From positions 1 to 48,563 of the forward strand of contig WQYX01000026.1 of the NCBI GenBank assembly GCA_009781005.1: DNA of 48,563 nucleotides. The letters are read 5' to 3'. The translations under genes were made by a program, and so were the position numbers. This DNA comes from Polyangiaceae bacterium. Its GTDB lineage: Bacteria > Myxococcota_A > Polyangia > Polyangiales > Polyangiaceae. The number at the start of each line of letters is the position of its first letter. The stretch's first letter is position 1. The notes beneath the pieces are model-generated. The model ran no database searches. It saw only the letters and a program-made list of their open reading frames with translations, and was not told the origin of the DNA. This document shows, one piece after another, positions 1-48,563 of the stretch.

Positions 1-192
1 CGCATCGCTTCGTTGCTCCTCCTCAAGCTGCACCAGCAGCTCTCGTCGGAGCGCCTCGCGCTACTCGCAACTCGGCCAAAATACTCGGTCCGCAACCTGC
101 TCGGGGTTCCCGGCGGGGCCGAGGAGCGGACCGGGAACAGTCTTCCCCGTCCGTGCGCAGGAAGGGCCGCTTCGGCCCTGACGAGCACGTGA
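1..192 (+). CDS. possible C-terminal fragment of an unidentified gene
   Basis: Frame 1 is open from the left edge to a TGA at 190-192 and reads RIASLLLLKLHQQLSSERLA and onward for about 35 protein-like residues. Third-codon GC in this frame is high, clearly better than in the next frame over. From about base 112 the frame runs into an intergenic repeat (R2), so the tail of the protein would be repeat-derived. Only an end is visible and no family can be named. It may equally be non-coding DNA beside the repeat. Confidence 0.3.
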   Translation, partial: RIASLLLLKLHQQLSSERLALLATRPKYSVRNLLGVPGGAEERTGNSLPRPCAGRAASALTST

Positions 193-305
193 CAAGGGGA
201 AGGCGGCGCAGCGAGCGCAGCGAGCGGCGCGGATGGGGCCGCTACTGACCGCACCGCAGGCCCCAACGATGAGATCGCGCCAAATCGAAAGCGGTTCGTA
301 ACAAA
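112..305 (-). repeat. R2 intergenic repeat, copy a, interrupted by R3
   Basis: The right end (about 253-305, GCAGGCCCCAACGATGAGAT followed by CGCGCCAAATCGAAAGCGG) and the left end (112-148, GCGGGGCCGAGGAGCGGACC) match the two ends of the R2 copy at 45596-45715 in the same orientation. The middle, about 149-240, is instead an R3 element. This is therefore a nested insertion of R3 into R2. No protein is predicted from it. It fills the spacer before the kinase gene at 314. Confidence 0.65.
149..240. repeat. R3 intergenic repeat, copy a, nested in R2
   Basis: It begins CTTCCCCGTCCGTGCGCAGG, contains the hairpin GGGCCGCTTCGGCCC, and ends GCGGCGCGGATGGGGC. The copy at 19641-19752 has the same order: CTTCCCCGCCCGCGCGCA, a GC hairpin, CAAGGGGAAG, then GCGCGGATGGGGC. 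Both sides are flanked by R2 sequence, which fixes the order of events as R3 into R2. Confidence 0.6.
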
Positions 306-313
306 CGCCCACC

Positions 314-1957
314 ATGTCACACTGCCTCGACGATAACAGCGCTCTCGAGCTCCTCGACGGTAGGCTTACTTCTACGGCGCTGGCACGCGTGGAGCGTCAC
401 CTCGAGTCGTGCGACGCATGCCGTGAGCTCGTAGCGGAGCTCGCCAAGGCCGGGCCGTCCGGCTATCCGGGTACCGAGCGCGCGCCGATTGCCGAGGGCA
501 GCAGCGAGCTTACTCGCGCGGGTCCGTATCGAATCGAGCGCGAGATAGGGCGCGGATCGGCGGGCACGGTGTACCGCGCCATCGACGGTCGAACGGGAGA
601 GGCCGTCGCGCTCAAGTACGTGACGAATCCGAGCTGGCGAGCGCGCTTCTGGCGCGAGATCGAGACACTCGCACAGCTCGCTCATCCCGGTATCGTCCGT
701 TACGTCGGTCACGGCGAGACCCCGCACGGGATGTACCTGGCGATGGAGCTGCTCGAAGGGGAGGATCTCCAGCAGCGCCTGCGTCGCGGTCCACTTCCGT
801 GGCAAGTGGTTCGGCTCCTCGGCATCCGCCTCTCCGCGGCGCTCGCGCATGCGCATGCGCGTGGCGCCGTCCATCGCGATCTCGGTCCGCGAAACGTCTT
901 CCTGCCCGGCGGTCGCGTCGAAGACGCGAAGCTCCTCGACTTCGGGCTCGTGCACGTGAACGACAGTCTCGAGCACACCGCATCTCGAGCCGTGCTTGGA
1001 ACGGCGTTCTACATGGCGCCCGAGCAGATCAAGGATCCGGGGAGCGTCGATGCGCGCGCCGACCTCTTCTCTCTCGGTGTCATCCTCTTCGAGTCCATCT
1101 CCGGTGCGAGGCCATTTCAGGGCGCCGACCTTTTCACCGTTTGGGCACAAATCGTCAATCACCCTCCGCCCAATCTGAGAGCTTTAACGCGCGGGATCCC
1201 TGAGGCTTTCATTGTCCTCATCGAAGCGCTCCTCGCCAAGGATCCGAACGCGCGCCCCGCATCGGCCGGCGCCGTCCATCACGCGCTCCTCGAAGAGCGT
1301 CTGATCTCGCAAGCATCTTCCTCGCGGCGCGGCTCGAGGATCTTCATCGCCATCGGCGCCGGCGCCGTGGCGATCATCGCTGCTTCGACGATCGCCGTCG
1401 TTGCACACCAACGCTCGGGCGACTCCTCGAGCGCTCCAGACGAGTCGAGCGCGACGAGCTCGGACGGTCCCCCGAGCGCAACGGAGTCGAGCGATCCGAT
1501 CGAAGCCACGAAGGTGGAGAGCGAGAGTCCGCCTGCTCGTCTCCCTCACGAGACACCGGCCACAGCACCCTCGAACCGGAGTCCGCCGGTACCAACATCG
1601 GCCACGGCACCCTCGAACCGGAGTCCGCCGGTACCTTCGAAGGGCGCGGTCGAGTCGCTTTTCTGCGGCGGCGACAATGTCGAGCATCGCAGCGGCGGAC
1701 ACTACCGTGCCGACCCGGAGAGGCCGACGCAAAAAGCCGTCTTGATCGGTGGAGGGTGCAAGGCGACGCTCGAAGACTGCGTCATCGACGGCCCGCACTC
1801 GGTGAGCGTGATGGGCACGGGCGAGCTCACACTCCGTCGTTGCCAAGTGCTCGGAGACGTTTCGCTCTTCGGGCCCGCACCGATGTTGACGCTCGAAGGA
1901 ACGGAGCTACCGAAGGCGCCGCAGATAGCTGGCGAGGGACGCGTCATCCGCCGCTAA
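314..1957 (+). CDS. membrane Ser/Thr protein kinase with N-terminal anti-sigma-type zinc finger
   Basis: This is a 547-residue Hanks-type kinase. Residues about 1-50 form a zf-HC2-like finger (HLESCDAC, i.e. HxxxCxxC). The kinase domain spans about 70-340: glycine loop IGRGSAGTVY, ATP lysine in VALKYV, alpha-C glutamate in FWREIE, catalytic HRD, DFG, and an activation segment ending in MAPEQ. A single membrane helix follows (IFIAIGAGAVAIIAASTIAV), then a Ser/Pro-rich linker with a 42-bp tandem duplication (1559-1638). The last ~100 residues, probably outside the membrane, have short repeating hydrophobic strands suggestive of a beta-helix. The catalytic loop is HRDLGPRN: the usual lysine of HRDLKPxN is glycine. 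Asp and Asn of the loop remain, so activity is likely but not certain. The substrate is unknown. Confidence 0.9.
   Translation: MSHCLDDNSALELLDGRLTSTALARVERHLESCDACRELVAELAKAGPSGYPGTERAPIAEGSSELTRAGPYRIEREIGRGSAGTVYRAIDGRTGEAVALKYVTNPSWRARFWREIETLAQLAHPGIVRYVGHGETPHGMYLAMELLEGEDLQQRLRRGPLPWQVVRLLGIRLSAALAHAHARGAVHRDLGPRNVFLPGGRVEDAKLLDFGLVHVNDSLEHTASRAVLGTAFYMAPEQIKDPGSVDARADLFSLGVILFESISGARPFQGADLFTVWAQIVNHPPPNLRALTRGIPEAFIVLIEALLAKDPNARPASAGAVHHALLEERLISQASSSRRGSRIFIAIGAGAVAIIAASTIAVVAHQRSGDSSSAPDESSATSSDGPPSATESSDPIEATKVESESPPARLPHETPATAPSNRSPPVPTSATAPSNRSPPVPSKGAVESLFCGGDNVEHRSGGHYRADPERPTQKAVLIGGGCKATLEDCVIDGPHSVSVMGTGELTLRRCQVLGDVSLFGPAPMLTLEGTELPKAPQIAGEGRVIRR
1559..1638 (+). repeat. 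42-bp in-frame tandem duplication
   Basis: Two near-identical 42-bp units (1559-1600 and 1601-1638) encode ATAPSNRSPPVPTS followed by ATAPSNRSPPVPSK in the kinase linker. They lengthen the extracytoplasmic Pro/Ser spacer without changing the frame. This is a recent slippage-type duplication. Confidence 0.85.
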
Positions 1958-2019
1958 CGGGCAGCGTACGAACGATCGACGTGGCGATCGCGGCTGATGT
2001 CGAACAATATGATCTCCAC

Positions 2020-3090
2020 ATGAAACTCCAAGAAGTGATCCCCGCCGTCGTGGCATCCGCGCGCGATGGTCTCGATCTTACGGCCGTCCGTCTCGACGGA
2101 CTCGATGCGGACAAGTGGCAGCTCACCACTGCCAACGGCGGCTCCGTGCTCTTGGAGCTCGGAAAGGTAGAAGGACGCTTCATCTTCGGACCCGGCGAGT
2201 TGACACACGGCAAGATGCACCTTCATTCCGCGTTCGATAAGAGCGCGCGCGCGTTCGTCGATGCGATCGCCGAGTGGCTCGGCTTCGAGCTCGCGGAGGC
2301 AAAGGAGAAAGACGACGCGCGAGAACCGAACGCCCAACTGGAGTGTTCCTGGGTTCGTCTCGGCGAGGGTTTGGACGCGCTCAACAACCGTTGGACGGGA
2401 TTCAAGCTGTTTCTGAAGCTGGGGGAACGATATGCAGAAGTCTTCTTCCGCAGCGCGCAGAACGGGAAGCGCGCTCAATTCGTCGAGAAGTGGTCGGCGT
2501 ATCGCCGCGAGCTCGTCGAGATCATGGAGCGTGCGATTGCCAAACCGCCTGCGCGAAGCGTGAGGGAGCGGAGGACGTCCAGGGCGCCGAAGCGCGAGGG
2601 AGCCCTATCGTTCGGCATTCACCAAGCATTCGATCTCGAGTTGCCCGCTGGATGGTTGCTCCGCGAGGAAAAAAAACACTACCGGATCACTGATCCGAAC
2701 GAAGAGATGATGATCGAGTTCTCGCACATGCGCCTGCCGCCGCTTCCACCCGATACGCCCGGCGTCGTCGAGCGTGTGCAGATCGTCGTCGACAACAGCG
2801 GGCATCGCGACACGGCCCTGCCAGTCGCGACATTCGAGAAGAATGGCGTCACGTACGCTTGGAGCGAATACCGGCTCAACTCGCGAAACACCAAAGACCC
2901 CAAGGCTCCGCCCCGACCTGCGCGGGAACGATGCCTCATCGCCGCAAACGCATGGATCCAGGTGCTCGTCACAGGCTGTTGGTGGGAGACGGACACCGCC
3001 GTCGCAGAGCAAGCCTGGAACGGCGTCGTTGATTCGCTCGAAGTGGCCGGCCGCATCAGCCCGTCCCTCGAGACACGCGGCAACGCCTAA
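2020..3090 (+). CDS. hypothetical protein, two-domain
   Basis: This is a 356-residue protein if it starts at the ATG at 2020 (MKLQEVIPAVVASARDGLDL). The frame is open further upstream, but that would overlap the kinase gene; GTG at 1981 is an alternative. It has no signal peptide or membrane helix. The N-terminal half is acidic/aromatic. A basic linker around residues 185-200 (RSVRERRTSRAPKREG) leads to a C-terminal ~150-residue domain (FDLELPAGWLLREE to the end) whose layout recalls the DcrB/DUF1795 or PsbP-like fold. That resemblance is by eye and weak. It follows the kinase by 62 bp and may share its transcript. Its stop codon TAA overlaps the first base of an R1 repeat. Function unknown. 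Confidence 0.75.
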   Translation: MKLQEVIPAVVASARDGLDLTAVRLDGLDADKWQLTTANGGSVLLELGKVEGRFIFGPGELTHGKMHLHSAFDKSARAFVDAIAEWLGFELAEAKEKDDAREPNAQLECSWVRLGEGLDALNNRWTGFKLFLKLGERYAEVFFRSAQNGKRAQFVEKWSAYRRELVEIMERAIAKPPARSVRERRTSRAPKREGALSFGIHQAFDLELPAGWLLREEKKHYRITDPNEEMMIEFSHMRLPPLPPDTPGVVERVQIVVDNSGHRDTALPVATFEKNGVTYAWSEYRLNSRNTKDPKAPPRPARERCLIAANAWIQVLVTGCWWETDTAVAEQAWNGVVDSLEVAGRISPSLETRGNA

Positions 3091-3281
3091 GAGCGTGTAG
3101 GGCACGCCTGCTGCGCGAATCGATTCGCTTCGATGGCGCCTTCGGCGCTGTCGGCCCGCTTACGGCGGGACCTCAGGTGGGCGCTGCGGTGCCTGCGCAC
3201 GTACGACAAGTCACGTTTACGCGGGCTCCTCGCGCTCCGCCCTAGCCTCGATTCGCTCGCAACGGCTGGTAAACACGCTCT
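3090..3281 (+). repeat. R1 intergenic repeat, copy a (long form with 41-bp cassette)
   Basis: It starts AGAGCGTGTAGGGCACGCC on the TAA of the upstream gene and ends GGCTGGTAAACACGCTCT on the stop codon of the convergent histidine-kinase gene, so both neighbours terminate in it. It shares the R1 core GCGGTGCCTGCGCACGTACG and CTCCTCGCGCTCCGCCCTAG. Relative to the 145-bp copies it carries extra sequence including a 41-bp double-hairpin cassette at 3135-3175, also found at 35771-35811 and 42756-42796. Confidence 0.85.
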
Positions 3282-4167
3282 AACGCATCGTGTTCGGCGG
3301 GTTCGCTGCCGGAAAGATCATGGTGACGACGAGCGTTTTGCGCGCGCGCGCCCGGAACACGCCTCCATGCAATTCGACGAGGCCACGCGCAACGAAAAGG
3401 GCGAGCCCTCCGCGTCCACCTTCGACAATGGGCTTGGGCGCGCCGCGCGGCACCGGCGCGCGAACCGCGAACACGACCTTGTCTCTCGCGCAAGCCATGC
3501 TGAGCCGAACGCGGCCGCCCTCCCCTGTTACCTTCACGGCGAAGGCGAGCACCTTGGCGAGCACCACGAGCATCTTCGCACGGTCAACGAAGACGATCGC
3601 GCCATCGTCGAGCGGACGCGCCGCCGTCACGAGCTTGCGTTCATCACGAGCGTTCGCCGCAACGACGGCGTGAGTCACGAGCGACATGGCAGCTTCGGGC
3701 TTGCGCTGCAACTCGACGTTGCCCGCGGTGATGCGACTCGCTTCGAGCAGATCTTCGACCAGGCCGCGCATGCGCCCCGTGGCGCGATCCAGCCGTGTCG
3801 TGAGATCGAGTGCCCGGTTGACGTCGACTTCGTTGCGCTCGAAGTCGTCGCGAAGGAGCCCAGCGCTCATTGCGAAGGTGTTGAGCGGATTTCGGAGATC
3901 GTGCGCGACGCCGGAAAAGAGTGACTCGCGCGCCGTTATGGCTGCATCTTCGTGCGCTCGGAGTTGCATATTCTCGAGCGCGAGGTGGTGCACGACAGCA
4001 AACAGCACGCTCGCGGATTCTTTTGCGATCTGCGTGGACGCGCAGGCGATGATCTCTTCGGCTTCGAGCGCGACACGATCAATCTCCGCGGTCGTTGTGG
4101 ATTCCTGCAAGCGAGGGCACACGTCCGCAAGCGCCTTGAGCAAGGCCTGAGGATCGAGCGATGCCAT
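3280..4167 (-). CDS. sensor histidine kinase-like protein with degenerate ATPase domain
   Basis: The start chosen is ATG at 4167, preceded by a strong Shine-Dalgarno GGGGAGG seven bases upstream; the frame also allows 4230. It gives about 295 residues. The N-terminal ~100 residues are helical and lack membrane segments, so it is a soluble sensor. An H-box FSGVAHDLRNPLNTF marks a DHp domain. The following HATPase region is altered. Where an N-box (NLxxNAxK) is expected it reads KVLAFAVKVTG, with no asparagine. The G1 box DxGxG is replaced by RAPVPRGAPKPIVEGG. A G2-like GGLALFVARGLVELHGG remains. Family knowledge says the lost residues bind Mg-ATP, so it may be a pseudokinase or phosphotransfer/phosphatase protein. 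No response regulator is adjacent. Its stop codon lies in R1. Confidence 0.85.
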   Translation of the reverse strand: MASLDPQALLKALADVCPRLQESTTTAEIDRVALEAEEIIACASTQIAKESASVLFAVVHHLALENMQLRAHEDAAITARESLFSGVAHDLRNPLNTFAMSAGLLRDDFERNEVDVNRALDLTTRLDRATGRMRGLVEDLLEASRITAGNVELQRKPEAAMSLVTHAVVAANARDERKLVTAARPLDDGAIVFVDRAKMLVVLAKVLAFAVKVTGEGGRVRLSMACARDKVVFAVRAPVPRGAPKPIVEGGRGGLALFVARGLVELHGGVFRARARKTLVVTMIFPAANPPNTMR

Positions 4168-4265
4168 GCGGAAAGCCTCCCCGTTGATAAAACGACGCCA
4201 TACCATCACGACGCAGCGCCGGCCAGACATGAAGCCGCTGCGTCAATTCGAAAGTGGCTGCGTGT

Positions 4266-5015
4266 TCAGTCGAGGAGCGCGCTGCCGGTGTCGACGAAAT
4301 CACCGCGCGCCCATTCGAGCAGCGATCGGATCTCGCTTCGCAGCAGCGCATGACGCATGTCTGCGGGATGAATCGCGATGCGCGCAGGCACCAGCGCGCG
4401 TAGCGGTCGCGCAACGCGACAGTACGCCACACTCGAGACGAGCCGCCCAGGTGTGCGGCTCGCAAAATTGAGTACGATGCTCGCGCGCGATCGCCTGCGC
4501 GATGGATCGTACACGCGCAGGTGATCTTCAGTGAACGTGTAGCCTCGTTCGGAGAGCAACGTTCGGACCCAGCGCGGCAACGACCACGCGGGCGCGACGA
4601 AGCCGCGAACCTCGAGACCGATCTGCGCGAGCATGCGCTCACCGGCGTCGAGGCGTGCGATCGCCTCGCTCGGCGAAACGTCGCTGAACTCGGCCTCGCC
4701 ACCCGAGACGATGCGCTGGGCGAAAGCGTATTGCAACCGTGATGCAATACCGCCGGCACGCGCACGTGCTCCGGCGTGGTCGCCCCAGCTTCGCGCGCGA
4801 TGGTAGTAGCCGTGCAGGTAGATCTCGTGACCGGCGCGAGCGAGCGCGCGAAGCTCCTCGCAATACGAAGGGTGCTCGCAGAGCGGCGCGCGCCCGTGGA
4901 AGTCCGGCACGACGAGGAGCGCGGGACGCACGCCGAACTCGCGCGTCAGTGCGAGCGCCGCTTCGACCTCCCGCGCCCACGCGGGGGACACATCATGGAT
5001 CGAAACGTGAATCAC
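4266..5015 (-). CDS. DUF2334 family polysaccharide-deacetylase-fold protein
   Basis: The 249 residues begin directly with the fold: MIHVSIHDVSPAW, with HDVSP as the metal-site Asp motif. HEIYLHGYYHR near residue 65, FVAPAWSLPRW near 140 and AIHPADMRH near 212 complete the expected metal and catalytic positions of DUF2334/NodB-like proteins. No signal peptide is seen, so it is probably cytoplasmic. The substrate cannot be told from sequence. Its ATG overlaps the TGA of the upstream coiled-coil gene by 4 bp (ATGA), so the two are translationally coupled. Confidence 0.85.
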   Translation of the reverse strand: MIHVSIHDVSPAWAREVEAALALTREFGVRPALLVVPDFHGRAPLCEHPSYCEELRALARAGHEIYLHGYYHRARSWGDHAGARARAGGIASRLQYAFAQRIVSGGEAEFSDVSPSEAIARLDAGERMLAQIGLEVRGFVAPAWSLPRWVRTLLSERGYTFTEDHLRVYDPSRRRSRASIVLNFASRTPGRLVSSVAYCRVARPLRALVPARIAIHPADMRHALLRSEIRSLLEWARGDFVDTGSALLD

Positions 5016-6139
5016 GCGCTTGGAGTGGCGGCGGCTTGCGCGCGCTTGACGGCTTCGTACTCCCGTTCGTAGAGCGAGAGCTGCTCGCTCACGATGTCGA
5101 GGTTACGCGCGTTCATCTCGTTGTCTTCGGCGCGCGCCATCTCGTCCATCTGACGGCGAACCTCACCGATTTTGTCGCAAATGTTCGCGAGGCGAGAAAG
5201 ATCGACCTTGGCGCGCGACTTGTCCGCAAAGTGCGTGCGGTATTCTTCGAAGAGTTTGTTCGCCGCCGTGCCAAGGTCGCCCATGATGTTCGCCATGGGC
5301 GTGGCCTGACGGATCTTGCGAATCTCGGCGAGCTCGTTTTCGTACATCTTCAGCCGGTCCTCGACGATACTGATGTTCTTCGTGTTGAACTCGGCTTCAA
5401 GGCCTTGGTTGCGAAGAGCTGCCATGCGCTCGTGGACCTTCTTCAGCGTCGTGATGACGCGCAGGAGAAGAGCGGGGCGACGCGATACGCGCGGCTCACC
5501 AGCAAAGTGCGCTTCGTAGACGGCGAACTGGCCGTTCGCAAGACCTGCGAGGATGCTCGCACTCTCCTCGGGACTCGTGCCGGTCTGCGCTTTTTCGATT
5601 TGGTTGATCTCGCCTTTGTATCGCGCGAGGGCATCACGCACGACCTGGCGATCGCGCTCGAAGTCGGCGCTCCTTTCTCGTTGGCCTCGTTGGCCTCTTT
5701 CGATGATCTCCGTCATGCGCCTGTCGATTCGCTTGAGATCGTCGACGATTTCTCCAAGCATGCTGAGATCGCGCGACGAGCGATCTTGTCCAGCGAAGTG
5801 GCGAGTGTAGCGCGCGAAGACGTGGTTCGCGTTCGTTGCCTCCTTCGAGAACTCGTCGAAACCCGGACCCGCATTCTTGGCTTGCGCAACGGCCGTACGC
5901 TCATTTTGGAGGAGCGAGAGAGTCTGCGTAGCGGCATCCCGAAGGCGGCCGAGCTCCTCCCCGCGCACGGCGGCCGGAACGCGATCGACCCGCGCAACGA
6001 CGTCCTTCGCGCGCTCGATCAGTCGATCGAGCTGCGTGACGTCGCGCGTCGCGCGCGCGTGCCCGGCAAAATCGGTTGCGTATTCGCGATCGAGCTCTTC
6101 GAGCTCGCGACCCAAGTTTTCGACGACGCTCTCTGCCAT
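5012..6139 (-). CDS. helical protein of four ~93-residue repeats
   Basis: This 375-residue, highly charged, all-helical protein has no signal peptide and no cysteine pair. The motif F-A-(G/D) recurs at about residues 24, 115, 212 and 304, each time in a context like YxxHFAGxxRxSRDxxxL followed by a heptad-like helix ending in RRM or ERM. After each comes a second helix (for example ISIVEDRLKMYENELAEIRK). So the protein is four tandem units of 91-97 residues, probably a repeated helical hairpin or solenoid. I recognise no family. It is co-translated with the DUF2334 gene through an ATGA overlap. A scaffold or structural role is only a guess. Confidence 0.8.
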   Translation of the reverse strand: MAESVVENLGRELEELDREYATDFAGHARATRDVTQLDRLIERAKDVVARVDRVPAAVRGEELGRLRDAATQTLSLLQNERTAVAQAKNAGPGFDEFSKEATNANHVFARYTRHFAGQDRSSRDLSMLGEIVDDLKRIDRRMTEIIERGQRGQRERSADFERDRQVVRDALARYKGEINQIEKAQTGTSPEESASILAGLANGQFAVYEAHFAGEPRVSRRPALLLRVITTLKKVHERMAALRNQGLEAEFNTKNISIVEDRLKMYENELAEIRKIRQATPMANIMGDLGTAANKLFEEYRTHFADKSRAKVDLSRLANICDKIGEVRRQMDEMARAEDNEMNARNLDIVSEQLSLYEREYEAVKRAQAAATPSA

Positions 6140-6165
6140 GGGGCCTGGTTCTTAGCACAAGAGCC

Positions 6166-7404
6166 TTACCGGCCTGCCTTCGCTCCGAGGAGATCTATGT
6201 AGAGTGCAATTTGTCGCTCGAACTGCTCGCGAACGCTCGGCAGTCTGCGCGCCGACGCCGACGCCGCATCGTGCAGTGCAGGCGCACCTTTCGAAAGGCG
6301 ATCGAGGAGCGAGAGCGTCGCCCGCGCACATGCCGCAGCGTCACCCGATGCGTACGTCTCGCCAGCCGCGGCGACGTGCATCTCGGCGGCGCCGCCCCGG
6401 TCAGGCACGACCGCCGGCAATCCGCAGCTCATGGCCTCCGCAATGCTCAATCCGAACGTCTCGAACGGACAACCGTGCACGAGAGCATCCGCGCTCGCGA
6501 GCATGCGCGCGAGCTCTTCGCGGCCCTTGACGAAGCCCGGCATCACGATGTCGGCGCTGCCACCCGCGCGCACATTCATGCGACCGCGCTCTGGGCCATC
6601 ACCGAACAGAACGAGGACGGCGTCGCACTCTTTGCGCACGCGGAGGAATGCATCGATGACGACGTCCCAGCATTTTTCGACCGCGAAGCGCCCAACGCCA
6701 ACGAGCACGGGGACTTCGGCGTTCGGATCGCGCCCGGCAAGCACGAGAAGCTTTCTTCGTGCCTCGTCGCTGCGCGCATCCGGCCGGAAGATCGTGTGCT
6801 CGATGCCGAACGGCACGCGTTCGACGCGAGGTACACCGTGCGACGAAAGCTTGTCGACTTGCCATTTGGACGAAACCAAAGTCGCCTTGCACCTTCGAGC
6901 GATGCCGCGCACGAGCCCCCAGAGTGGACGCGTCGCCGGCTCGATGGCGCGCGCAGCAGCGTGCGCAAACAAACCTTCTTTTCGCGCCAGCGTCGTGGCG
7001 AGAACACCGGAGTAAGTATCGATGAAGTCTGCATGCCACTGGAAGGTGCGGATGCCGTAATGCTGCGCGGGCGCTCGCAGGGCTCCGAGTGCGGCGAGAT
7101 AGGGCGAGTGGATTTCGAGGACGTCGGGGCGCTCTCGAGCGACGATCTCCACGATCTTGTCGAAGCGGACGAGCAGGTGGTAACTCGGATCATAAGGAGA
7201 GTCCGGTCCCCCGATGCGAATCACGCGTGCGCGTCCCCCGTCGCGGTCGTCGGTCTCGACAGTTTCCGCTGAGTCCTGCTTTCCAGGCGCCACAACAACA
7301 TGCTCGTGACCGAGTTGGCACAGAACGTGACCTTTGAGCGTCAGATGGCTTCGAACACCGCCACCCCTCTCGGAATAGAATTCGGTCACGTCGACAATCT
7401 TCAC
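6166..7404 (-). CDS. GT4-type glycosyltransferase
   Basis: The start chosen is GTG at 7404 (protein VKIVDVTEFYSERGGGVRSH, 412 residues). The open frame extends far upstream, but only as the antisense of the divergent gene. N-terminal Rossmann domain: an ERGGGVRSH acceptor/G-loop motif and LGHEHVVVAPG. C-terminal donor domain: VGVGRFAVEKCWDVVIDAF, VLFGDGPERG, then the EX7E region FETFGLSIAEAMSCGLP. This is the SQD2/mannosyl-type GT4 pattern: transfer of a nucleotide-activated sugar to a lipid or glycan. No signal peptide, so it is cytoplasmic or peripheral. It is divergent from a second GT4 gene only 51 bp away, suggesting a glycolipid pathway. Donor and acceptor are unknown. Confidence 0.88.
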   Translation of the reverse strand: MKIVDVTEFYSERGGGVRSHLTLKGHVLCQLGHEHVVVAPGKQDSAETVETDDRDGGRARVIRIGGPDSPYDPSYHLLVRFDKIVEIVARERPDVLEIHSPYLAALGALRAPAQHYGIRTFQWHADFIDTYSGVLATTLARKEGLFAHAAARAIEPATRPLWGLVRGIARRCKATLVSSKWQVDKLSSHGVPRVERVPFGIEHTIFRPDARSDEARRKLLVLAGRDPNAEVPVLVGVGRFAVEKCWDVVIDAFLRVRKECDAVLVLFGDGPERGRMNVRAGGSADIVMPGFVKGREELARMLASADALVHGCPFETFGLSIAEAMSCGLPAVVPDRGGAAEMHVAAAGETYASGDAAACARATLSLLDRLSKGAPALHDAASASARRLPSVREQFERQIALYIDLLGAKAGR

Positions 7405-7455
7405 GGCGTAAAACCCGTTAGCACGGCGCCGCCTGCGCAATCTCGTTTGCAGAGC
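7405..7455. promoter_or_regulatory. 51-bp spacer between divergent glycosyltransferase genes
   Basis: If both chosen starts are right, this short stretch and the adjoining 5' ends must hold both translation starts and probably overlapping promoters. No clear -35/-10 pair is visible. The plus gene could start as far upstream as 7300, in which case the spacer vanishes. Confidence 0.35.
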
Positions 7456-8961
7456 ATGCTCGCTCCGCGATCGGCGTTTTCCTCGCTGAATCTTCTTGAG
7501 GTCGGCTCCCGCGAATCTCCGTTCGCTTCTCTGTCGGCGCGGCACGGTCGCCCTCTGCGGATCGCCATCCTGAGCGACTTCACCCGAATTCCCTACGCCA
7601 ACGGTGCAGCGTTTCAGACACGGTTCCTGTATCAAGAATTGCGTCGGTGTGGTCATGAAGTCACACTGATCGGGCCTGCAGATCCGGACGCAACACCTGA
7701 CGAGCTGCCTCCGGGTACGGTCGCGCTTCCGAGCCTCCCGCTGAAGACGTATCCCGGCGTCCACATCCCGCTTCCGCTCGAGGCGTGGGTCTACGACGCC
7801 AGTCGCTGGAACTTCGATCTCGTCTTCGCGCAAACGACGAGCCTCCTTCTCGAGTTCGGCGTGTGGCTGCGGAAGATGCGCGGCACACCACTTCTCTGCG
7901 TGAACACCACGCACCTGGTGGCTGCGTACGACGTGCTCTTGCCCGAGCGTCTTTCGAAGCTCGGTTGGATCAACGCAGGGCTCGAACTCACGCTCAAGCG
8001 CCCGTACGAAAAGCTGTTCTCGAGCATCTACAACAATTCCGACGGCCTCGTGGTCCTCTCGGAAGGCTTGCGTTCGTATTGGCGCGAGCGCGGCGTCACC
8101 GCGCCCATCCATGTCATCCCGCGCGCCGTACAACCTGCCATCTTCGACAAACCGCTCGGCGACGATCCGTATACCCATCTCGGCAATGCAAGCGATGCCA
8201 TGTGGCGGGGAGCGAGGCTGCTTTGTGCGGGGCGGCACACGCGTGAAAAGGCGCAAGATCGAATCATCCGCATCTTTGCCCGCCACGTCGCGCCGGTCGA
8301 TCGGGAGGCAACTTTAACGTTGCTCGGGGATGGTCCCGACACGCCCTTTTTCAAACGTGTCGCGCGCGAAGAAGGCGTCGAAGATCGCGTCTTTTTCCCT
8401 GGCGAAGTGTCGTTCACGAAGATGCCGGATTACTACGCGTACGCCGACGTTTTTCTGCATGCGTCGCTCAGCGAAACGTATGGCAACGTGCTCGGCGAAG
8501 CCTTGTGGTGCGGCACACCCACGATTGCTTTCGCCGACGGCATGGGAGTCAGCGCACAAATCAAAGATCGGGTAAATGGCATTTTGCTCTCGCCCGGCAA
8601 GGGTGTGGTGGGGGAACGCGACGCCGACGCGGCGTTCGGTCGGGCGCTGCTCGATCTGCTCGCCAACCCGCAGGAGCGCGCACGCCTTGGTAAGGGTGCA
8701 TCGAAGATCTCACGCGAACGAAGCTCACCGCTCGCGGTGCAGAGCCGAATGGCAGACGCATTCCGGCACGCACAGGAGCATGCTGCCGCATGCGGCATCC
8801 GTCCCGCGATGGAAGGGCCGCGACTTCTGCAGTGGATGACGACCTTCCAGCACTTCCGCACATGGTCAACGGTCAACGGCGGCGTGTATCTCGCCGGTCA
8901 CGTCCGCCCACCGCAAGAGAAGAAGCGCAAAAGCCAGCTTCACCCGCAGATTGGCTCTTAA
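7456..8961 (+). CDS. GT4-type glycosyltransferase
   Basis: The start taken is ATG at 7456 (MLAPRSAFSSLNLLEVGS, 501 residues). Earlier in-frame ATGs overlap the divergent gene. The GT-B fold begins at RIAILSDFTRIPYANGAAF near residue 36, with ELRRCGHEVTLIGP. The donor half has LLCAGRHTREKAQDRIIRIF, LLGDGPDTPFFKR and the EX7E-type SETYGNVLGEALWCGTP, followed by a nucleotide-sugar contact region ending NGILLSPG. It differs from its divergent neighbour by a ~30-residue N-terminal leader and a basic C-terminus (PPQEKKRKSQLHPQ) that may bind membrane phospholipid. The likely role is glycolipid or surface polysaccharide synthesis. The stop TAA coincides with the edge of an R3 repeat. Confidence 0.88.
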   Translation: MLAPRSAFSSLNLLEVGSRESPFASLSARHGRPLRIAILSDFTRIPYANGAAFQTRFLYQELRRCGHEVTLIGPADPDATPDELPPGTVALPSLPLKTYPGVHIPLPLEAWVYDASRWNFDLVFAQTTSLLLEFGVWLRKMRGTPLLCVNTTHLVAAYDVLLPERLSKLGWINAGLELTLKRPYEKLFSSIYNNSDGLVVLSEGLRSYWRERGVTAPIHVIPRAVQPAIFDKPLGDDPYTHLGNASDAMWRGARLLCAGRHTREKAQDRIIRIFARHVAPVDREATLTLLGDGPDTPFFKRVAREEGVEDRVFFPGEVSFTKMPDYYAYADVFLHASLSETYGNVLGEALWCGTPTIAFADGMGVSAQIKDRVNGILLSPGKGVVGERDADAAFGRALLDLLANPQERARLGKGASKISRERSSPLAVQSRMADAFRHAQEHAAACGIRPAMEGPRLLQWMTTFQHFRTWSTVNGGVYLAGHVRPPQEKKRKSQLHPQIGS

Positions 8962-9073
8962 GTGGACCCATCCGCCATGGCTTCGCCTTCGGCTTGCCAT
9001 GGCCGCCTTCCCTTGGCCTCGTGCTCGTCGGCGTGCAAGGCACGCCTCCTGCGCGCGGGCAGGGAAGGCTCGC
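8958..9073 (-). repeat. R3 intergenic repeat, copy b
   Basis: Reading on the minus strand it runs from GCCTTCCCTGCCCGCGCGC to TTAA, matching the copy at 19641-19752. Its outer end TTAAGTGGACCCATCCGCC overlaps the TAA stop of the glycosyltransferase gene. Internal short hairpins are CCATGGC...GCCATGG and GTGCAAGGCAC. It separates the convergent glycosyltransferase and trpS genes. Confidence 0.75.
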
Positions 9074-9100
9074 AGCTGTTGCATCCTGGCAAAACTGTAT

Positions 9101-10168
9101 CTATGGAAAGACGATGGATCGGCGGCCGAAATCAAGTTTCATAGCTTGTTTCGCGGCATAAAGGGTCTCCTCTGCCACCGCGTTTGCCTTTGCCGTGTGC
9201 GCGTGAAGGATTTCCAGCACGCGCCTGTCGCCGGCTTCGCCCTCGAGAGCCGCGCGCCGCTGCCGCATGGGTTCGAGCAGCTCCTCCATCGCAGCGGCTA
9301 CTTCAACTTTGATATGCCCATCACCAATGTTGTCGCCCGCAGCATATTTCGTTTCGAGCTCGGCGACGCGTGCAGGATCTTTGATGAATGCACGCACGTA
9401 CTGAAAGAGCGCGTTGTTCACGTCGCCTGGCTCGGTCATGGTTTTGCGACCCGTGTAGAGTGCGCCCATCTTCTTTTTGATTTCCTTATTCGTATCCGTA
9501 AGGAAAATCGCATTGCCAAGGCTCTTCGACATCTTATTTTTGCCATCGGTACCCGTCAGGCGACCAACGCGACCAACGAGTGCGCGCGGAATTGGGAAAA
9601 TGCCGCCTCGAGCAATATGGTCCTCGTCTTTCGCCTGGGGATCGACTCCGGCGTATGTCCAGTTGAAGCGGCGACCGACCTCTCGGCACATCTCGATATG
9701 CGCGACTTGATCTTCTCCGACGGGGACGAGCTCGGGGCGAAACACGAGAATGTCGGCGCACTGGCCAACCGCATAAAGCGGAAAACCGAAGCTATAATGA
9801 TCGCCAAGGTCCTTTAATTCGATCTCGGTTTTCAGTGTCGGGTTTCGCATGACCCGATTGAACGGCAAGAGCATCGCGAAATACCATGACAGCTCGGCGA
9901 TGGCCGGGATCTCCGTCTGGAGAACCAGCGTCGAGCGTTCTGGATCGATGCCCGCGGCAAGCCAGTCTTTGACGATCTCGAGTGTGTCGCGACGAATGGC
10001 GGCCGGCTCGTCAGCGCGCGTGGTGAACGCGTGCATATTCGCAATCAGGAAGAAACAATCATAGTCATTTTGCAGGCGGATTCGGTTTTCGAGCGAGCCC
10101 ACCCAATGACCCAGATGCAGGCGTCCGGTGGGAGTGTCGCCAGTGAGAATACGAGGGCGCTTGTCCAC
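9101..10168 (-). CDS. trpS: tryptophan--tRNA ligase
   Basis: This 355-residue class I aminoacyl-tRNA synthetase charges tRNA-Trp in the cytoplasm. The HIGH-type motif is GDTPTGRLHLGHWVGSL at residues ~9-25 and the KMSKS loop is KNKMSKSLGNAIFL. Further TrpRS hallmarks are PVGEDQVAHIE and DPARVAELETKYAAG in the tRNA-binding C-terminal part. Length fits the usual 330-360 residues. The gene is convergent with the glycosyltransferase across an R3 repeat and divergent from thiC. No T-box or leader peptide is visible. Confidence 0.97.
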   Translation of the reverse strand: MDKRPRILTGDTPTGRLHLGHWVGSLENRIRLQNDYDCFFLIANMHAFTTRADEPAAIRRDTLEIVKDWLAAGIDPERSTLVLQTEIPAIAELSWYFAMLLPFNRVMRNPTLKTEIELKDLGDHYSFGFPLYAVGQCADILVFRPELVPVGEDQVAHIEMCREVGRRFNWTYAGVDPQAKDEDHIARGGIFPIPRALVGRVGRLTGTDGKNKMSKSLGNAIFLTDTNKEIKKKMGALYTGRKTMTEPGDVNNALFQYVRAFIKDPARVAELETKYAAGDNIGDGHIKVEVAAAMEELLEPMRQRRAALEGEAGDRRVLEILHAHTAKANAVAEETLYAAKQAMKLDFGRRSIVFP

Positions 10169-10289
10169 GATATTGACCGATCAGAGGTTGTCATTGGGTG
10201 GAAGGGTCCACTCGAAATCGAGCCCGGCCCACGTGAGCACGAGCCACGGACGAAGCGACCACGAAGAGTCATTGCGGTTGCCGACGTAG

Positions 10290-11761
<1,472 letters not shown>

Positions 11762-11762
<1 letters not shown>

Positions 11763-11906
11763 GAGCATGTTGACCAGCCTGCTGCGCGCCGCGATGCCTT
11801 CGTTGGGCCCTGCGGTGCCTGCGCACGTACCACAACGTACGCTTACGCGGGCTCCTCGGGCCCGCCTTGGCCTCGCGTCGCTCGCGACGGCTGGTAAACA
11901 CGCTCT
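11762..11906 (+). repeat. R1 intergenic repeat, copy b
   Basis: This is a 145-bp element from AGAGCATGTTGACCAGCC to GGCTGGTAAACACGCTCT, imperfect terminal inverted repeats. Its first base lies in the thiC stop (TGA then GAGC) and it ends one base before the ATG of the next gene (CTCTGATG), so it is the entire spacer between thiC and the lipoprotein gene. Its core diverges slightly (GTACCACAACGTACGC). Confidence 0.88.
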
Positions 11907-11907
11907 G

Positions 11908-12522
11908 ATGCTGACCCGCCGGCTCGTTTTGGGGATGCGATCGTGTTACGCCGTCGTGCTGGCGGCGCTTGTTGGCGTGTGCAGCGCGTGCGGCAAGACG
12001 GGCTCCGGAACCGCGCCGAACGCAACGCCTGCGGAAGCGTCGGCAGCGTCGGTCGCGCGCGTATCGGCACCCGCAGACGCCGGGTTTGCCATCTTGCGTG
12101 ATGTTGCGATGTGGGCGCATGCCAAGGAGGGGGACGAGGAAGATCTCGCAACACTTGCCACGCACGAAGGTGCGGCGGGACTCATCGAGGCAGCCGCCGA
12201 ACCCGCGCTGCGCACGACGGCGCTTCGTGCAATGGGGTTTGCACCGGGCTACGCGCAGACGCCATTTCTTGCACGCGTGGCAGCGGGCAAAGACGACGCG
12301 GACGCGAAACTCGCACTCGATGCTCTCGTCGAGATCGCCGAGCGAGTGCGCCGCCAAGACGCTGACGAAGACGCCGATGAACTCGGCGACGCATGCAACC
12401 AAATCGTTGCGCTCGCAAAAGACACGGGACGCCCGAAGGAACGGCGCATCCCCGCGATTCGCGCGCTCCGGATGCTGCCATGCCCGAAAGCGGGCATTCC
12501 AACGGATCTCGACGCGCGCTGA
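11908..12522 (+). CDS. putative lipoprotein with HEAT-like helices
   Basis: Starting at ATG 11908 (or 11935) gives 204 residues. The N-terminus is a lipoprotein signal: LVLGMRSCYAVVLAALVGVCSACGK, with CSAC as a plausible lipobox; no Asp follows the cysteine. After an Ala/Thr-rich linker come alternating helices (EPALRTTALRAMGFAPG, DADAKLALDALVEIAERVRR, RRIPAIRALRMLPCP) that look like two or three HEAT/PBS-type repeats. Function unknown. It precedes the 5'-nucleotidase-like gene by 9 bp, so they form an operon and probably share the envelope compartment. Translation begins immediately at the border of R1. Confidence 0.75.
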   Translation: MLTRRLVLGMRSCYAVVLAALVGVCSACGKTGSGTAPNATPAEASAASVARVSAPADAGFAILRDVAMWAHAKEGDEEDLATLATHEGAAGLIEAAAEPALRTTALRAMGFAPGYAQTPFLARVAAGKDDADAKLALDALVEIAERVRRQDADEDADELGDACNQIVALAKDTGRPKERRIPAIRALRMLPCPKAGIPTDLDAR

Positions 12523-12531
12523 CCCGGTCTT

Positions 12532-14157
12532 ATGTTTGAGTTCGTGCGCGCCAGGGCGATCGCTCTCATCCTGCTTGCGCTCTCGGCAGCATGCACCGCG
12601 GCTGGTGTTGGCCTGCGAGCGTCGCGAAACACCAAGGCAACGGGAAGCATCGCGCCGCCGGCGCCGACGACTCCCGCGATGCCTGACGCCTCTGCGGCGG
12701 CGCCGGCGCCGCCGAACGAGATCGTCGTCGCGGAGAGAGCTCCCGATCGCAGTCGCACGCGCACGATCGGAACGTGCGACGAGAGCGCGCGCCCGGAAGT
12801 TGCGCGCGTCACGATTGCACACTTCAACGATCTGCAAGCGCGCTACAGCGATCGCGTTGCAGGCAAGAGTCGTTACGCTCTGCTCGCGGGTTACCTCCGG
12901 CAACTAAAAAAAGACAACCCCGAGACGCTCGTCCTCGATGCGGGCGATGACTACGAGAAGGGATCCATCGCCGAACTTCGCTCGGAGGGTGAAACCACGC
13001 GGCAGATGATTCAGGCGCTGCCCATCGATGTCCGTACCATCGGAAATCACGATTTCGCATATGGCGCGGACGCCGTCTTGCGTGACGTTCGAATGAGCCG
13101 TCATCCCGTGCTCGCGGCCAACGTGCAGCACATCGGGCTCAGCGAAGACGAGCAACCGTTTCTGCCCTTCGTGCGCGTCGACGTCGGATGCGTAAAAGTC
13201 GGCATCGTAGGTCTCGTCACGAAAAACTACGGCGCCGACGATCGGCCCACGTCCGCGCCGTTCGACGGCGTCTTCGCGCAGGACGATCGCTACGCGCGCG
13301 TGCTCGAGCGCCAAGTCAAAGCACACGGAGACGAGGTGGACCTCCTCATTGCGCTCACGCACCTTGGCTATGCCGATGACAATGCACTTGCGATGAGCCC
13401 CGCTGCGCGCGGCGTCGACTTCGTGATCGGCGGTCACTCGGAGCAACTATTTCGCGAGCCGCTGCTAGCAACGCGTCCGGACGGCACGCGCACGTGGGTG
13501 CTTCAGGCCGGTCACTACGGCGAGAACGTGGGGCGGGCCGATCTCGCTCTCGACCTGAAAGACAAGAAGGTGAAGATCGAGCGCTATCGCGTCATCAACG
13601 TCAACGCGTCGCTGCCAAGTGCCGATGACGTCGACGATCTCGCCAAACGACTCGAAGATGACGCCGCGAAGGACGCGCACGAAATCATCGCGACCACGCA
13701 AGCCGAGATCACCGCGGGAGCTTCCATGGTGCAGCTCGTTGCGCGTGCGGCAAAGGAAACCCTGCACGTCGATGCTCTCGTCATTGGCAAAGACCACTTC
13801 CGCCGGGGCCTACCAAAGGGAGCGGTGACGCTTCAACGAATGTACGAAGCCGTGCCCGTGCAGAAACAACCGGCGGGGACAGAGGGATTCTCCTCGCTGT
13901 GGATCGTGGAGATGCCCGGCGAAGAGCTCTCCGTACTCCGCGCGCGACCAGGCGCGGCGAGCTACGCGTTCAACCTTTTCATACCGACGTCCATCGACCC
14001 GAACGCGCGCTACCGCGTGGCGCTCGACAAGCGAGCGCTGATGTTCCCGCGCCTTGCGTTTGGCAAGAACACGACGTTTCCAACCGCCACGTTCGGCGGC
14101 GAGCTGATTGACGTGCTCGAGTCCTATGCACGTGCGCATACGGACGCGTTTCGCTAG
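12532..14157 (+). CDS. 5'-nucleotidase/UshA-family metallophosphatase lipoprotein
   Basis: The 541-residue protein has a lipoprotein signal (ALILLALSAACTAAG, lipobox SAAC) and a Pro/Ala-rich linker. The calcineurin-like phosphatase domain follows: HFNDLQAR (usually HTNDxHG), VLDAGDDYEKG, TIGNHDFAYG, LLIALTHLGYADD and FVIGGHSEQLF, which together supply both metal sites. A C-terminal domain of about 180 residues corresponds to the substrate-binding 5_nucleotid_C domain (LVARAAKETLHVDALVIG and onward). It should hydrolyse nucleotides or related phosphate esters outside the inner membrane. HFNDLQ in place of HTNDxH keeps the Asp and first His, but the residue after LQ is Ala rather than His or Gly. 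It lies between a lipoprotein gene and bioB, 13 bp from the latter. Confidence 0.9.
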   Translation: MFEFVRARAIALILLALSAACTAAGVGLRASRNTKATGSIAPPAPTTPAMPDASAAAPAPPNEIVVAERAPDRSRTRTIGTCDESARPEVARVTIAHFNDLQARYSDRVAGKSRYALLAGYLRQLKKDNPETLVLDAGDDYEKGSIAELRSEGETTRQMIQALPIDVRTIGNHDFAYGADAVLRDVRMSRHPVLAANVQHIGLSEDEQPFLPFVRVDVGCVKVGIVGLVTKNYGADDRPTSAPFDGVFAQDDRYARVLERQVKAHGDEVDLLIALTHLGYADDNALAMSPAARGVDFVIGGHSEQLFREPLLATRPDGTRTWVLQAGHYGENVGRADLALDLKDKKVKIERYRVINVNASLPSADDVDDLAKRLEDDAAKDAHEIIATTQAEITAGASMVQLVARAAKETLHVDALVIGKDHFRRGLPKGAVTLQRMYEAVPVQKQPAGTEGFSSLWIVEMPGEELSVLRARPGAASYAFNLFIPTSIDPNARYRVALDKRALMFPRLAFGKNTTFPTATFGGELIDVLESYARAHTDAFR

Positions 14158-14170
14158 AGTCCGCGCCCTC

Positions 14171-15157
14171 ATGTCGCAAAAACATTCCGCCCACGGCTTC
14201 ACCCTCGAAGAGGTCCGCGCCATCTACGATCGGCCCCTCCTGCCGCTCCTCGACGAAGCGCGCCGTGTTCATCTCCAGCATCACGCAGAGAACGACATCG
14301 AGCTTTGCACGCTCATCAGCGTGAAGACGGGCGGCTGCTCCGAAGATTGCGCGTACTGCCCGCAGTCGAACCATTACGAGACGAAGGTCGACGCAGAGAA
14401 GGTCCTCGATCTCGAGGACGTGATCGCAGCCGCGCGGCGGGCGAAGGAAATCGGATCAACGCGCTTCTGCATGGGCGTTGCCTGGCGCGAGGTGAAGGAC
14501 GGCCCCACGTTCGATCGCATCCTCGCGATGGTCAGAGGCGTCAAAGAGCTCGGTCTCGAGACGTGCGTAACCGCGGGCATGCTCACCGAATTACAAGCCG
14601 CGCGCCTGAAAGACGCCGGGCTTGATGTGTACAACCACAACCTCGATACGAGCCGCGAGAACTATCACTCCATCATCACCACGCGCAGCTACGACGATCG
14701 CCTGCGCACACTCGAAAGCCTTCACAAGGTCGGCATCCGGGTTTGCTCCGGCGGCATCATCGGCATGGGAGAGAGCGTGGACGATCGCTGCGAGATGCTC
14801 CGCACGCTCGCGAACCTCGATCCGCCCCCGGACAGCGTTCCCGTCAACGCGCTCGTTCCGGTGGAAGGCACGCCGCTCGCGAACATGCCGCCGATCGATC
14901 CGATCCATCTCGTGCGCATGATCGCTGTGGCGCGCATCCTCATTCCGCACGCGCGCATTCGCCTCTCGGCCGGTCGCCGATCGCTGTCACGCGAGGCGCA
15001 GCTCATGTGCATGCTCGCAGGCGCGAACTCGATCTTCTTTGGCGACAAGCTCCTCACGACGCCAAATCCCGAGCAGAACGACGATCTCGAACTATTTCGC
15101 GCCGCAGGACTCAACGCCATGATCTCTCACTCGAATTCGAAAGCCGCTGCGGAGTAG
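14171..15157 (+). CDS. bioB: biotin synthase
   Basis: This 328-residue radical SAM enzyme inserts sulfur into dethiobiotin. Start ATG 14171 (MSQKHSAHGFTLEEV) follows the nucleotidase gene by 13 bp; earlier in-frame starts would overlap it. The SAM cluster motif is C56, C60 and C63 in GGCSEDCAYCPQS. Other BioB features are FCMGVAWR, ETCVTAGML, YNHNLDTSRENY and RLSAGRRSLSREAQLMC, whose arginines and cysteine lie at the auxiliary cluster site. No other bio gene is in the window, so bioB is separated from the rest of the pathway here. Confidence 0.97.
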   Translation: MSQKHSAHGFTLEEVRAIYDRPLLPLLDEARRVHLQHHAENDIELCTLISVKTGGCSEDCAYCPQSNHYETKVDAEKVLDLEDVIAAARRAKEIGSTRFCMGVAWREVKDGPTFDRILAMVRGVKELGLETCVTAGMLTELQAARLKDAGLDVYNHNLDTSRENYHSIITTRSYDDRLRTLESLHKVGIRVCSGGIIGMGESVDDRCEMLRTLANLDPPPDSVPVNALVPVEGTPLANMPPIDPIHLVRMIAVARILIPHARIRLSAGRRSLSREAQLMCMLAGANSIFFGDKLLTTPNPEQNDDLELFRAAGLNAMISHSNSKAAAE

Positions 15158-15291
15158 CGGCTCACGCGCAACTTCGCTCAGAGCATGTTGCTGTCTGAGA
15201 CGAGGCGCCCTATGGTCTCGCGCCACAAAGTTGCGCTATTTCCCGCGGCTCTCGCGGAACGCCGCGCCACCAGGCGCTCGAGGATTGAACC

Positions 15292-17991
15292 ATGTCCAAG
15301 AACACCTTCGGAAGCCAAGCGACCCTCAAGGTCGGTGCAGACTCGTACACCATTTATCGATTGGATGCAGTCTACAAGAAACATCCCGAAGCTGCGAAGC
15401 TCCCCTTCTCGCTGAAGATCCTGCTCGAGAACTTGCTCCGCACCGAAGACGGCGTCTCGGTCGATCAAAACGACATCGCCGCCGTCGCTAAGTGGGATGC
15501 GAAGGCCGAACCAAGCCAAGAGATCGCGTTCACACCAAGCCGTGTGCTCCTTCAAGACTTCACCGGCGTGCCCGCCGTCGTCGATCTCGCTGCCATGCGC
15601 GACGCGATGAAGCGCATGGGCGGAGATCCGAAGAAGATCAATCCGCTTCAACCCGTCGAGCTCGTCATCGACCACTCCGTTCAGGTCGACGAATTCGGAA
15701 GCAAGGCGGCATTCGACAAGAACGCGGCGCTCGAATTCGAGCGTAACCAAGAACGCTATCGCTTCCTCAAGTGGGGGCAGCAAGCCTTTCGCAACTTCAA
15801 GGCCGTTCCGCCGGATACCGGCATCGTCCACCAAGTCAATCTCGAGTACCTCGCGCGCGTCGTGATGACGGCGGACGCGAACGCGGGCAGCAAGCTCGCG
15901 TACCTCGACACGGTCGTGGGCACCGACTCGCATACGACCATGATCAATGGCGTGGGCGTCCTTGGTTGGGGCGTTGGCGGCATCGAGGCCGAAGCAGCCA
16001 TGCTCGGACAACCCGTCAGCATGCTCCTTCCGCAAGTCATCGGCGTGCGCATCACGGGCAAACTAAACCCAGGCGCCACCGCCACGGATCTCGTGCTCAC
16101 CGTGACGCAGATGCTTCGCAAGCGCGGCGTCGTTGGCAAGTTCGTCGAGTTCTTCGGCCCGGGCTTGAAAGATCTCCCGCTCGCCGATCGCGCCACCATC
16201 GCGAACATGGCACCCGAGTACGGCGCAACGTGCGGCATCTTCCCCATCGACGCAGAAACTCTCCGCTACCTGCGCTTCACCGGTAGAAGCGACGCACAGC
16301 TCGCTCTCGTCGAAATGTACGCGAAGGAGCAAGGCCTCTTCTGCGACGAGAACTCGCCCGAAGCCGTCTACACGGACGTCCTCTCGCTCGATCTTTCTTC
16401 GGTGGAGCCGAGCCTCGCCGGGCCCGCGCGCCCGCAAGATCGCGTTCCGCTCAGCGGCGTGAAGAAGTCGTACTTGGACGCGTACGAGACCTATAAGTCG
16501 CGCGCCAAGGCCGCGAAGAAGAGCGCCGCGGGAGACTCATCGGTTGCCCCGGACAAAGAAGTTACCAACGGCAGCGTCGTCATTGCGGCGATCACGAGCT
16601 GCACGAACACGTCGAACCCGAGCGTGCTCATGGCCGCCGGCCTTCTCGCGAAGAAAGCTGTCGAAAAGGGTCTCACCACCAAGCCGTGGGTCAAACCAAG
16701 CCTCGGCCCCGGCTCGAAGGTCGTGACCGAATACCTCGAGGCTGCGGGACTTCTCGAGTCGCTCGAGAAACTCAATTTCTATGTCGTCGGCTACGGCTGC
16801 ACGACGTGCATTGGCAACTCGGGCCCGCTGCCGCCGGCCATCTCGAAGGCCGTCGACGAGCGAGATCTCTTCGTCGTGTCGGTGCTCTCGGGAAATCGCA
16901 ACTTCGAGGGACGCGTTCACGCGGAAGTTCGTGGCAATTACCTCGCATCACCGCCGCTCGTCGTTGCCTATGCCATTGCGGGTCGCGCAGATTTGGATTT
17001 GACGACGGAGCCGCTCGGCACTGGCAAAGATGGCAAACCGGTATTTCTCAAAGATATCTGGCCAACGCAAAAAGAAGTCGCGGACGCGGTCGAAAAAGCC
17101 GTGGCTCCGGAGATGTTCAAAAAGGTATATGCCGACGTTTATGCGGGGGACCCTGCTTGGCAGTCCCTTGCCATTCCCGAAGGCGACCTGTTCGCGTGGG
17201 AAGACAAGAGCACGTACGTCAAGCATCCGCCGTACTTCGAGGGCATGGGCAAACAGCCCGCTCCGCTATCGCCCATTCGCGGCGCGCGCGTGCTCGCCGT
17301 TCTCGGCGACAGCATCACCACGGACCACATCTCGCCGGCCGGTTCCATCAAAGCCGATTCGCCCGCAGGCAAATATCTTCTTTCGCATGGTGTAAAGAAA
17401 GAAGACTTCAACTCGCTCGGTTCGCGTCGCGGCAACCATGAGGTCATGATGCGCGGAACGTTCGCGAACGTGCGCCTTCGAAACCAGCTTGCCCCAGGCA
17501 CCGAGGGCGGCTTCTCGCGACATTTGCCGAGCAACGAAGTGATGTCGATCTTCGATGCATCGGTAAAGTATGCGGCGGAAAAAGTTCCGCTCTTCGTCAT
17601 TGCAGGCAAAGAGTACGGTTCGGGATCCTCGCGTGACTGGGCGGCAAAGGGACCGAAGCTGCTTGGCGTGCGCGCCGTGCTCGCCGAGAGCTACGAACGC
17701 ATCCACCGCTCGAACCTCGTTGGCATGGGCATCCTTCCTTTGCAGTTCAAGGCGGGCGACAACGCAGCATCGCTGGGTCTTACCGGCGAAGAAATCTTCG
17801 ACGTCGAAGGGCTCGCCGAGCTGCTCGACGCCGGATTCAAGAACGGCCGCGACATCACCGTGAAGGCGAAGGCCGCGGACGGAACAACGAACCAGTTCCG
17901 CGCAACCGTGCGCATCGATACGCCGCAAGAAGTCCTCTACTATAAGCATGGAGGCATTCTGCAGTACGTCTTGCGGCAGCTCCTCGCGTAA
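15292..17991 (+). CDS. acnA: aconitate hydratase, AcnA/IRP1 type
   Basis: The 899-residue monomeric aconitase interconverts citrate and isocitrate in the TCA cycle. Cluster cysteines fall at C437 ([10 protein letters not shown]), C503 and C506 ([12 protein letters not shown]), the standard AcnA/IRP1 positions. The swivel domain has [16 protein letters not shown] and [15 protein letters not shown] Lys/Ala-rich insertion around residues 400-415 ([15 protein letters not shown]) is lineage-specific. Start at ATG 15292 ([15 protein letters not shown]) fits the family. A strong intrinsic terminator follows at 18035. Confidence 0.97.
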
Positions 17992-18034
17992 CCAATCGTA
18001 GGGGGCAGCCCCCTGTGGCTACCCCCCGAATCAC

Positions 18035-18073
18035 GAGCCCGCGGCGCCCCTATCCCCGCGGGCTTCGTTTTTT
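18035..18073 (+). terminator. rho-independent terminator after acnA
   Basis: A perfect 9-bp stem, AGCCCGCGG (18036-18044) with CCGCGGGCT (18056-18064), encloses an 11-base loop and is followed by TCGTTTTTT. It lies 44 bp past the acnA stop codon. Confidence 0.85.
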
Positions 18074-18075
18074 AA

Positions 18076-18251
18076 CACTACTGCCGGAACTTCGTTCCGG
18101 GCTATGCGTTTCCGCTTCGCGGAAACCAGTCGTGTTCACTTGTCTCAAGGGGGGCCCCCTCTTGCCCCGCTTTCGCGGGCAATTCACCCCTCCGAAAAGC
18201 CGCTCCCGCGGCTTTGCTTGCACTACTGCCGGAATACTTCCGGCAGTAGTG
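18076..18251. repeat. R4 intergenic repeat, copy a
   Basis: A 176-bp element bounded by CACTACTGCCGGAA and TTCCGGCAGTAGTG (14-bp perfect inverted ends). It is packed with short hairpins: CCGGAACTTCGTTCCGG, TTTCCGCTTCGCGGAAA, and AGCCGCTCCCGCGGCTT. The last is shared with the R4 copy at 26081. The following 120 bp to the next gene show no further recognisable signal. Confidence 0.75.
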
Positions 18252-18371
18252 CGAAGGTAACGGTTTGTGGTTATCGGGCGACAGCGCATGATCCGAATGC
18301 CGTGGTAACGCGAATAACCAGCAACCGTTCGTGATATCGATCGCGATGAAAGCGACAAATCTGCCGCAGGC

Positions 18372-19052
18372 ATGCGAAATGCTCAGTGGGCGCGCATGCT
18401 TGCATTTCGATCCTTGATTCCATGCGTGGCGCTCTTCGGGGTGCTTGCATTTTCCACCAACGCTCACGCGCAGGCGTCGCCGGAACCGCCTGCGCCGCCT
18501 CCGTCTCCCGGCGTGCGCGACGGCGTCGACGTCCACGTCGATGTCCATGCACCGTCGTCGCCTGCGCCGCTATCGCAAACGACTCAACCCTCGTATGTCC
18601 CGCAAAGCGTCGCGATGTCGGGCCCGCGCGTGATCAACGGCTACCACGAAGGCGATACCATTCCTCCTGGCTATCACCCCGCCACGCGCATGCGAACGGG
18701 GCTCATCACCGCCGGTGCGGTCACATTTGGTGTTCTCTATTCCTTATCCTCCCTTGCCGCGGCGATCTCGGCGGACGCGAATACCCATGAGTCGAATCCT
18801 CTCGGAGCGATGTGGATCCCGTGCGTCGGCCCTTTCATCCAAATGGCAAGGACAGACAGTGATACAGGGAAATATTTTCTCTTCCTCAATGGTGCAGCGC
18901 AAACCGCCGGCCTCGCGATGCTCGTCATCGGCCTCACGGTGCCGCGCACCGTGCTCGTCCGCAACGATCTCGCGCAAAACAAACCAACGCTGCGGCCCGT
19001 GCCAATCCTCACAAGGGACATGGGGGGCGCCGGCATCGTCGGGACGTTCTAG
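18372..19052 (+). CDS. exported/membrane protein of unknown function
   Basis: The 226 residues carry an N-terminal signal (SLIPCVALFGVLAFSTNAHA, cut after AHA), then a Pro-rich region and two hydrophobic helices at about residues 110-135 (LITAGAVTFGVLYSLSSLAAAI) and 174-190 (AQTAGLAMLVIGLTVP). Between them lies SNPLGAMWIPCVGPFIQM, a short amphipathic stretch. The architecture (signal, proline linker, paired glycine-rich membrane segments) is frequent in myxobacterial hypothetical proteins. No family could be named. It is downstream of the R4 repeat and upstream of the cyclophilin gene. Confidence 0.75.
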   Translation: MRNAQWARMLAFRSLIPCVALFGVLAFSTNAHAQASPEPPAPPPSPGVRDGVDVHVDVHAPSSPAPLSQTTQPSYVPQSVAMSGPRVINGYHEGDTIPPGYHPATRMRTGLITAGAVTFGVLYSLSSLAAAISADANTHESNPLGAMWIPCVGPFIQMARTDSDTGKYFLFLNGAAQTAGLAMLVIGLTVPRTVLVRNDLAQNKPTLRPVPILTRDMGGAGIVGTF

Positions 19053-19118
19053 CGACAAAGTCGGATCGGTTCGAATGGACGCGACAGCGGAGGCAGGTCC
19101 CGATAGGTTGTCGAACTC

Positions 19119-19637
19119 ATGGCAAACCCCACTGCGCTGCTCGAAACCTCACTCGGCAATATCAAAATTGAACTCTTCACGGACAAAATGCCGATCACGG
19201 CAGGCAACTTCGTCAAGCTCGCCAAGAGCGGCTTTTACGATGGCCTGCATTTCCACCGCGTGATCGATAACTTCATGCTGCAATTCGGTTGTCCGCACAG
19301 CCGGGATCCGAAGAGCTCCCGAGCCGGCACGGGCAACGGCCCGGACGGCACCATCCAGGACGAACACCCGGCCGACGCAAAGCTATCGAACGAGCCCGGT
19401 ACGCTCTCGATGGCGAACACCGGTCGACCGAACAGCGGCTCTTCTCAGTTTTTCATCAACACCGTTCACAATGCCTATCTCGACTGGTTTTCGCCGGGTC
19501 CGTCAAAGCATCCGGTGTTCGGCAAGGTCATCGAAGGCATGGACGTCGTGCACGAGATCGAGCGGACCGCGACGGATGGGAACGACCGTCCGATCACTCC
19601 ATTTCAAGTCAAGAAGATCACGGTCACCGAGAGCTGA
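19119..19637 (+). CDS. cyclophilin-type peptidyl-prolyl cis-trans isomerase
   Basis: This 172-residue enzyme has no signal peptide, so it is cytoplasmic (PpiB-like). Cyclophilin motifs are [23 protein letters not shown] (catalytic Arg in FHRV), [28 protein letters not shown] and [15 protein letters not shown] loop of about 20 residues between QFGCP and LSMA ([16 protein letters not shown]) is longer than in E. coli PpiB. It catalyses proline isomerisation in protein folding. The stop is just ahead of an R3 repeat. Confidence 0.95.
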
Positions 19638-19640
19638 CAT

Positions 19641-19752
19641 GGGCTTCCCCGCCCGCGCGCACAAGGCCCGGCCGCAGCGGCCGGGCCGCGGAGCACGGGC
19701 AAGGGGAAGCCGCGCAGCGAACGAAGTGAGATGGCGCGGATGGGGCACCTTA
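19641..19752 (+). repeat. R3 intergenic repeat, copy c
   Basis: It runs from GGGCTTCCCCGCCCGCGCGC to GGATGGGGCACCTTAA with a central perfect hairpin GGCCCGGCCGC/GCGGCCGGGCC. Its last ~20 bases contain both candidate ATG starts (19731, 19740) of the following lipoprotein gene, so the repeat forms that gene's 5' end. Confidence 0.8.
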
Positions 19753-20681
19753 AATTGCGGCGTACCCTCGTAACAGCAACGTGTCTTCTCGCGACGGTGA
19801 TTGCCGGATGTAAGCCTCAAACTGGCGCGCTCGTGACGAGCCCGGTCGTGCACGTCGAGCGCCCAAGCGCACCGAGCACGGCGACGAAATCACCCACCAT
19901 CCTCGTGTGGACGAAGACCGAAGGCTCGGGGGACTCGCCCGACCCCAAGAACGCGAAGAACGATACGTTCTCCCTTCGTCATGGAACGAGCGAGCGGGTA
20001 AGCGGAATCGAGATCGCGACGCGCACCGGAACGTGGCGGTGGATAACCGACGAAGTGACCGTCGCAACCGAACCGTGTGACGACGAAAGCCCACCGCAAG
20101 AAGGATCGTCGACGCGCGCCGCGCTCGCTCGCTCGCCCAAGGTGAAGCAGGTCATCTTCGACCCGCCAACGACGACGGAGGCAACCGTGCTCTCGGGCAG
20201 CGTTGACCTCGTGGGATCTCTCGGCCCGCTGCTCTTCATCGAACAGGGCGAATCCACGTACAATTGTGGGGCCGCCCACGGCGGACATTCTGCGTCGTTT
20301 CTCGTTTGGGATGCCGAGCGCGCAGAGGCCGTCGACGTGCTCAAAGACCTGCCGGATGAGCAGGAGATCTTCGCTCGCGCGGTCGAGGCGTTTGCTGCTG
20401 CCGAAGAGCCCGAGAAAGTCGATGATCAATCCTTTGAAATCACGGAGCTACGGCCCGTTTTTCACGATGGCGAATTGAGCTTCGAGGCGCAGGTGACGAT
20501 CGATGCCTGCTACGCATGCAGCGACGGGAATTGGTCTTCGTACACGAAGTCGGTTCGCGTCCCGGCGGAGATCCCCGAAGTGGCAGTCCCCTATGCGCAC
20601 GTGCCTCCGGAGGTTGCACGCTTCGCGAAAGAGCACCCTGAGCTGACGATCGGCGGGTTCTCGATCCTCAACGCAAAGTGA
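19731..20681 (+). CDS. lipoprotein of unknown function
   Basis: The 316 residues (313 from ATG 19740) have a clear type II signal: RRTLVTATCLLATVIAGCK, lipobox IAGC. The mature part is acidic with no further membrane segment. Cysteine pairs (EPCDDES, YNCGAAHGGH, DACYACSDGN) suggest disulfides outside the cytoplasm. The central section FIEQGESTYNCGAAHGG and the DLPDEQEIFARAVE region vaguely recall DUF3298/RsiV-like envelope domains, but I would not assign it. The start lies inside an R3 repeat. The 3' end overlaps the convergent esterase gene by 14 bp. Confidence 0.8.
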   Translation: MARMGHLKLRRTLVTATCLLATVIAGCKPQTGALVTSPVVHVERPSAPSTATKSPTILVWTKTEGSGDSPDPKNAKNDTFSLRHGTSERVSGIEIATRTGTWRWITDEVTVATEPCDDESPPQEGSSTRAALARSPKVKQVIFDPPTTTEATVLSGSVDLVGSLGPLLFIEQGESTYNCGAAHGGHSASFLVWDAERAEAVDVLKDLPDEQEIFARAVEAFAAAEEPEKVDDQSFEITELRPVFHDGELSFEAQVTIDACYACSDGNWSSYTKSVRVPAEIPEVAVPYAHVPPEVARFAKEHPELTIGGFSILNAK

Positions 20682-21405
20682 GGAGCCAGGTGGTGAAGTC
20701 GCGCATCACTTGCGGGGCAATCCCGTGACCGCCCGTGAACGATGAGAACGTCACGCGGAGCCCCGCGCCTTGGAGCTCGCCGCGGAGTGTCGCGGCAACC
20801 TCGTACGGCAAGATCGGATCGGCGGTGCCGTGGCTTTGAAAAACGGGGAGCCCCGCGCGCGCTTTCATTCGCGTGCGCCATTCGTCTTCGGCGATGAGCG
20901 TGCCCGAGAAGATGACGAGGCCGCGGAAGGGACGCGCATCGCGCAAGACGAGATCGGTCGCGAGCATGGAGCCTTGCGAGAAGCCGCCGAGGACGATGCG
21001 CGAAGACGGCGTTCCCTGCTCTTCGAGCGCGTCGATCATCTGCGAGAGCGCGTCGCGTGCCTCGTCGAGTCCTTCGGGGATCTCTCGCACGAGATCGCTC
21101 ACGGAGTTTTCGGCGATGGCGCGCTCGAAGCGACCGATGTCGATCATCCACCAGGCGCGCGCGTTGCCCATGAGGACCATCGGGACGAAGTCGGTGACGA
21201 GCTTCGGCGCTTCGGGGAAGAGAAGCGTCGTGCCGGGTGGCGCGCCAAGCGATGGGGCGAGCCCCACGAGATCGTCGCCTGGGGCGCCGAACCCGTGGAG
21301 CAACACGAGCGTGAGCGGTTTATGTGTATTATCCACATTTTCCGCAGGTGTGACGACACGCCGAACACGAAGCGACCCGAGCTGTAGGACGTCCATGGGC
21401 GCCAT
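20668..21405 (-). CDS. phospholipase/carboxylesterase, alpha/beta hydrolase
   Basis: The 245 residues form one alpha/beta hydrolase domain with no signal peptide. The oxyanion motif is LVLLHGFGAPGDDLVGLAPSL near residue 35. The nucleophile elbow is LGGFSQGSML (Ser in GFSQG), the acid is in SHGTADPILPYE and the histidine in FTGGHGIAP. This is the esterase/acyl-protein-thioesterase (Abhydrolase_2, YpfH/EstB) pattern. Substrates are probably short acyl esters. It is transcribed toward the lipoprotein gene and diverges from the kinase gene at 21511. Confidence 0.9.
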   Translation of the reverse strand: MAPMDVLQLGSLRVRRVVTPAENVDNTHKPLTLVLLHGFGAPGDDLVGLAPSLGAPPGTTLLFPEAPKLVTDFVPMVLMGNARAWWMIDIGRFERAIAENSVSDLVREIPEGLDEARDALSQMIDALEEQGTPSSRIVLGGFSQGSMLATDLVLRDARPFRGLVIFSGTLIAEDEWRTRMKARAGLPVFQSHGTADPILPYEVAATLRGELQGAGLRVTFSSFTGGHGIAPQVMRDFTTWLLTLR

Positions 21406-21510
21406 TGTCCTATGACCGGATGCTTGCTGTCAGCGTGTGTCCTGCATCCTCGTGAAATCCCAGGTCTCGAATTGCTTCACGAAAGACGCGGCTGTAGGGT
21501 GTCAATTTCA

Positions 21511-22854
21511 ATGGATCCCGTCCATCCGGGCGACATTCTCGCGGGCAAATACCGCGTTGAGCGCGTGCTCGGTTCTGGTGGGATGGGGATCATCGTGGCT
21601 GCGCGTCACGTACGGCTCGATCAACTTGCCGCCGTGAAGCTGCTGCGCAGAGGACTCGACACGGCCGAAGAGGCGGAAGCAACAGAGCGATTTTTGCGCG
21701 AAGCCAAGGCGGCTGCGCGGCTCAAGAACGAACACGTCGCGCGCGTTTACGACGTCGGCACGCTCGAGACGGGGCATCCGTACATCGTGATGGAGTACCT
21801 CGAAGGAACGGATCTCGCCGAGATGCTCAAGCAGCGGGGCGCGCTGCCGGTGACCGAGGCGGTCACGTACGTGCTCCAAGCGTGCGAGGCACTCACCGAA
21901 GCACACGCGTGCGGGATTATCCATCGCGACATCAAGCCTGCGAACTTGTTCGTCACGCGAGGAGCGAACGGCGCGCCGCTCGTCAAAGTGCTCGACTTCG
22001 GTGTTTCGAAGTCGCTCGGCAGCAACGTGGAGGACATGACGCACACGTCGGCCATGCTCGGCAGCCCGCGATTCATGTCGCCCGAACAGATGCTCGATGC
22101 GCGCGCGGTCGATCCGCGGAGCGACGTTTGGTCGCTCGGCGTCGTGCTCTACCGCCTCGTCTCGGGGCAGGCGCCCTTCGAAGCAAATTCACTCGGCGCG
22201 CTGCTTACGCTCGTCATGCACGAAGAGCCGGCGTCGCTGTCGGCAAGAGTCTTCGAGTTGCCATCGGGGTTCGAGTCCGTCGTGCGGCGATGTCTCGAGA
22301 AGGAGCCGGCGAAGCGCTTTCAGAGTGTCGCGGATCTCGCAAATGCGCTCACGCCTTATGCGAGCGCCGATGCGCACAAGGCCATCGCGTTCAGCGGCGT
22401 GCCCATGGGTTGGTCATCGCAGAGCGCGGACATGCCCACGGTCTCCGCTCCTGCCGCGAACAAGTCATCGACGCCAGGTCGGCGCTCGGAAGGGATCGCG
22501 GCGTCGCTCGGCGTCTGGGTGCTCGCCATGGCGGTGATCGCAATCCTCGTCGTCGGGGCGTTGAAGCTTCGCAAGAGCTCCGTGAAGAGCGTTGCGGACG
22601 AAGCCAACTCGGCCAACTCCGCAACCGAGGCATCGAGCAGTTTGCCGCCCGAAGTCGCCCCCGCCGCGAGCACACCCCCTACCACGGTGTTCGTGGCGCC
22701 TCGGTCGCCATCCGCCAAATCCGCCGCTCAGAAAACTGCGCCTGGTACCGGGCGCAAATCCATCCGGAGCGCGTCAGTGCCCGCGAGCGGGGCAAACTCG
22801 CAGCAGCCTAGCGCCGCGAAACCGGACGACGGGATCCCATCCACCCGACAATGA
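21511..22854 (+). CDS. membrane Ser/Thr protein kinase
   Basis: The start taken is ATG 21511 (MDPVHPGDILAGKYRVERVL, 447 residues). Canonical Hanks kinase at residues ~13-280: LGSGGMGIIVAA, ATP lysine in AAVKLLRRG, HRDIKPANLFV, LDFGVSKSLG, and GSPRFMSPEQ. A juxtamembrane linker leads to one membrane helix (IAASLGVWVLAMAVIAILVVGAL, ~residues 362-385). The external C-terminus is Ser/Pro/Ala-rich without PASTA or other sensor domains. All catalytic residues are present, unlike in the kinase at 314. Its TGA overlaps the ATG of the TPR-like gene (ATGA), so kinase and partner are made together; the neighbour may be a substrate or part of the signalling complex. Confidence 0.95.
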   Translation: MDPVHPGDILAGKYRVERVLGSGGMGIIVAARHVRLDQLAAVKLLRRGLDTAEEAEATERFLREAKAAARLKNEHVARVYDVGTLETGHPYIVMEYLEGTDLAEMLKQRGALPVTEAVTYVLQACEALTEAHACGIIHRDIKPANLFVTRGANGAPLVKVLDFGVSKSLGSNVEDMTHTSAMLGSPRFMSPEQMLDARAVDPRSDVWSLGVVLYRLVSGQAPFEANSLGALLTLVMHEEPASLSARVFELPSGFESVVRRCLEKEPAKRFQSVADLANALTPYASADAHKAIAFSGVPMGWSSQSADMPTVSAPAANKSSTPGRRSEGIAASLGVWVLAMAVIAILVVGALKLRKSSVKSVADEANSANSATEASSSLPPEVAPAASTPPTTVFVAPRSPSAKSAAQKTAPGTGRKSIRSASVPASGANSQQPSAAKPDDGIPSTRQ

Positions 22855-23870
22855 GCTTTAATGCACGGATCATGAAGGGATCGCGCGCCGTGCTCCGGCG
22901 CATCTGCGCGTTGACGCTCGTTGCCTCGGCGCTGCCGATCGCATCCGTCGCGCGCGCGGCCGACCTGTCCGAGGGTGCTGTAGCGGCCGAGTCTCTTTTT
23001 CAGGAGGCACGCCAGCTCGCGGATAGAAAACGCTACGCCGAGGCATGCCCGAAATTCCTTGCAAGCTACAAGCTTTCACCGGCCGTCGGCACTCTTTTGA
23101 ACCTCGCGGATTGCTACGAGAAGGCCGGACAGTACGCGAGCGCGTGGGCACGATTTCACGAGGCCATTGCGATGGCGCAGCAACTCGGCCAGAGCAATCG
23201 CGAGAGAACCGCGCGCGACCGCGCCGAGAAGATCGAGTCGAAGCTCACTCGCATCACCATCACCAGCCGGGAGCCGCGCGCGACCGTGAAGCTCGATGGG
23301 CATGATCTGGAATCCGCTGCGTTCGGCGCTGCGATCCCTATCGACCCGGGCAAGCACACCGTCGAGGCGAGCGCGAAGGGCAAGAAGCCCTTCGTCACGA
23401 CCGTCGACGTCCGTGATCGAGATCGCGCTCTGTCACTCGAAATTCCGTTCCTCGAGGACGAGAACGTCGTCGCCGAGAAGATCGCGCCCGAAGAGCCGCG
23501 AAGAGTCGTTGATTGGAATCGCGACGCTGGCCACACCCAGCGCACCATCGGCGTCGTTGCAGCGAGCGTGGGAGCCGTTGGCATCGGCGCCGGCGCATTT
23601 TTCGGCGTTCGAACATCATCGAAGTGGTCGCAAGCGAAGACGCATTGCTCCGGGCTCGAATGTGATCAGGAGGGCGTCGACCTTGCGCGCGCTGCAAAGA
23701 ACAACGCGACGATCTCCACGGCGGCGTGCATCGCGGGCGGTGCGCTGCTTGCGGGAGGGCTCATCGTTTACATCACAGCGCCGCGCAATCGCTCTTCAGG
23801 TGCCACGGATCCGGCGCGCGTGCGGCTCGGCGTCGGTCCCGGTTCTATCGTCGCCGCCGGAGCATTCTAA
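22851..23870 (+). CDS. exported TPR-like membrane protein, kinase-coupled
   Basis: The 339 residues have a signal peptide (RICALTLVASALPIASVARAAD). Two or three TPR-like helices cover residues ~40-110 (ESLFQEARQLADRKRYAEACPKF, LLNLADCYEKAGQYASAWARF). A PEGA-like beta domain follows at ~140-190 (ITITSREPRATVKLDGHDLE, IDPGKHTVEASAKGKKP). Two glycine-rich membrane helices lie near 225-245 and 285-305, with a cysteine pair (CSGLEC) between. This architecture is commonly found next to Ser/Thr kinases in Polyangiales. Role unknown, probably envelope-associated. It is translationally coupled to the kinase, and its TAA stop coincides with the start of an R1 repeat. Confidence 0.85.
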   Translation: MSFNARIMKGSRAVLRRICALTLVASALPIASVARAADLSEGAVAAESLFQEARQLADRKRYAEACPKFLASYKLSPAVGTLLNLADCYEKAGQYASAWARFHEAIAMAQQLGQSNRERTARDRAEKIESKLTRITITSREPRATVKLDGHDLESAAFGAAIPIDPGKHTVEASAKGKKPFVTTVDVRDRDRALSLEIPFLEDENVVAEKIAPEEPRRVVDWNRDAGHTQRTIGVVAASVGAVGIGAGAFFGVRTSSKWSQAKTHCSGLECDQEGVDLARAAKNNATISTAACIAGGALLAGGLIVYITAPRNRSSGATDPARVRLGVGPGSIVAAGAF

Positions 23871-24014
23871 GAGCATGTTTACCAGCCTGCTGCGCGAATC
23901 GATACGTCGGTTGGGCGCTGCGGTGCCTGCGCACGTACGAATAGTACGCTTACGCGGGCTCCTCGCGCTCCGCCCTAGCCTCGATTCGCTCGCAACGGCT
24001 GGTAAACATGCTCT
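23870..24014 (+). repeat. R1 intergenic repeat, copy c (type copy, perfect termini)
   Basis: This 145-bp element has perfect 18-bp terminal inverted repeats: AGAGCATGTTTACCAGCC (23870-23887) and its complement (23997-24014). It starts on the TAA of the TPR gene and ends one base before the ATG at 24016. The core contains GTACGAATAGTACGC and CTCCTCGCGCTCCGCCCTAG. No transposase frame is present. Confidence 0.92.
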
Positions 24015-24015
24015 G

Positions 24016-24201
24016 ATGCGTTCGCGCCGCGCGAGAACTTGGGCGTGCATTCTTCTCGCCGCATCTTCAGCGAGTGCGCTCTCGGCATGCGCAGCGATCA
24101 TCGGTGTCGAGGATGTGCAGCTCCGCGATGGCGGAGACGACGCCGGCGCGGACAACGCGGACGGTGATGCAGGCGCGGCCGACTCCGGCGATGCAGATTA
24201 G
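24016..24201 (+). CDS. 61-residue lipoprotein, probably a truncated remnant
   Basis: ATG 24016 begins MRSRRARTWACILLAASSA, a lipoprotein signal with lipobox LSAC, then AAIIGVEDVQLRD and an Asp/Gly/Ala-rich tail (GGDDAGADNADGDAGAADSG) ending at TAG 24199-24201. In my recollection, myxobacterial surface lipoproteins often begin this way and continue into a large domain after the acidic linker. Here nothing follows. It is either a genuine tiny lipoprotein or the 5' stub of a larger gene. It starts directly at the border of R1. Confidence 0.55.
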   Translation: MRSRRARTWACILLAASSASALSACAAIIGVEDVQLRDGGDDAGADNADGDAGAADSGDAD

Positions 24202-24257
24202 AGCCGGGCCGCGCACACACATGGGAACGAGCACCGTCCTACGATACGCTCAAACGA

Positions 24258-25430
24258 ATGAAGACGGTTCGGCCGAAACCGCTCTCGCCTCCGCTTCACA
24301 CCCCGGCGCTCACTCCCGAGGAAGGGTTCGTTCTGTCGCGCATCGACGGACGAATCTCGATGCACGATCTCGTTGCGATCACTGGCATCGATGAGGAGCG
24401 CGTCGAAGAGATCGTGAACAAGCTCGCGTTGCAGGGCGCCGTTGCCATCGATGTCGATGACACTTCGGACACGGCGTCGCTCGCGGATTTCGCGATGGCG
24501 CTCGGCATGGACGCCAGCGCGTCTGGCGAGCCGACCAAGGCCAGCACGGACGAACCGAAGGAATATCGGTCGAACTATCCGCCGCCCGTCATGACGCGTG
24601 ATGAGGACGAGGTGGCTGCTGAGAGCGAGCGGTTCGTCGACGCCAGTGTCATGGCGGAAACCGCGATCGATGAAAGCGCGCTCGAGTCAGATGCAGGCGA
24701 CGCGGAGGACTCGTCCGACGTCAAGACCAACATCCGCAACTACCGAAATATCTACGCAACGCGCTTTCGCATGCTGTCGACCGACGAGCGCGTCAGCGCA
24801 GCGCGGACGTCCACGATCACCGATCTGTTCGCGCTCTGTTTCGATCCCGAGCCGCGCGTCGTTTCCGCTGTGTTGGAGAACGCGTCGTTCGGTCTCGATC
24901 ACGCGCGGCTCATCGCGTTGCACCACCGCACATCGACTGGCCTCGAGATGGTCTCGCGCAACGCACAGATCTTGCGAGACGCGCTCGTCGAGCGGCGGCT
25001 GCTCCGCAATCCGCAGTGTGGCGAGACCGTGCTCACGCGAATCATCACGCCGAAGAACGTCTTCCAGACATACAAGATCGCCATTGATCGAGACGTACCA
25101 GAGCTCACACGCGTCAAATCGCGCGGGCACTTGCGCAAGAAATTCACCACGGCGTCGCCCGCGGATCGCGCCGACTTCGTGATACGGACGGAAGGGCGCT
25201 GCCTCGCTCTTTTGTCAGGGTGCACATTCGACGCGAAGACAACGGCCATCCTCTGCGGGCGCACACACGCATCGGTGCTCTTCGTTCAGAACATCGCCAA
25301 ATTCCCAGCCGCACCCCCGCAGCTCCTCGCGCATCTGGTCAAGCAGCCATTCGTGCGCAAGATCGCTCCGCTGAGAAAGATGCTCCTGCAGCATCCGAAT
25401 ATGCCTGGCGAAGTGAAGCGCCAGTTCTGA
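24258..25430 (+). CDS. hypothetical protein with winged-helix-like N-terminus and HEAT-like C-terminus
   Basis: The 390-residue protein has no signal peptide. Residues ~18-70 (LTPEEGFVLSRIDGRISMHDLVAITGIDEERVEEIVNKL) resemble the small helical module seen in DUF4388-type proteins. An acidic disordered linker (~75-155) follows. The C-terminal ~230 residues contain helices in pairs (TITDLFALCFDPEPRVVSAVL, LIALHHRTSTGLEMVSRNAQ, RRLLRNPQCGETVLTRII) like HEAT repeats, ending in a basic stretch. I cannot name a family. The protein is probably cytoplasmic and may mediate protein interactions. The stop TGA overlaps an R1 repeat. Confidence 0.8.
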   Translation: MKTVRPKPLSPPLHTPALTPEEGFVLSRIDGRISMHDLVAITGIDEERVEEIVNKLALQGAVAIDVDDTSDTASLADFAMALGMDASASGEPTKASTDEPKEYRSNYPPPVMTRDEDEVAAESERFVDASVMAETAIDESALESDAGDAEDSSDVKTNIRNYRNIYATRFRMLSTDERVSAARTSTITDLFALCFDPEPRVVSAVLENASFGLDHARLIALHHRTSTGLEMVSRNAQILRDALVERRLLRNPQCGETVLTRIITPKNVFQTYKIAIDRDVPELTRVKSRGHLRKKFTTASPADRADFVIRTEGRCLALLSGCTFDAKTTAILCGRTHASVLFVQNIAKFPAAPPQLLAHLVKQPFVRKIAPLRKMLLQHPNMPGEVKRQF

Positions 25431-25575
25431 GAGCGAGTTCGCCAGCCTGCTGCGCGAAATCGATGCGTCGGTTGGGCGCTGCGGTGCCTGCGCACGTACG
25501 AAGAGTACGCTTTCGCGGGCTCCTCGCGCTCCGCCCTAGCCTCGATTCGCTCGCGACGCCTGTCGAACACGCTCT
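25430..25575 (+). repeat. R1 intergenic repeat, copy d
   Basis: This 146-bp element starts AGAGCGAGTTCGCCAGCC on the TGA of the upstream gene and ends GGCGTGTT-like on the complement (CGCCTGTCGAACACGCTCT), followed by GATG as in copies b and c. The core is close to copy c (GTACGAAGAGTACGC). Confidence 0.88.
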
Positions 25576-25730
25576 GATGCTCGTATCCGATGAGTGCATG
25601 ATGCACACAAGTACGAGCACCGCAATCAACTGAATTAAAAATCTTCGCAACCTCCCCGGAGGGTCGGTCGAACGGAAGAAGGTCCTCTTCCGGGGAACGA
25701 ACCAACGACTGACCCATCGGAGACACTGCG
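25576..25730. other. spacer with two hairpins upstream of the 116-residue gene
   Basis: GCTCGTA (25587) and TACGAGC bracket an inner palindrome GTGCATGATGCAC. The inner motif recurs, with T at the centre, at about 36203. Further on, GGAAGA and TCTTCC form a second small stem. The sequence GGAG at ~25719 is a suitable ribosome-binding site for the ATG at 25731. No convincing protein frame is present; the reading frame after R1 (MLVSDECMMHTSTSTAIN) is too short to support. Confidence 0.4.
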
Positions 25731-26081
25731 ATGAATCCCAAGCCTGAAGCCCCAATCGACGACAAGACGCTGGACTCTCTCGTCGCCGCCTGGAAACCCG
25801 CTCTCGACTTCTTCGAGTCCGCCATCTCGAGCGACGAAGAGGCCGACCGGCTTCTCGACTTTATCTTGCCCTCCCGATACATAGTCCTTGGCGGCCCCAA
25901 CGACGCGACATTCGGTATCCATACGGCGACCGTCTTCGTAAAGGACGCGATCTCTCATCGCCACGCACATCGCCGAATCCTGGCGCTGCTTCTTCAGCGA
26001 GACTTTCTCATCGACGTCGCCGAGGCCAACGCCGAAGACGAGAAAAAGGCCAGAGCCGCCATGAAGCGAGGTTTCAACTAG
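25731..26081 (+). CDS. small hypothetical protein
   Basis: The 116 residues start at ATG 25731 with GGAG nine bases upstream. It is soluble, without a signal peptide: MNPKPEAPIDDKTLDSLVAA, then a helix (WKPALDFFESAISSDEEADR), a strand-like LPSRYIVLGGPNDATFG and a His/Arg-rich KDAISHRHAHRRILALLL, ending in an acidic helix. No family was recognised. It is flanked by repeats on both sides (R1d before, R4b after) and its TAG is the first base of R4b. It could be an accessory gene. Confidence 0.65.
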   Translation: MNPKPEAPIDDKTLDSLVAAWKPALDFFESAISSDEEADRLLDFILPSRYIVLGGPNDATFGIHTATVFVKDAISHRHAHRRILALLLQRDFLIDVAEANAEDEKKARAAMKRGFN

Positions 26082-26265
26082 TGCCGCCCGGCAGAAGTTC
26101 GGCTGGATTCGCCGAACTTCTGCGCGATGCGCTGCTTCGCAGCGCCCGAACGGCACTCTCCCTTTCTTTGGGGGCTCCGCCCCCCGTCCCCCGAAGCCGC
26201 TCCCGCGGCTTCTCCTCGTGCCGCCCTTTCCGGGCAAGTCCAACAAAACTTCTGCCCGGCGGCAC
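26081..26265. repeat. R4 intergenic repeat, copy b
   Basis: This 185-bp element has 19-bp terminal inverted repeats with one mismatch: GTGCCGCCCGGCAGAAGTT (26081-26099) against AACTTCTGCCCGGCGGCAC. It holds internal hairpins AGTTCGGC...GCCGAACTT, GCGCTGCTTCGCAGCGC, GGGGGCTCCGCCCCC and AAGCCGCTCCCGCGGCTT. The last matches R4a. It begins on the TAG of the preceding gene. Confidence 0.85.
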
Positions 26266-26273
26266 GAGGCAGG

Positions 26274-26311
26274 TAGTCGTGGTCATTGACCGCGACGGCG
26301 ACGAACCGTCT
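26274..26311 (+). repeat. R5 repeat fragment
   Basis: GGTAGTCGTGGTCATTGACC then GCGACGGCGACGAA matches, with substitutions, the GTAGTCGTTGACCTGATCGT motif at 42584 and the complement of the one near 36045. Between it and the hairpin at 26397 there is only a small stem GACACCCGCGAGGGTGTC. Confidence 0.4.
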
Positions 26312-26396
26312 GGCTCTAGACACCCGCGAGGGTGTCGCGGACACTCTGGATTTCACGAGGATCTCTGAAATATGCGATTCGGAGAGAGGCACGACA

Positions 26397-26437
26397 TTTG
26401 TTTTAGTGGGCAGTATGCCCTCAGCCCATAAAACAAA
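26397..26437 (+). promoter_or_regulatory. long hairpin with the start codon in its loop
   Basis: TTTGTTTTA (26397-26405), a one-base bulge, then TGGGC (26407-26411) pair with GCCCATAAAACAAA (26424-26437). The 12-base loop contains ATG 26415, the annotated start. A purine-rich GGAGAGAGG (26381-26389) lies just 5' of the stem. The AT-rich stem stands out in GC-rich DNA. It could be a translational control element, an operator, or evidence that translation begins elsewhere (GTG 26406). Confidence 0.55.
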
Positions 26438-27401
26438 TTCGAAGTTTGGATATCAATCTATCGTTGCGAAAGGATTCGCCCTCTTCTGCACCTCCGTATT
26501 TGCCCTCGCAGGGCTCGCGGTCGGCGCTTCCACCGCTCGCGCATCGCCACCGGCGTGGTCCGCCGAAGATGCGCTTGCCGACGGAGACATCGACGCCTTC
26601 GATCTCACGGCGCCAGCCGCGCGCGGTGGAGTGTTGCGCGCCGCCCCCAGCGGCCACGCATGGCTGTCCATCCTTGGTTTTTCGCGTCAGTGGGAATCAG
26701 GTCCGCATGAAATTGGTGGCTTCGTGGTGCTCGGACTCCCGCTCGATCGCGTTGCGCAGGCGAACCCGCGGCGCGCCATGTCGACGTCGGACCCAAAGCC
26801 AGCACCGAAGCCCGCGCAGACGCCGGCACCTTCCCAAGCACCGGTATCGTCGACCGCGCCCGCCGCTCTGCCGCTCACCGTCACGCCGCAGTTCGCGCGA
26901 GCGTGCGTCGCCAGCGCGCTTCGCGCCTCCGGTCTCGGCACAGACGACGCGCACGTCGACGCCGTCATCTCGCGCGCGCGCTGGAGCGCGCTCCTGCCGG
27001 AGCTTCGCCTTCGCGCGATTCGTTACGACGATCAACGCCTCTACACGGACACGACCACCGCGGAAGACGCAGCCCGCCTGCGCGACTCCGCAAGTGCGCA
27101 ACTGAGTCTCGAGGCGCGGCTCACTTGGCGGCTCGATCGTCTCGTCTTTGCCGGCGATGAGCCTGCATTGGAGCGGCTGCGGCTCCATCGGCAGGACGCG
27201 CGCGCACACGTCGCCGCAAGAGCTCTCGACGCTCTCTTCCACTGGCAGCGCGCATCCCTCGTCGCACTTTCCGCGGAGCACGATCCAAACAAAAGCCCGC
27301 TCGAGCAAGCCGAGCTCGCGCTCCACGTCATGGAGGCGGAAGCCACACTCGACGTTCTCACGAACGGGTGGTTTTCAACCTGGCGCCGCACATTGAAGTG
27401 A
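26415..27401 (+). CDS. secreted hypothetical protein
   Basis: From ATG 26415 it is 328 residues. The signal peptide is GFALFCTSVFALAGLAVGAS ending TARASPPAW. The exported part has a small folded N-terminal region (residues ~40-105), a Pro/Ala linker (PKPAPKPAQTPAPSQAPVSS) and an all-helical C-terminal domain (FARACVASALRASGLGTDDA onward) rich in Arg and Ala. No enzyme motif is visible. GTG 26406 is an alternative start. The stop TGA overlaps an R3 end (TGACCCATCCGCG). Confidence 0.75.
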   Translation: MPSAHKTNSKFGYQSIVAKGFALFCTSVFALAGLAVGASTARASPPAWSAEDALADGDIDAFDLTAPAARGGVLRAAPSGHAWLSILGFSRQWESGPHEIGGFVVLGLPLDRVAQANPRRAMSTSDPKPAPKPAQTPAPSQAPVSSTAPAALPLTVTPQFARACVASALRASGLGTDDAHVDAVISRARWSALLPELRLRAIRYDDQRLYTDTTTAEDAARLRDSASAQLSLEARLTWRLDRLVFAGDEPALERLRLHRQDARAHVAARALDALFHWQRASLVALSAEHDPNKSPLEQAELALHVMEAEATLDVLTNGWFSTWRRTLK

Positions 27402-27440
27402 CCCATCCGCGCGCGACCGCGCGACCGCTTTCAAGTTGAC
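27399..27440. repeat. abutting end fragments of R3 and R2
   Basis: TGACCCATCCGCGCG (R3 outer end) is followed within about 15 bases by GACCGCTTTCAAGTTGACG (R2 outer end, as at 29784 on the complement). Each is a terminus without its element body. The R3 end carries the stop codon of the upstream gene. Confidence 0.6.
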
Positions 27441-27473
27441 GTATCCCGTCGGTGAAGGCACTTTGCGCGGACC

Positions 27474-28608
27474 ATGCTCGCCGAATCGCGCGCCATCCTC
27501 GAAGATCTCCAAAGGCGTCTCATGACGCTAAGGGGGCATCTTTGACATCCCGAAACTGAAGAGGGAAATCGAACGCCTGAATGACGCCACGCTGGCTCCC
27601 GGTTTCTGGGAGGACGCGAAGAAGGCCGAAACCGTCACGCGCAAACGCGCGAGCATCGAACAGCAAGTCGAGAGTATCGACAAACTCACCCGCGACGTCG
27701 ACGACGCAAAGGAGCTCCTCGAGCTAGGCGTCTCGGAGAAAGATGACTCCGTCGTCGCGGAGGTCGAACAGCATCTTCCGGATCTCGAGGCGCGGCTGCG
27801 TTCCGCCGAACTCGGGCGGATGCTCTCGGGACCGGTCGACCACGCCAACGCCATCCTCAGCATCCATTCCGGCGCGGGCGGTGTCGACGCGAAAGATTGG
27901 GCGAAGATGCTCTTGCGGATGTTCATGCGCTGGGCCGAGCGCCGCGGATACAAAACGGAACTCGTCGACTACGAAGAAGGCGAGGAAGCCGGCATCAACG
28001 ACGCCTCCATCACCGTTGCAGGCGATCACGCTTTTGGTTATCTCCGCAGCGAAATCGGCGTGCATCGCCTGGTGCGCATCTCCCCGTTCGACGCCAACGC
28101 GCGCCGGCAGACGTCCTTCGCGGCCATCGAAGTCACCCCCGACATCGAGGACGAGATCGACATCGTCGTCAAAGACGAAGATCTCGAGACGACGACGATG
28201 CGCGCCGGCGGCAAAGGCGGCCAGAACGTCAACAAGGTCGAGACCGCCGTGCGCATGAAGCATCTGCCGAGCGGAATCGTCGTCGTATGTCGCGCCGAGC
28301 GCTCGCAACTCCAGAATCGCCGCACGGCGCTGAAAATGATCAAAGCCAAACTCTACGAGATGGAGATGGCAAAGCGCGAAGAGCAAGCCGCGGCTTACCA
28401 AGCAAGCAAAACGCAAATCGCCTGGGGCAACCAAATCCGAAGCTACGTGCTCGCGCCGTACCGGCTCGTGAAAGATCTCCGAACGGGTCACGAGGTCGGC
28501 AACGTCGACGGCGTGCTCGACGGCGATCTCGACGCGTTCATCGAAGCCTATCTCCTCGCGGCCTCTGGCGGCACGCTCAAAAAGGGCGGCGCGACCGACG
28601 AATCATAA
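27474..28608 (+). CDS. prfB: peptide chain release factor 2 (programmed +1 frameshift)
   Basis: Release factor 2 recognises UGA and UAA. ATG 27474 opens a 23-codon frame ([20 protein letters not shown], then GHL) ending at TGA 27543-27545. A +1 shift at CTT-TGA-C joins it to the main frame from GAC 27544 ([14 protein letters not shown] and on), giving 377 residues. Hallmarks are the SPF anticodon-mimic tripeptide in [10 protein letters not shown] and the catalytic GGQ in [12 protein letters not shown]. The main frame stops with TAA, not TGA. The frame needs the shift to make full-length protein, so RF2 should limit its own synthesis as in E. coli. The next gene is a ROK kinase 30 bp downstream. 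Confidence 0.96.
27531..27546 (+). promoter_or_regulatory. prfB programmed frameshift signal
   Basis: AGGGGG (27531-27536) acts as an internal Shine-Dalgarno. CAT separates it from the slip codon CTT (27540-27542), which is followed by TGA and C. The spacing and the CTT TGA C core are the same as in the E. coli prfB site, where the codon between is TAT. Confidence 0.95.
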
Positions 28609-28638
28609 ACGCAACTGAGTTGCAACACGCCTCAGAGC

Positions 28639-29595
28639 ATGCAGGATCTCATGACGCGCGACCTTCGCATCGGAGTCGACCTCGGCGGCACGAAGACCGA
28701 AGCCGCCGTCGTGCGCATCGCCGCTGCGACAGGTCCAAGCGTCCTTTCTCGAACGCGTATCCCGACGCTGCGCGAGCTCGGATATGCGAGCATCATCGAG
28801 CGTACGCGCGATCTCATTCGCAGCGTGGCGCACGACGCAGGACTCTCCGAGCTGCCTCCCATCGGCATCAGCATGCCGGGCGGGACCACCATGCTCCGGC
28901 CGGACGGTTCGCCGTCAGACGCGCCGCTCGTCAAGAACTCGAACACGACGTGTCTGAATGGCATGCCATTTTTCGCCGATCTGGAGCGCGCAGTCGGCCA
29001 ATCCATCGTGTTCGCAAACGACGCCAACTGCTTCGCGCTCGCAGAGGCAACATGGGGAGCCGCGCGTGATGCGCGCGTCGCGTTCGGCGTCATCCTCGGC
29101 ACCGGCGTGGGCGGCGGCATCGTGCTCACGGATCGAGACGGCGTGCGGCGCACGTGGACGGGAGCGCAAGGCATCGCCGGTGAGTGGGGGCACACGGTCC
29201 TCGATCCAGATCGCGGGCCACCCTGTTATTGCGGACAGCGCGGCTGCGTCGAGACGTACCTCTCGGGTCCCGCCATCGAGCGCGCATATGCTTCGCGTTC
29301 GGGGCAAACGAAAAATCTCGCGGCCATCGTTGCGGACGCGCATCGCGGAGATCACACGAGCGCTGCCCTGCTCGAAGAGCGGCTCGAGATCTTCGGTCGC
29401 GCGCTCGCAACGGTCATCAACGTGCTCGATCCCGACGTCGTCGTTCTCGGCGGCGGCGCGTCGAACATCAGCGATTTTTACGATCGCGGCGCGTCCGCGG
29501 TCGCGCGCTGGGTGTTCAACGACACGCTTCGAACACGCATCGTCAAGCACGAACTCGGCGACAGCGCCGGTGTCCTCGGCGCCACCTTGCTCTGA
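28639..29595 (+). CDS. ROK-family sugar kinase (fructokinase/glucokinase type)
   Basis: The 318 residues start at ATG 28639; ATG 28651, with AGGA just upstream, is an alternative. The N-terminal ATPase motif is IGVDLGGTKTEAAVV. Further motifs are FANDANCFALAEA with the catalytic Asp, GVILGTGVGGGIVL, and a ROK zinc site made of EWGHT plus CYCGQRGCVETYLSG. It is therefore an ATP-dependent hexose kinase; the exact sugar cannot be fixed, and close relatives phosphorylate fructose, glucose or N-acetyl-sugars. It is not a repressor: no N-terminal helix-turn-helix is present. The stop TGA is the first base of an R2 repeat. Confidence 0.92.
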   Translation: MQDLMTRDLRIGVDLGGTKTEAAVVRIAAATGPSVLSRTRIPTLRELGYASIIERTRDLIRSVAHDAGLSELPPIGISMPGGTTMLRPDGSPSDAPLVKNSNTTCLNGMPFFADLERAVGQSIVFANDANCFALAEATWGAARDARVAFGVILGTGVGGGIVLTDRDGVRRTWTGAQGIAGEWGHTVLDPDRGPPCYCGQRGCVETYLSGPAIERAYASRSGQTKNLAAIVADAHRGDHTSAALLEERLEIFGRALATVINVLDPDVVVLGGGASNISDFYDRGASAVARWVFNDTLRTRIVKHELGDSAGVLGATLL

Positions 29596-29784
29596 CCGCT
29601 TTCGATTTGCCGCGATCTCATCGTTGGGGCCTGCGGTGCGGTCCTCAAAGCCAGCCAGGCTGTTCACTTCGCCTTCGGCTCCGTCGCTCTCACTGCACTC
29701 TGTCCAGCACGCTGGACTCCGTGCAGTTCGAGTCCGGTCGCATCCCATGCCCCGCCTCGACCTCGCGTCAACTTGAAAGCGGTC
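29594..29784 (+). repeat. R2 intergenic repeat, copy b (type copy)
   Basis: This 191-bp element runs from GACCGCTTTCGATTTGCCGC to CGCGTCAACTTGAAAGCGGTC, imperfect terminal inverted repeats of about 21 bp. It includes GATCTCATCGTTGGGGCCTG and GCGGTCCTCAAAGCCA, shared with the copy at 45596. Its first base lies in the TGA stop of the ROK kinase gene. Confidence 0.85.
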
Positions 29785-29791
29785 GGGAATG

Positions 29792-31630
29792 TTATTGATC
29801 TGGTTTGACTCCATGCTTGAGCGCGTTCGGGCACCCAAGCTCGACACCCGTGGGCCCGTCCAGCGTCCTGACGATCTTGAATTCGACGCGTCGATTCCTC
29901 TCCCACGCCGCTTCGTTGTGCCCGGGATCTTCGGGGCAGAACTCGCCGTAGCCTTTGGCACGCAGACGATCTTCGGGGACGTTGCGCGCAACGAGGGCGT
30001 TTTTGACGCTGTTGACGCGCTCCTGCGTGAGTTTCAAGTTGTACGCGTCGCTCGAACGCTCGTCGGCGTGACCGGCGATCTCCACCAGCGTGAATTCTGG
30101 ATGATGAACGAGCGTCGTTGCGACGGCGTCGAGGATCTCGTTCGACTGCGGAAGGATCTCCGCCGAGCCCGTCTTGAAGGTGATCTTCTCTAGGATGATG
30201 ATGTTCTTGTCCTTGATAATGACTTTGCCCGTATCCGGGATGCTATCGCCACCGCGATTCGACTCGGGGCAGCCATTCTTTGCAGGATCGGAGCTGGCCA
30301 CCCCCGGAACATCCGGACATGCATCCACATCGTCCGGAATGCCATCGCCGTCGCGATCCAACTCGGGGCAGCCATTCTTTGCGGGATTGGAGCTGGCCAC
30401 CCCCGGAACATCCGGACATGCATCCACATCGTCCGGAATGCCATCGCCATCGCGATCCAACTCGGGGCAGCCATTCTTTGCGGGATTGGAGCTGGCCACC
30501 CCCGGAACATCCGGACATGCATCCACATCGTCCGGAATGCCATCGCCGTCGCGATCGCCAGTCGAAGGCTCGAAGATGAAGCCGACGAACGCGCGGAGAT
30601 CCGCAGTCTGGAAGCCCGGCGTGTAACGCGGACCCGCACCGATCATGAGGTAGCTATTGCGCTCGACGAAGATCTTGAAACCACCGGTCACTTCGTTCGA
30701 CGCTCGAATTTTCGAGTCCGATCCGCTGCCCACGAGATACGTTGCGTACGTATCGGCCACGACATCGACATGTTCGAGAAAGCGATACGAGAGACCGAGT
30801 CCGTACGTGGCAAGGTTTCCGTCTTTGAACGTGCCGTCCCGGAGCGTCATCGTCGTGTCGCTCGGCGAGTGCGCGCGATAGCCAATGTTCGCACCAATCT
30901 TGAATTGCCCCACCGACCCAAACCGCTTTTCGGCGATGAGCTGGGGCCACACCCAAACACTCGGATCGGCACCGGCGTTACGCGAGGCGCTCGAGACGGG
31001 AACGCCCACCTGCGCAGCCAGCGCAAGGCCGAATCCGCGCTCCACGCGCAGCAAACGAATCTTTCCGTGAAGCGCGACGAAGCCGACCGATTGAGAATCG
31101 AGCTGGCCGGTGAACCACTGCCCGGGCGAAGTTGGATCGCCCTGCGCGTTGGTCTGCTGCTCACCGAACATGAGATTGACGGGGACCGAGAGCCCTACGG
31201 CCACCAGATTGCCAATGCCATAATTGAAGGAGAACGTGCCCTGAAACGAATGGCTAATAAGGTAACGCGTGTTTTGGCCGTTGTCCGGAACGCGGAGCAG
31301 CGTCCGGCCGTAATCGAGGACCAAACCAAGACTAAAATCGTTGGCGCCGAGCACGCTGGTGCCGTTCGTGGCGAAGAAACCTTTCGAATCCATTGCCGGA
31401 CGGAACAAGTGCGTATCGAAGCCTTTGCCGTTCGTCGCCTGCGGAATGGCATTCCCGTTCGATTGCGCCTGGGCGCTCTGGCCCGTCCCAACCAGGCAGC
31501 CAACCAGGGCCGTCGCGACGAGCACCGGGCCTCGTTGCCGAGCGCGGAGTCTTCGACGCACGGAGCCGCTCTGGCGTGCCCGCAAATCCCCCAAATCGGA
31601 ATTCAAAGCACATTTGATAGGCTTGTTCAC
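29792..31630 (-). CDS. OmpA-family outer membrane protein with thrombospondin type-3 repeats
   Basis: The 612-residue protein has four parts. First, a signal peptide (PVLVATALVGCLVGTGQSAQAQ). Second, a beta-barrel-like region of about 280 residues (alternating strands, for example FSLGLVLDYGRTLLRV). Third, three Ca-binding type-3 repeats of 33 residues (DRDGDGIPDDVDACPDVPGV) encoded by near-identical 99-bp DNA. Fourth, a C-terminal OmpA domain (ITFKTGSAEILPQSNEILDAV, IAGHADERSSDAYN, RVNSVKNALVARNVP, ERNRRVEFKIV) that binds peptidoglycan. GTG 31630 lies inside TTGTTCACACGAACAA and lacks a ribosome site; GTG 31561 would leave a well-formed signal peptide. It is paralogous in layout to the protein at 37593. 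Confidence 0.9.
   Translation of the reverse strand: MNKPIKCALNSDLGDLRARQSGSVRRRLRARQRGPVLVATALVGCLVGTGQSAQAQSNGNAIPQATNGKGFDTHLFRPAMDSKGFFATNGTSVLGANDFSLGLVLDYGRTLLRVPDNGQNTRYLISHSFQGTFSFNYGIGNLVAVGLSVPVNLMFGEQQTNAQGDPTSPGQWFTGQLDSQSVGFVALHGKIRLLRVERGFGLALAAQVGVPVSSASRNAGADPSVWVWPQLIAEKRFGSVGQFKIGANIGYRAHSPSDTTMTLRDGTFKDGNLATYGLGLSYRFLEHVDVVADTYATYLVGSGSDSKIRASNEVTGGFKIFVERNSYLMIGAGPRYTPGFQTADLRAFVGFIFEPSTGDRDGDGIPDDVDACPDVPGVASSNPAKNGCPELDRDGDGIPDDVDACPDVPGVASSNPAKNGCPELDRDGDGIPDDVDACPDVPGVASSDPAKNGCPESNRGGDSIPDTGKVIIKDKNIIILEKITFKTGSAEILPQSNEILDAVATTLVHHPEFTLVEIAGHADERSSDAYNLKLTQERVNSVKNALVARNVPEDRLRAKGYGEFCPEDPGHNEAAWERNRRVEFKIVRTLDGPTGVELGCPNALKHGVKPDQ
30262..30558 (-). repeat. three 99-bp tandem repeats in the OmpA gene
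   Basis: Three units of 99 bp, differing at only a few bases, each encode one 33-residue thrombospondin type-3 repeat with DxDxDGxxD calcium-loop residues and a CPD...GCP cysteine pair. The near identity of the DNA, not only of the protein, points to recent expansion or homogenisation, and copy number may vary between strains. Confidence 0.92.
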
Positions 31631-31691
31631 ACGAACAACGTTAACACAATCGCAATTCTCCGGGGAGGAACCGCGCTACACTCCGCCCCGA
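31631..31691. promoter_or_regulatory. divergent promoter region
   Basis: This short AT-richer spacer lies between the OmpA gene (minus) and the zinc-ribbon protein gene (plus). It contains AACGTTAACAC and, overlapping the OmpA start at 31623-31638, the inverted repeat TTGTTC-ACAC-GAACAA, a possible operator. CCGGGGAGGAA at ~31663 is purine-rich but 20 bp ahead of the ATG at 31692. Confidence 0.35.
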
Positions 31692-33326
31692 ATGTCGAGT
31701 CGTCCGCGGTGCAAAGATCTTTCTGCTCGCAGCGCACGCTGCAAGATGGGGCAGCCGAGGTTCCTCGTCGGATGCATCATCTTCGCCATCACCATGGCCA
31801 CCGCCTCTGCCGCGTCGGACGCACGTGCAGACTTGCAGCTCGACGTGCCATGGCGGCAGAGCGCGCTCACGGAAAATTTCACCGTGCAAGAGTGGCTTCC
31901 GAGCTGCGGGCCGGAGCCCTCGAACACGCGCAACGGCGGCGGCGAGGACGTCCGCATCCGCCAAGAGGGCGACGAACTCGTCTTCGTCGGTGGCGGCCGG
32001 ACCTTCCGGACCAACCAGTGTTACGACCCCATGCCCACCCTCACGCGCGAATCGCACGGACACGACAGCGCCAGCAGAAGTTGGCGCACGCGCTGCACGG
32101 CGCCCGCAACCGATGGGCACAGGGCCACCGTGAACACGCTCGTCGTCGCCACCAGCGACACGCACATCGACGTCATCGAAACGGGCCGTTACGAGATCAC
32201 GAACGACGCGGGGCGTTGCGTGGTCGACGTGAAGCGCAGGCGCAGTTTCAACGCCGCGAACGCCGCGCAAGAGAACAAGCCTGCAGTACCTGCGCTCGCC
32301 ACCTCACCCGCACCCGCCACCTCACCCGCAGCGCTTCCCACAGCACCTTCCGCGGAACCCAAGCCGAAATCGTCCACCTGCGACGCACCGGGCGAGCCCG
32401 CACGGCTCGAAGTCCGTCCGTCACGCAAGCTCCTTCGCACGGGCGAGTCATTCTCGTTTCGTGCTCGCGTCATGGACGAAAATGGTTGCATGCTGCACAC
32501 ACCAACCACGTGGCAACTCGCGAACAACTCCGAGAGCAAGGGCGTGGCCGTCAGCCAGGATGGCAACCTTAAAGTTGCCCCCGATGCTCGCGAAGGCATC
32601 GTGGATCTCGTAGCCACGGCCGCGGACAAGAGCGCGCACGTGACGATCGAAATCACCGATCCCTCTCATTACGATGATCTGCTGGCTCGCTCGGGCCTCA
32701 ACGCATCGGGTGAGAACGACGCGGCCGCCGTCGTGACCATCGGCGCGCAGTCGCTCGGCGCGGGCGAAAGCAGCGTCGAGGATCGCGCGAAGGCACGCAG
32801 GCTCGCGTTCCTCGCCATCGTTGGTGCGACACTCGCCGTGCTCTCGGCCGTTGCTGCGGTCCTCGCCAGGCGGGCACGCAAAGCAGCTACGCTCGCAAAG
32901 CAAGTCAGCCTGCGCCACGAGCTCCGAATGCGCGAAGCCTACGAGCGCCAACAGATGCGCATACGGCAACACGACGAACAACAACGTGCGCACGACAAGA
33001 GCGTGCTCGCCGCGCAGAGAGCGTCGCTTCCGGACGTTTCACCTCCGATGGGTGTCTCCTCTCCGACGCCCGAAGCGCTTCCTCTTCCGAATCCGGAGCT
33101 CATGTGCAGCGCGTGCGGACGCATCTTCAACGACGGTACGAGGTTCTGCCCTTATGACGGCGTCGCTCTCAGGCCCAAGGGCCGCGGCGTTGGTCAGCCC
33201 ATGCAGATCATGGGACCCGAGATCCCACCGAGGCGCGGTAAGATCTGTCCAACGTGCGGCGATCGCTTCGAGGGCAGCGACGATTTCTGCGGCAAAGACG
33301 GCACGCAGCTCGTCCTCTTCAATTGA
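31692..33326 (+). CDS. exported membrane protein with two C-terminal zinc ribbons
   Basis: From ATG 31692 it is 544 residues. An N-terminal hydrophobic segment (FLVGCIIFAITMATASAASDA) serves as signal or anchor. Next come a lumenal region with cysteines (SCGPEP, TNQCYDP), a Pro/Ala linker, and an Ig-like domain (~residues 240-330, ARLEVRPSRKLLRTGESFSF). A membrane helix follows (AFLAIVGATLAVLSAVAAVLA). The cytoplasmic tail is a charged coiled helix (RHELRMREAYERQQMRIRQH) ending in two four-cysteine ribbons (CSACGRIFNDGTRFCPYDG and CPTCGDRFEGSDDFCGKDG). It may link an external sensing domain to cytoplasmic zinc-ribbon partners. Function unknown. An R2 end overlaps its stop. Confidence 0.82.
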   Translation: MSSRPRCKDLSARSARCKMGQPRFLVGCIIFAITMATASAASDARADLQLDVPWRQSALTENFTVQEWLPSCGPEPSNTRNGGGEDVRIRQEGDELVFVGGGRTFRTNQCYDPMPTLTRESHGHDSASRSWRTRCTAPATDGHRATVNTLVVATSDTHIDVIETGRYEITNDAGRCVVDVKRRRSFNAANAAQENKPAVPALATSPAPATSPAALPTAPSAEPKPKSSTCDAPGEPARLEVRPSRKLLRTGESFSFRARVMDENGCMLHTPTTWQLANNSESKGVAVSQDGNLKVAPDAREGIVDLVATAADKSAHVTIEITDPSHYDDLLARSGLNASGENDAAAVVTIGAQSLGAGESSVEDRAKARRLAFLAIVGATLAVLSAVAAVLARRARKAATLAKQVSLRHELRMREAYERQQMRIRQHDEQQRAHDKSVLAAQRASLPDVSPPMGVSSPTPEALPLPNPELMCSACGRIFNDGTRFCPYDGVALRPKGRGVGQPMQIMGPEIPPRRGKICPTCGDRFEGSDDFCGKDGTQLVLFN

Positions 33327-33379
33327 CCGCTCTCCGGTCCGCTGCTCGGCCCCGCCCTCGCGTCAACTTGAAGCGGTTT
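33325..33379 (+). repeat. R2 intergenic repeat, copy c (55-bp internal deletion form)
   Basis: GACCGCTCTCCGGTCCGCTG then CTCGGCCCCGCCCTCGCGTC and AACTTGAAGCGGTT keep both R2 ends but lack the ~130-bp middle. The first base falls in the TGA of the upstream gene. It is adjacent to R1e, seven bases further on. Confidence 0.75.
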
Positions 33380-33385
33380 AGACTT

Positions 33386-33531
33386 AGAGCGTGTAGGGCA
33401 GCCGTCGCGAGCGAATCGAGGCTAGGGCGGAGCGCGAGGAGCCCGCGTAAACGTGACTTGTCGTACGTGCGCAGGCACCGCAGCGCCCAACCGACGAATC
33501 GATTCGCGCAGCAGGCTGGCGAACACGCTCT
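33386..33531 (-). repeat. R1 intergenic repeat, copy e (reverse orientation)
   Basis: This 146-bp element is the complement of copies b-d: AGAGCGTGTAGGGCAGCCGT at the left, then CTAGGGCGGAGCGCGAGGAG, GTACGTGCGCAGGCACCGC, and AGGCTGGCGAACACGCTCT at the right. It is the only R1 copy not touching an annotated stop codon; an R2 copy lies on the stop side instead. Confidence 0.88.
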
Positions 33532-33551
33532 TACCGGTGACTACCCGGCTC

Positions 33552-33576
33552 AAGAAGAACATCGCATGTTCTTCTT
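33552..33576 (+). terminator. perfect 11-bp stem-loop
   Basis: AAGAAGAACAT (33552-33562), loop CGC, ATGTTCTTCTT (33566-33576). The stem is AT-rich and its right arm is T-rich, so it could act as a terminator for transcripts entering from the zinc-ribbon gene. No long U-run follows. Confidence 0.45.
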
Positions 33577-33638
33577 ACGTAACCGAGTGTCGACGCTTAC
33601 CGGAAGTTTGCGCTTCGAGTCGAAATTCAAGGGCCCGC

Positions 33639-33668
33639 TTGATCGCTCAGATTTCGCGCCGCTATAAT
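33639..33668 (+). promoter_or_regulatory. sigma-70-type promoter of the AgmX-like gene
   Basis: TTGATC (33639-33644), an 18-bp spacer, and a perfect TATAAT (33663-33668). Transcription would start near 33675, leaving a leader of about 78 nt before ATG 33753 that contains small GC stems (TCGCGAGCTTCGCGCGA). This is the clearest promoter in the window. Confidence 0.7.
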
Positions 33669-33752
33669 CGGGGATGCGAAACCTCGTGAAATTCGCGAGC
33701 TTCGCGCGAAAAGGCAAATGCCGAACGTGCAATACGAAAGAATGGTTCCGCG

Positions 33753-35501
33753 ATGAAGATTCAGTGTCAGTCCTGCCAGGCCAAGTACACCATCGCGGAT
33801 GAAAAGGTCGCCGGGAAGGTGGTCAAGATCCGCTGCAAGAAGTGCGGCGAAGCGATCATGATCAATGGCCACGAAATGCGTCCATCGGATGATGTTGGCA
33901 ATATGCCTGTCTACGACGAGGCAAGCCAGAGTGACGAGCAGTGGACCGTAAACGTGGCGGATGGGGATCAGCGCACGATGACGGCGCGAGAGATCGTCGC
34001 GGAGCACCGCGCCGGTACGATCAACGACGAGACGTACTGCTGGAAAGACGACATGCCCGACTGGCTTCCGCTGCGCGAGATCGAATCGCTCTACAGCGCT
34101 CTTGGAGCGCCGTCGCACGTGTCGCTGCATGACGAGGCGCAGCCCTCCAACTCCGTCCCTCCGCCGGAGATGCCAGTGCCTGCTGCAAGTGAACCAGCGG
34201 AAAGTCCGCTGTCCGGCGTCTCGCACAGCAATGGCCTGGGTGCAGGCTTTGCCGGCTCGGCTCCAACTGAAGACACGGCGCTAATCTCCGCGGGAGCACC
34301 ACCAGCAGAGGCAGCACCCGCAGCAGCCTACCCATCCGAAGCAGAGTCAGCGGCCGGAGCCGTTGCCGTCGTGGCGGCACCGGCGGCTGCACGGCGTGGC
34401 GGCGGACGTGGACAAGGTGCAGATCTTTTCGGCAACGCAGCGCACGCGGGCGGTGAGAGCGACGTGGTCGAGGCGGCCGGCGGTGTCGACGCAGCAGCCA
34501 TGGCAGCCGCACACGCGGAAAAGCTCACGGGCCAGCGCAACGAAAGCAGCGTGCTCTTCTCGCTCTCCTCGCTCACGGAGGAAAAAAAGAAGAACGCGGC
34601 GCCCGCAAGCAGCCGCACCACGGCCACCGCGGAAGGCTCGGGCCTCATCGACATTCGCGCGCTCGGCGCAAGCATGGGCGTCGACGAGAGCAAAGCCAAG
34701 GGAGACACGAAGGCACGCGTCGACGACATCATGAACTTGAGCGGCGGTGGCGCGTTTGGCGCGCCTCTCGCGGCCCCCATGCTCACGCCTTCTCCGCTGG
34801 AGGCAGCGGACCAAGCCGCCGCAAGCGGCAAGTCCAGCAAGGGATTCGCGATCCTCGGCGCGGCCGTCATCATCGCCGCCGCCATTCTCGGCGGAGTCTT
34901 TCTCGTCACACGAAACACGACGACCGCCCCCGCAACACAAACAATGGCCCCGGCCGTCACGCCAACGAACGAACCGCCGGCAGCCACGCCCGCCGCAACG
35001 GCACCCGCGGAGAACACGCCTGCACCGCCAACCACCGGCCCGGCAACCGTACCGGCGGTCCCGGGGCCGAAGCCACCTGCTCGGCCCGGCGCCGCTGCCG
35101 CCGGGCCAAAAACTGCGGCTGCGCCCGCAGCCGAAGCGCCAAGGCCACCCAGCGGATCTCCGGATCTCGCCGGTGCCATGGCGGCCGCTGCCGGTAAGCC
35201 GGCAGATGCGCCGAAGCCCGCCGCCGTCAATACAACGGCGCCGTTCAATCGCGGCGCGGCAGCGGCCGCCCTTGGAAACGTCAACGTGCAGGCGTGCAAG
35301 AAGCCCGACGGGCCAACGGGCAGCGGGCACGTCATAGTCACCTTCAACCCGGATGGCACCGTGGGCACGGCCGTCGTCGACGGCGGCCCGTTCCCTGGCA
35401 CCGCGGTGGGCGGCTGCGTCGCCGGCAAATTCCGCAGCGCCCATGTTCCGGCATTCGCGGGCGGCCCTCAGCCGGTCGGCAAGTCCTTCTCCATCAATTG
35501 A
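33753..35501 (+). CDS. AgmX/GltJ-like protein: zinc ribbon, GYF-type and TonB-like C-terminal domains
   Basis: The 582 residues begin with an MJ0042-type zinc finger (CQSCQAKYTIADEKVAGK, KIRCKKCGEA). A GYF_2-like domain follows at ~residues 63-120 (QWTVNVADGDQRTMTAREIV, CWKDDMPDWLPLREI). A long Ala/Pro-rich disordered region is interrupted by one membrane helix at ~residue 365 (GFAILGAAVIIAAAILGGVF). The C-terminal ~80 residues (NVQACKKPDGPTGSGHVIVTF to the end) form the AgmX/PglI TonB-like domain facing the periplasm. M. xanthus GltJ (AgmX) has this order and belongs to the Glt gliding complex. No other glt gene is next to it, so it may be a stand-alone paralogue. Its TGA overlaps R1f. Confidence 0.88.
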   Translation: MKIQCQSCQAKYTIADEKVAGKVVKIRCKKCGEAIMINGHEMRPSDDVGNMPVYDEASQSDEQWTVNVADGDQRTMTAREIVAEHRAGTINDETYCWKDDMPDWLPLREIESLYSALGAPSHVSLHDEAQPSNSVPPPEMPVPAASEPAESPLSGVSHSNGLGAGFAGSAPTEDTALISAGAPPAEAAPAAAYPSEAESAAGAVAVVAAPAAARRGGGRGQGADLFGNAAHAGGESDVVEAAGGVDAAAMAAAHAEKLTGQRNESSVLFSLSSLTEEKKKNAAPASSRTTATAEGSGLIDIRALGASMGVDESKAKGDTKARVDDIMNLSGGGAFGAPLAAPMLTPSPLEAADQAAASGKSSKGFAILGAAVIIAAAILGGVFLVTRNTTTAPATQTMAPAVTPTNEPPAATPAATAPAENTPAPPTTGPATVPAVPGPKPPARPGAAAAGPKTAAAPAAEAPRPPSGSPDLAGAMAAAAGKPADAPKPAAVNTTAPFNRGAAAAALGNVNVQACKKPDGPTGSGHVIVTFNPDGTVGTAVVDGGPFPGTAVGGCVAGKFRSAHVPAFAGGPQPVGKSFSIN

Positions 35502-35536
35502 GAGCGTGGAGGGCAGCCGTCGCGAGCGAATCGAGG

Positions 35537-35705
35537 CAAGGGCCTGTCCCTGAATTCGACTCCACGTCGGCGGACTCGGCGGGTTTTGGTGGTCTTCGTC
35601 GTTGCTCGTCGTCGACGTACTTCAGTACGCCTCCTCCTCGCGCCTCGAATCCCGCGCAAAACGCGCTCTCGCCGCCTCGGTCCGGAATTCAGGGACAGGC
35701 CCTTG
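35537..35705. mobile_element. 169-bp inverted-repeat element inserted in R1f
   Basis: It is bounded by 21-bp perfect inverted repeats; the outer 18 of the core read GGGCCTGTCCCTGAATTC at 35540 and its complement ends at 35702. The inside has GTACTTCAGTACGCCTCCTC and a GTCGTCGTTGC-type run, with no frame long enough for a transposase. Comparison with the uninterrupted R1e copy shows the insertion point directly. No clear target duplication is visible. It is best described as a MITE-like, non-autonomous element. Confidence 0.85.
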
Positions 35706-35770
35706 GACGGAGCGCGAGGAGCCCGCGAAAGCGTACTTGTCGTACGTGCGCAGGCACCCGAGCGCCCACC

Positions 35771-35811
35771 TGAGGTCCCGCCGCAGGCGGCCGGGCAGCG
35801 CCGAAGGCGCC
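35771..35811. repeat. 41-bp double-hairpin cassette
   Basis: It starts TGAGGTCCCGCCGCAGGCGG and ends CAGCGCCGAAGGCGCC, forming two adjacent hairpins. The same cassette occurs at 3135-3175 (complement) inside R1a and at 42756-42796 inside R3e. It is present only in some copies of each family. Confidence 0.85.
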
Positions 35812-35858
35812 GTCAAAACCGAATCGATTTCGCGCAGCAGGCTGCCCTACACGCTCTG

Positions 35859-36022
35859 AGTAGACCCCACCGCGCCGCTCGCTGCGCTCGCCGCGCGTGC
35901 TCCCCTTGGGCTGGTGCTCGTCAGGCGCGCCCAGGGAGCCGTGGCGCTGTAGGGGCGCAGCATGCTGCGCCCCTACGAAACGTGGGCGCGCCTTCCTGCG
36001 CGCCGCCAGGGGAGCCTCCGCT
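35859..36022 (-). repeat. R3 intergenic repeat, copy d, with embedded palindrome
   Basis: It begins GAGTAGACCCCACCGCGCCG and ends CGCCAGGGGAGCCTCCGC, the complement of the R3 layout, with CTCCCCTTGGGCTGGTGCTC in common with R3b. The middle is replaced by sequence holding the perfect palindrome at 35949-35976. It follows R1f almost directly, making a repeat cluster of over 500 bp. Confidence 0.6.
35949..35976. repeat. perfect 28-bp palindrome
   Basis: GTAGGGGCGCAGCA followed immediately by its exact complement. It would form a 14-bp cruciform or a hairpin with a minimal loop. GTAGGGGC...GCCCCTAC palindromes are, from memory, a recurring type of short intergenic repeat in other environmental bacteria. 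Confidence 0.9.
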
Positions 36023-36041
36023 TCCGAGTGGCGGGTTTTCG

Positions 36042-36213
36042 TCGTCGTCGCCGTCCACGATCAGGTCAACGTCAACGACTACGAATCCACGTTTCATGAG
36101 CGCTGGGCGCGAAGAGCCATCGTGTGCCCTCGTTTCGTTGACGGCGACGTGATCGTGGACGTGGTCTTTGACGGCGACGGCGACGTGAACGAATTGCACG
36201 TGTGCATTATGCA
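36042..36213. repeat. R5 GTCGTTGACGGCGACG-type repeat tract
   Basis: The left arm GTCGTCGCCGTCCACGATCA (with GGTCAACGTCAACGACTAC) is roughly inverted by the right arm (GACGGCGACGTGATCGTGGA, CGGCGACGGCGACG). It ends with TGCACGTGTGCATTATGCAC, whose palindrome GTGCATTATGCAC is nearly the same as at 25597. Frames through it give only Val/Asp alternations (VDVDVIVDGDDD), not a protein. The rest of the 35502-36231 gene-free stretch is accounted for by R1f and R3d. Confidence 0.55.
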
Positions 36214-36231
36214 CTTATCGGCACCGCAACC

Positions 36232-37455
36232 TCAACGCGCGGTGGTGAAAACCTCGCAGACGTAGACACTTCCGTCGTTGGCTTTCGCCACGCCGACCCC
36301 AAGATTCGTGTAATCTGCATGTAGCAGATTCATCCGGTGCGATGCGCTTGCGTAGAGCGCGCGGTGGGCGAGCACGATGGTGTTCGCGCGCGCTACGTTC
36401 TCGCCAACGACGCGCGGCAGCGGCCCGTTGGCTGACAATCGCGCGCGCAGGTCTCCGTCGCCGAGATCGTGCGCAACGATGCCTTTGTCGCGCATGCGCG
36501 CCGCGTGCGCGCGCGCGATGGCGTCGAGACGCCGATCACGGCGAAGGGCGGGGAGATTGTCGGCGCGTCGCAAGGCCCCGATCATGGCGGTCAGTGAGGC
36601 TTCCGCGTCGTTGCCGGAGGCAGCTTCTTCGCCTGGTGCCGCTCCAACTTCGGGCGCGGTCGGCGGCTCGACATCGGCGAAGACGCGCGCTTCGAGAAGC
36701 GGTCTCGGTCCATCGTCCAAGTCGCCGACGAGTTGCACCGTGAAGGCGCCGGGTTGGTCGAGCGCGAAGCGCGCGCGCACGGCGCCGGTCTGTGTGTTGA
36801 CCGCGGTTGGTACGGTGCGCGGTGCGCCGCGCGGACCGAGCACGATGAACGTGGCCCCGTGCAACGGGACGTGCGCGCGCGCGTCGAACGACAACCACTG
36901 CCCGGTGCGCGCGCGCACCGGCAACGGCGCAAGATCAGCAAGAACGTCGACCACGATGCCGACGAAGATCTCGCCACCGTCGGGCGTGCGCGCAAAGGCC
37001 ACGCCGCAGGACGTGGACTGTCCGCGTCGCGAAGACACGGCTGCGCGAAGTGCGCCGAGCTTCGTGACGAGATCGTTGTCGTCGAGTGGGGCCTTGCCGC
37101 TCGCGAAGAGAACGCGCGGGCTCATATGGGGCTCGCCCGCGCTGCGAAGCATCGACGTGACCGCGTCGATGTCGGGAGCGCCGAGGCCGCGTGCGCGCGT
37201 CGTCGCGATCTCGCGCGCAACGCTCATGATCGCCGCGTCGTTCGTTCCGCATGCCTTGACGAGCGAGCCCACGCGTGAATCGTCCGCCCCTTGCGCGGCG
37301 GGCCACGGTGACTGCGTGACGGCAGCCCATGCCTCACGCGGTTCCGCGTTACGTACATCTTGCACCGATCGATCCGCGTTGGAGCGGACCGATTCAGGAG
37401 CGCACGCCGTGCACGCAAGCAACCCCGCGCACGAGAGATATCGAACACGCATCAC
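36232..37455 (-). CDS. CAP (SCP/PR1-like) domain lipoprotein
   Basis: The 407 residues begin MMRVRYLSCAGLLACTACAP, a lipoprotein signal. The middle (~residues 60-270) is a domain I cannot name, with a predicted beta-rich section (RTGQWLSFDARAHVPLHGAT) and an Ala/Glu linker. The C-terminal ~130 residues are a CAP domain: NLPALRRDRRLDAIARAHAA, VGENVARANTIVLAHRALYA, SHRMNLLHADYTNLGVGVA, VYVCEVFTTAR, with conserved His/Glu positions. Bacterial CAP proteins are extracytoplasmic and of uncertain activity. It lies between the repeat cluster and the second OmpA gene, on the same strand as the latter. Confidence 0.85.
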   Translation of the reverse strand: MMRVRYLSCAGLLACTACAPESVRSNADRSVQDVRNAEPREAWAAVTQSPWPAAQGADDSRVGSLVKACGTNDAAIMSVAREIATTRARGLGAPDIDAVTSMLRSAGEPHMSPRVLFASGKAPLDDNDLVTKLGALRAAVSSRRGQSTSCGVAFARTPDGGEIFVGIVVDVLADLAPLPVRARTGQWLSFDARAHVPLHGATFIVLGPRGAPRTVPTAVNTQTGAVRARFALDQPGAFTVQLVGDLDDGPRPLLEARVFADVEPPTAPEVGAAPGEEAASGNDAEASLTAMIGALRRADNLPALRRDRRLDAIARAHAARMRDKGIVAHDLGDGDLRARLSANGPLPRVVGENVARANTIVLAHRALYASASHRMNLLHADYTNLGVGVAKANDGSVYVCEVFTTAR

Positions 37456-37592
37456 GCTCTCGGTTTACGGCCGGCAATCCCGCGCGCATTCGCGAGCAGC
37501 CATCTTCGCTCGTTTCTGTGTCCCAAAGCGAGACCGACGCGGAGCCCCAAGAGGAACGCCGCGCCAGTCGCAAGAGCGAGCGTTACTCCCAC

Positions 37593-39302
37593 TTACTGCT
37601 CTTGGGAGACGATCTTGAAGTCGACGCGCCGGTTCTTTGCGCGACCTTGCTCGGTTGCGTTGCTCTCGATGGGGCGCTCGAGACCGTAGCCGTGCGCTTC
37701 GAGCCGGTCGCTTTCGACGCCATGCTGAACGAGCCACTGCATGACGGAATCGGCGCGACCCTGCGACAGCTTCTTGTTCATGGCGGCGCCACCACGATTG
37801 TCCGTGTGGCCTTCGATGCTCAGGCGCTTGATGCTCCTGTTCGCCCTGAGCAACGTCGCGATCTCTTCCAGCATGGGATAGCTGTCCGGAAGGATCGCCG
37901 TCGAACCCGTTGCAAAGTGCACCTGTTGCAGAACGTGCACGACGCTGCCCTCGACCTTGATGAGCGTTGGGCAACCGTTCTTCGCCGGGTCCGGATTCCT
38001 CGGACCCGGCTCCTTCGGGCACGCATCCTCCGCGTCGGGGATGCCGTCGTTGTCCGTGTCCGGCGGAGGCTCCTTCGGCATCGGGCAGCCGTCCTCCGGA
38101 TCGGGACCCAAATGATCCTCGGGCTCGTTCGGACACGCGTCGATGTCGTCCGGGATCCCGTCGCCGTCGCGATCCCCCACGTGCTCGGCGCGCCAACGCG
38201 CACGCGTCTCCAATTTTCGTTCGGGGGACGTCGCGGTCGAATCCAGGATGGGCACGTACGCGCCGAGAAGAGCCACGCCGCGAAAATCCGGCGCGCCGTA
38301 GCCGTTCAAGATGCGCGTTCCCGCACCCACGCCAACCCACCAGTGATCCGCCGGACCGAAACGCATGCGGCCTTCGACCTGCCACTCGATGGGCGTATTG
38401 CGTTTCGTGAAGAAGGTATCGCCAATCACGCTGTCGTTCTCGATCCCGGTCTGACCGAAGATGGTGGCGCCAACACGATATTTGCCCTGCTGAAATGGAA
38501 CGAATGCGCCAACCGCCCAACGCCACTCGTTGCCGATGCCGAGTCCGGATCCGCCCGCCGGATCGTTGATGACGCGGCGCGGGCGAAACACGACTCCGGT
38601 GTTCGCAACGAGCGTGATCCATCGGATCGTGTGCTCGCCGGTCAACATGACCATCGCGCCCACGTTGCCGTCGCCGCCGAGATCGTACCTCGTGCCGGAG
38701 GGCGCGAAGATCGAAACCTGAGCACCGAATGCCGACTTGCGATCGTCCGAGCGCAAGAGGGTGCCGCGCAGATCGAAGCGAAGGTCCGAAGCAGTTGGCC
38801 CGCCCGTCGTGACGTAAGTTGTTCTGGCTTGACCGATGCCCTGGACACTGCCGGCGCCGTAATTCGGATTCTCTCCGGTCTGCAGCGGCGCCCACGGGAA
38901 GGTGACTCCGAGCGTTGCGCGATCGAGAATCTGAAAACCCGCGCTTCCATACACGGTGAGCTGGTCTTGAATGACGCTCGAACGACTCGTGCGCGCGAGA
39001 ATCGCGTTGTCGGTCGTGATGTTTCGCACGCGCAGCGGCCGCAGCGAATAACCGAGCGCGAGCTGCCCATAGAAGATGTTGCGCTGGTTGGTCACCGGAC
39101 GAAAGAGCGCGACGCCGTCTTCCGGCGCACCCGGGACCTCGAGGCGATCGAGGTGGAACGTCTTCTGCTGCGCGTGCGCGAATTCGGGTACCGCAAGCCC
39201 GCTGGCGCACACGATCGCCCCCGTGAGGATGCGACGAAAAGCGCGCGCCAAAACCCATGACGAGCGGCCATGACCGAGAACAAATTTTTCGTTCATTTCC
39301 AA
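37593..39302 (-). CDS. OmpA-family outer membrane protein with two type-3 repeats
   Basis: The 569 residues (567 from ATG 39296) have a signal peptide ending EFAHAQQ. A barrel-like region spans ~residues 60-370 with aromatic-rich strands. Two thrombospondin type-3 repeats follow (GDRDGDGIPDDIDACPNEP and TDNDGIPDAEDACPKEPGP), then a C-terminal OmpA domain (VHFATGSTAILPDSYPMLEEI, IEGHTDNRGGAAMNKKLSQG, RADSVMQWLVQHGVE, GRAKNRRVDFKI). It probably anchors the outer membrane to peptidoglycan. The order matches the protein at 29792 but the type-3 repeats here have diverged, so the two are paralogues. It diverges from rpmH. Confidence 0.9.
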   Translation of the reverse strand: MEMNEKFVLGHGRSSWVLARAFRRILTGAIVCASGLAVPEFAHAQQKTFHLDRLEVPGAPEDGVALFRPVTNQRNIFYGQLALGYSLRPLRVRNITTDNAILARTSRSSVIQDQLTVYGSAGFQILDRATLGVTFPWAPLQTGENPNYGAGSVQGIGQARTTYVTTGGPTASDLRFDLRGTLLRSDDRKSAFGAQVSIFAPSGTRYDLGGDGNVGAMVMLTGEHTIRWITLVANTGVVFRPRRVINDPAGGSGLGIGNEWRWAVGAFVPFQQGKYRVGATIFGQTGIENDSVIGDTFFTKRNTPIEWQVEGRMRFGPADHWWVGVGAGTRILNGYGAPDFRGVALLGAYVPILDSTATSPERKLETRARWRAEHVGDRDGDGIPDDIDACPNEPEDHLGPDPEDGCPMPKEPPPDTDNDGIPDAEDACPKEPGPRNPDPAKNGCPTLIKVEGSVVHVLQQVHFATGSTAILPDSYPMLEEIATLLRANRSIKRLSIEGHTDNRGGAAMNKKLSQGRADSVMQWLVQHGVESDRLEAHGYGLERPIESNATEQGRAKNRRVDFKIVSQEQ

Positions 39303-39438
39303 GGGCTTTTCAGGTTCAGCGATTTCGATCGAGCGTACTCGGCAAGGTACGCCGCGCGAAAGAGGAAAGCGCGCGCCGACGTGCGCTGAGATTCTTGCCC
39401 GAGGAGCTCTTGACAGAGGACCGTAAAGGTGGTCCTTT

Positions 39439-39609
39439 ATGCGGCCCGTTATGGCAAAGCCGAAGCGCCCTTTTCAGCCCCACAACACACGCCGTCTTCG
39501 CACGCACGGCTTTCTCGCGCGCATGTCGACGCGTGGCGGCGCGAAGGTCCTTGCAAACCGCCGTCGCAAGGGGCGCAAGCGCCTCGCGGTGTCGATCTAC
39601 AAAAAGTAG
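39439..39609 (+). CDS. rpmH: 50S ribosomal protein L34
   Basis: The L34 core is [20 protein letters not shown] followed by [20 protein letters not shown], with a short C-terminal extension AVSIYKK. Two starts are possible: ATG 39451 (52 residues, MAKPKRP, closest to the family) and ATG 39439 ([11 protein letters not shown], 56 residues). AAAGGTGG lies six bases before 39439, so the longer form is given. This Shine-Dalgarno sits in the loop and right arm of a small stem AGGACC/GGTCCT (39417-39436), which could limit initiation. It heads the rpmH-rnpA-yidD-yidC-jag cluster; TAG and the rnpA GTG share a base. Confidence 0.95.
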
Positions 39610-40025
39610 TGAGGCGTCCGGCCTTCGCTTTTGGTGCTGAACGGCGCATCTTGCGGCGAAGCGATTTTTTGCGCGTTCAGGCAGAAGGCGAGCGGGCGAT
39701 GACTCCGCATTTCGTTTTGCTCGTAGCAGCACGCGCTTGTTCGGGCGATGCCTCGAATCGCACTTCGTGCGGGCCACGTCTTGGCGTGGTCGTCACGAAG
39801 AAGATCGGTCATGCTCCTGCGCGCAGCCGCGTCAAGCGACTTTGCCGCGAGTGTTTTCGGCAGTGGCCCCACTTCGTGCCGGACGGCATCGAGCTCGTCG
39901 TGATTGCACGCGCGGGCGCCAATGAACTTGGCCTGGGCGACGTTCGGGACGAATGGGCGCGCGCCCGGCCGGTCGTGCTGCGGCGATGTTCGTCCTTGCG
40001 AAAATCCGTGGAGAATACACGTTGA
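39609..40025 (+). CDS. rnpA: ribonuclease P protein component
   Basis: GTG 39609 overlaps the rpmH stop (TAGTG), giving 138 residues, somewhat longer than the usual ~120. The fold begins RILRRSDFLRVQAEGERA, then RLGVVVTKKIGHAPARSRVK and RLCRECFRQWP. The RNR signature (RNRxKRxxRExFR) here reads RSRVKRLCRECFR, so the Asn is Ser. The rest of the basic helix is kept. It assists the RNase P RNA in tRNA 5' processing. The RNA itself is not in the window. Confidence 0.95.
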   Translation: MRRPAFAFGAERRILRRSDFLRVQAEGERAMTPHFVLLVAARACSGDASNRTSCGPRLGVVVTKKIGHAPARSRVKRLCRECFRQWPHFVPDGIELVVIARAGANELGLGDVRDEWARARPVVLRRCSSLRKSVENTR

Positions 40026-40045
40026 TCGAACGCCGCACGAGTCCC

Positions 40046-40264
40046 ATGGCGCGCATGCTGATGAGCCTCGTCCGGCTCTATCAGCTCGCGGTATCGCCGT
40101 TGCTCGGTCGAACGTGCAGGTTCGAGCCGTCGTGTTCGCGCTATGCCATGGCGTGCCTCGGCGTGCACGGCGCCTTTCGTGGCAGCTTGCTTTCGCTGAG
40201 ACGCCTGTGTAAGTGCCACCCATTTCATCCGGGCGGATACGACCCGCCACCTGGGCCTCGCTGA
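40046..40264 (+). CDS. yidD: membrane protein insertion efficiency factor YidD
   Basis: From ATG 40046 it is 72 residues; TTG 40022, overlapping the rnpA stop, would add eight. YidD signature: LVRLYQLAVSPLLGRTCRFEPSCSRYA, then RRLCKCHPFHPGGYDPPPG. Conserved cysteines lie in CRFEPSCS and in CKCHPF. It is a small amphipathic protein at the inner membrane that aids YidC-dependent insertion. Its position between rnpA and yidC is the conserved one. Confidence 0.95.
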   Translation: MARMLMSLVRLYQLAVSPLLGRTCRFEPSCSRYAMACLGVHGAFRGSLLSLRRLCKCHPFHPGGYDPPPGPR

Positions 40265-40309
40265 GGTCACCCTCACTCCCGAAACGGCCCAAGCCGAAAG
40301 AAGCGCCGA

Positions 40310-42016
40310 ATGAATCGAAGCAGTGTCCTGCGCTGGGTCGTCATTGCCGCGGCCGCCATCCTCATCTGGAAGTTCGTTCTCCCGAAGTTCACGGGCACGA
40401 GCGACAAAGGCCAAGTGCTCCCGCCGGAGACGTACGCGGACGCGCCGAACTTCGTGCCCGACGTCATCGATCCGCCCGCCTCGCCGAACCAACCAAACGC
40501 GCCGGCCGACGGCGAGACCTGCACGATCCACGGCAATCGATACGAAGCCGTGTTTGCCTCACGCGGCGCAGGTCTGACGCATCTGTTCCTGCGCGACCCG
40601 CAGTATGCCGCAGGCGTCAACGGGTTCGATCTGTCGACCACACCGGACGTGGAGCGATGGCGCAACCTGCGCACGCTCTTCCGCGGTCCCGACGCCGGGG
40701 ATCAAGTCAAGTACGACCGCTTCGTGTGGAAGCTCGAGTCGCAGGCGAGCGAGAAGGGTTGCACCTTCAGCTACGAGGACGACACGGTTCGCATCGTCAA
40801 GGCGATCACGCCGAGCACGCGCCCGTTCGAGCTCGACATCGCAACGACCATCACGAACCTCGCGAGTGCGCCGAAGCGGCATCGCTTCTCCATGGGGACG
40901 TACGCGTTCCGTCGCCATGCCGAGATGAAAGGCAGCCTCGGACGCGTTTCGCCATTTCAGACTGAGCTCTCGTGCGCTGCGGGCAGCGAAGTTTTGCGCA
41001 AGAGCAAGGATGATTTCAAAGCCGGATCGATCACGGTTGCAGGAGCCGATCGCTACGCTGCCGTCACGAGCCACTACTTCGCGCAGGCGCTGATGCCGCG
41101 TCCCGGCGAGGGCGCTGCCGCGGACGCACCAACGTGCGAGATCCTCGCCGAAGAGTGGCTCGAACCGGGCCAGGCGCACGACGCCGACGACGCGGCAACG
41201 GTGTTTCACGCAAAACTCGTGTATCCTGCAAGGGAGCTCGCGCCGCAAGCGTCCGTGACCTATCATCAGGGCGCCTTCTTCGGTCCGAAGGAGCGCGACG
41301 TTCTCGCGAAGGCAGGCGACGGACACGCCAAACTCGGCGACGTCATCAACCTCGGGTTCTTCTCTCCGGTCGCCAAATTTCTCGTCGGCGTTCTCATCTT
41401 CTTCCACGACAACATCACGTTCGGCAACTGGGGCATCGCGATCATCTTGATGACCGTATGCCTCCGGCTTCTGCTCTTCCCGCTCACGCTCAAGTCCATC
41501 AAGACGACGATCGCGATGCGCCGCCTCAAGCCCGAGGTGGACGCGCTGAACGAAAAGTTCAAGGACGACGCCCAGGCGAAGAACCTCGCCATGATGGAGC
41601 TCTGGAAGAAGAACGGCGTGAACCCGTTTGGCGGCTGTCTCCCGCAGCTCGTTCAGATGCCCGTCTGGTTTGCGATGTACACCACGCTTCAGACGGCCGT
41701 GGAGATGTATCATACACGGTTCTTGTGGTTCACCGACCTGTCGGCGCCGGACAAGTTCTACGTTCTGCCGCTCTTGCTCGGCGTGTTCATGATCGTCCAG
41801 CAGCGCATCGTCCCGCAGCAGGGCATGGATCCCATGCAGCAGAAGATGATGATGTACATGATGCCGGCGGTCTTCACCTTTATGATGCTCTTTCTCCCTG
41901 CAGCGCTCGGCGTTTACATGCTGACGAACAGCATTCTCGGCATCGCCCAGCAGCTCATCGTGGAACGCATCGCTCCCCGTTCGAACAGCTCCATCACCGT
42001 GAAGGCCAAAGAATGA
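40310..42016 (+). CDS. yidC: membrane protein insertase YidC
   Basis: The 568 residues match the Gram-negative form. TM1 lies at residues ~7-23 (LRWVVIAAAAILIWKFVLP). A large periplasmic P1 domain (~30-340) follows, then the insertase core: NWGIAIILMTVCLRLLLFPL, a cytoplasmic helical hairpin (IAMRRLKPEVDALNEKFKDD), GVNPFGGCLPQLVQMPVWFA, and the final helices FTFMMLFLPAALGVYMLTN. P1 has an acidic Pro-rich linker after TM1. It inserts and folds inner-membrane proteins with or without Sec. The stop overlaps the jag start by 4 bp (ATGA). Confidence 0.97.
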   Translation: MNRSSVLRWVVIAAAAILIWKFVLPKFTGTSDKGQVLPPETYADAPNFVPDVIDPPASPNQPNAPADGETCTIHGNRYEAVFASRGAGLTHLFLRDPQYAAGVNGFDLSTTPDVERWRNLRTLFRGPDAGDQVKYDRFVWKLESQASEKGCTFSYEDDTVRIVKAITPSTRPFELDIATTITNLASAPKRHRFSMGTYAFRRHAEMKGSLGRVSPFQTELSCAAGSEVLRKSKDDFKAGSITVAGADRYAAVTSHYFAQALMPRPGEGAAADAPTCEILAEEWLEPGQAHDADDAATVFHAKLVYPARELAPQASVTYHQGAFFGPKERDVLAKAGDGHAKLGDVINLGFFSPVAKFLVGVLIFFHDNITFGNWGIAIILMTVCLRLLLFPLTLKSIKTTIAMRRLKPEVDALNEKFKDDAQAKNLAMMELWKKNGVNPFGGCLPQLVQMPVWFAMYTTLQTAVEMYHTRFLWFTDLSAPDKFYVLPLLLGVFMIVQQRIVPQQGMDPMQQKMMMYMMPAVFTFMMLFLPAALGVYMLTNSILGIAQQLIVERIAPRSNSSITVKAKE

Positions 42017-42579
42017 CGGTTTCCACCGAAGAGAGTGAGCACGCCGTGGAAGAAGCAAAAGAGATGTCCCCAGGCACCGAAAAAGACAAAACTCTCGATC
42101 CGCAGACCGAGCGCGCGCTCGGCTTCGTCCAAATGCTCATCGAGAAGATGGAGATGGATGCCGAAGTATCGCTCGCGCCCGACGACGGCGAGGGCTCGGC
42201 CGACGAGATCCGTCTCGAGATCGAAGGACCCGACGCCGGCCGCATCATCGGCAAGCGTGGCAGCGTGCTCGAGGCCATCCAGTACCTGACCACGCGCGTT
42301 GCACACAGACCCGGCGAGCCGCGCAAGCACATCGCGGTCGACGCCGAAGGCTACCGCGCGCGCCACGAAGATCAGCTCTCCGAGATGGCGAAGAAGCTCG
42401 CGCGCCGTGTCGCCAAGGAAGGCAAGATCATCACGTTCGATCCAATGACCGCGCGAGATCGTCGCGTCATTCACATGGCGCTCAAAGACATGCAGGGCGT
42501 CCGCACGGAGAGTCACGGCGAAGGCCCCGATCGCCGCGTGCAGATCATCCCGGTCAAGAGCAGCACGCCTCCAGTCTGA
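42013..42579 (+). CDS. jag: RNA-binding protein Jag/KhpB
   Basis: ATG 42013 overlaps the yidC stop. The 188-residue protein lacks the N-terminal Jag_N module of Firmicutes and starts with an acidic tail. KH domain: EGPDAGRIIGKRGSVLEAIQ (GxxG loop GKRG). R3H domain: KIITFDPMTARDRRVIHMAL (RxxxH). It binds single-stranded RNA; in other bacteria it affects cell-envelope gene expression. This is the last gene of the conserved cluster here: mnmE, often next, is absent. Confidence 0.95.
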   Translation: MTVSTEESEHAVEEAKEMSPGTEKDKTLDPQTERALGFVQMLIEKMEMDAEVSLAPDDGEGSADEIRLEIEGPDAGRIIGKRGSVLEAIQYLTTRVAHRPGEPRKHIAVDAEGYRARHEDQLSEMAKKLARRVAKEGKIITFDPMTARDRRVIHMALKDMQGVRTESHGEGPDRRVQIIPVKSSTPPV

Positions 42580-42583
42580 TCTC

Positions 42584-42614
42584 GTAGTCGTTGACCTGAT
42601 CGTTGACGGCGACG
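42584..42614 (+). repeat. R5 repeat fragment
   Basis: GTAGTCGTTGACCTGATCGT then TGACGGCGACGA is nearly the complement of the left arm of the R5 tract at 36042. It lies directly after jag and before the antitoxin-like stub. Confidence 0.5.
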
Positions 42615-42632
42615 AACTACAATGCGCATCCA

Positions 42633-42758
42633 ATGAAGAAGGATGAGACCGATCTCTCACGCTACGATTGGAGCAAAGCAAAGCGCGGTCGGCATCTCGA
42701 GCGCGCACGGCGATCGCTTGTAGAGCCTCCCCCGCCCGCGCGCAGGAGGGCGCATTGA
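42633..42758 (+). pseudogene. truncated small gene, possible antitoxin remnant
   Basis: ATG 42633 opens MKKDETDLSRYDWSKAKRGR, HLERARRSLV, and then runs into R3e at about 42723, ending at TGA 42756 after a Pro/Arg tail of repeat origin. The pattern YDWSKAKRGR near the N-terminus is typical of small antitoxins that pair with BrnT/RelE-like toxins (inference from memory of such proteins). A natural continuation would be a DNA-binding segment, absent here. The repeat probably inserted into the gene. No toxin frame is adjacent. Confidence 0.45.
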
Positions 42759-42843
42759 GGTCCCGCCGCAGGCGGGCCGACAGCGCCGAAGGCGCCGAAA
42801 AAAGCGCGTCCGACGAGCACGAGGCCGGGGGGAGGCACGCGCG

Positions 42844-43791
<948 letters not shown>

Positions 43792-43798
43792 CGCGATC

Positions 43799-45517
43799 TC
43801 ATCGTGTGGCGGATTTCACGCGCTCGGTGAGGATACGGGCGGCGTCGGCGACTGGGAGAAGTTCCGCCTTCTTCGGATCCGTCTCGGTGCGCGGCTTCAA
43901 TTCGATATGACCACTTGCAAGAGCCTTGGCGCCGATGGTCACGCGAAGTGGTATCCCAAGTAAATCTGCATCTTTGAATTTCACCCCCGGCCGCTCGTCG
44001 CGATCATCCCAGAGCACATCGATGCACTCTGCACGAAGATCGTCGTAAAGCTTCTTTGCGGTGGAGATGACGTTTTCGTCTTTGCCAATCGTGATGAGAT
44101 GCACGTGATATGGCGCAATGCTCATGGGCCACCGGATGCCGTCGGCGTCGTGGTGTTGTTCGATGGCACTCGCGACCAGGCGCGAGATGCCGATGCCATA
44201 GCAACCCATGACGATCGGATGCTTTTCTTGCTTCTCGTCCGCGAAGGTTGCGCCCATCTGCGTGGAGTAACGCGTGCCGAGAATGAAGATATGACCACCT
44301 TCGATTCCGCGGTACGACCTCAACGTGCCCGAGCTGCAGTTCGGGCATGCATCGCCCGTTGTCGCAAGGCGGATATCGTGAAGTTCCCCATCCCAATCGC
44401 GCCCTCGATTGACGCCGATGACGTGGTGGTCAGTGCGGTTTGCACCCGTCACTGCGTTCTTCACCATCGCGGCAGCGCGGTCGACGACGACCTTCCCTTT
44501 GAAACCAACCGGGCCTGCGAAACCAACCGCGGCCCCCGTGGCTTTTTCTACGTCCGCGTCGGCCGCGAGAAATACTTCGTCAACGCCGAGAGCACGCGCG
44601 AGACGGATCTCATTGACGTCGTGATCACCACGGACAATCGCCATGACGATGCTCTTGCCCGCCACATAAAGGAGCGACTTGAGAAAGCGATCCTTCGGCA
44701 TCTTTAGGAATGCCGCCACGTCGTCGATGCCGCCGATCTTCGGCGTGTGAACGTCCTTCATCTCTTCTGCGGCTGCATTCGACTCCGTCTCTCCTGGAGC
44801 TTTGACCGTCGCGATCTCGACGTTCGCCGCATAATCGCACGTGCCACACGCGACGATCGCGTCCTCCCCCGAATCCGCAAGAACCTGAAACTCGGCGCTG
44901 GTCGATCCGCCGATGGCCCCCGGATCGGCCGCCACCATGCGATAGACGAGGCCCAGGCGATCGAACACGCGACAGTACGCCTTGCGCATGATTTCGTAGC
45001 TGCCGCGCGCGGCCTCTTCGCTCACGTCGAACGAGTACGCGTCCTTCATCAAGAACTCGCGGCCGCGCAAGAGACCTCCACGCGGACGGGGCTCGTCGCG
45101 GAACTTCGTTTGGATTTGATAAACGTTCTTGGGCATATCGCGAAAGCTCCGGATTTCGCGGCGCGCGATGTCCGTCACGATCTCTTCGTGCGTGGGGCCG
45201 AGGTGGAACTCACCGCCTTTGCGATCTTTCAAGCGAAAGAGAGTGTCGCCGTAGAGATCCCAGCGCCCCGTCTCTTTGAAGTACTCCGCCGGCAAGAGCG
45301 CGGGCATCAAGATCTCTTGAGCACCGGCGCGGTCCATCTCCTCGCGCACGACGGCTTCGACTTTCTTCAACACACGAAGGCCGAGCGGCAAGAAATCGTA
45401 CATGCCGGCGCCGACTTTGCGAATGTAGCCACCGCGCACGAGCAGCGTGTGACTCACATTGGCGGCATCCGCCGGGGCTTCTTTGACCGTGGGAATGAGT
45501 GCTCGCGAGAAAAGCAT
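43799..45517 (-). CDS. proS: proline--tRNA ligase, bacterial type with editing domain
   Basis: The start taken is ATG 45517 (MLFSRALIPTVKEAPADAAN, 572 residues); ATG 45541 is possible. This is a class II synthetase charging tRNA-Pro. Motif 1 region: GAGMYDFLPLGLRVLKKVEA. Motif 2: KFRDEPRPRGGLLRGREFLM. The YbaK-like editing insertion sits between motifs 2 and 3 (~residues 220-400, with KSLLYVAGKSIVMAI). Motif 3: GCYGIGISRLVASAIEQHHD. The anticodon-binding C-terminus follows. Length and insertion match the ProRS of most bacteria. Its stop codon is in an R2 fragment shared with the convergent hydrolase gene. Confidence 0.97.
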   Translation of the reverse strand: MLFSRALIPTVKEAPADAANVSHTLLVRGGYIRKVGAGMYDFLPLGLRVLKKVEAVVREEMDRAGAQEILMPALLPAEYFKETGRWDLYGDTLFRLKDRKGGEFHLGPTHEEIVTDIARREIRSFRDMPKNVYQIQTKFRDEPRPRGGLLRGREFLMKDAYSFDVSEEAARGSYEIMRKAYCRVFDRLGLVYRMVAADPGAIGGSTSAEFQVLADSGEDAIVACGTCDYAANVEIATVKAPGETESNAAAEEMKDVHTPKIGGIDDVAAFLKMPKDRFLKSLLYVAGKSIVMAIVRGDHDVNEIRLARALGVDEVFLAADADVEKATGAAVGFAGPVGFKGKVVVDRAAAMVKNAVTGANRTDHHVIGVNRGRDWDGELHDIRLATTGDACPNCSSGTLRSYRGIEGGHIFILGTRYSTQMGATFADEKQEKHPIVMGCYGIGISRLVASAIEQHHDADGIRWPMSIAPYHVHLITIGKDENVISTAKKLYDDLRAECIDVLWDDRDERPGVKFKDADLLGIPLRVTIGAKALASGHIELKPRTETDPKKAELLPVADAARILTERVKSATR

Positions 45518-45595
45518 TTGAGCGACGCATCTAGCATGCACCAGCAGTGCGTGTATCGACGCGATGGCTCACGTGCAGCTTCGATGTGCAAGGTA

Positions 45596-45715
45596 GCCGC
45601 AAACGATTTGGCGCGAGGTCGAGGCGGGGCCGAGCAGCGGACCGGAACAGCCTAATGGCTTTGAGGACCGCCGCGCAGGCCCCAACAATGAGATCGCGCC
45701 AAAGCGGAAGCGGGC
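45596..45715 (-). repeat. R2 intergenic repeat, copy d
   Basis: GCCGCAAACGATTTGGCGCG to CGCGCCAAAGCGGAAGCGGGC, with GGCCCCAACAATGAGATCGC and TGGCTTTGAGGACCGC as in R2b on the other strand. It lies two bases from the stop codon of the phosphofructokinase gene and fills most of the spacer to proS. Confidence 0.8.
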
Positions 45716-45717
45716 TA

Positions 45718-47058
45718 CTAGATGAAGCGGGGTTGGCCGGTGGCTTCGATGACCGAGAGCCATAGCTCGCCGTCCGGATCGATCCGCTTCGATCCCGAGA
45801 GCGCGAGAGGCAGCGGCACGTGCGTGAAGATGCCATGCCAGCGCCCCACCATCATGTCGGTCTTGCCAGCCATGGCCGCGTGCACGGCATCGCGCGCGAG
45901 CGCGTCGCAGAAGATGGCATCCATGGCGTCCGCAGGCACACCACGAAGCATATAACTCGGGTCGATATATTTGAGCACCACGGGATCGCCGCGATCGGCA
46001 AAATGCTTTTCAATCACGGTTTTTAGATATCGGCCAATATCGAGTTCCGCAGACGAAAAACGTAAATTTCCAGACGCATCCCGAAGCTCCGCTCCGTCTT
46101 CCGCGGGCCGCTCCACCAGGCACCGCCCGCATCCTTCCGCAGCCACCAGCACGGCATGACCGCGCAACGCCAAACGGTGTTCGAGGTATGCGAGGAGGCC
46201 CGAGGGCCCCTCCAGTGCGTACGGAACTTCGGGCACGAGGCACGCGTTGACGTCATGGCTGGCGATGGATGCATGCGCAGCGATGAATCCTGCGTCGCGC
46301 CCCATCAACTTCACGAGACCAATGCCGTTGCGAGTGGACATGGCCTCCGTGTGCGCGGCGTCGATGGCTTCGCGCGCGCGCGCAACGGCGGTCTCGAAAC
46401 CGAAGGTCTTGTCCACGAAAGGAACGTCATTATCGATGGTCTTGGGAATGCCGATGATGGAAAGTGGCACTGCGCGACGCGACGCCTCCTCGAAGAGCAT
46501 ATGCGCGCCGCGCATGGTCCCGTCGCCGCCGATGATGAGGAGAATGTCGATCTGCTCGCGCACGAGCGTTTCGAGCATGACCTCGGGAGGGTGGGGACCG
46601 CGCGACGTGCCGAGCATGGTGCCGCCGTGCGTGTGGATGTAGCGCACGTCGTCCGGACCGAGGTGCCTGAGCGGCAAGTGCGACGCCGGATCGAGACCCG
46701 CAAAACCAAAGCGGATACCAAAGACATTTTTGACGCCGTACGCGTAGTGGAACTGGAGCACCACCGAGCGCACGACGTTGTTGATGCCGGGGCAAAGGCC
46801 CCCAGCCGTGAGGATTGCGGCGCGCGTCTTTGCGGGATCGAAGAAGAGCTGCTCACGCGGTCCGGCTCGTTCGAAGCTCTTCGACAGATCCGGCACGCTC
46901 GCGTGTTCGAGCTCGACGTCTTTGAGCACCGTTGCGTCGTCGGCGGAGTACGCCGGAAGCTCGGCGCCGAGCCTGCGCGAGAGCCCGAGCGGCGACGGCA
47001 CGGTTCGCGGTCCGAGAGCGCGTACTTGCCATGCAGGGGCTTTTTCTGTCGACGCCAT
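45718..47058 (-). CDS. pfkA: 6-phosphofructokinase, ATP-type by signature
   Basis: The start taken is ATG 47058 (MASTEKAPAWQVRALGPRTV, 446 residues); GTG/ATG up to 47094 is also open. It is longer than E. coli PfkA (320) and belongs by layout to the long group that includes plant/trypanosome ATP enzymes and PPi-dependent ones. Motifs are ILTAGGLCPGINNVVRSVVL, GGTMLGTSRGPH, LLIIGGDGTMRGAHML, GIPKTIDNDVPFVDKTFGF, and KLMGRDAGFIAAHA. GGDGT (Gly, not Asp, after GGD) predicts ATP as phosphoryl donor, while PKTIDND carries the lysine also seen in PPi enzymes. It catalyses fructose 6-phosphate to fructose 1,6-bisphosphate, the committed glycolytic step. Confidence 0.93.
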   Translation of the reverse strand: MASTEKAPAWQVRALGPRTVPSPLGLSRRLGAELPAYSADDATVLKDVELEHASVPDLSKSFERAGPREQLFFDPAKTRAAILTAGGLCPGINNVVRSVVLQFHYAYGVKNVFGIRFGFAGLDPASHLPLRHLGPDDVRYIHTHGGTMLGTSRGPHPPEVMLETLVREQIDILLIIGGDGTMRGAHMLFEEASRRAVPLSIIGIPKTIDNDVPFVDKTFGFETAVARAREAIDAAHTEAMSTRNGIGLVKLMGRDAGFIAAHASIASHDVNACLVPEVPYALEGPSGLLAYLEHRLALRGHAVLVAAEGCGRCLVERPAEDGAELRDASGNLRFSSAELDIGRYLKTVIEKHFADRGDPVVLKYIDPSYMLRGVPADAMDAIFCDALARDAVHAAMAGKTDMMVGRWHGIFTHVPLPLALSGSKRIDPDGELWLSVIEATGQPRFI

Positions 47059-47112
47059 TTCGATCACGCGGAGCTGCAGGGAACGTACCCGCAAAAGCGG
47101 TCAGGTGTCTAT

Positions 47113-47134
47113 TTAAGTAGCCCCATCCGCGCTC
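47113..47134. repeat. R3 end fragment
   Basis: TTAAGTAGCCCCATCCGCGC matches the outer end of R3 (TTAAG, 2-3 variable bases, CCCATCCGC). No body follows. It lies between the pfk start and the stop codon of the response-regulator gene. Confidence 0.55.
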
Positions 47135-47135
47135 C

Positions 47136-48497
47136 TCAATCGCCACGAAGTCCGAGCGTGCGCGCTTTTTTGTAAAGGTGACTTCGTTCGAGATCGAGTG
47201 CGCGCGCCGTTGCCGTCATCTGACCGCCGTGGTGGGCGAGCGCATCTTGGAGGATCTGGCGCTCGGCTTCTTCGACGAGCGTGCGGAACGCCACGCCCGG
47301 CCGATAGAGCCCCGCAGCCTTGTTCATTCCGCCTCCCGGCAGGCAGTTGCGCACGTCGGTGGCGTTGATGACGTCCGCGGGCGTGAGGATCACGAGCCGT
47401 TCGGTGAGGTTCTTCAGCTCGCGGACGTTGCCCGGAAAATTGTAAGATACAAGGACCTCGACGGCCTCCTCCGCGAGCTTGATGCCGGGGCGATCATTGG
47501 CCTTTGCCGCGAGCTCGACGAAGTGCTCCGCCAGCGTGGGGATGTCTTCGCGACGCGCGCGCAGCGGCGGGATGTGCAGCGGCACGACGTTGAGCCGGTC
47601 GTACAGATCGGCGCGGAACGTTTCCGACTCACACGCCTTGACGAGATCGCGATTGGTGGCGGCAACGACGCGCGCGTCGACTTTGATGACTTCGCTGCCG
47701 CCGACGCGTTCGATCTCGCGTTCCTGAAGAACGCGAAGGAGCTTCGCCTGCATCGCGAGCGGCATGTCGCCAACTTCGTCGAGGAACAACGTGCCGAAGC
47801 ATGCGCGTTCGAACTTGCCGCGCCGCTGCTTGGTGGCTCCGGTGAACGCACCGGCTTCGTGGCCGAAGAGTTCACTCTCGATCAGCTCGCTCGGCAGGGC
47901 GGCGCAATTGAGTTTTTCGAGCGGCCCTTTCGCGCGCGGCGAGAGCTGATGGATGGCGCGCGCGACGAGCTCCTTGCCGGTGCCGCGCTCGCCGGTCAAT
48001 AAAACGCTCGCGGCGCTCTTTGCGGCACGCGCAATCTGCTCGACGAGCTTCGTGATGGCGGGGCTATGTCCGATGAGATCCCCGGCTTGGCCCGTTGCCA
48101 AACGGAGCTCGCGCGCCTCGTTTTCGGCGCGTTCGAGCCGCAGAGCGGTTTCGACCGCGATGAGGAGCGCGTCGGTGTTGATCGGCTTTTCGAGGAAGTT
48201 GAGCGCACCGAGGCGCGTCGCGCGCACCGCGGTGTCGATGGTCGCGTGCCCGCTCATCATGATGACGGGGACTTCGTTGTTGGCGTCGCGCAGATTCGAC
48301 AAGAGCGAGAGCCCATCGCCGTCAGGCAACTGCACATCGAAAAGACACAAATCGTAACTTCGTTTTTTTAGCTTCTCTTCGGCCACTTTCACCCCGCCCG
48401 CAACGTCGACCGCATAGCCTTCGAGCGAGAGAGCCTTGTTCAACGTGGTGAGGATGGCGGGCTCGTCGTCGACCACGAGCAAGTGAGCGTGCGGCAT
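47136..48497 (-). CDS. NtrC-family sigma-54-dependent response regulator
   Basis: The 453 residues have three parts. The receiver has an acidic pocket in LLVVDDEPAI, phospho-acceptor D54 in DLCLFDVQLPDGDG and K104 in FLEKPIN. The AAA+ activator domain has LIGHSPAITKLVEQIARAAK, Walker A GERGTGKE, GAFTGA for sigma-54 contact, Walker B GTLFLDEVGDMP and arginine fingers in FRADLYDRLNVVPL. The C-terminal Fis-type helix-turn-helix is HHGGQMTATARALDLERSHL. The order and length fit the NtrX branch. It should activate sigma-54 promoters after phosphorylation. Its sensor kinase would lie beyond the right edge of the window; the remaining 66 bp (48498-48563) show no supported gene start or RNA. Confidence 0.95.
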   Translation of the reverse strand: MPHAHLLVVDDEPAILTTLNKALSLEGYAVDVAGGVKVAEEKLKKRSYDLCLFDVQLPDGDGLSLLSNLRDANNEVPVIMMSGHATIDTAVRATRLGALNFLEKPINTDALLIAVETALRLERAENEARELRLATGQAGDLIGHSPAITKLVEQIARAAKSAASVLLTGERGTGKELVARAIHQLSPRAKGPLEKLNCAALPSELIESELFGHEAGAFTGATKQRRGKFERACFGTLFLDEVGDMPLAMQAKLLRVLQEREIERVGGSEVIKVDARVVAATNRDLVKACESETFRADLYDRLNVVPLHIPPLRARREDIPTLAEHFVELAAKANDRPGIKLAEEAVEVLVSYNFPGNVRELKNLTERLVILTPADVINATDVRNCLPGGGMNKAAGLYRPGVAFRTLVEEAERQILQDALAHHGGQMTATARALDLERSHLYKKARTLGLRGD

Positions 48498-48563
48498 GAG
48501 GATGGCGACGAGGCTACATGCCCCGCCTCCGCTTTGCCATCTGCGGCGAACCGCAGAGATGTA

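Follow-up and report, generated by a model that had tools for sequence, protein, structure and literature searches.

The window analysed here, positions 1 to 48,563 of contig WQYX01000026.1 of a Polyangiaceae bacterium (assembly GCA_009781005.1), carries six copies of a repeat named R1, and one of these copies, R1f, is interrupted by a second segment with inverted ends. This arrangement raises the question of what the inner segment is, which enzyme moves it, and whether R1 occupied this place before the inner segment arrived. As detailed below, the inner segment is very probably an IS5-mobilised MITE that was inserted at a TA inside an older R1 MITE.

The nested repeat and the copies of the inner element

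The initial annotation described a 169-bp segment with perfect 21-bp inverted ends, splitting R1f after its first ~36 bp, with R1 sequence resuming beyond it. Both parts of this description were confirmed: the perfect inverted pair CAAGGGCCTGTCCCTGAATTC / GAATTCAGGGACAGGCCCTTG (35537–35557 and 35685–35705) spans 169 bp at 35537–35705, and R1 sequence is found on either side, at 35502–35537 on the left and at 35705–35856 on the right. For the 18-bp core of these ends, shuffled sequences gave a chance expectation of 0.00 matches in the window. The mobile unit, nevertheless, is not 169 bp long with 21-bp ends; since the siblings start at GGG, the outer 3 bp on each side of the pair belong to the R1 flank or the target. 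The element itself comprises 163 bp with 18-bp perfect terminal inverted repeats; it contains no gene and has no room for a transposase. The features of the locus are the following:

35499–35501, no strand: left TGA of the 3-bp target duplication (TNA type) flanking R1f; it doubles as the stop of the upstream gene
35502–35856, plus strand: R1f, an R1-family MITE with GAGCGTG...CACGCTC ends, 355 bp with the nested element
35502–35537, plus strand: left arm of R1f, 36 bp
35538–35539, no strand: AA, left target dinucleotide, where intact R1 and the sibling insertions have TA
35540–35702, plus strand: inner MITE, 163 bp
35540–35557, plus strand: left terminal inverted repeat, GGGCCTGTCCCTGAATTC
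35685–35702, minus strand: right terminal inverted repeat, the identical 18 bp inverted
35703–35704, no strand: TT, right target dinucleotide, where the siblings have TA
35705–35856, plus strand: right arm of R1f, 152 bp
35857–35859, no strand: right TGA of the R1f target duplication

A search of the genome for other copies bounded by the same ends, as suggested in the initial annotation, was carried out in the assembly of the same organism (G000, 4.77 Mb in 199 contigs). The 18-bp end was matched 35 times with up to two mismatches, versus 0 times for a reversed control. Pairing of these ends resulted in 14 elements; nine are complete close relatives of 160–172 bp (160, 163 or 172) that lie in both orientations at different sites, and the remaining ones have related ends and a different interior. 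Several contigs break within copies, as expected for repeats.

In the siblings, the initial GGG comes immediately after TA. Three of them (L001, L009 and L016) lie at the centre of R1, at the point where the window copy is located, and follow the rule GAGGC-TA-element-TA-G. L001 reads GAGGCTA-element-TAGGGCGG, L009, in which the inner element is inverted, reads GAGGCTA-element-TAAGGCGG, and L016 reads GAGGCTA-element-TAGCTAGGGCGG; the intact R1 centre for comparison is GAGGCTAGGGCGG. Outside R1, the flanks of L010 are CCTA-element-TAAC. TA is present on both sides at these four sites and at others, and one or both TAs have been lost at L003, L005 and L014. From the sibling flanks and L010 it follows that the target duplication is TA, of 2 bp, and given this rule the inner element is classed as a MITE that duplicates TA. 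A 4-bp duplication of CTAG was also considered; at CTAG sites the reading CTAG-GGCC..GGCC-CTAG fits equally well, but it is disfavoured by CCTA..TAAC at L010.

The earlier claim that the inner element is mobile is thus upheld by the recurrence of its ends and by the TA duplication at the siblings. The alternative named in the initial annotation was that the ends never recur and that the segment derives from a local duplication or inversion; this reading, or that of an assembly artefact, would accommodate the fact that the ends reach a 21-bp perfect palindrome here, but it retains virtually no probability, given that copies of the segment lie in different flanking sequence at unrelated sites and that intact R1 copies supply the empty site.

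The comparison of empty and filled sites gave a different result for the siblings, where the TA duplication is found, and for the window copy, which reads GAGGCAA-element-TTGGACGG, with AA as the left and TT as the right target dinucleotide and without direct duplication at the site. The AA/TT of this copy is probably a mutated TA/TA. The mirror-fashion change from TA/TA to AA/TT at 35538–35539 and 35703–35704 preserves the palindrome; one could speculate that a single mutation arose and was then copied across the hairpin.

Elements with these ends were also observed in other genomes. An element in a genome from another family of the order (G044) has common ends and size and hardly any interior in common. 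A 271-bp element with TA flanks and identical ends is located at 3842–4115 of L070, in a Polyangiaceae MAG (JAICQQ010000023.1), and shows a second similar end near position 142. Several CTAG insertions (L027, L102, L012 and L120) are bordered by a third repeat, whose sequence is similar to ATGAATGATCCGGGCTAG.

The R1 family and the order of insertion

R1 is a MITE with 3-bp TNA duplications. It is very abundant, with ~165 intact centres in the genome (roughly one per 29 kb), and occurs in a short form of 144 bp and a long form of 190 bp. The flanks of the window copies are TAA/TAA, TGA/TGA, TAA/TGA, TGA/TGA, TTA/TTA and, for R1f, TGA/TGA; hence TNA matches on both sides in five of the six, the exception being the copy at 23871–24013 (TAA/TGA). 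The target of R1f was the TGA stop of a 582-codon frame (33753–35501), and this stop is duplicated. Two intact copies are relevant to the empty site:

3091–3280, minus strand: intact 190-bp R1, TAA/TAA duplication, the matching empty site
33387–33530, plus strand: intact short-form R1, 144 bp, TTA/TTA duplication

The initial annotation had taken the copy at 33386 for the empty-site comparison. This copy is indeed an intact R1, but it is the short form, without a segment further right. The true match is the copy at 3091–3280: without its 163-bp insert and one copy of the 2-bp target, R1f measures 190 bp, exactly the length of that copy, and the alignment of both shows 168 identical columns out of 192.

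The nesting shows that this R1 copy predates the inner insertion, and to this extent the previous statement that R1 was there first is correct. It does not necessarily apply to the locus, because a ready-made composite of R1 and the inner element could have moved as a unit; the likely order at the gene end at 35501 is, nonetheless, that R1 came first. In the alternative order the composite would have been formed elsewhere and moved to 35499 as a unit by the R1 transposase. The 355 bp of R1f have kept the R1 end on each side and are enclosed by a clean TGA/TGA duplication, so that the composite would be a possible substrate for such a movement; however, a second copy of the composite was not seen in the material searched, and L001, L009 and L016 sit in other R1 subtypes, with the inner element of L009 in the opposite orientation. 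These differences in R1 subtype and orientation at the filled sites favour separate insertions, and a transfer of the composite is considered rather unlikely.

The window has 14 CTAG sites, 4 of which are R1 centres, and, by a rough count, about a quarter of the inner-element insertions fall within R1. A specific targeting of R1 was considered and discarded, given that CTAG preference alone would account for this rough count.

In the model that we propose, an IS5-family (IS427-group-like) transposase would recognise the GGGCCTGTCCCTGAATTC ends in trans, and the inner MITE would be inserted at TA, often in CTAG, with duplication of the TA. In this case it landed in the central CTAG of the longer-established MITE R1, whose movement would depend on another IS5-type transposase, with a 3-bp target duplication of the TNA type.

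Candidate partner transposases and related systems

The initial annotation also suggested searching for a full-length element with a transposase. Such an element was found in a related genome of the same family (G021), in the form of a complete 825-bp IS bounded by TA followed by GGGCCTGTCCCTAAATTC and its inverse, ends that are common to the MITE. It contains two overlapping transposase frames, orfA (PF13340) and orfB (PF01609), both of which match the IS5 family model NF033580. IS5-type elements with TA followed by GGNSGTGTCCCT-like ends are present in two genomes of the same genus (G004 and G011) and in G042. In the organism under study, contigs C70 and C141 stop inside an IS5-type transposase gene located behind TA and GGGCGTGTCCCT; according to a profile search, TA and GGGCGTGTCCCTAGATAG are followed in both contigs by the beginning of an NF033580-type frame, and these N-terminal matches are weak (E-value of 0.007 each), although frame and position fit. 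This partner IS is visible only as its first ~180 bp at the two contig ends, and its ends diverge from those of the MITE after the first ~12 bases. Three loci (L018, L023 and L026) have one end of each type, linking the ends of the partner IS with those of the MITE. A tblastn search of this genome with orfB of G021 gave no match at E <= 0.001, as would be the case if the assembly contains no more of the IS than its 5' part, and no likeness of the MITE interior to the partner IS was seen by eye beyond the ends. Taken together, the shared ends suggest that an IS5-type partner transposase moves the inner MITE; this transposase resembles those of the IS427 group of the IS5 family, a placement that derives from size, duplication and two-frame layout and not from a tree.

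Two other types of transposase were considered. IS630/Tc1-mariner elements likewise duplicate TA, and the inner element could be a MITE of that kind; nevertheless, PF13358 (DDE_3) had no match in the genome, and it is IS5-family elements that bear the inner-element ends, making this origin extremely improbable. The same very low probability is assigned to a REPIN/RAYT system, in which paired repetitive extragenic palindromes are moved by a Y1 (HUH) transposase. Many-copy short palindromic repeats and one Y1 transposase gene do occur in this genome, but no GGGCCTGTCCC or R1-type ends lie alongside this gene (contig C187; no match in L031), the TA duplication and the 18-bp terminal inverted repeats are in line with a DDE element, and the inner-element ends are those of IS5-family elements.

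Regarding R1, the genome also contains pieces of IS5-type transposase genes, which terminate in the R1-like sequences GAGCGTGTTCGACAGCAAT (L033, L035 and L040) and GAGCATGTTTACCAGGAA (L037 and L039). Every transposase gene with R1 ends that was seen is cut by a contig end or by internal loss.

Known systems offer close parallels. The IS427-group elements of Paracoccus are 832–865 bp long, with terminal repeats of ~13–21 bp and 2-bp duplications nearly throughout, and some of them have two overlapping ORFs and a frameshift motif (PMC3281130). The IS of G021 is similar in its 825 bp, its TA duplication and its two overlapping frames, whereas the inner element differs from this group in having no gene. 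MITEPsy1 of Pseudomonas syringae is short and non-coding, has 18-nt terminal repeats and prefers CTAG or YTAA; its transposition has been seen, and the IS5-family element ISPsy2 is given as its parent (PMC3189936). The inner element shares with it the short, non-coding structure, the 18-nt repeats and the frequent use of CTAG as a target; however, MITEPsy1 has 100 nt and a 4-nt duplication versus 163 bp and 2 bp (TA), and the two sequences have no recognisable relation. For the IS1031 group of the IS5 family, a three-nucleotide target and a single-ORF layout have been described as features (PMC2516522). R1 resembles this group in its TNA duplications, and the same genome contains IS5-type transposase genes that carry R1-like ends; its tentative placement near the IS1031 group is based on target length and gene ends and not on a tree.

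Stop codons and the significance of the nesting

Another aspect of these insertions is their position relative to genes. Five TA-flanked MITE insertions end long frames (L011, L026, L029, L030 and L108, with 191, 498, 402, 337 and 408 codons, respectively), and at these five stops the target TA together with the first G of the element forms TAG. G is the first base of the element, so that a TAA or TAG stop whose TA serves as the target is restored as TAG and the gene stays intact. The TNA target of R1 also fits TGA and TAA stops. That stop codons are safe landing sites for these MITEs is, however, a tentative and somewhat doubtful proposal. The survival of harmless insertions is a simpler reading than a preference of the transposase, and selection against gene breakage may suffice.

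The locus is a small and clear example of one MITE nested in another, from two non-autonomous families that differ in their duplications (TA and TNA); both families have matching IS5-type transposase genes in one genome, and empty and filled sites can be compared. From it, the ends and the target rule can be defined for a MITE family that would have passed as an intergenic repeat without annotation; it also illustrates how genes can be spared when an element inserts at a stop codon. A MITE within a MITE, with two IS5-type partners, is ordinary biology that is unusually well documented here; the kind is known and its members are new.
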